A stretch of DNA of 31,962 nucleotides, taken from positions 1 through 31,962 of the IMG/VR virus record IMGVR_UViG_3300044568_000352; one strand, given 5' to 3'. This DNA comes from a virus. Both the position numbers and the translations under genes were made by a program. Positions 1-31,962 of the stretch are shown piece by piece. Position 1 is the first letter of the stretch. Each line of letters starts with the position of its first letter. A model generated the notes under the pieces. That model worked only from the letters and a program-made list of their open reading frames with translations, did no database searches and was not told the DNA's origin.

Positions 1-621
1 AGATGACAGTAAAATCTTTGTGGTTTCACCAGCAGAGATTGTAGGATATACTGAGGTGAAGAATTGTTCAGCAATGTTGTTTGGAATGATCGCCGCCTCA
101 TCAACGTATAGTAAGTTTACAGACTTACCACGAATACCTGATGCGCTTGTTGCCGCTGTGAAGACAATTGATCCGTTTTCGAGTGCAATGTCACCTTTGT
201 TCCATGTAGTTACACCTTGCTGTAGCCAAACAGGAAGGTTCTCATACATTATTTGATAACGATACAATACTTCTCGCGCGGCTGTAGCCTTGTTTGCAAG
301 AATCGCAACTGTCTTGCTTTCCTGGAAAATGGTATACCAAAGGATATACGCCGCAGAGGTGGTAGTCTTGCCCTGCTGACGCCCTTCCATCAGAATGACT
401 TTGCGATTGTTGTGAATCACATTGACTTTGTTTTTCTGACATTCGTATAGTTTGAATGGCTGAAGACCATGGTCCAGAGTTACAATCTTACAATAAGTTT
501 CGATGAAGTATATCGGATCGCTTGCACATTTCAGATATTCTTCAATCTGTTCTTTTGTAAAATTAAGTGGTACTCCGGCAGCCTTTAGATTTGCATTTCC
601 TAGATATTGTTTTACACTCAT
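1..621 (-). CDS. 17: Terminase large subunit gp17, N-terminal ATPase part (cut by window edge)
   Basis: This is the packaging motor ATPase that drives DNA into the prohead. Only the first 207 residues are present; the rest of the ATPase domain and the nuclease domain lie beyond the left edge. The visible part has a deviant Walker A, EGRQQGKT (residues 79-86, Lys85), as in T4 gp17, and a Walker B, LLYVDE (170-175), with Glu175 as the expected catalytic base. It ends at KILLSS, which fits the coupling motif III. An adenine-contacting LQPFKLYECQ stretch precedes Walker A. The ATG at 621-619 overlaps the gp16 stop as ATGA, so translation is probably coupled. The order gp13-14-15-16-17 matches T4. 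Identity is nearly certain. Confidence 0.95.
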   Translation of the reverse strand, partial: MSVKQYLGNANLKAAGVPLNFTKEQIEEYLKCASDPIYFIETYCKIVTLDHGLQPFKLYECQKNKVNVIHNNRKVILMEGRQQGKTTTSAAYILWYTIFQESKTVAILANKATAAREVLYRYQIMYENLPVWLQQGVTTWNKGDIALENGSIVFTAATSASGIRGKSVNLLYVDEAAIIPNNIAEQFFTSVYPTISAGETTKILLSS

Positions 622-1025
622 CTTTTAGATATCAATTTTTGTAGTTCTGCTGTGCTTCCAACGAATAGCGCATTCGTTACGTGAGTTGGACTTGATTGTT
701 CTTCGTCTTTTTTCTGTTGAATATCTTTTTTTGCTTTTGCAAGATTCAATAAGTCTTTGTTTGTCTCTGCTAATGTTTTGATTAACTGTCCGACAACTTC
801 ATATGCTCTTGGAGATTCACCTTCTTTTGCTAAGAAAGTTAAATTCTCCATTACGTCTTTGCCATTGTCAATTAATGTGCGTAGATTCTTTCGTGCATAT
901 TCATAGTCATCGTCAACTTGTGTAGTTTCTTCGACAACTACTAAGGGTTTCTCAGTAGTTGAAAGTTGCACATTTGGAACAATATCAAAGATATCGTTGA
1001 GTTTTTCGTCTACTGTCTTCTTCAT
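618..1025 (-). CDS. 16: Terminase small subunit gp16
   Basis: This 135-aa protein is the DNA-recognition and regulator subunit of the packaging motor. The call rests on position directly before gp17 and on the family pattern: an acidic N-terminal half, a core around LTFLAKEGESPRAYEVVGQL (residues 62-81), a predicted coiled coil rich in Lys and Glu (about 76-110) expected to drive oligomerisation, and a C-terminal FVGSTAELQKLI (121-132) that recurs in marine T4-like small terminases. It is somewhat shorter than T4 gp16 (about 164 aa). Its ATG overlaps the gp15 stop by four bases (1022-1025), and its stop overlaps the gp17 start in the same way. Confidence 0.85.
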   Translation of the reverse strand: MKKTVDEKLNDIFDIVPNVQLSTTEKPLVVVEETTQVDDDYEYARKNLRTLIDNGKDVMENLTFLAKEGESPRAYEVVGQLIKTLAETNKDLLNLAKAKKDIQQKKDEEQSSPTHVTNALFVGSTAELQKLISKR

Positions 1026-1759
1026 AGTAAATGATTATTCTCCGTAACAGTTTCAGTAATCTCAAAAGATGCATCACCTTCAAATGTTTGAGTGGTAATG
1101 ATTGCTTCTTCAATTCTGGTGCGAACATCGGCCCTATCAATGTATTTGTATTTCTGTAGAGGACCGAATAGATAACCTTTAACAGTAAAATCAAACTGCC
1201 AAGTTAAAACTCTGCGACTATCAAAGTCACCTTCCCATTGATCGTCTGAAGTTACGCTATTGAGTTCAATTGGAATGTCCATTGTAATACCTAGATCAGG
1301 CAAAATCTTCATCGTGACTGTCCAATCTGGCGTGAAGAATGGAACAATTTGTTCTACAATCTGTGTGCCGTCTTCTGCGTTTTTAACAAATGCGTTTAAT
1401 TGAAATTGCATGTCATATGGCACTGGCGCATATGTAAAACCAAAATCGTTACCACCTGTGTTTTGTCCTTTGACAAATTTATGTGCAGTATTAATCTTTC
1501 TGCTAGGCGCATATGACATAGACATAAATTCAAATCCTAATCTAGGATTTGTAACTGCAATTTCTCTGTTTAGCGTAGGATCGCCATAAATTCTTTGATA
1601 AAATTTCTGCTTTGGACCATACTCAATAGGAACATTTAAAGTTTGTGCAACGTTGCCGCTTGTATCATAGCGTTCAATTTGAATCTCATTGAAGAGATTA
1701 CCAAACATAATTACAAAACGTCTAAGCGTTCCGTGATAATAATCGTGACCGAACATCAT
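1022..1759 (-). CDS. 15: Tail sheath stabilizer and completion protein gp15
   Basis: gp15 caps the finished contractile tail and gives the surface to which the neck (gp13/gp14) binds. The 245-aa product begins MMFGHDYYHGTLRRF and continues with the characteristic MFGNLFNEIQIERYD (residues 18-32), VPIEYGPKQKFYQRIYGDP (about 43-61) and NREIAVTNPRLGFEF, a conserved pattern of the gp15 family. T4 gp15 is slightly longer (about 272 aa). Two ATG codons stand in tandem (1759 and 1756) and either may be used. The gene starts two bases after the gp14 stop and overlaps gp16, within the conserved 13-17 packaging/neck block. Confidence 0.88.
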   Translation of the reverse strand: MMFGHDYYHGTLRRFVIMFGNLFNEIQIERYDTSGNVAQTLNVPIEYGPKQKFYQRIYGDPTLNREIAVTNPRLGFEFMSMSYAPSRKINTAHKFVKGQNTGGNDFGFTYAPVPYDMQFQLNAFVKNAEDGTQIVEQIVPFFTPDWTVTMKILPDLGITMDIPIELNSVTSDDQWEGDFDSRRVLTWQFDFTVKGYLFGPLQKYKYIDRADVRTRIEEAIITTQTFEGDASFEITETVTENNHLL

Positions 1760-1761
1760 AA

Positions 1762-2577
1762 TTAGTAAGTCCTTGTAAGTGCAAATGGATTCAATTCGGT
1801 AAAGTCAACAACATCGTCATCAACAAGTTTTTCTCCGAGTGCTTCATTATCTGCTGTTGCGTCATATGTAATAACAGTATCGCCTTCTTTGACAAAGAAT
1901 GTGCCGTCTTCGTTGAGCATGAAGTCTCCATCTTCAAGAAGTGCTTTCTCTAGATTTGCGGTTGATAGACTGTATTGATCTTCAATGCCATCAATATCTC
2001 CAACTTCAGTATTGAGTTCTTCACTAGAGTATTCGAATCTATCGCAACGCAATTCGTATGTAAACAGTTTGCCCAACTGAAAGAAATTTTCAATGTTTTC
2101 GGTAAACTTAATTTCATACATGTATTTCATCATAGGTATCCAAATCAAGTCGCCTTCGCGAGGACGAATGATTGCTTCATAATCCCATGCGTCTGATACA
2201 TCATAAAGAAGTTGTTCGCCATCTTCGTTGATTAGATTGTATCCGTATTCTGTTAGCAAAGATGTTTTAAGTGACTGTCCAAATCTTTTCTGTGAAACTA
2301 CAAAAGTGATTGATTCATCAATCTGTAGACCAAACTTTGAAATGAAGTCTTCTTGTCCTTGAAAACCATCGAAACTCTTTACAAACAATTCCATTTCAAT
2401 CGCATCTTCAAATTTAGATAAAGTATCTTCACCATAGATTTGATCTAAATTTTGAAATGTTCGAGGCAAGTAATAGCCTTGAATGCCATACGTCTTGATG
2501 GATTCAATAATTAAGTCTTCTAAAACATTTTGCTCAGTATTGGTGTTATACTGATTAAAATAGCGATTTCTTGCCAT
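1762..2577 (-). CDS. 14: Neck protein gp14 (head completion)
   Basis: gp14 forms part of the neck that closes the filled head and docks the tail. The 271-aa protein has the family N-terminus, MARNRYFNQYNTNTEQNV, followed by LIIESIKTYGIQGYYLPR (about residues 22-39) and an acidic segment, then a FGLQIDESITFVVSQKRF stretch (about 82-99) typical of gp14 homologues. The C-terminal third, around DFMLNEDGTFFVKEGDTVI, is rich in Asp, Glu and aromatic residues. Length is close to T4 gp14 (256 aa). It lies four bases downstream of gp13 and two bases upstream of gp15, in the T4 order. Confidence 0.9.
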   Translation of the reverse strand: MARNRYFNQYNTNTEQNVLEDLIIESIKTYGIQGYYLPRTFQNLDQIYGEDTLSKFEDAIEMELFVKSFDGFQGQEDFISKFGLQIDESITFVVSQKRFGQSLKTSLLTEYGYNLINEDGEQLLYDVSDAWDYEAIIRPREGDLIWIPMMKYMYEIKFTENIENFFQLGKLFTYELRCDRFEYSSEELNTEVGDIDGIEDQYSLSTANLEKALLEDGDFMLNEDGTFFVKEGDTVITYDATADNEALGEKLVDDDVVDFTELNPFALTRTY

Positions 2578-2581
2578 GTGA

Positions 2582-3325
2582 TTAGCCGATCATGTCTGAA
2601 ACAGGCAGAGAGTAAGTGTTGATCATCTCTTCCTCTAACTTACGTATTTCTTCGTTTGCCTCTTCCCAGATTTTTTGTCCGTTAAATGTAACTCCGCCAG
2701 GCATTGTCATGCCTTCGAATTTTTTGAGATTGTCGCCCCATTGTCTTTTGATTAATTGTGTAGCATAATTTTGTAGCCAACGATCAGTCCAAACGTCTGT
2801 ATAGACTTCAGGATCAACTAATTGATATGCTTCAACAACAACGTATTCGCCAACTGTTGTTTTTTCTAGCCATGCCATATCAATATAAAGTTTGTTGATA
2901 TGACGATTATATCTGAGTGCTTGTTTGCCTACAAATAGTTCTTCGGCAAGTGCTACGTTTTGCAGAGCCATATAGTATGGTGCATAACTTGTAGAATTGA
3001 ATGCGTATAAGTCATTCAATGAAATTTGATATCTCAGATTGAAAAGATTGTTGGTAGAATAGGAATCTCCAATATCAAAGATGTTTACAACACCAATAAT
3101 GTTTTGCGGTATTGTTAGATACTTATTTGTTTGATCTTGTGCTGTAATTTGATAGAGTAAATACGTCTTTTCAGAACCATCAAAATGATAATCGTGATAA
3201 TATGCGAGTGCTTCGTCAACTCTGTCTTCAACTTGATCATTATCAACGTTGATTTCAAGAACAGGCTTACCTAGTTTCTTTAGGCAGTATTCAATGAAGT
3301 CTTCTCTAGAGGTTGGTTTTGCCAT
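2582..3325 (-). CDS. 13: Neck protein gp13 (head completion)
   Basis: This 247-aa protein is the first gene of the neck/packaging block. gp13 and gp14 together form the collar that seals the head. The N-terminus, with SREDFIEYCLKKLGKP (residues 6-21) and VEDRVDEALAYYHDYH (about 32-47), matches the gp13 family. T4 gp13 is longer (309 aa), and the shorter form is usual in marine relatives. The ATG at 3325 is supported by a good ribosome site (AAGGACC, 3333-3339) and by a perfect late promoter box at 3354-3361. The previous gene on this strand is separated by a terminator hairpin. Confidence 0.9.
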   Translation of the reverse strand: MAKPTSREDFIEYCLKKLGKPVLEINVDNDQVEDRVDEALAYYHDYHFDGSEKTYLLYQITAQDQTNKYLTIPQNIIGVVNIFDIGDSYSTNNLFNLRYQISLNDLYAFNSTSYAPYYMALQNVALAEELFVGKQALRYNRHINKLYIDMAWLEKTTVGEYVVVEAYQLVDPEVYTDVWTDRWLQNYATQLIKRQWGDNLKKFEGMTMPGGVTFNGQKIWEEANEEIRKLEEEMINTYSLPVSDMIG

Positions 3326-3353
3326 GAATGTGGTCCTTTAAATTTAACACCTC

Positions 3354-3361
3354 TATTTATA
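3354..3361 (-). promoter_or_regulatory. T4-type late promoter ahead of gp13-gp17
   Basis: The minus strand reads TATAAATA, a perfect match to the T4 late promoter box recognised by the phage sigma factor gp55 with the sliding clamp. It lies 28 bases before the gp13 ATG, with a Shine-Dalgarno sequence in between, and directly after a terminator hairpin. It should therefore drive the neck and terminase block independently of the fibre genes. Confidence 0.8.
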
Positions 3362-3377
3362 ATTTCTTAGAAAATAA

Positions 3378-3401
3378 AAAACCCACCGAGTGGTGGGTTT
3401 T
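3378..3401 (-). terminator. Intrinsic terminator hairpin after the fibre/propeller gene
   Basis: A perfect 10-bp stem (ACCCACC / GGTGGGT, extended by AAA/TTT) closes a 4-base loop. Read on the minus strand it is followed by a T-rich run (TTTTTTATTTT), as expected of a rho-independent terminator for transcripts coming from 4533. On the plus strand the tail is weaker (TTTTATATT), so it may also act in the opposite direction. It is the clearest terminator seen in the window and splits the minus-strand genes into two transcription blocks. Confidence 0.85.
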
Positions 3402-3420
3402 ATATTAAATTATTGATTAA

Positions 3421-4533
3421 TTACACTAGGGTATAGCATCCACAAGTTCTTGATCTTCCTCGGTTCCAAATATATCCACTTGGACCGGTTCTTGTATTTG
3501 TCCAAGAATCTGTTGATCGATTGTATCTGTAAATTTGATATGGTGCCGGATCACCACCGGTTGAACTACCCGCAACATAGATATTATCTGTAATTGGATC
3601 ATGAACAACACCGCCCTCGCCGCCAGTTGAAAACGTCTGAGTAGTTCCTCCGTTATTTTTAGCGGAGTGTCTCCATGGCGAATTATTGTAAGCAGTTTGA
3701 TTTGTAATAGAAACAAGTCCTTGTCCGTATACGGACGAACTAAAATTTGTACCGCCAGTTGATGATGGCCAATCAACATACGCCATCAAGCCACCATACA
3801 TACTACCCATACTACCGTTTCTGGAATAAATTGCGGTTCCAGTTGTTAAACTATTAGTGTTGTGATCATAAAACCATGCTCCACCATTAGTAATCACACC
3901 AGCGCCAATTGCAGAATCATTTCTTGGAGATACCATCATTGATCCATTCAGTCCAGTTCCCATAGATGCAATGTGTGTATAATTTCCGTTTTCAAACTTT
4001 CCAAATGCGGATTGACTATACCCTGTTGCAAAGATATATTTTCCTGCTTGAGCCAGAGATTCTTCTTCCCATGTTGAAGGATATGTATATGCGGTTTGAA
4101 CACTTCCACCCTCAGTTACTACTCGTAGGTAACCAGGATTTCCTGATCCACCACCTGCCATCCATCCAAAATATCCATCATGAGCCCAAGCAGAGCCATA
4201 GTTATAGCCTTCCATACCGGGTCCGCTCCAAGTAAAATAACTTGCGGTCCCAAATGATTTATTATTCGCATCCCATTGCCATTTATATGCGTTAGTTTGA
4301 TTACTTTGAAACAGTCTAACAGTAAAATTGACATGATCGAATGCGAAAGAACTACCAAAACCGCTAGGTGCACCGCTTAAAGTTTGGTCGTTTCCTGCAA
4401 TTGTAGTATCTGCACTAATATATAAGTGGCTTCCACTGGAGCGGCCGCCTGACCACGTGAACCATCCTACTGGCGGCTGATCAAGGGCCGCAGCCCCACC
4501 TTTACCTGCTAAAAATGTATGAGGTATGCTCAT
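3421..4533 (-). CDS. Propeller-like virion protein, probable fibre tip or adhesin
   Basis: This 370-aa protein is not assigned to a named family here. It is rich in Gly, Ser, Thr, Asn, Trp and Tyr, with short repeated hydrophobic/Gly blocks such as AYVDWPSSTGG, GVVHDPITDNIYVAGSS and PYQIYRYNRSTDSW (near the C-terminus). These resemble blades of a Kelch-type or similar beta-propeller; that is inference from pattern only. It has no signal peptide or membrane segment. It ends RSRTCGCYTLV, with two Cys close to the C-terminus. It lies directly after the fibre-like 632-aa gene (25-base gap, ribosome site AAGGAAA) and ends at a terminator, so it is likely a distal tail component, perhaps involved in receptor binding. 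Confidence 0.6.
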   Translation of the reverse strand: MSIPHTFLAGKGGAAALDQPPVGWFTWSGGRSSGSHLYISADTTIAGNDQTLSGAPSGFGSSFAFDHVNFTVRLFQSNQTNAYKWQWDANNKSFGTASYFTWSGPGMEGYNYGSAWAHDGYFGWMAGGGSGNPGYLRVVTEGGSVQTAYTYPSTWEEESLAQAGKYIFATGYSQSAFGKFENGNYTHIASMGTGLNGSMMVSPRNDSAIGAGVITNGGAWFYDHNTNSLTTGTAIYSRNGSMGSMYGGLMAYVDWPSSTGGTNFSSSVYGQGLVSITNQTAYNNSPWRHSAKNNGGTTQTFSTGGEGGVVHDPITDNIYVAGSSTGGDPAPYQIYRYNRSTDSWTNTRTGPSGYIWNRGRSRTCGCYTLV

Positions 4534-4558
4534 AGTTTTTCCTTCATTACGTTATTCA

Positions 4559-6457
4559 TTAAATTGTGTGTCCAGTAGCAGAACCAAATACGTTTGTGCC
4601 GTCATGACACGTTAAGGAGATTACCCAATATCTATAATCTGCCCAAGTAGGCGTTTCTGCACTTGCCCATTTAATGTTTGCACTAAATGTTGGCGTATAT
4701 GATGATGCACTTCTGTCTAATTTAAAGATTGTAACTTTACCTTCAGCCTTATTTGATTCGGTAAATGTTGTGGCACCAGACATTGTTAATTTATTGAATG
4801 GTTTATTAAAATCAATATTTGTTGTTACTGTGGTAATAGAAGGATGTAAGTTTTCATAAGTGAATCCTCCACCAGTAATATTTCCTGCTAGAGTAATACC
4901 CGTTAGAGTTGACACGCCACTTACGTTTAATGTTGACTGTAAAGTAGCGGCACCTGCAACGTTAATTTGTTCACCGATCCAGGTCGCGCCAGCGACACCT
5001 AGACCACCACCAGCAATCAAAGAACCTGTTGTGGTGCTTGAAGATGCTGTAGTGTCTGTTGTCTTAAGTGCTCCACCAGCAGTAACTTGACCTGCAATAC
5101 CTGCACCACCAGAAACAATCAACGCACCTGTTGTGGTGCTTGAAGATGCTGTGGTATCAACTGCTTTCAAAGCACCAACTTGAAGTGTTGAGTATGAAGC
5201 ACCGGTAAAGTTTACTGTGTTTGCTGGCTCGTTAGAAATACCATTAAATAGTTTGTAAATACCAGAATCACTTGCATCACGAACAAGACCAGTATACTTT
5301 GTACCTGTTGATGTGTATTCACCAACAAAACCTAAGTCGAATATATCTGCGGCGTTGTTTGAACCAACGAAAATAATTGGGTTATCAACTTGCAGAGATG
5401 ATGTAGAAACTGTGTTACCGCCACCACCAAGTGTAATTGTACCGGTAATTGCTACGTTACCACCAATGTTCAAGTTACCCACAAGACCGATACCACCGTT
5501 AACTGTCAAAGCACCTGTTGTTGTGTTTGAAGATTGTGTATCAATTTCAATGTGAATGTTTTGACCTGGAGTAATCACCATCTGAGTGTTATTTGCAGGA
5601 TCATCGAAACCTTCAGCAGAGAAGATAATCTTATTGCCTGTACCGTTACCACCAGTACCAATTACAAGGTCACCGGATTCACTCGTTCCAACTGGCGCAG
5701 AATATAACAAGTATGCATCGTCTGCTTTTGTAATACCGAAAGCACCTTCTGCATAGTTTGATGAATTAACACCAAATGAAACCCAACCGTCTGCTGTGTT
5801 ACCTGTTGCGTGAATTGCAATGAATTCTGCGTATGCGTTTGCTCCCTCATTTTGGTTCACAACCATCATGTCGATAGGTGCGTTTGTGTTTGCTACAGCA
5901 AAAATTTTATGGGTATCTGCATTATCACCCTTTGCACTAGCCCAAGTCTCTACGTCGCCACCAGCACCAACGTGCCATTCAGCATGAAGGTGATTTGCAT
6001 CTACTCTACCTGTTCCAGATGCATCACCACTTGACGTTAGAATCAAACTACCATTTGACGCATAGTAAACTGCATTGTTTGCGCCAGAACCGAATGTAGT
6101 GGTTCCAGTTAATGTTGATGTGCCTGTTACTGAAAGAGTTCCTCCAGTAGAAACGTTTCCTCCAGTTAAAGTTCCAGTAACTGAAAGCGCATCGGTAGAT
6201 GTATTATACGCGATGCCGTTATCGCTACTAATTTCTCCACCTATTCCTGCAAGAAGGACTCGTCCTGAAACTAAATTTGTTCCATATAATACAGGAGCAG
6301 AAACGCTGGTGTTTGCAACTAGAGTATTTGAAGTGGCAGTATTTACCGCAAGAGTTGCGGTACCATCACCAAAACTATTGATAGAATTGGCTGCATTATT
6401 AAATGTTGTTCTAAATTCATTGAAGGTATTAGACAACGCTACTTGTGAAATTGTCAT
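4559..6457 (-). CDS. Repeat-rich fibre-like virion structural protein
   Basis: This 632-aa protein has the low-complexity, beta-rich composition of tail fibres in marine T4-like phages. The N-terminus (about 1-60) contains a helical LSNTFNEFRTTFNNAANSIN segment, probably an attachment or trimerisation region. The middle holds degenerate repeats with the pattern S-S-x-T-T-T-G-A-L-x-V-x-G-G-x-G at about residues 305, 432 and 466, and GTxT/GxLxVTG strands elsewhere. The C-terminal 90 residues, ending SLTCHDGTNVFGSATGHTI, form a distinct domain of the kind seen at fibre ends. A late promoter box lies 110 bases upstream, inside the preceding small gene. The exact position in the virion is unknown. 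Confidence 0.7.
   Translation of the reverse strand: MTISQVALSNTFNEFRTTFNNAANSINSFGDGTATLAVNTATSNTLVANTSVSAPVLYGTNLVSGRVLLAGIGGEISSDNGIAYNTSTDALSVTGTLTGGNVSTGGTLSVTGTSTLTGTTTFGSGANNAVYYASNGSLILTSSGDASGTGRVDANHLHAEWHVGAGGDVETWASAKGDNADTHKIFAVANTNAPIDMMVVNQNEGANAYAEFIAIHATGNTADGWVSFGVNSSNYAEGAFGITKADDAYLLYSAPVGTSESGDLVIGTGGNGTGNKIIFSAEGFDDPANNTQMVITPGQNIHIEIDTQSSNTTTGALTVNGGIGLVGNLNIGGNVAITGTITLGGGGNTVSTSSLQVDNPIIFVGSNNAADIFDLGFVGEYTSTGTKYTGLVRDASDSGIYKLFNGISNEPANTVNFTGASYSTLQVGALKAVDTTASSSTTTGALIVSGGAGIAGQVTAGGALKTTDTTASSSTTTGSLIAGGGLGVAGATWIGEQINVAGAATLQSTLNVSGVSTLTGITLAGNITGGGFTYENLHPSITTVTTNIDFNKPFNKLTMSGATTFTESNKAEGKVTIFKLDRSASSYTPTFSANIKWASAETPTWADYRYWVISLTCHDGTNVFGSATGHTI
5024..5152 (-). 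repeat. Direct repeats encoding the S/T/G fibre repeat
   Basis: A 27-base sequence occurs identically at 5024-5050 and 5126-5152, exactly 102 bases (34 codons) apart, with a diverged third copy at 5513-5539. All lie in the same frame of the fibre-like gene and encode the T-A-S-S-S-T-T-T-G motif. The near-identity of the two close copies suggests recent duplication or gene conversion. Confidence 0.8.
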
Positions 6458-6459
6458 GG

Positions 6460-6711
6460 TTATTCTCTCTCTTTAGTGATTTTTAGCAATAAGGTTTTGA
6501 TTTCCGTCAGATCGCACTTAATCTGGTTGATTTCAGACTTTACCGCGTCTATTTCTGAACTATTCTTATTTATATCAATTAACTTACGTCTTTGAATTTT
6601 ATACTTCAAAAGTGAGTCAATATCTGTGTTCAAAATAGCCTTCGAGTGAGTATCTCGCTCAGTAAAGCCTCTAACAGGTTCCGAAACAATAAGTTTATTT
6701 GTTGGATTCAT
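6460..6711 (-). CDS. Small coiled-coil protein between DUF4815 and fibre genes
   Basis: An 83-aa protein beginning MNPTNKLIVSEPVRG. The first ATG is at 6711; a TTG at 6723 would add four residues but overlaps the previous gene. The ATG start lies four bases after the stop of the 2041-aa gene, with no clear ribosome site, so coupled translation is likely. The C-terminal half (about residues 35-82) is a charged, Ile/Leu-spaced helix with heptad character (VKSEINQIKCDLTEIKTLLL), so a short trimeric or dimeric coiled coil is plausible. It could be a connector or chaperone for the fibre encoded next (two-base gap). No family is recognised. Confidence 0.65.
   Translation of the reverse strand: MNPTNKLIVSEPVRGFTERDTHSKAILNTDIDSLLKYKIQRRKLIDINKNSSEIDAVKSEINQIKCDLTEIKTLLLKITKERE
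6567..6574 (-). promoter_or_regulatory. Internal T4-type late promoter for the fibre-like gene
   Basis: The minus strand reads TATAAATA inside the coding region of the small coiled-coil gene, 110 bases before the ATG of the 632-aa fibre-like gene. The match to the late box is perfect and the orientation fits, so it may give extra transcription of the fibre and propeller genes. Because it is within a gene, a chance match cannot be excluded. Confidence 0.5.
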
Positions 6712-6715
6712 ATGA

Positions 6716-9700
6716 TTAAGCAAGTGCGATAGCCCTCAAATCTTTTACCTTAGGTGCAATATTTGCACTACTTGAGGTAAACACGACTTTGATGGCAAAG
6801 TATTTGTATCCGTTGAATGTTCTGCCGTCAGGTGTGGTATATGCAACTTCATTATTTAGGACTTTATAAATTTCTTGTCCTGATGCAGAACCACCAAATC
6901 CGCTTTCAACTGTCAAGAAGGTGTTGTTTGCAATCGTTGCAACAACTCTTTCTGTTCTAGCAGTACCAACAGCAATTGTGTCTCCAATTTTTAAATCTTC
7001 AATGAAGCGAGTAGATGTGCCATTCACACTAGTGCCAGTAGTTACGCTAACTGTTCCTGCTAGTAATTCTGAGCCTCCAGTTTTTGCTACTGAAGGAACC
7101 ACATACTTCTCTTCTTTGAATACTTCTCTGTCGGAGGTAAATGTTTCTGCACCAACCAATGACATTTCTGTGTAGAATTTGTCATCAAAACTGTCCGTAT
7201 CGTTTTCGTTCAGAAGTTTGCAGTATACTTTGATACCTGTTCCTGCTGGACGATTGATGTTCAAATAAACAGCCAAGTCAGTTGCTTCAAACCCGTCATT
7301 CAGTTCAACTGCGCGAGTAATGTATCGTGACTCTGAAGAGTAAGGACCGCTTGGATTTTCTTCTCTACGAATCTGCATTGTCTCACCAGCACCTGATGTG
7401 GTGAAGTTTGTTGCAACTGTCAGGTATGTGTTGTTGCTGATTTGCTGAATTCTACGATATTCATCTCCAAAATAAGCATATTCACCAGCAAATACAGTAT
7501 TTGCAAAGTCAGTAGATGAGCCAACTACAATATTTGAACCGCTGTTGAACGTTACTGTGCCTGTAATGTCGGTATATGTAGAGTTGTTGATAATGTTCTT
7601 TGAGAATCCAAAACGAATGTTTTCATTATCAACATATGGCGTTACATACTGATTGTTTGTTGTTAGTGTTGCTCTCAATTGTAGAGACTTAATGTTATTT
7701 GTTGTCTCTGTAGTTGATGTTGCAATTTTTCTTCTAGATGCAAGAATTAGACGTTCATAGTTCTTAATGTCTGTCCAGTCAGAATCAACAACGTTGTTTT
7801 CATCGATTGTTTTAATCTGATACTGAATATTTGTGTCGGAAAGAACTTGATCGGAAATCATTGCCTGCAATGCATCATATGAGTATGCTGTGCTTACTGG
7901 AATGTTATTCCAATATGCAATCTTTGATGTAGTATCAAACTTAGCAATTCTCATAGTAAACTTAACATCTAAGTTTTGTTTAGCCGTCCAAGTTCTATCA
8001 TTTGATGATGTGAATAGAACACCAGTACCATAGGCGGCTTCAATTCTTGTTCCGCGTTCTGCATCTGAAATGTCTACTTCACCAAGTTCTGCTACCCAAA
8101 GAGCAAAGTCTGGATCGTTTGCTTCTGGCTTAATGCAGAATGCATATTCATTTCCTGGTCCGAGATAAATTGGATTCTTGAATGTAAATTTAGTTGCACT
8201 TGTGGCATCTTCAGAAACGTTAATGCTTGCATTATTCATAATTGATTTATCACCAATACCAATTACTTTAGCACCAGGATAACCATTCACCATTTCACGA
8301 ATTTCCACACTAACATTTCTTGTGTTGTCTCTAGACTTAGTTCTGAAAAACAGATCAATAGATGTTACATAGAATCCAGATGGATATGTTTCTGAGTCAA
8401 CGAAGAACGACTGAGACAATGGATCCCAGTTTCTTGGTGGAGGTGGCGGAGGAATAAACTCGCTATTAGTTGTAACTCGGTTCTCATTAATTGTTTGTCT
8501 TCCAACAATCTGAATTGCGTCTGCACTATTGAAACTTACATCAAATGGTCTGCTGTTAATTGTAATTGCACTCTTAACTTGAGTAAGTGCTTGAGCGAAG
8601 ATAGTATTTCTAGCACTAGTTAAGGTTGTGCCTTCAGCATTTGTTGGACTGTCTGTTATTCTAAATTCTCTTTGACCAACGAAGAATGTATTTGATGGAA
8701 CTGTAAACAACAAATAAATTTCATTGTTTTCTACACGCATATCTTCAGAAGCGCCGTCTTTAATACTAATCCAATCAGTATTTTCTCCGCTAATTGTTCC
8801 ATCATTGTCGAAGTTTTCGTTAACTAGTTCTACTAGTGTTTTTGTTCCAGTTAAACGAATTTGTTGGCAATGTTCGGTAACATCAATATTGTCAAAGAAT
8901 GCATAAATTTTAGATTCACTCTTCAAACCTGTAGCATGAATAATGAAATCTCTGCTTCTCATATAAAGAGAAGCAATTACATCAACAACTCTATCGCTAG
9001 AAATTGTTTGAGTTGCACCCTGTTGTGCAGATGCCAATTGCTGTGCAAGAGACTGAGTAGTTCTTTGCAATTGAGATGTAATTCTCCAATTACCGGATAT
9101 CGTTGATTGCGTAGTGCCTGCAACGAAACTTGTTTCAGTTGGTCCTGTTAGGAATTGATTTAATGGAGCAACTTCAGAGTTCCACGCATCAACAAGTGCT
9201 GCCCAGTTATCCGCTTCTCCAGTATCATCATATATGATTGCTCTATCTGGATCATTTGTAGTCTCTACCCAATTGTCTACGAATGGGTAAATTGACATAT
9301 CTCCCGTCCAAATAAAGTTAAGTTCTTCTGCAAGTCTTAACTGACGGGAAGCATATGGCTGAGTGAGTGTGCTAACTGCAACTTCAGTATAAGGCAACAT
9401 TATTTTATTGCCATCTTGCAATTCTGTTGTAGAAATTGCAGAGTTATATCTGAATGCGGTATTATTTGCGTTGTCTTGTTTCGCAGTTACAAAGCGATTC
9501 GTTCTGTCAATAGATGCAGACCAGTCTGGACTCGAAACGGCTGATACTGAATATCCAGTAAATGCGTCAACAAGAATACCATTCTTGAATCTATCAAGTC
9601 CAACTTCATCAATTTCAGTTTTGTCTGAGGCTTGCTTTTCTAAGAAAGAAAGTGTGGTGAAGTATTCTAGTTTTTCAATTCGGTCGTTCATCTTAGAGAT

Positions 9701-12700
9701 ATCACGCATCGTGAATCTCTTGTTCTTCTTCAACTTAATGCGAACGTCTTTTGGACGAGAAGGATATGCAGGAATAATAACTTCAGCAATTTCAAGTGTA
9801 TCTGGAAGTTTAGGTGGAGCAAATGGAGCCTGATTGCCTCCAGCCGCTGGCACACCATTGTTGACACCAAATTGTCCTTTACTGTTTACATACAGAGTAG
9901 CAATTCTACCTTTGTAGTAAATTAAGTCTGCATCAAAATCTGATGAAGGCTTAGGCGTATGAAGACCGCCAAATGGAACTTGATAAGTTCCAGGATCGGC
10001 AGGGTTGACGCCCGTAGCCGCAGTTTTAATTGGTCTAAAGTCTACGCAATTACGCAGATCATATAATCGTTTTGTAATTGGACTTGTGAAAGTTGGTATG
10101 TTAACAGTATTAATTGTTGTGTTTGACGTTGCAGTATCATCAACAGGATACGAATCTACTGACGCATAGCCAAGACCTTGTGAAGTATCGTGTGTAAAAT
10201 GATCAAATACAACTAGCAAACGACCTGTTGGAACTACACCTGCTTTAGGTGTAATTGTTGCATGTTCGTAAGAGTAATCTGTTTGACCATTGTTAACTGA
10301 ATAACTTGAAGTAACGTTTGTGTTACTTGTGGATGCCGCAATACTAAAGTCTGAAGACTGATAAATTGCATGAAGTTGATACAAGTCACCATAACCCAAA
10401 CCGAATGGACCTGCAAGTCCGTTAGGATGTGTATTTGGGTTGATGTTTGCTTGTGTTTGATAATTTAATGTCTTGCGTTTTTCTCTTGCATTTGAACGGT
10501 CCATTGTAGCAACAATGTCTGCGGTAAATGTTGCATTCTCCTGAATGCTAATAATAACTGCACCTGGCGAAGTTACATTAATCGTGCGTGACGATGCAAG
10601 TCCACCAACTTTGTCCATAGGAATGGTATAACCAGTCGGAAGAATCTTGGTGAATGTGTTTGCACTTGCTCCTGCTGTGTGATTAGATTCAATTGTCAAA
10701 GATGTGTTGTTTGAAATTGAAGCAACTTTAACTTCTTCACCGTTAATCTTTAAAACGTCACCAATGTTAACGGCTGATGCAAATACTGTAGAAGAACCAG
10801 TTACGATCTTGGTGCCAGCAGTAACGCTTACAGTTCCAGTAAGGGCTGCCGTTTCAACGTCTGTACCTGAATTATTTACAATAATTTGATAGTATTCGTT
10901 TTTTTGTGTCGCAGTTAGTAAATCTGTACCAACAAAAGTTTCGCTAGAATCTGATGTTGCAACCGTGGCAGCACCTGCGTTGAAGGTAACTGTAAATTTC
11001 TTTTTGAATCTAAATCCAGATTCTACGTTTTCTTCAGTATCTCTAACCGTCTTAATTGCACCATATGGTAATTTAAATATAAGAGCGTTGAATGATGTTT
11101 CATTTAAGACTGCACCAGTTGTGCCTGTTGCAATAACAATATCTGCATAGCGTTTTGGTGTAGCCGAATCATAGATTGCACGAACGTCAGAGAAAACTTC
11201 TCCTGCACTCATTGTAACTTCATACAAATACATGTTGTATTTTGCTGAAGCAGTACCTTGAACACCACTTACATATTCGACCGCACGAACTCTTGCTTCA
11301 CCAATTTTGCTGCCGCTTACGCTTGCCGCAGAATATGTTCCATTTGTAATAACTTGCTGTGCAGTATTGTATAGATCAACTTTTGTGGATTCTTCAAAAT
11401 CCCATGCTCCACACAATTCATTGACTTCAATGTATTGTCCGTAGTTGATTTGTGTTTTTGTTTGTTCAACATATTGTGTTGTCAAACCTTTTTCGGCTTC
11501 AATGTAATTCTTAGCAATAAATTCGCTTCTATATCCATCAACGTATGCCGTGAATGGTTCGACTTCAAATAAAAGAAGATTGTTGTTACCACCATCTGCT
11601 AATGGGTAACGACCACCATTGCTAGACTGTAGTAAATGTTCTCTAACAGTTACAACTGGATCGTTGATTGTATAGTCTCCAGCCTCTTCTGATGTTCTTT
11701 GTGCAAGTGCATCTTCAAGTTTACTTTCAACTTCAATGTTCTTTCTCTTCTTGGCGATACCATTTTCAATGTCTAGAACAGTAACAAAATCTTCATCCGA
11801 TACTGTCGCACCAAGCGCAATTTTTGTAAGTACCGTATCAATTTTAAGTCTGTCTGCACCTGGCGCTTGAAAGTTTGGTGTGCCTTGTGCATTATCTAGC
11901 AATGATTGATCTTCAATGTAATCCACAAAAGATTTTTGTGGAACGAGGCCAATCTTATATGAAGGAATGTTTGTATATTTGTCAAGAATCAATGTCTGTG
12001 TTGTATTCTTAACAAAATGGTCTGCAAGATAAACAACACCTTCAGACACAGTAATTTTTGAGCCTTTTGTATATTCGGCTTCTGTTGCAAGACCTTCATT
12101 AACAAGTGTTGATGTTGCTCTTGTCGTTGCTGTGTTTGCGTATGATCTTCCAGTTACGTTTGAAGTAAATACAACTTCGTTTTCTTGGAATTTTGTTAAA
12201 CTTCTATTATCAAGAATTGCAGTAACGTTAAGCGGAACAGTTGCTCCAGTATTTGCAACGGTTGATGCACCACCTGTTACAAGTGTTCCATTTACGTTGG
12301 CTACAAGAATTCTATTCTGACCAGTAATTGGATGAATGAAAGTTGTTTTAATGACTGCTGTGTTGCCACTATCAAATGTGATAGTGTTTCCTGGTGTAAG
12401 TATTGTAGCCGCATTGTTTACAGTAAGAACTACACCACCAGATGTTTGATAGTTAATGAACAAGGTTTTTGGATCGGAACCGTCAAGGTCAGAAACAATA
12501 CCGCAATATGCAGTAATGCCGCTATTTGATCCAAAAATAGTTTTACCCTCAAACGCATCAACGTCAACATCAGCACTATTAAAAGTAGATTGAAGTTTAA
12601 CGTAGTCAACGTTTAAGTCTAAATTTTGTTCACACCCATTTACTAAAGCGCCTTGCTTGAAAAAATATTCAGCAAAGCGTTTTACTTGTGCCTGTTGAAG

Positions 12701-12841
12701 AGTTTGAGACTGTGAAAGTTCTCTGGCCTGAATTGCGCGTCCAGGAACGTAGAGAACTCTTACAAACTTCTTATCTTCATCATAATCATCAAAGTATGGG
12801 CTGGTGTTTAACTCTACACCACCAGGATTTGTATTAGCCAT
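6716..12841 (-). CDS. Giant DUF4815-type tail/baseplate structural protein
   Basis: This 2041-aa protein is the largest complete gene in the window. The N-terminal 65 residues, including LNTSPYFDDYDEDKKFVRVL and GRAIQARELSQSQTLQQAQ, fit the DUF4815 structural family of marine T4-like phages. A proline run (IPPPPPP, about residue 1460) precedes NWDPLSQSFFVDSETYPSGF, which looks like a hinge to a C-terminal lectin-like or jelly-roll region. Three copies of a roughly 55-residue module (GTVxxxxGxxxxxGxSTxF ... NNTxLTV) lie near residues 667, 1759 and 1927. Sited after gp8 and before the fibre genes, where T4 has gp9-gp12, it probably forms the outer baseplate or links fibres to it. That role is inference. 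Translation starts at the ATG at 12841 with TTGGAAAA upstream. Confidence 0.75.
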   Translation of the reverse strand: MANTNPGGVELNTSPYFDDYDEDKKFVRVLYVPGRAIQARELSQSQTLQQAQVKRFAEYFFKQGALVNGCEQNLDLNVDYVKLQSTFNSADVDVDAFEGKTIFGSNSGITAYCGIVSDLDGSDPKTLFINYQTSGGVVLTVNNAATILTPGNTITFDSGNTAVIKTTFIHPITGQNRILVANVNGTLVTGGASTVANTGATVPLNVTAILDNRSLTKFQENEVVFTSNVTGRSYANTATTRATSTLVNEGLATEAEYTKGSKITVSEGVVYLADHFVKNTTQTLILDKYTNIPSYKIGLVPQKSFVDYIEDQSLLDNAQGTPNFQAPGADRLKIDTVLTKIALGATVSDEDFVTVLDIENGIAKKRKNIEVESKLEDALAQRTSEEAGDYTINDPVVTVREHLLQSSNGGRYPLADGGNNNLLLFEVEPFTAYVDGYRSEFIAKNYIEAEKGLTTQYVEQTKTQINYGQYIEVNELCGAWDFEESTKVDLYNTAQQVITNGTYSAASVSGSKIGEARVRAVEYVSGVQGTASAKYNMYLYEVTMSAGEVFSDVRAIYDSATPKRYADIVIATGTTGAVLNETSFNALIFKLPYGAIKTVRDTEENVESGFRFKKKFTVTFNAGAATVATSDSSETFVGTDLLTATQKNEYYQIIVNNSGTDVETAALTGTVSVTAGTKIVTGSSTVFASAVNIGDVLKINGEEVKVASISNNTSLTIESNHTAGASANTFTKILPTGYTIPMDKVGGLASSRTINVTSPGAVIISIQENATFTADIVATMDRSNAREKRKTLNYQTQANINPNTHPNGLAGPFGLGYGDLYQLHAIYQSSDFSIAASTSNTNVTSSYSVNNGQTDYSYEHATITPKAGVVPTGRLLVVFDHFTHDTSQGLGYASVDSYPVDDTATSNTTINTVNIPTFTSPITKRLYDLRNCVDFRPIKTAATGVNPADPGTYQVPFGGLHTPKPSSDFDADLIYYKGRIATLYVNSKGQFGVNNGVPAAGGNQAPFAPPKLPDTLEIAEVIIPAYPSRPKDVRIKLKKNKRFTMRDISKMNDRIEKLEYFTTLSFLEKQASDKTEIDEVGLDRFKNGILVDAFTGYSVSAVSSPDWSASIDRTNRFVTAKQDNANNTAFRYNSAISTTELQDGNKIMLPYTEVAVSTLTQPYASRQLRLAEELNFIWTGDMSIYPFVDNWVETTNDPDRAIIYDDTGEADNWAALVDAWNSEVAPLNQFLTGPTETSFVAGTTQSTISGNWRITSQLQRTTQSLAQQLASAQQGATQTISSDRVVDVIASLYMRSRDFIIHATGLKSESKIYAFFDNIDVTEHCQQIRLTGTKTLVELVNENFDNDGTISGENTDWISIKDGASEDMRVENNEIYLLFTVPSNTFFVGQREFRITDSPTNAEGTTLTSARNTIFAQALTQVKSAITINSRPFDVSFNSADAIQIVGRQTINENRVTTNSEFIPPPPPPRNWDPLSQSFFVDSETYPSGFYVTSIDLFFRTKSRDNTRNVSVEIREMVNGYPGAKVIGIGDKSIMNNASINVSEDATSATKFTFKNPIYLGPGNEYAFCIKPEANDPDFALWVAELGEVDISDAERGTRIEAAYGTGVLFTSSNDRTWTAKQNLDVKFTMRIAKFDTTSKIAYWNNIPVSTAYSYDALQAMISDQVLSDTNIQYQIKTIDENNVVDSDWTDIKNYERLILASRRKIATSTTETTNNIKSLQLRATLTTNNQYVTPYVDNENIRFGFSKNIINNSTYTDITGTVTFNSGSNIVVGSSTDFANTVFAGEYAYFGDEYRRIQQISNNTYLTVATNFTTSGAGETMQIRREENPSGPYSSESRYITRAVELNDGFEATDLAVYLNINRPAGTGIKVYCKLLNENDTDSFDDKFYTEMSLVGAETFTSDREVFKEEKYVVPSVAKTGGSELLAGTVSVTTGTSVNGTSTRFIEDLKIGDTIAVGTARTERVVATIANNTFLTVESGFGGSASGQEIYKVLNNEVAYTTPDGRTFNGYKYFAIKVVFTSSSANIAPKVKDLRAIALA

Positions 12842-12867
12842 TCAAATATTTTCCAACTAACTTTAAA

Positions 12868-14154
12868 TTAGAACTGAATAATTAGTTTAACGTCTTCAAT
12901 CTGATCAGATGCTCTTGAAATAGGTACACGGTTTTCAACGTAGATGATATCGCCAGAATATGGGCGAAGTCCCGGTGTGTCGATTGCGGAGATTGTACCA
13001 GATGCACCAGAGGTGCCACCTGAAACTGAAGCGCCGTTAGCGAATGCCAAGTTCAGAGGTAGTGTTGAATAAACGTGGGAGTTTGTGTTGTCCCACTCAA
13101 CAACTGTAGCGGTGTTAGAACCACTTGTGAGAGTTTCATCAAGTGTAAATGGTCCGCTTGAAACGCTAGTCAAACTATATTTAAATGTCTGACGATATGA
13201 AGAAGCGACTGCGCGAGTTGTGGTGCCGTATGTATATGGATCGCGAACGATACCTACTTGACGGAATTCGTTAGCGGTAGATAGAGTATTAGACTCATTG
13301 CCGTCTAGACGAACGTTCAACATTACATACTTACCACCAAGTTCTTCAACTGCGTTAGAGCCATGGCCACCCTTAGGTGAAATGATTGCTGTTGCGGCAG
13401 CGGCACCCGATGCGAATGTGACTGTTGCTCTTGTATATCCTGAACCTGGATTTGTAATTGTAACTGCGGTTACTGCGCCAGCAGAAATCGTGCAGTTTGC
13501 TGTAGCGCCTGTACCATCACCAGTAATTGTGACTGCTGGCGCTGAGCCGTAGCCAGTACCACCTGAGGTTACTTTAACAACGTGAATTGCGCCATCAACT
13601 GCGGCCGCTTGAACGTCCCACTGGTCAGTACCATCGTCACCTGCTAGTGTCTGAACAGGAATATAGTCGTTTGTCAAGAACTTCAAAGCGCGAGCGGTTG
13701 TAACGGTATACATAAATTTCCAAATGTATCCGTCTGCTGTAGTGAATTCTGAAGAAGACACGCCAGTTGGCTTTGTTGTAGATGCCGCACCACTATTATT
13801 GAAAAGACACTTGTAAACGTTGTAGTCTTCTGTCATGACATAGAAATCATCGTCCAGAAGGTTGGTGTCTTGGTCATCATACTGATCATAAACGGTACCT
13901 GTGGTCCAGTCGTGACGAGGAACCGCATGTGTTACGTCTGCGGTAGTAATACGTTTTGCACCATACATGTCGCGCCATGGTGTATATTCAATATTTGCAG
14001 TTGAATTTACTGGCGTTGGAGGTGCGTTATCATCAGGAAATGCTGTAGATTTACCGATGAAAAGATACATAATGCTGTTAGAAGTTTCGGAAAATGCTTC
14101 CACAAACTGTTCAGCGTTATGAACTCTAAATTTACTTGTTACGATTGATGGCAT
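12868..14154 (-). CDS. 8: Baseplate wedge protein gp8
   Basis: gp8 is a wedge subunit that joins the gp6/gp7/gp53/gp25 assembly. The 428-aa product shows family landmarks: FVEAFSETSNSIMYLFIGKS (about residues 17-36), WRDMYGAKRI, DFYVMTEDYNVYKCLFNN (about 101-118) and TADGYIWKFMYTVT followed by ARALKFLTNDYIPV. It exceeds T4 gp8 (334 aa) because of a Gly-rich insertion at about residues 195-270 that carries GTGYGSAPAVTITGDGTGA and GSGYTRATVTF, probably short beta repeats; a TSGA-type repeat follows near 340-400. A strong ribosome site (GGGAGA, 14161-14166) and a late promoter lie upstream. Confidence 0.88.
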   Translation of the reverse strand: MPSIVTSKFRVHNAEQFVEAFSETSNSIMYLFIGKSTAFPDDNAPPTPVNSTANIEYTPWRDMYGAKRITTADVTHAVPRHDWTTGTVYDQYDDQDTNLLDDDFYVMTEDYNVYKCLFNNSGAASTTKPTGVSSSEFTTADGYIWKFMYTVTTARALKFLTNDYIPVQTLAGDDGTDQWDVQAAAVDGAIHVVKVTSGGTGYGSAPAVTITGDGTGATANCTISAGAVTAVTITNPGSGYTRATVTFASGAAAATAIISPKGGHGSNAVEELGGKYVMLNVRLDGNESNTLSTANEFRQVGIVRDPYTYGTTTRAVASSYRQTFKYSLTSVSSGPFTLDETLTSGSNTATVVEWDNTNSHVYSTLPLNLAFANGASVSGGTSGASGTISAIDTPGLRPYSGDIIYVENRVPISRASDQIEDVKLIIQF

Positions 14155-14201
14155 GTAATTTCTCCCATGAGTGTGCTTTAAAAGTTAGTTTTCAGTTTAT
14201 T

Positions 14202-14209
14202 TATTTATA
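14202..14209 (-). promoter_or_regulatory. T4-type late promoter ahead of gp8
   Basis: The minus strand reads GTATAAATAAATAAAC, containing a perfect TATAAATA late box 48 bases before the gp8 ATG, in the 68-base gap after gp7. It should start transcription of gp8, the DUF4815 gene and the genes that follow. Confidence 0.8.
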
Positions 14210-14222
14210 CGACGAGAACAAG

Positions 14223-17200
14223 TCATACTTGCTTATACGCAAAAATATTTGAGTATGCGGATGATGGGAATCTGTCCACCACCATATACGCATTATTTGC
14301 TACGGCTTCTACGCCAAATAATTCATTATTTGCCACAAAATAGTCATTTGCCGCAAAGTCTGAGGTAAATGCAGTCGAGTTTCCTATCACAATCGATGCA
14401 TTCGCGGAAATCGTCAATTCATCTAACACTTCAATTTGAGTGTTTGCATATGTGTTTACTATGATGTTGTTATAAGTGTCAGTTGCAGAACTTACAGTTC
14501 CGGTAATCTTATTGTATTTGTTTACGGTCAGTTTAGTTGGAAGACTATCATACTTATTTGAGAAACTTTCTGACGCAAACAAACTGATTTCTTCTTCGCC
14601 AAATACCGAAACAAACAATTCTCCATATTCATAATTAACATATCTCTGCGGATTAATTTCGGCTCTATATTCTTTGAAGAATACGTCCGTAAATTCAACG
14701 CCACCTGGATTTTGTCCTAATGGCCATTGTGATGGCGTTACTGGTATTGAAGTGCCACCAGTAACCCAATTCTCAAATCCTCCAATATACTCATCGGCAA
14801 GAACTGATATTGAATCGGATGAATATTCCGAAATTAGATTATCACCCCACAATGCATACTGTATACCTGGAGAGATATCAACTGTAACTTCTCTATAGGG
14901 AACGTCAATTACAGTAGAATCAACGTTTTGATATGTTACGACATATTCTCTAAATGATCTTGGGGTTGATCGATATAGACTTCCAATTGTTCTATCTTTA
15001 ACTTGGTAGATAAATTCATTTTCAGGAATATAAGATTCAAATGTTTCTGCTGAAATTTCTTCGATATACATGTCCGCAAATGTTGTACCATAAGCAAACA
15101 CCAAGTTTTCTGCTGTCTGTAGTTTTTGTGGAGTTACAGAAGAGAATGCAATAATCATCGTAAACTCTGCGTTTGCAAAGCCTAACGATTCAATAAGAAC
15201 TGAATATTCTTGTGAAGTTGATATTAATACTTCAAGAGGACCAAGATTGTATTTTGGTGCAAATACAGTTTGAATAAGATCAGATTCAACATTCAGGAAT
15301 GTTATGCTGTCAATTTCAACTTCTCTTGTTCCTGTCTGCGCCGTATGAATATCACTAATCAGAACCGTTGCGGCTGCATTCCAATACAACTCAAGAATAA
15401 AGTTATGTTGTCTGAAAGTTTGAACTGTTGCATTTTCAACAAATGTTGAATCTCCACCACCTGGCACAAGTTTAACAACATATTCACTAAACTTATATGG
15501 AGTTTCTCCAAATCTTTCTCCGAATGTTCTTGCCGCAAAATCAGAAATATCTGTATCCGCATACGGCAACATAATTAAATCGCCATATGATGTTTCAGAA
15601 TATGCTTCAAAAATTTGTGCGTAAGACACAATCAGTTTTCTGATTGGCGCAACTTCAACTTCCATTTCTGCGTTGAATTCGCTTGATGCAATAACTCTAA
15701 TTTCTCTAATAGAAGTTATAGTATTGTCAATAATATTTGTTAAATCGTCACCACCTGCAACAACTCGAATAACATATTCTTGCGTTGCAATATCGGTATT
15801 TGGTATGAGCGCAACCTGTAATTGGACAAATGATTCAATTGTAGTTTCGATAGTAATATCAAATCCACTAAATGCCGCGGCCGCAGTAACAAAATCATAG
15901 ATACGAACAATGAAGTCTTTGATTGTTTCAATCGATGATCTAAATTCCGGAGTTACTGTTACAGTATCAATCAACAGAATTTCACCAAAGACTTGAAGAC
16001 CTGCGGGGTGAATTGACTTCTTAATTGTGTCGATGTATTTTTCTACAGTCAGACCACTCTTGATAACATATGAATAGTCTTGATAGTAGTAAGAGTCTTG
16101 AAGAATTTTATAATCTATTTTTCCATCGTCATCTAGCCAACTTCCTTCACTAACGCCAATACCTGAAATGATTGGTGTTAGGTTTGCATTACCGTCGCCG
16201 GCGGATGTGGCATTAGCCGTTGCTGTAGTGTAATCAATACCAAAGTTTGAAATTTCAACTGCGCGAATTGATCCAATGCCTGTGATATTATTTGCAGTAT
16301 CAACTTCAACGTTTGCGTTCATACCCTGAACGCCAACAACTGTCAGAGATGCATTTGCACCAGATGAGGTGCTTACAGTAATTGTGGGAGGATATACGGC
16401 GAGATATCCATTACCAAAATTTGTAAATTCAATTCTTGCGATTGGTCCATAAGAACCTACGTCCCAATCTTCTGTTTTGGTAACGTCATCATAACTCTGC
16501 TCAAACAACATTTCAAATCCATCTTCAAAAAGAAGTGTATTTGAAAAACTAGCGTTTGCTGTAACTGATGCAACTTGACCCACCGCATTTGCACCGGTGT
16601 TTGCGGTAATAACAAGAGCATCACCAACTTGATAATTTGTACCAGGATTGACAATTGTAACTAATTTGTCAGATAGCAAACCTAAAGATTCAATTGTTGA
16701 GTCTATGAGAGTAATTGTCGGAGAAGAAAAATATCCCGAGCCACGATTAATAACTGATACTTCAGCAACTTCACCTACAGTATAAGTGTTGCCTGTATTT
16801 GCATTGGTTACTGTGTATGTGTTTGCGAGTTCAGTAACTCTAACAATGAGTCCAGTACCACCTGTGCCTGCATTATTAATTGATGCCGTAGTTCCTAAAC
16901 GATATCCGTGTCCTACAGTATTCACTTTAAGTGCTGTAATTGGAGATTGTTTAATTGATGAAACTAAGGCTTGTGCTTCAGAACCATCACCCGAAATTGT
17001 AATTACATCGCCAACTTGATATCCTGAACCGCCATCATTGATTGTAAACCCTGCCACAATACCATAGATAGTAGCATTCAAATCTTCATCGTCAATATCT
17101 ACAATTTCTTCGCCGGCATCAAAATCTGCCGAAACCAAACGCAGAGTCATTTCTGCGGTTTCGAGTGAACCAATAAAAAACTTTTTAATATCTACAACAA

Positions 17201-17933
17201 AAGCGAGAGCACCAGAAGTTTTACCTCTGATTGTTTTGTTCAGAAAATCAAAAATGTTTCGATCAAATGGTACGCCTGCATTATTGATACCAAAGCCTAC
17301 TGCTGTGGTACGAATTATTTGGGTCTTCTCAAAGTTACCATCTGATGAACGAATGATATCGTCACCTGGATAATAGAAATCAATCTCTTCGTTGAAAAGA
17401 AGTCTAAACAAGAAACGATATGATTGTTCGTTACTCTTAGAGTTGAAGAAGTCTTTAAACTTAGATGCGACTAAAGATTTATTACCATAAAAATCTACAG
17501 GCAAACTTGTATATAATTCATCTTTCAAATACTCAAAGTATTTGTCAATTGATGTGTCAAGGTTTCTGTAGTCTACTACATTACCTGTCGCACGAACAAC
17601 GTTATCTTTTACGCTGTAAATTGTAGCCGTTGCGCCTGATGTTTGACCTGTGATTGTTTCAGGCTTTGCAAATGCCTTCTTTGTAGTAACTTGAATAATT
17701 AAAGAATTTGTTTTTATTTCTCTAATAATTCCAGTTGCTTTACTTGTTGCGCCTACAACTTGTTCGCCACGTTGAAATGTGCCAGTTTTATTCGTAAATA
17801 CAACTGTGGTTGTTTGAAGCCATTCATAATATGCTTTTAAAAAAAGCAAAAACCTCTCATTGTCTTCGAAGAATTCATCTCCGAAGAATGAGTCTAGGCT
17901 TAGTGATGGCTTGAAGAAAACTTCGTTAGACAT
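14223..17933 (-). CDS. 7: Baseplate wedge protein gp7-like, enlarged
   Basis: The 1236-aa product starts three bases after gp6 and precedes gp8, the position of the T4 wedge initiator gp7 (1032 aa). N-terminal residues 1-40 (FFGDEFFEDNERFLLFLKAY) and 140-190 (KYFEYLKDELYTSLPVDFYG, then FLFRLLFNEEIDFYYPG) match the pattern of this marine wedge family. Residues about 45-110 and 235-260 hold TSGA-type repeats. Residues about 300-600 hold G-x-G-Y beta repeats. Residues about 715-1130 hold degenerate repeats with EYVxxxVxGG and YG(D/E)L...FA..F patterns. The last 95 residues carry one module shared with the DUF4815 protein. The gp7 name rests mainly on gene order and N-terminal pattern. Confidence 0.75.
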   Translation of the reverse strand: MSNEVFFKPSLSLDSFFGDEFFEDNERFLLFLKAYYEWLQTTTVVFTNKTGTFQRGEQVVGATSKATGIIREIKTNSLIIQVTTKKAFAKPETITGQTSGATATIYSVKDNVVRATGNVVDYRNLDTSIDKYFEYLKDELYTSLPVDFYGNKSLVASKFKDFFNSKSNEQSYRFLFRLLFNEEIDFYYPGDDIIRSSDGNFEKTQIIRTTAVGFGINNAGVPFDRNIFDFLNKTIRGKTSGALAFVVDIKKFFIGSLETAEMTLRLVSADFDAGEEIVDIDDEDLNATIYGIVAGFTINDGGSGYQVGDVITISGDGSEAQALVSSIKQSPITALKVNTVGHGYRLGTTASINNAGTGGTGLIVRVTELANTYTVTNANTGNTYTVGEVAEVSVINRGSGYFSSPTITLIDSTIESLGLLSDKLVTIVNPGTNYQVGDALVITANTGANAVGQVASVTANASFSNTLLFEDGFEMLFEQSYDDVTKTEDWDVGSYGPIARIEFTNFGNGYLAVYPPTITVSTSSGANASLTVVGVQGMNANVEVDTANNITGIGSIRAVEISNFGIDYTTATANATSAGDGNANLTPIISGIGVSEGSWLDDDGKIDYKILQDSYYYQDYSYVIKSGLTVEKYIDTIKKSIHPAGLQVFGEILLIDTVTVTPEFRSSIETIKDFIVRIYDFVTAAAAFSGFDITIETTIESFVQLQVALIPNTDIATQEYVIRVVAGGDDLTNIIDNTITSIREIRVIASSEFNAEMEVEVAPIRKLIVSYAQIFEAYSETSYGDLIMLPYADTDISDFAARTFGERFGETPYKFSEYVVKLVPGGGDSTFVENATVQTFRQHNFILELYWNAAATVLISDIHTAQTGTREVEIDSITFLNVESDLIQTVFAPKYNLGPLEVLISTSQEYSVLIESLGFANAEFTMIIAFSSVTPQKLQTAENLVFAYGTTFADMYIEEISAETFESYIPENEFIYQVKDRTIGSLYRSTPRSFREYVVTYQNVDSTVIDVPYREVTVDISPGIQYALWGDNLISEYSSDSISVLADEYIGGFENWVTGGTSIPVTPSQWPLGQNPGGVEFTDVFFKEYRAEINPQRYVNYEYGELFVSVFGEEEISLFASESFSNKYDSLPTKLTVNKYNKITGTVSSATDTYNNIIVNTYANTQIEVLDELTISANASIVIGNSTAFTSDFAANDYFVANNELFGVEAVANNAYMVVDRFPSSAYSNIFAYKQV

Positions 17934-17936
17934 TTT

Positions 17937-19760
17937 TTAGGTTCTATTTACAAGGCTGATTGTCTTATCATCTATCATTGCTACCGAAATATCAGCATCT
18001 CGAATTTGAATGATTTGATTTCGGAGTGGTAAAATGTCTTTGTTTTGTGGTACTGCTGTTAGTTTTAAAGTTGTGCCGCCATCAGCAAATGATGAAGGTG
18101 CAAAACTTGACAACACTATAGTTCCTGTGCTATAATTCAAGGTGCCAGCATTTGATAAGACACCAATTCTCTCCGATCTAACCACCTGATAGATTCGAAT
18201 AATTCCATTATTTTCTTCTAAGAAGCAATTAGTCAATCCATTGTATGTGAATTCATTTGAAGTCAGTTGATTACCTACACCATAAGGATGATCTGATGGA
18301 CGTCCACTTGTTGTAGGATTAATTGCATTTGAAAACTTAATCTCAATTCTTTGTGCAGTATTTAATTGAATATCTTTTTCAATTCTCATACGAACAGATA
18401 TGTCTGAGTTAAGAATTGATCTTTCCGACAAATCAATTAATCTAGATAATTTTGAATATCTGAAATACTTAGAGAATTGATCAATGTCGCTATCGTTGTA
18501 ATTCTTAATTGTTGTAATTGCAATATCTCTAATTGAATTCTGACTTAGTGTTGTGATGTTAGAATCATATTTTACATCAGCATTTATCAAAAGATAGATG
18601 TATTCTGGATCGACAATTTCTGTTCGAACAGTAAGAATTTTCTTTGGATTAATAATGCTTCGAACAATATTCGTTTTTTCTGTCGCGCTCAACACATCAC
18701 CGACTGTGGGTTTGATAGCAACAAATACTTTACCATATTCAGGAGGTTCATTGTCTTCGCCTCCCCATACTGAAACCGAATCAACGGTGCTTTGCTGTAA
18801 TAGCAGAGCCTTATAGTCTTCTACTGTAACTGCGCGATTCTGTGCTTCATATGCTTTTGGTGCGGCAAATTTTATGTGATTAATTGTTTCTTTTTCTTGT
18901 CCGCCAGCGGCACCTGCGCTTGCAGTAAACGTAATGTTTGTAATGCCGGCAATGCTACTAGCATATGAAACAGTTTCAATATCATTTGCTAATGCACCTT
19001 TAGATACAAGATATTCTAATACTACAACGTTTCCATTTTCTAATGCAACTCCAAACGTGTCATCTCCAAATTTTACCTGAAACAGTCCGTCGGAACCTTC
19101 TTCTAGAAAATATACTAAGGAGTCTGAATTAACATCGATTAAATTATCTGGACTAATAAAAGTTCTAGTTGTGGTGTCAACTGAAGAGTTTAAAACTTTA
19201 ACTACAAGTGTTGATGTATCTGCGTTTGAATTCAGAAGTTGAAATTTTTGATCTGGATCATTAGTGTTTACAATAAAAGTATTTCTTACAAAAGTACCTT
19301 CGGTTAAAACAGCCTCTGTTGCAACATAAGAACCTGAACTACCCGTGATTAGAATTGACTCCGTATTTAAAAAATTAAATGTAGTGCCTTCTAGTGTTCC
19401 TATAAATTTCGTATATGCAGGAATAGTAATTGTAGCAGGTGCGCCACTAGGCGTTACAGTAAGTGTACCTGTAACTTTTGCAGAAGAAGTCGAGCGCGGG
19501 GTGTAGTTTAACGCTTTAGCCGCGTTAACTACTGATGTTCTTTTTTGTGCGGTGTTCAAAAATGCTTCATTCAACACCATGTTTAGGTAGAACGAATTAT
19601 AATATGTGTTATATGCAAGCAGATCCAATAATACATTCAGTCCAGAGCCTTCAAAATTGTAGTCTCTGAATTGATCTTGAGACTTCAAATAGTCTCTTAA
19701 ATTTGTTTTGATACCTTGAAAGTCTAGTTCATTAACTTTCAAATTTAGATTGTCTGCCAT
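17937..19760 (-). CDS. 6: Baseplate wedge protein gp6
   Basis: gp6 dimers form the continuous inner ring of the T4 baseplate and hold the wedges together. The 607-aa product (T4: 660 aa) has the hallmark N-terminus: VNELDFQGIKTNLRDYLKSQ (residues 9-28), FRDYNFEGSGLNVLLDLLAY (about 31-50) and NTYYNSFYLNMVLNEAFLNT, then KRTSVVNAAKALNYTPRS. The C-terminal half, with VTVEDYKALLLQ and GGEDNEPPEYGKVFVAIKPT, matches the J/gp6-type wedge core. It lies between gp25 and gp7 with three-base gaps on both sides; the upstream gp25 stop is a tandem TAATAA immediately before the gp6 ATG. Confidence 0.93.
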   Translation of the reverse strand: MADNLNLKVNELDFQGIKTNLRDYLKSQDQFRDYNFEGSGLNVLLDLLAYNTYYNSFYLNMVLNEAFLNTAQKRTSVVNAAKALNYTPRSTSSAKVTGTLTVTPSGAPATITIPAYTKFIGTLEGTTFNFLNTESILITGSSGSYVATEAVLTEGTFVRNTFIVNTNDPDQKFQLLNSNADTSTLVVKVLNSSVDTTTRTFISPDNLIDVNSDSLVYFLEEGSDGLFQVKFGDDTFGVALENGNVVVLEYLVSKGALANDIETVSYASSIAGITNITFTASAGAAGGQEKETINHIKFAAPKAYEAQNRAVTVEDYKALLLQQSTVDSVSVWGGEDNEPPEYGKVFVAIKPTVGDVLSATEKTNIVRSIINPKKILTVRTEIVDPEYIYLLINADVKYDSNITTLSQNSIRDIAITTIKNYNDSDIDQFSKYFRYSKLSRLIDLSERSILNSDISVRMRIEKDIQLNTAQRIEIKFSNAINPTTSGRPSDHPYGVGNQLTSNEFTYNGLTNCFLEENNGIIRIYQVVRSERIGVLSNAGTLNYSTGTIVLSSFAPSSFADGGTTLKLTAVPQNKDILPLRNQIIQIRDADISVAMIDDKTISLVNRT

Positions 19761-19763
19761 TTA

Positions 19764-20144
19764 TTATGCTCTTTGTAGTGTAGTGGTGACGCTAGATTCT
19801 AAATTCATGTTCTTGATTGTATATTCAACATTAATCTTTACACCGTAATTGTTATCTGGTAGTGCTTCAACTTTTTTCAGAATAACTCTAGACTCATTTC
19901 GTTGAATTGCGTTTGCAATTTCTCTTTCCATGTCAACAATTTCGAATGGATTAAGGCTAGAGAACAAGTATTTTTTAATATTTGTGCCGTAGTCTGGCAT
20001 GAAAGGTTTAGTTCCTTTCTGCGTCAGGATTAAATTCTTGATTGAACGCTTGATCGCTACTTCGTTTGTGATGGGACGAACATCTCCGGTCACAGGATTT
20101 GGCGTAAAATCTAGCGGCAAGTCTTTGTAAAATACGAGTGCCAT
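19764..20144 (-). CDS. 25: Baseplate wedge protein gp25
   Basis: gp25 is the small wedge protein that contacts the sheath and starts its assembly; it belongs to the GPW/gp25 family with a lysozyme-like fold but no enzyme role. At 126 aa it is close to T4 gp25 (132 aa). The visible family signature runs from TNEVAIKRSIKNLILTQKGT (about residues 26-45) through PFMPDYGTNIKKYLFSSLNP (about 47-66), which includes the conserved P-x-x-G-x-x-x-x-x-L-F pattern. Ribosome-site candidates AAGGAAG and AAAAGG precede the ATG. A late promoter box lies 34 bases upstream. Confidence 0.93.
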   Translation of the reverse strand: MALVFYKDLPLDFTPNPVTGDVRPITNEVAIKRSIKNLILTQKGTKPFMPDYGTNIKKYLFSSLNPFEIVDMEREIANAIQRNESRVILKKVEALPDNNYGVKINVEYTIKNMNLESSVTTTLQRA

Positions 20145-20177
20145 AGCCTTTTGGTTTCTTCCTTAAATTATCTCTTG

Positions 20178-20185
20178 TATTTATA
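20178..20185 (-). promoter_or_regulatory. T4-type late promoter ahead of gp25
   Basis: The minus strand reads TATAAATA, overlapping the stop codon of the Hc1-like gene (20181-20183) and lying 34 bases before the gp25 ATG. It is a perfect late box and should drive gp25, gp6 and gp7. Confidence 0.8.
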
Positions 20186-20366
20186 CCACCTTTTCGGCAG
20201 TCTTCGCGTCTTGAATCTCTTTTCGTCTTTCTTTTACGGCTTTAGATAATTCTGCAAGTGCTTTTCTTGCTCTTGTTCCGGCTGCCTTTACGCCTTTTGC
20301 TTCGAATTTTTCATTCTCTGCAATGTATGTTTCAAATAAGTTTACTAAATTTTCATGGTTTGTCAT
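20181..20366 (-). CDS. Histone Hc1-like small basic protein
   Basis: This 61-aa protein has residues 20-52 (KFEAKGVKAAGTRARKALAE onward, ending ERRKEIQ) that follow the Hc1/histone H1-like pattern of K-F-x-x-K-G-x-K-A-A-G-T-R-A-R-K-A-L, known from small bacterial nucleoproteins. I count 13 Lys/Arg against 10 Asp/Glu, so the net charge is only slightly positive, and the core helix is the basic part. The start is supported by CGGAG upstream. It sits between spike gp5 and wedge gp25, an odd place for a DNA-binding protein. It may bind DNA or RNA, or be a virion protein that has co-opted this helix. The family match is by eye. Confidence 0.65.
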   Translation of the reverse strand: MTNHENLVNLFETYIAENEKFEAKGVKAAGTRARKALAELSKAVKERRKEIQDAKTAEKVV

Positions 20367-20381
20367 AGTTTTCTCCGAGGG

Positions 20382-21275
20382 TTAAATTCCAACAATTGCG
20401 GTAAATCCATTTGAACTTCCGAATGTTGGTGAGTTCAATCTTAATGTTGCGGCATTTGCTACTGAGCCTGCTGTGTTTGCCGCGGCATGTGCTGAGTTTG
20501 CTTCAGACCATGCTCTTTGAATCCAAGTCACTAGTGTTTGTAGTGTAACATCATTATTTGCATCTGCAAATCTGAGGTCTGTTGCTGAGTCTAAAGAAAT
20601 ATAATTTGCGTTAACAGAAAACAATCCGTTGGCTTGAAACGTTGTATTTCCCGAATCAAAAGTTGCGTTTGTTTCTGTATCAATAATGATCGTGTTTGAG
20701 GCAATTGAACAGGCTTCATCAATCGTTGCAGTTAATGTGTTTGAAGTAATAAAAACGTTGTTTGATACAGTATTTGCGTTAGATATGCTATACATCTCAA
20801 CGTCACTATTTGACGTAAAGGTTAAAGTTGCTTTAGATAGATTGTGACTTACTTGAATGTATCCGTTTGATTCTGTCAAACTTTTTTCAACAACTTCAAT
20901 GTAATTATTTCCTAATTCTAAACAAGTGGTGTTGCCTGAATTACCATTTGTATGAACACGGCTAAAAGAACGTGTCACTTGCGTATTTGCAAACTTACTA
21001 GGAATTACACCAACGATAGCAGGTTCTTGTGCATTTAAAGAGTCTAAAAAGAAACCAAAGACCCAATCTCCAACTTCAAGTGGAGAATATAAGTTTGGTG
21101 TATTCGGTGAGTGAATTGCAGTTGCCCAAGGCAAATCTACAGTAGGAATCAAACTAGAGTCATCGTGATATCCAAAAACTCTAACTTTACATCTACCTAA
21201 TGTTTCGGGGTCTCTGATATCTTCTACAACACCAACCCACCAGATAAACCCATCATGACCTAAAAAATTCTGCAT
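20382..21275 (-). CDS. 5: Baseplate central spike gp5 without lysozyme domain
   Basis: gp5 forms the membrane-piercing spike at the baseplate centre. The 297-aa product has the OB-fold domain at about residues 10-92 with the family signature FIWWVGVVEDIRDPETLGRC (10-29), KVRVFGYH, a D-L-P-W-A element (47-51) and EVGDWVFGFFLD (67-78). T4 gp5 (575 aa) then carries a lysozyme domain and a beta-helix. Here no lysozyme region is visible, and the protein passes straight to an Asn/Ser/Thr-rich stretch (about 105-235) compatible with a beta-helix spike, then a short helical AHAAANTAGSVANAAT segment. Absence of the lysozyme domain is common in marine relatives. It starts three bases after the 77-aa gene. 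Confidence 0.88.
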   Translation of the reverse strand: MQNFLGHDGFIWWVGVVEDIRDPETLGRCKVRVFGYHDDSSLIPTVDLPWATAIHSPNTPNLYSPLEVGDWVFGFFLDSLNAQEPAIVGVIPSKFANTQVTRSFSRVHTNGNSGNTTCLELGNNYIEVVEKSLTESNGYIQVSHNLSKATLTFTSNSDVEMYSISNANTVSNNVFITSNTLTATIDEACSIASNTIIIDTETNATFDSGNTTFQANGLFSVNANYISLDSATDLRFADANNDVTLQTLVTWIQRAWSEANSAHAAANTAGSVANAATLRLNSPTFGSSNGFTAIVGI

Positions 21276-21278
21276 TCA

Positions 21279-21512
21279 TTATCCTCTGTGCTTGAAATAC
21301 TGTATGCGTTTTTCTTGTTTAGCAATCCATTCATCTGAAGGTTTGCCTTCACCGTCATAGTATGCAAGCGGTCTTCCTGTATTCTTTGATACTAGCGCCC
21401 ACTTACCATCAACTTGCTTTAATACCTCAAGCAATTCTGGTCCGAACATATCTTCTTCCCACTCTTCTTGTGAGACTGTGGTGCCTTGAATAAAATCTTT
21501 AAAACGTTTCAT
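21279..21512 (-). CDS. Conserved small protein with a KWALVS...YFKH domain
   Basis: This is a 77-aa protein of unknown function. The N-terminus, MKRFKDFIQG, resembles the short leader-like starts of many T4-like phage proteins. Residues 37-75 contain KWALVSKNTGRPLAYYDGEG and a basic WIAKQEKRIQYFKHRG end, a compact motif that I have a weak impression of as recurring in marine myovirus genomes. No catalytic motif is evident. Its ATG overlaps the stop of the kinase gene as ATGA (21509-21512), and gp5 follows after three bases. The coupling suggests it is made together with the kinase. Confidence 0.6.
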   Translation of the reverse strand: MKRFKDFIQGTTVSQEEWEEDMFGPELLEVLKQVDGKWALVSKNTGRPLAYYDGEGKPSDEWIAKQEKRIQYFKHRG

Positions 21513-22465
21513 AGGTTGTCTAGTTCTGAAGTGTCTAACGAATCTGGTGGTGTGTTATCACGAATCCAAGTTAGCAATTGCTTCTTAAGTTCAATTTCTT
21601 TCTTTGCTGGCTTTCCTGGCTCTTTCATCACAAGATACTTAAAGTCTTTAATGACAGGGTTGCCTCTTTTGTCTCTGTATGGCTTTGATGTTTTTGGATC
21701 AACAATCAAAATAGTATTTTCTGGATTGTTTAGAATTACATAGATACCACCATTTACATCTGCTGGCAAACCAGTATTGATTAAACTGTAAACTGTTTCG
21801 GCTGCACCTTTGTGTGTTGCAAGTAAAATGTCTTCTGGCACAACTCTGCTACGTGACTTGTTATTCTTAATTGCAATCTGATAGTTTGTCAACACCCAAG
21901 TCAAATGAATGTTCTTTGGTTCGTATCCTGCTTTGAGTAGAAGCGGCAATACTTTTTCCATATCTTCTACGTCTTTGAATGTGCTGTCAAATAGAATGTT
22001 AGGCAACTGTCCTTTTTCTGCGCCAGCAAGCATTAACTCCAGCGTCTTATCTTTAGCGCCAGTAGCGCGAACAAGAACGTGCAGAATGTAAACATGCGTT
22101 GGCGTCTTCAGATTTAACTCAGACATTTTAAGTCCTTTGTCAAGAACTTCTTTTTGAATTAAGTCTCTATCTCTTTGCGAAATCTTGTCGCCGTATTTGT
22201 CTAGCAAATCTTTTGTGCTAAACTTACCAAGATCATCTAATTTCTGAAATGCAATTTTCAATTCATCAACGTCACGAATTTTGAATTCTTCACCTTGCAT
22301 AAAATGCTTAATAGCAAAACCTTTACCAGAACCTGCACCGCCTGCTAAGAATACAATTTGTCCATAACGTGCGCCGTTATTGTAAAGAATTTGTTTCTCT
22401 ACAAGTTCCATTGCACGATAATCTTTCATCGTAGCAAATTCTGAAAATGAAATTGGTATTGACAT
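21509..22465 (-). CDS. P-loop kinase of zeta/AAA_33 type
   Basis: This 318-aa protein has a clear Walker A, GGAGSGKG (residues 42-49, Lys48), after a hydrophobic strand IVFLA. Further on are PNILFDSTFKDVEDMEKVLP, which fits the second strand and Asp of polynucleotide or zeta-type kinases, and a basic NNKSRSRVVPEDILLATHKG segment similar to the Arg-containing lid of that group. The fold class is well supported; the substrate is unknown. Candidates are a nucleotide, a sugar nucleotide, a nucleic acid end or a protein. It sits in the middle of the baseplate operon, 11 bases after the hub gene, and overlaps the 77-aa gene. A role in virion assembly or in host modification late in infection would both fit. 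Confidence 0.75.
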   Translation of the reverse strand: MSIPISFSEFATMKDYRAMELVEKQILYNNGARYGQIVFLAGGAGSGKGFAIKHFMQGEEFKIRDVDELKIAFQKLDDLGKFSTKDLLDKYGDKISQRDRDLIQKEVLDKGLKMSELNLKTPTHVYILHVLVRATGAKDKTLELMLAGAEKGQLPNILFDSTFKDVEDMEKVLPLLLKAGYEPKNIHLTWVLTNYQIAIKNNKSRSRVVPEDILLATHKGAAETVYSLINTGLPADVNGGIYVILNNPENTILIVDPKTSKPYRDKRGNPVIKDFKYLVMKEPGKPAKKEIELKKQLLTWIRDNTPPDSLDTSELDNL

Positions 22466-22476
22466 AGTTGTTCTCT

Positions 22477-23970
22477 TTATCTAATGAAGAGTTTAGCAAG
22501 ATTAGGATATGCCAATTCAATTTTGCGAATTAGTGTATCTGCTTCAGTATAGAATTCTTTTCTGCTAGACCCTCTACTTATCTCTAATGTTTTTTGATAT
22601 TTTTCTTGTGTAATGACATGCGTTACTCCAGTAACATAATAACGTCCTGAATAGATTTCATCTAACGGAGGAGTTCCCGAACTTGCATTTGCTACTTTTT
22701 CAAAATAACTAATTACGTTTAATTGAACTACATTACCTACCGATATGTTGTTGGTTCCGCCTTGAACAATTGCAGACAACTTTAAATAATTCTTTGTTAA
22801 CATACCAAAAATATTGTATGGTAACCATTCTTCTTTTTTCTTAGTTCCAAAGTTATTTGCGGTTGTAAGTTTTCTAGTTCCTGTTTCAGATAAACCACCC
22901 TGAAAAAACTTATTTTCAGGTGTAAGAAACGAATTGTTGTAAAAATCTCCACTCACATTATCGAAGAATGTTTTATCTCCGTATGAAATCGTTTTGTTTG
23001 TTGTCGTTCTATTTTTCAGATCAAGATATGTAAATTTTGTTTTATGTAATCCCAACAAAGTAGATTCTAAGTGATTGAAGTTGGATTCTTTTACAAGTTT
23101 TGATACGCGAACTATATTTGCTTTCTCTACGTTAGCATCCGTTTTATTTCCAAATGTCAAAACTTTAATTCCAGTTTCATCGGTAGATTCAATCAATTGT
23201 TCAACTGAACCAAAATAATGAGAACCTGAGAATGATTGTCCTCCGCCAATTTCATTTGGAGAAACATATTGACCAGTGACAGGAACAAATCTTTCAAAGA
23301 AAACATAATACTTTAATGGACCTGATGATCTTTGTGCTAACGCATCGATTGCTACGTGCGGTGGTATACCGGTGCATATAAAAGGTTCAGTTAAAGTAAT
23401 TTCTGGATCCTCAACCATCAAATCATTTGCAGACATTTCTGAATATAAACTACGAACCGCATAAAGTAAAGGTGTGTTTTTAAATGACTTGTAAATTGTT
23501 TTTTTAATCGAACGCACAAAACTATTTGAGGTAAACATCAATTGATATTTACCACTACCGCTAGTTACATCAATTTCATGTTTGTTTACTTTGTTGATAA
23601 TAAAATCTTCGCGCCAAATTAAAATGTCTTCCGACTCTGGCTTGTATATTTTTAAATTAAGTCTTTCTCCGCCGCGAATTTCAAACTTTTCCAATGCTCC
23701 AATAAGGTCATTGATAATTACCGATCCGCTTACTTTGGTGTTGAACATACTCTCTTCAATTATAACACTTTCAAAGTAACCGCGCAAGTCAATTTTTGCG
23801 CCATTGTTCAGAGTCATGGAAACTTCGCGAACACTAACATCTGCGCCAAAGGTAGGCTCCGGTGTGTTTCGATTATCATAAATCGGAACTTCAGGATTTT
23901 CCAACGTATATGCAGTTGGCTTTTTTCCCCCACCAGAAGGAGGAGTTATGACAAGTTTTTTAGATGCCAT
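22477..23970 (-). CDS. Baseplate hub protein, gp27-like
   Basis: This 497-aa protein lies between gp53 and the kinase/spike genes. Residues about 45-110 (GYFESVIIEESMFNTKVSGS followed by VIINDLIGALEKFEIRGGER) fit the first barrel of gp27/gpD-type hub proteins. A YAVRSLYSEM segment (about 170) and a C-terminal YYVTGVTHVITQEKYQKTLE strand pair (about 445-465) parallel T4 gp27. It is longer than T4 gp27 (391 aa). A hub that holds the gp5 spike and adapts six-fold to three-fold symmetry is the expected missing part, and no other candidate for it is seen. The start has no strong ribosome site and is three bases from the gp53 stop. The gp27 equivalence is inferred from pattern and position. Confidence 0.6.
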   Translation of the reverse strand: MASKKLVITPPSGGGKKPTAYTLENPEVPIYDNRNTPEPTFGADVSVREVSMTLNNGAKIDLRGYFESVIIEESMFNTKVSGSVIINDLIGALEKFEIRGGERLNLKIYKPESEDILIWREDFIINKVNKHEIDVTSGSGKYQLMFTSNSFVRSIKKTIYKSFKNTPLLYAVRSLYSEMSANDLMVEDPEITLTEPFICTGIPPHVAIDALAQRSSGPLKYYVFFERFVPVTGQYVSPNEIGGGQSFSGSHYFGSVEQLIESTDETGIKVLTFGNKTDANVEKANIVRVSKLVKESNFNHLESTLLGLHKTKFTYLDLKNRTTTNKTISYGDKTFFDNVSGDFYNNSFLTPENKFFQGGLSETGTRKLTTANNFGTKKKEEWLPYNIFGMLTKNYLKLSAIVQGGTNNISVGNVVQLNVISYFEKVANASSGTPPLDEIYSGRYYVTGVTHVITQEKYQKTLEISRGSSRKEFYTEADTLIRKIELAYPNLAKLFIR

Positions 23971-23973
23971 TTT

Positions 23974-24510
23974 TTATATGATAGGTTTTCTGTCAATGTT
24001 TCTAAGTAATGATGACATTGATTTTGCTATTGACGGTCTGAACAAACGAATCTTAGACTTGTTGATATTCACTCTAGTTTCATATTGATAATCTGTTTCA
24101 GTTCTTTTTCCTGAGTTGGAAGACAACACTCCATAGTCGGCAGAATTGATAATATTTCCCGATCCGTCATAGTAATACTTTACAGTCGCCATAGCCGTTT
24201 CTAAACTTCCATACTTTTCAATAATGTATTGTTTGAAAGTCTCAGAATCTTTAGGCCATTCGTCATAAATGTTCTGAATGTTATTTGCAATTAAAACTGT
24301 CCAATCTAAAGTTGGATCATCGTATGCTTTATTTGCAACGTTGTCGGGACGTTCACCATCCTGAACAACATAAGGAACATAAGAAATGCCTGATACATTT
24401 TGGATAAATTCTCTGACTTTAAATCCAGCAGTCAGATCAACGGCTTCAACGTAATCAAAGTCATCAACTTTGAAAATTGTTTTTTGTGCTTTTGAAAAAA
24501 ATCCTGACAT
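23974..24510 (-). CDS. 53: Baseplate wedge protein gp53
   Basis: This 178-aa protein (T4 gp53: 196 aa) is the wedge subunit that joins neighbouring wedges to the hub. The signature region is residues 44-82: YVPYVVQDGERPDNVANKAY, then DDPTLDWTVLIANNIQNIYD, a LysM-like element typical of gp53, followed by EWPKDSETFKQYIIEKYGS. The C-terminal half contains a TDYQYETRVNINKSKIRLFR stretch. The gene starts one base after the gp48-like stop and ends three bases before the hub gene, in a tight hub-assembly cluster. Confidence 0.88.
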   Translation of the reverse strand: MSGFFSKAQKTIFKVDDFDYVEAVDLTAGFKVREFIQNVSGISYVPYVVQDGERPDNVANKAYDDPTLDWTVLIANNIQNIYDEWPKDSETFKQYIIEKYGSLETAMATVKYYYDGSGNIINSADYGVLSSNSGKRTETDYQYETRVNINKSKIRLFRPSIAKSMSSLLRNIDRKPII

Positions 24511-24511
24511 A

Positions 24512-25585
24512 TTAATACATCACTAGGTCTTGTGCATAATCGGCTGCCGCTCTTTCTGCCGTAACAAGAACGCTCTCTTGTAATGATAGAGTAAGAGTGA
24601 CTTCTGTTGGATAATACTTGTTTCCTTCGCCCACATCAAAAAATGCGAGTTTACTTTGTGATCCGTAGTTTGTAGATACGTTTTCAATCATGCAAAGTTC
24701 CGAATCGAATAGTAGATTGGTTGTTCCACCTACTACAAGATAGATTGAATACTTAACCATATCTGGATAGATAAACGTGAGTGGTGTTCCAAATTCTTTT
24801 TCTTGTTCTCCAAGACCAAGAATATCAGCAGAGGCAGAATCTACTGCCTCTGCCTGTTGTCTAGCCGCTGCCGCCTCAGCAGTTTCATCTTTATTTTGTT
24901 CTACTGTTGCGCTTCCCGCAATCAGTTCTTGTTCGGTATTTCCTAAACTTGAAATCTTATCTGTACCAATATCAGTTTTAGGAGATGATGCAACTCTAAA
25001 AGATGCAACAATCTTATTCATTGCTTCTGCTTCTGCTTCTGAAGTTGGACGCATAATGAATGATGGCTGAAATCTTCTAAAAACAGGACCAGCATACGCA
25101 AGTTGCTGAAAGTTATTGACCATTCTACGCATCAAAAATTCTGCTTGAGTTTTGCCACCAGCACCCATACTTGCGGCAAAACCTGTAACCCCAACCATTG
25201 CGTTTAGAATTTGTCGAGTAAGTGCTTCATATGCGCTCTTACCCACACTTTCGATAACACTCATACCTAAGCCGAATTGTCCTAAGAACTCTTGTGCAGG
25301 ATTCCCATCACCCATAAGACCGGCATATGACGCACCAAACGCCTGCGTTGACTGCCAACCTTGAGATAAGTTTGAATCAAATCCACTATTAAAGCGAACA
25401 TAAATAACAGGTGCATCTGCTAAAGGTTCTCCTCTGTTATTATAAAATTCAAATCTTGCTACAGGTACAGCATATGGCGCGTGAGCCGAATCAATATTGC
25501 CGTTTTCACCAACACCAAAATATAGGTTATCGCTTGTCGGATAATAACCTCCGCTAGGCTTTTCTGTGTATAGAACAAATGCCAT
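24512..25585 (-). CDS. 48: Baseplate tail tube cap gp48-like
   Basis: gp48 caps the hub and, with gp54, starts tail-tube polymerisation. The 357-aa protein (T4 gp48: 364 aa) has the family C-terminal half: FRRFQPSFIMRPTSEAEAEA (about residues 174-193) followed by MNKIVASFR, then FGTPLTFIYPDMVKYSIY and LCMIENVSTNYGSQSKLAFF, ending in YYPTEVTLTLSLQES, the tube-like fold. An Ala/Glu-rich linker (about 232-250) separates the parts. gp54 shares this fold and is the main alternative. A GAGGAAAA ribosome site precedes the ATG. A variant late box lies 34 bases upstream. Confidence 0.75.
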   Translation of the reverse strand: MAFVLYTEKPSGGYYPTSDNLYFGVGENGNIDSAHAPYAVPVARFEFYNNRGEPLADAPVIYVRFNSGFDSNLSQGWQSTQAFGASYAGLMGDGNPAQEFLGQFGLGMSVIESVGKSAYEALTRQILNAMVGVTGFAASMGAGGKTQAEFLMRRMVNNFQQLAYAGPVFRRFQPSFIMRPTSEAEAEAMNKIVASFRVASSPKTDIGTDKISSLGNTEQELIAGSATVEQNKDETAEAAAARQQAEAVDSASADILGLGEQEKEFGTPLTFIYPDMVKYSIYLVVGGTTNLLFDSELCMIENVSTNYGSQSKLAFFDVGEGNKYYPTEVTLTLSLQESVLVTAERAAADYAQDLVMY

Positions 25586-25618
25586 TCGTTTTCCTCGTGA
25601 ACTAAAATTTATCTTATC

Positions 25619-25626
25619 TATTTATG
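25619..25626 (-). promoter_or_regulatory. Variant late promoter ahead of gp48 operon, overlapping gp4 start
   Basis: The minus strand reads CATAAATA, one base from the late box TATAAATA, 34 bases before the gp48-like ATG, the same distance as the gp25 promoter. Its first three bases are the complement of the gp4 start codon (25624-25626), so the divergent genes share this site. Confidence 0.55.
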
Positions 25627-26067
25627 TCTTATAAAGGTCGATTCAAGCCAAAAAACTATCAAAAATATAAAGGCGACCCAACAAATGTGATCTATCGCAG
25701 TCTACTTGAACGAAAATTTATGGTTTATTGTGATACGAATTCTTCAATTTTAGAGTGGTCATCTGAAGAGATAGTTGTTCCATACAAATCGCCCATCGAT
25801 AATCGTTGGCATCGATATTTTGTGGACTTTTACATCAAGTATAAGACAAATACTGGTGAAGTTAAGTCTGCGCTGATTGAAATCAAACCTCAAATTCAAA
25901 CTCAACCCCCAAAACGTAAAGATACACCAAACGGTAAGCCCACACGAAGGTTTCTGAATGAAGTTGCGACATGGGGCGTTAATCAAGCGAAATGGAAGGC
26001 TGCCAATGAGTTCTGTGAAGATAGAAAATGGGAATTTAAAATCATAACTGACAAAGATTTGAGATAA
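25624..26067 (+). CDS. 4: Head completion protein gp4 (nuclease-like)
   Basis: This 147-aa protein (T4 gp4: about 150 aa) is needed to finish DNA-filled heads before tail joining. It has a PD-(D/E)XK-type layout: Glu29 in YRSLLERKF, Asp68 in FVDFYIKY and Glu86-x-Lys88 in LIEIKPQ, preceded by a WSSEEIVVPY strand. It ends with a basic, aromatic helix (WGVNQAKWKAANEFC). A nuclease role in trimming the packaged end is plausible; cleavage is not shown by sequence. It is the first plus-strand gene, with only 38 bases to the divergent gp48-like gene. No Shine-Dalgarno sequence is visible before the ATG, which is unusual in this window, and no internal Met gives a better start. Confidence 0.85.
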   Translation: MSYKGRFKPKNYQKYKGDPTNVIYRSLLERKFMVYCDTNSSILEWSSEEIVVPYKSPIDNRWHRYFVDFYIKYKTNTGEVKSALIEIKPQIQTQPPKRKDTPNGKPTRRFLNEVATWGVNQAKWKAANEFCEDRKWEFKIITDKDLR

Positions 26068-26075
26068 ATAGAAGC

Positions 26076-26675
26076 ATGACAACCATATTCGATACAATTT
26101 TACAGCAAGGCGTTCGCCAAGGAATCGTGCCCGCAAAAACAAGGGCGGCGAGGGATTGGTTTAGAGACCAAGCGGGAAGTGTAACTGGCAATATTACACC
26201 AAGTCGAATTCTAAATCGCGCAGATGCGACTAGAAAAACATCAGACATGGAGTATGGACTCATGTATGCATTTCGCTATGATCCTAAAATGAAAAAAGAA
26301 CTGCCATACTATGATACATTTCCTTTGATTTTTCCAATTCGCTTTGAGGCGGATGGATTTTTAGGTATCAACTTTCATTACTTGCCGCCTATTCTTCGAG
26401 CAAAGTTAATGGACGCATTATATCCCAATGTAACGAATAAAAAGTATGATGCAACGACACGAATGAAAGTTTCGTATTCAATTCTTCAAGGTGCTTCTAA
26501 GTATAGATTCTTTAAGCCAACAATTAAGAAGTATTTGAGAAATCATGTTCGTTCGCAATTTTTAGAAATACCAGCAACAGAGTGGGATATTGCTTTGTTT
26601 CTACCAACAGAATCGTTTAGAAAGTCTGACACAGGAAGAATATGGGAAGACTCACGAAAGAAAATAGGACGATAA
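26076..26675 (+). CDS. Conserved T4-like protein, possibly DNA end protector gp2
   Basis: This 199-aa protein follows gp4 by eight bases. The N-terminal 60 residues are basic (VPAKTRAARDWFRDQAG). The middle, YAFRYDPKMKKELPYYDTFP (about 64-83) and GFLGINFHYLPPILRAKLMD (about 94-113), and the C-terminal RFFKPTIKKYLRNHVRSQFL region form a pattern I associate with a conserved marine T4-like gene near gp4. In T4 the gene next to gp4 is gp2, the DNA end protector, and a basic protein fits that job, but T4 gp2 is longer (274 aa). A hub or tail protein is the alternative. Identity is uncertain; that it is a real gene is clear. Confidence 0.5.
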   Translation: MTTIFDTILQQGVRQGIVPAKTRAARDWFRDQAGSVTGNITPSRILNRADATRKTSDMEYGLMYAFRYDPKMKKELPYYDTFPLIFPIRFEADGFLGINFHYLPPILRAKLMDALYPNVTNKKYDATTRMKVSYSILQGASKYRFFKPTIKKYLRNHVRSQFLEIPATEWDIALFLPTESFRKSDTGRIWEDSRKKIGR

Positions 26676-27269
26676 ATGTCTAACATCGCAAAATTATCGG
26701 AATTTAAAAGTTCAATCGCAAAAATTGTAAGACCAAATCTCTTCTATGCAGAATTGAATGGTACGGATAGTCTGTTAATCAATGCAAATCAAGCAATCCC
26801 TCAGATTAAGGATACGTTTTCTTTTCGATGCGAACAAGCAGAGTTTCCTGGAAGAACAATCACCACAGCAGATGATGTAGGTGGTGGTGGACCTGCACTT
26901 AAGTTGCCCTATGATGTAACATATAACGATATCAATCTTTCTATCATTTGCGCTGAAGATATGATTGAAAGAATTTTCTTTGAGTTGTGGATGGAAAGTA
27001 TTGTCGCAACACCTCAATCGAAAACTTCTGGAAATGCAGGATTGATTGCATATCATCAAGATTATGCAAGAAAAACTTCACTCACAATTCGTCAACTAAA
27101 TCCGCAAGGCGAAGTGATATTTTTCTATACACTACATGACATTTTTCCAATCGCATTAACTGCTATGAATGCAACATGGGAAGAAGGAAACACTTATCAG
27201 AGATTCGGAGTAACTTTGAATTATAGATATTATACCTTCGGAAACGAAGACATTACAGAACCAAGATGA
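26676..27269 (+). CDS. Tail-tube-fold protein (gp54/gp19-like)
   Basis: This 197-aa protein begins directly after the previous stop (TAAATG), with AGGA ten bases upstream. It follows the tail-tube pattern: FSFRCEQAEFPGRTITTADD (about 48-67), LKLPYDVTYNDINLSII with a conserved K/L-x-P-Y-D-x-T-Y-x-D strand pair, FFELWMESIV, AYHQDYARKTSLTIRQL and a C-terminal LHDIFPIALTAMNATWEEGN followed by TYQRFGVTLNYRYY. Tube proteins gp19 (163 aa) and the tube initiators gp48 and gp54 share this fold. Since gp48 is across the divergent promoter and gp19 usually lies near gp18 elsewhere, a gp54-like initiator role is my preference, not proven. Confidence 0.6.
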   Translation: MSNIAKLSEFKSSIAKIVRPNLFYAELNGTDSLLINANQAIPQIKDTFSFRCEQAEFPGRTITTADDVGGGGPALKLPYDVTYNDINLSIICAEDMIERIFFELWMESIVATPQSKTSGNAGLIAYHQDYARKTSLTIRQLNPQGEVIFFYTLHDIFPIALTAMNATWEEGNTYQRFGVTLNYRYYTFGNEDITEPR

Positions 27270-27290
27270 TTTTAACAATGGAGAAAAACT

Positions 27291-28034
27291 ATGGCACTAC
27301 CTAAAATTGATGTACCTTTATTTGAGTTGATGTTACCGTCTACAGGTCAACCAGTAAAATACAGACCGTTCTTAGTTAAAGAACAAAAAATTCTTTTGCT
27401 TGCGCTTGAAGGCGAAAGCATTAAAGAGACAGTAATCGCAATGAGACAGATTGTTTCGAATTGCGTATTGAGTGAAGATGTTGATGTTGAAAAACTACCA
27501 ACATTTGATCTTGAATACATTTTCTTGAAACTTCGCGCAAAATCAATCGGCGAACTTGTTGAATTAAACATGAGACACTCAACTGGCATGAACAGTAAAG
27601 GTGAAGAATGTGATGCAATAACAATGCATAAAGTTAACCTGATGGACGTTGAAGTTGTCAAGACAATTGAACACGAAGACAAATTCATTTTAGATGAGAA
27701 GTCTGGACTTGGAATTAAATTCAAATACCCAACTCCTGATCTTGATGCGTTTGATAATAGTGAAGATAGAAGTCAACTTGATATTGCCGCAGACGCAATG
27801 TTTGCTTCAATTGAATATATTTTCGACAACGAAAACGTATACAAAAAAGAAGATTACACAAAGCAAGAACTTCAAGAGTTCATTGATTCAATGACGCAAG
27901 ATCAATTTGCAAAGTGTGGTAAATTTTTCGAGACTATGCCAAAACTAAAGCATACTGTTAAATGGAAATGTTCTAAGTGTGGATGCGATGATGAAATCAC
28001 ACTGGAGGGTTTGACAAGTTTTTTCGTATTCTAA
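27291..28034 (+). CDS. 26: Baseplate/tail assembly protein gp26
   Basis: This 247-aa protein fits the T4 base plate protein family of gp26 (T4: 208 aa): KIDVPLFELMLPSTGQPVKY (residues 5-24), RPFLVKEQKILLLALE (25-40) and FDLEYIFLKLRAKSIGELVE. The C-terminal region has Cys209, Cys227, Cys230 and Cys232, with a CSKCGC knot that could bind zinc. GGAG lies ten bases before the ATG. The last codons contain a slippery heptamer, and a -1 shift would replace the final two residues with 67 others. The next gene is the tape measure, so this protein may act as a tail-assembly chaperone. T4 gp26 is described as a hub subunit. Confidence 0.82.
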   Translation: MALPKIDVPLFELMLPSTGQPVKYRPFLVKEQKILLLALEGESIKETVIAMRQIVSNCVLSEDVDVEKLPTFDLEYIFLKLRAKSIGELVELNMRHSTGMNSKGEECDAITMHKVNLMDVEVVKTIEHEDKFILDEKSGLGIKFKYPTPDLDAFDNSEDRSQLDIAADAMFASIEYIFDNENVYKKEDYTKQELQEFIDSMTQDQFAKCGKFFETMPKLKHTVKWKCSKCGCDDEITLEGLTSFFVF

Positions 28035-28228
28035 TCGGACAGGAGAGTCTTAAAAACTTTTACCAGACAAACTTCGCATTGGTACAGCATCATAAATATA
28101 GCCTGACTGATATTGAAAATATGATGCCATTTGAACGTGAAATCTACCTTATGATGCTTTCTCAGCATGTGACTGAAGAAAACCAAAGATTACAAGAACA
28201 ACAAGCGGCACAAGGTAGGAAACGATAA
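27995..28228 (+). CDS. -1 frame extension of gp26 (frameshift-dependent)
   Basis: The -1 frame opens at 27995, after a TGA at 27992-27994, and closes with TAA at 28226-28228. A shift at 28019-28025 would join gp26 residues 1-245 to 67 residues starting RILIGQESLKNFYQTNF, continuing HHKYSLTDIENMMPFEREIY and ending in a charged QEQQAAQGRKR tail. The sequence is ordinary, structured-looking coding sequence, yet the first ATG in this frame comes only about 35 codons before the end, too late to express most of it. The fusion would be about 312 aa. This matches chaperone/extended chaperone pairs before tape-measure genes in other tailed phages. A simple late start at TTG (LVQHHK) is the alternative. 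Confidence 0.7.
   Translation, partial: NHTGGFDKFFRILIGQESLKNFYQTNFALVQHHKYSLTDIENMMPFEREIYLMMLSQHVTEENQRLQEQQAAQGRKR
28004..28025 (+). other. Programmed -1 frameshift site in gp26
   Basis: The heptamer T_TTT_TTC (28019-28025) is in the correct X_XXY_YYZ register relative to the gp26 frame. It is preceded by GGAGGG (28004-28009), nine bases upstream, an internal anti-rRNA site spaced as in dnaX-type frameshift signals. The zero-frame stop follows at 28032-28034. No strong downstream hairpin was seen by eye, only a weak GTCT/AGAC pairing. Confidence 0.7.
28091..28098 (+). promoter_or_regulatory. Possible variant late promoter before the tape-measure gene
   Basis: The plus strand reads CATAAATA, the same one-base variant as at the gp48 operon, 157 bases before the tape-measure ATG and inside the gp26 extension. 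It could give extra transcription of the tape-measure gene, but a chance match in A/T-rich coding sequence is quite possible. Confidence 0.25.
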
Positions 28229-28255
28229 TGTTGCACATAAAAGGCAAGGCATAAA

Positions 28256-31200
28256 ATGGCTCAACTAGGAAGTTACGCACAAGCACTCGGAGACATTGCA
28301 AAAAGTAGTGCGATGAGTGGTTTAGAAGGATTAGCGAAAGGCATGAAATACGCGGCTATGCGTGAAATGCCTGCGCTAGTCCATGGTGTCGCTTTTGCTA
28401 AAGAGATGCGTGGACGTGCCGGAAAAATTGAAGAAGTAAAGTCTAAAGAAGTTGGTAAGAGACAAGCGGCGGCAACAGAAAATCTTGTTCGACAACAAGC
28501 AACAAACAATGTAATTAGTCTTGATATGGCACGCCAGTTACGTGCTATCAATGCGAATGTTCAGTCGCAAAGACAAATGATGGGTCAGCAGGTTCAAGCC
28601 GCAAAAAGAACTGAGCAATTTGCAGAAGAAGACGCAAGAGAAAAAGCAGACTTCAATCGAAAACTTCTTCGCGCACTTGAGAAAATGGGTGGTGGTGCTG
28701 GAGGTTCAGGATCACCCGCAACCGGTGCCAATGCTTCTGGCGGAGGCATTTTTGATTCTATTCTAGGAGCAATCGGAGGAAATCTAGGAGAAATTTTAGG
28801 TGGAGCCTTGGGTGGTTATGGCGCGTATAAAGGAATTAAGTCATTAAGAACCGGCGGGGTTGTTGCTGGTGGTGGACGCGGAGGTCGTGGTGGTGGTCCT
28901 CGCAGACCAACATATCGCGATCCGAAAACAGGTCGATTTGCTAGAAGACCGGGACTCTTTAGAAGAGGTTTGGGTGCATTGGGAGGATTGGGTCGCGGAC
29001 TCGTAATGAATCCTCTTACTAAAATTCCTGGATGGGGTTGGGCAGGCACAGCACTTGGCGCAGGCCTTATGTTTGCGCCAGATATCTATGACTTCTTTGC
29101 TGGTCCTCCTGGTGGTGATTTAGATGTAACTTCACAAGACAGACAAAGAGCATTATCCCGTTCATTCTTAACTAGATTCTTGTCTGGTGGAGATGAACGT
29201 AGAGCAAGAATTGAAGCGGCAACAAGACTTAGAAGAGCAAGATATCAAAGACCAACTCCTTACGCGCAAGGTAGATATGGCTTAGAAAATCGTGCAGGAA
29301 GAACCGGAGCAAGACAATCAAATCCTGGCGGACCTGGATCATCTCCAGCAATTACCCCAAATACAGTACCTCCTCCTGCTAATTTGCCATCTGGCGCAAG
29401 TCAGAATATTAATGATTTAATTATTCAAGTAGAATCTGGAGGTCGCACTAATGCTGCCGCAACTACAAGTAGAGCGTATGGGTTAGGACAATTTGTTCCT
29501 AGAACATTTAACGGACTTGTAGCGCAAGCCAAACCTGGTGATGCCCTTTATGGAAAAACTTTTGATGATTATAAAGCAAGTCCTGCACTTCAACGTGCGG
29601 CGATGGCTAAACTAACAGAAACAAACGTTAGAACATTACAATCAAGACAAATTCCAATTGATGATGTTTCAATTTACTTAGCACACTTTTTAGGTGCTGG
29701 TGGTGCTACAAGAGTTTTAAGGGCACCTGATACTGCATTGCTTACAGACGTTGTTGCTAAAGATCAAAGAGATGCAAATCCGGCAGTATTTTCTAAAGTA
29801 AAAACTGTTGCAGATTTAAAAGCATGGGCAAGAAGAAAAATTGACCAAGCCAAAAGAGAGTTAGGCACTTCAAGTGGACGTGCCGCAGCCGCATCGACAC
29901 CTTCAAGTCCGGTTGAAGGCTCTGACTATAATGCACAACTACAACTCACTCAGCAGTTGGGTGCGGCATTCGCTAGAGCATCGAATGATCCAAACACAAG
30001 TCCTTTAGCAAGAGAAAACATTAAAACTTCGTATGAAGCGGCCGCCGCCAAACTTGCAACAATGCAACGCGAGCCTCCCGCACAATTACCTTCAGTTACG
30101 GTAACAGGACGAAGAGTTAACAGACCAGGAATTAATGTTCCTGATGCACCAGTAAGAACTGGCAATCGCGCAGTTGATGCGTTCTTAGCACAAAGATCAG
30201 TCACTACAGCAAACGCACCAGCGACAAGAGGAATTTCTGTAGCATCAACAAGCGGCACATCTGTTACTACAGCAAACGCACCTCTTCCTGTTGTTGACGA
30301 AGAAGCAAATCAAAGACTTGCCAAGATTGAAAAATCTCAAGGTAAGGTAGAAAAAGAAACAAAAGGACTTTCTGTAAGTTCTAGACTAGCCGCACGTAAC
30401 TTCTTACGTAGAGAGCGTCCTACAAGACGAATTCTATCTCCAGAAGAAGAGGCAGATCAATATCTAAAGAAAGCACAGCAAGGTTTCTTAAATGCATTTG
30501 ACAGAACACTCACAAAAGCATTTAAAGACTTTGGCACAAACTTCTTAAAGTCGGTTGGCTATGCACCAGGCGGCACACCTGTATCTGCACAAGAAGCAAT
30601 GCGAGTTGGTTACGCAGGTAATCAATTAGGTAGAATGCTTGACCTTGATAAGAAGGTCGCAAAAGGACTTGAAAAGATCATAGGTAAAGAATATGGTCGT
30701 ATGCTTGCGCCAGCAGTATCTCAGTTGGGTAAAGCATATCTCAACAGCATGGCAGTTGGAATTGGACAAAGCCTGTTCACTGGTGTTAGTGGGCGCGATG
30801 CAAAATCTGCGAATGCAATTACTGGACAGATTCTAGGTAATCTAGCAAAAGGCAATAAACAAATTGCAATGGAGCAATTGCTTTATGGTTTAACAGGCAT
30901 TGCGTCTGGACCAGAAACAATTGCACAATCATACGGATTTAGATCGGCAGCCGAAGGCATTGGCTACATGGCTGAAGTCTTTGCGGCAAGATCAACTGAT
31001 GCCGTAAGAGGAATATTTGGTTGGGAAGATAGAACAGCGCCTCAGCAAATGAGAGACCCGGTAACGGGTAGATTGTTCACTCCAGACCAAGCCGGTACCG
31101 ATCAGTCAATGCGTAATATTGCGGCTGGTGGTTATGGTGGTATCTATAGAAGAGAAGCGGCACAAACACTTAGAACTTCTCAGATGACAACAATGGTTGG

Positions 31201-31962
31201 TAAGTCAAATAACTTACTGACTGAAGGCGCACAAACTCTCAATGGAGTTCTGCTAGTATCAGTTGTCAACGCAGGTGAGTTTGCGTCAGATGATGAGAAG
31301 TTTAAATCGCAAATGTTAAGTGGATTGACAGGCTTTGCGACAAGAGGCATTGATAGTGCAATGGGTGGTCCGTTTGGTGCGGCTCCTAGTTATGGAATGA
31401 GAACGCCTGACTTTAATCCTGCGGTACAAAGTAGATATTCTATTGCACAAGGAACACCGGATCTATCTCTAACATCAACAAATAGATATGGTCTTGTTGG
31501 TTCGGATGTTGCCTCTGATATTTCTAGCACCTATCAGTTAGGAAAACAAAATTATGATTTAACGGCTTCTGGTCAGCGTATGTCGTTGAATGCAATGAAT
31601 ACAAGCACTCAACAAAACGTATCTATAACTTCACAAGCCGATCAAAACAACCAAGCAGGCATGGAGAATCAGACACAGCAGATTGTTCATGCAATTAATA
31701 CACAGCCTCGCGCAAGCGGAGGCGGAAGCATGGGTGGAAGTTTTGGTGGAGATTTCACATCGTTCCTAGGAAACATGGCTGTTTCTTTTGTTGCGAACAA
31801 ACTTACATCCAAGATTAAGAATCCTTATTTGAGAGCGATTGCAAACTTCGGCATTCAAAGAGGCGCGCAATATATGTTCCCATCGGTTCTAGGCGGACCT
31901 GCCGCTGGTGGGGCTGCCGCTGGTGCAACTGGAGGTTCATTACTGACAGCAATGGGTATTGG
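28256..31962 (+). CDS. Tape-measure-like tail protein with lytic transglycosylase domain (cut by window edge)
   Basis: An open frame of 1235 codons runs to the right edge without a stop. The start ATG has AAGGCAAGG upstream and lies 27 bases after the gp26 extension. Residues about 1-150 are helical, Lys/Arg/Gln-rich and coiled-coil-like. Gly-rich hydrophobic stretches lie at about 165-193 and 260-285. Residues about 386-500 form an SLT-type domain: IIQVESGGRTNAAATTSRAY followed by GLGQFVPRTFNGL, with Glu393 as likely catalytic acid. A helical region, QYLKKAQQGFLNAFDRTLTK (about 735-755), and a long Gly/Ala/Gln-rich C-terminal part follow. Length, composition, position after gp26 and the muralytic insert fit a tape measure (gp29 role), probably injected to open the wall. 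Another large internal tail protein is the alternative. Confidence 0.75.
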   Translation, partial: MAQLGSYAQALGDIAKSSAMSGLEGLAKGMKYAAMREMPALVHGVAFAKEMRGRAGKIEEVKSKEVGKRQAAATENLVRQQATNNVISLDMARQLRAINANVQSQRQMMGQQVQAAKRTEQFAEEDAREKADFNRKLLRALEKMGGGAGGSGSPATGANASGGGIFDSILGAIGGNLGEILGGALGGYGAYKGIKSLRTGGVVAGGGRGGRGGGPRRPTYRDPKTGRFARRPGLFRRGLGALGGLGRGLVMNPLTKIPGWGWAGTALGAGLMFAPDIYDFFAGPPGGDLDVTSQDRQRALSRSFLTRFLSGGDERRARIEAATRLRRARYQRPTPYAQGRYGLENRAGRTGARQSNPGGPGSSPAITPNTVPPPANLPSGASQNINDLIIQVESGGRTNAAATTSRAYGLGQFVPRTFNGLVAQAKPGDALYGKTFDDYKASPALQRAAMAKLTETNVRTLQSRQIPIDDVSIYLAHFLGAGGATRVLRAPDTALLTDVVAKDQRDANPAVFSKVKTVADLKAWARRKIDQAKRELGTSSGRAAAASTPSSPVEGSDYNAQLQLTQQLGAAFARASNDPNTSPLARENIKTSYEAAAAKLATMQREPPAQLPSVTVTGRRVNRPGINVPDAPVRTGNRAVDAFLAQRSVTTANAPATRGISVASTSGTSVTTANAPLPVVDEEANQRLAKIEKSQGKVEKETKGLSVSSRLAARNFLRRERPTRRILSPEEEADQYLKKAQQGFLNAFDRTLTKAFKDFGTNFLKSVGYAPGGTPVSAQEAMRVGYAGNQLGRMLDLDKKVAKGLEKIIGKEYGRMLAPAVSQLGKAYLNSMAVGIGQSLFTGVSGRDAKSANAITGQILGNLAKGNKQIAMEQLLYGLTGIASGPETIAQSYGFRSAAEGIGYMAEVFAARSTDAVRGIFGWEDRTAPQQMRDPVTGRLFTPDQAGTDQSMRNIAAGGYGGIYRREAAQTLRTSQMTTMVGKSNNLLTEGAQTLNGVLLVSVVNAGEFASDDEKFKSQMLSGLTGFATRGIDSAMGGPFGAAPSYGMRTPDFNPAVQSRYSIAQGTPDLSLTSTNRYGLVGSDVASDISSTYQLGKQNYDLTASGQRMSLNAMNTSTQQNVSITSQADQNNQAGMENQTQQIVHAINTQPRASGGGSMGGSFGGDFTSFLGNMAVSFVANKLTSKIKNPYLRAIANFGIQRGAQYMFPSVLGGPAAGGAAAGATGGSLLTAMGI

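Follow-up and report, generated by a model that had tools for sequence, protein, structure and literature searches.

Within the 31,962-nt stretch of viral DNA analysed here (hereafter the window), gp26 and a start-less -1 open reading frame very probably constitute a single tail assembly chaperone gene that is expressed by programmed -1 ribosomal frameshifting. A preliminary description of the region, made from the sequence alone, had proposed such a frameshift, and our analysis at the sequence level supports it through the codon register of the slip site, the joint conservation of site and extension, and synonymous constraint. The window's lineage, a T4 relative of marine type, is uncultivated, with no isolate above 60% identity.

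Table 1. Features of the gp26 locus and its neighbours in the window.
Feature	Position	Strand	Basis or remarks
Tail-tube family protein, directly upstream of gp26	26676..27269	+	phrog_45 E=8.8e-38; PF23849 E=3e-6
gp26 homologue, zero frame, short chaperone form (TAC-N)	27291..28034	+	247 aa; PF12322, phrog_150; AlphaFold2 model
-1 open frame, 77 codons	27995..28228	+	includes gp51-type C-terminal extension (TAC-C), 67 aa, at 28025-28225; phrog_634
Shine-Dalgarno-like GGAGGG, likely frameshift stimulator	28004..28009	+	9 nt upstream of slip site; sequence and GAG enrichment
Slippery heptamer T_TTT_TTC, in register	28019..28025	+	sequence; conserved in 95/97 relatives <95% identity; synonymous constraint
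Zero-frame stop TAA	28032..28034	+	two codons past heptamer; sequence
Predicted frameshift fusion, long form (TAC-NC), 312 aa	27291..28228	+	27291-28025, then 28025-28225 in -1; T4-type gp51 domain order
Large ORF, runs off window end; probable tape-measure/tail-associated transglycosylase	28256..31962	+	phrog_4067 transglycosylase E=2.7e-16

Slip site and the two protein domains

The zero-frame codons across the heptamer read AGT TTT TTC GTA TTC TAA, an exact X_XXY_YYZ register, and the -1 frame ends at a stop at 28226-28228. Recomputation reproduced all coordinates of the preliminary description, including both frames, their 40-nt overlap, the heptamer register and the GGAGGG 9 nt upstream. 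It also bore out the fusion of about 312 aa (245 + 67 codons) and the late first ATG of the -1 ORF, which is codon 35 of the 69 counted from the heptamer; the first ATG, GTG or TTG is codon 21, within the conserved core.

In-register heptamers of any X_XXY_YYZ kind occupy 38 of 9,988 codon positions in the genes of the window, and the chance of finding one somewhere in a 13-codon overlap is about 5%, so the slip site by itself is weak proof; its conservation among relatives is what places it far above chance level. A second in-register heptamer in the same overlap, G_GGT_TTG at 28007, is not conserved and was therefore discarded.

The zero-frame protein is gp26, matching PF12322 (E=2.5e-59) and phrog_150 (E=5.6e-61). 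Its AlphaFold2 model has a pLDDT of 88.6, and the top match in a PDB fold search was the HK97 tail assembly chaperone 2ob9, a weak match (E=0.46); a PDB sequence search with gp26 gave no match. Sequence membership in the Pfam TAC families was unsupported for gp26. A match to PF10109 (Phage_TAC_7) appeared in one of 40 family members at E=0.049, below the cut-off, and we therefore do not count gp26 as a member by sequence.

The -1 extension of the window matches phrog_634 (gp51; E=5.4e-29), which identifies the start-less ORF as the domain at the C-terminus of gp51, the 'hub assembly catalyst'. The preliminary description had called this ORF ordinary protein; the phrog_634 match gives it an identity. 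HMM matches likewise assign the extension to the gp51 family in Aeh1, ACP17, Agrobacterium, Caulobacter and Vibrio phages. A structure model of the extension was of low confidence (pLDDT 70), and the fold search with it returned no meaningful match.

An accidental overlap, with the -1 frame being what is left of a gp51 that has decayed or is not expressed, would be compatible with the chance level of about 5% for the window heptamer alone. However, 32 diverse relatives can be aligned over the extension without gaps, from FFR to the C-terminal HKYS, nine residues being invariant, and the gp51 family is essential in T4 (PMC3004832); we give this reading almost no credence.

Conservation and selection at the junction

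Relatives were taken from IMG/VR scans and annotated phages; scans of IMG/VR with Vibrio XZ1, Cr30, T4-type gp26 and K452 queries yielded few or no loci. Of 97 gp26 genes below 95% identity, 95 combine an in-register T_TTT_TTY and a gp51 extension in the -1 frame; the corresponding counts are 55/57 below 80%, 39/41 below 70% and 23/25 (clusters) below 60% identity. The heptamer spans Kyanoviridae, schizo-T-even Straboviridae, and Agrobacterium, Acidovorax and Caulobacter phages. Carriers include cyanophages S-PM2, Bellamy and Syn1, Pelagibacter phages Mosig and HTVC008M, Methylophilales phage Melnitz-3, S-CREM2, Aeromonas phage Aeh1, Vibrio phages XZ1 and K566, Acidovorax phage ACP17, Caulobacter phage Cr30, and Agrobacterium phages Atu_ph04 and OLIVR5; in addition to the counted genes, Desulfovibrio phage 7757 carries it. 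With a single exception among the 95 relatives, the zero-frame stop lies 0-2 codons past the heptamer. The preliminary description had suggested looking for joint conservation of the heptamer, the purine-rich site and the -1 ORF, and such conservation is found across very divergent phages.

Two lineages, represented by Vibrio K452 and Salmonella S118 (Ackermannviridae), keep the -1 extension without T_TTT_TTY. Retention of the extension after loss of the heptamer had been named beforehand as an observation that would speak against frameshifting, and it is confined to this small minority. In S118 (L094:2520-2705), the gp51-like -1 extension follows gp26 at the junction GAG ATT TTC ATT TAA; in K452 (L087:2208-2405), the junction ahead of the gp51-like extension reads ACG CTT TTT GCG TAA TGATGG.

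Codon choice at the site points to selection on the nucleotides themselves. Among the 55 relatives below 80% identity, the codon ahead of the heptamer's TTT has T as its last base without exception (log10P -12.5), TTT is the only codon used for the first Phe (log10P -11.7) and the second is TTC in 51 (P=6e-17), with probabilities that are optimistic because lineages are treated as independent. The corresponding log10P values for the T-ending codon and the first TTT are -8.5 and -8.7 in the set below 70% identity (n=39). Phe-Phe pairs at other places in gp26 are mostly TTC TTT. In the window clade and the cyanophage clade alike, the heptamer is where gp26 is most strongly conserved at synonymous positions, and the T run consists of six T followed by C in 51 of 55 relatives, never exceeding seven T.

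Candidate stimulatory signals flank the site. In most relatives, GGAGG or GAGGG ends 9-10 nt ahead of the heptamer, and the Glu codon at this Shine-Dalgarno-like site is GAG in 32 of 44 relatives, compared with 28% elsewhere in gp26 (P=7e-10). Across the family, the RNA between 12 and 62 nt past the first base of the heptamer has a mean stability z of -2.18, with 49% of values below -2, whereas the mean z at ten other gene positions tested lies between -0.5 and +0.2. The window lineage (L001, L003, L004) has the Shine-Dalgarno-like site and lacks the stable downstream RNA (z about 0) that is seen in about half of the relatives. Strength of the Shine-Dalgarno-like site and downstream structure showed no compensation for one another (Spearman 0.02). 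The hairpins vary between lineages, and since covariation in two hairpin groups amounts to one compensatory pair each, their support comes from energy and not from covariation. In S-PM2-like cyanophages (L081:3712-3771, L124:1880-1939), long AU-rich hairpins of up to about 16 bp sit directly past the slip site, within MFYN..NYY coding sequence.

A run of 6-7 T could also cause RNA polymerase to slip, producing an mRNA one base shorter from which the fusion would arise by ordinary translation. Such a process needs neither the constancy of T6C nor the codon register, nor a Shine-Dalgarno-like site or RNA structure at ribosomal spacing, yet all of these are kept; we thus regard polymerase slippage as highly improbable.

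The analysis establishes the sequence, its register, homology, conservation and synonymous constraint; that slippage occurs, how often it would do so and that ribosomes cause it are inferred. Under programmed ribosomal frameshifting, most ribosomes would terminate at the TAA at 28032 and release gp26 as the short form (TAC-N). The remaining minority, probably delayed by pairing of GGAGGG to 16S rRNA, would slip by -1 on T_TTT_TTC and read on into the gp51 domain to give the 312-aa long form (TAC-NC).

T4-type phages and the two-gene state

T4-type phages provide a natural control. None of the six distinct T4-type gp26 proteins, all of which lack a downstream extension, carries the heptamer (0/6); Phe-Phe is kept in four of the six and encoded as TTC TTT or TTC TTC. 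L186-L189 are near copies of these six or related to them. Furthermore, T4-type gp51 consists of a second gp26-like domain joined in frame to the extension (Pfam and PHROGs; three T4-type phages), and in a multiple alignment gp26 stops exactly where T4-type gp51 continues. Profile comparison with hhalign gave 97.7% for the extension against the gp51 C-terminus, and 95.4% and 99.0% for marine gp26 against the gp51 N-terminus and T4-type gp26, respectively. Short and long forms thus have a common N-terminal domain, through the predicted frameshift here and through separate gp26 and gp51 genes in T4-type phages.

The domain order of T4-type gp51 also bears on translational coupling or reinitiation, by which a separate small gp51 protein would be started from an ATG that overlaps the gp26 stop (TGATG/TAATG) or lies close to it, with no fusion made. 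Public records annotate gp51 as its own ORF (S-PM2 3720-3893, K566 and XZ1), and in 49 of 93 relatives an ATG occurs among the nine codons at the start of the extension, in many cases as part of an overlap with the gp26 stop; in these relatives reinitiation would be feasible. However, a Shine-Dalgarno-like site precedes none of the 49 early ATGs; 44 of the 93 relatives have no early ATG, and 34, the window included, have no ATG, GTG or TTG in the first nine codons. An ATG of its own with a ribosome site had been put forward as evidence that would count against a frameshift: the ATG is found near the junction in about half of the relatives and the ribosome site in none. Since reinitiation leaves the invariant heptamer unexplained and T4-type gp51 fuses both domains, we consider it improbable, and programmed frameshifting remains our preferred reading.

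On the origin of the two-gene state, we lean slightly toward the view that the T_TTT_TTY frameshift is ancestral to all T4-like phages bearing gp26 and gp51, and that a duplication turned both frameshift products into the separate, divergently transcribed genes of T4, after which gp26 lost its slip site. In a tree of the PF12322 domain, T4-type gp26 and gp51 form separate clades whose long branches meet, and the tree gives no order of duplication. The locus represents a natural experiment, in which the same two proteins would be obtained via a frameshift in most T4-like phages sampled, via two genes in T4-type phages, and via a route without the heptamer in the K452 and S118 lineages.

For cyanophage gp51, Sullivan et al. 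2010 reported a length about 20% of that usual for the protein, and they noted the absence of gp51 from Aeh1 (PMC3037559). Both observations are accounted for if gp51 in these phages extends gp26 in the -1 frame, an extension that is unannotated in Aeh1. In that phage, gp26 is followed in the -1 frame by a gp51 extension (L084:2178-2387; phrog_634 E=9e-15). Many cyanophage records give gp51 as its own gene, often from a doubtful start.

Predicted chaperone role and known systems

Tail assembly chaperone genes of lambda and P2 lie between the tail-tube and tape-measure genes. The window has the same order of tail tube, gp26/-1 ORF and large tail gene. In relatives L098 and L090, the large downstream gene bears a tape-measure annotation or match; the window ORF has a transglycosylase match only, and from its position and these relatives it is probably the tape measure. 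Its transglycosylase-like region gave a sub-threshold Pfam SLT match. Elsewhere in the window, inside the baseplate gene cluster, a protein encoded at 21509-22465 (-) contains the P-loop-like motif GGAGSGKG.

By analogy, the gp26/-1 ORF pair would correspond to the tail assembly chaperones G/GT of lambda and E/E' of P2, a role that we infer for the window and treat as predicted. If lambda G/GT is a guide, the two forms would cover the tape-measure protein and bring in subunits of the tail tube or the hub. The corresponding T4 proteins, gp26 and gp51, are listed among the hub assembly chaperones, gp51 being described as an essential protein whose function is unknown and which does not form part of the particle (PMC3004832).

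G-T frameshifting was described as conserved in long-tailed phages 'except T4' (Atkins et al. 2016; PMC5009743). According to PMC12846349 (2025), which cites Vladimirov et al. 2022 (Vladimirov, Gautam, Davidson 2022, Virology 566:9-15), poly-T sequences in the TAC-N genes of T4-like phages are already known as signals for -1 frameshifting; PMC10885494, citing the same work, states that, in place of a frameshift, a short gene and a separate, longer fusion gene are found in some T4-like phages. Our data fit both citing reports, with a frameshift here and separate gp26 and gp51 genes in T4-type phages. On the strength of these citations, a frameshifted chaperone in T4-like phages is of a kind already known, and the preliminary remark of being unaware of an established case in this group is outdated with regard to the literature. 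In the literature covered, which takes in Vladimirov et al. 2022 through the papers that cite it, we found no experiment on a T4-like chaperone frameshift. Further support comes from the signals on either side of the slip site, the codon test, the T4-type gp26 control and the exceptions, some of which may be new.

The locus also shares features with other known systems. The dnaX -1 signal combines a Shine-Dalgarno-like element, a slippery heptamer and a downstream hairpin. The element about 10 nt upstream, the heptamer and, in many relatives, the hairpin are alike here, whereas the gene is another one, the heptamer is U-rich and a hairpin is not evident in the window. The lambda heptamer is G_GGA_AAG, in contrast to T_TTT_TTC in the window, and the likely stimulators are a Shine-Dalgarno-like site here and downstream structure in relatives. 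Searches for lambda-type chaperone families gave no sequence match. The likeness to lambda G/GT lies in a long form with a C-terminal domain and in the site between the tail-tube and large tail (tape-measure) genes. As for the P2-like E/E' pair (PF10109), its heptamer is T-rich; the window resembles it in that ribosomes would shift by -1 on a heptamer rich in T and in that the phage has a contractile tail.
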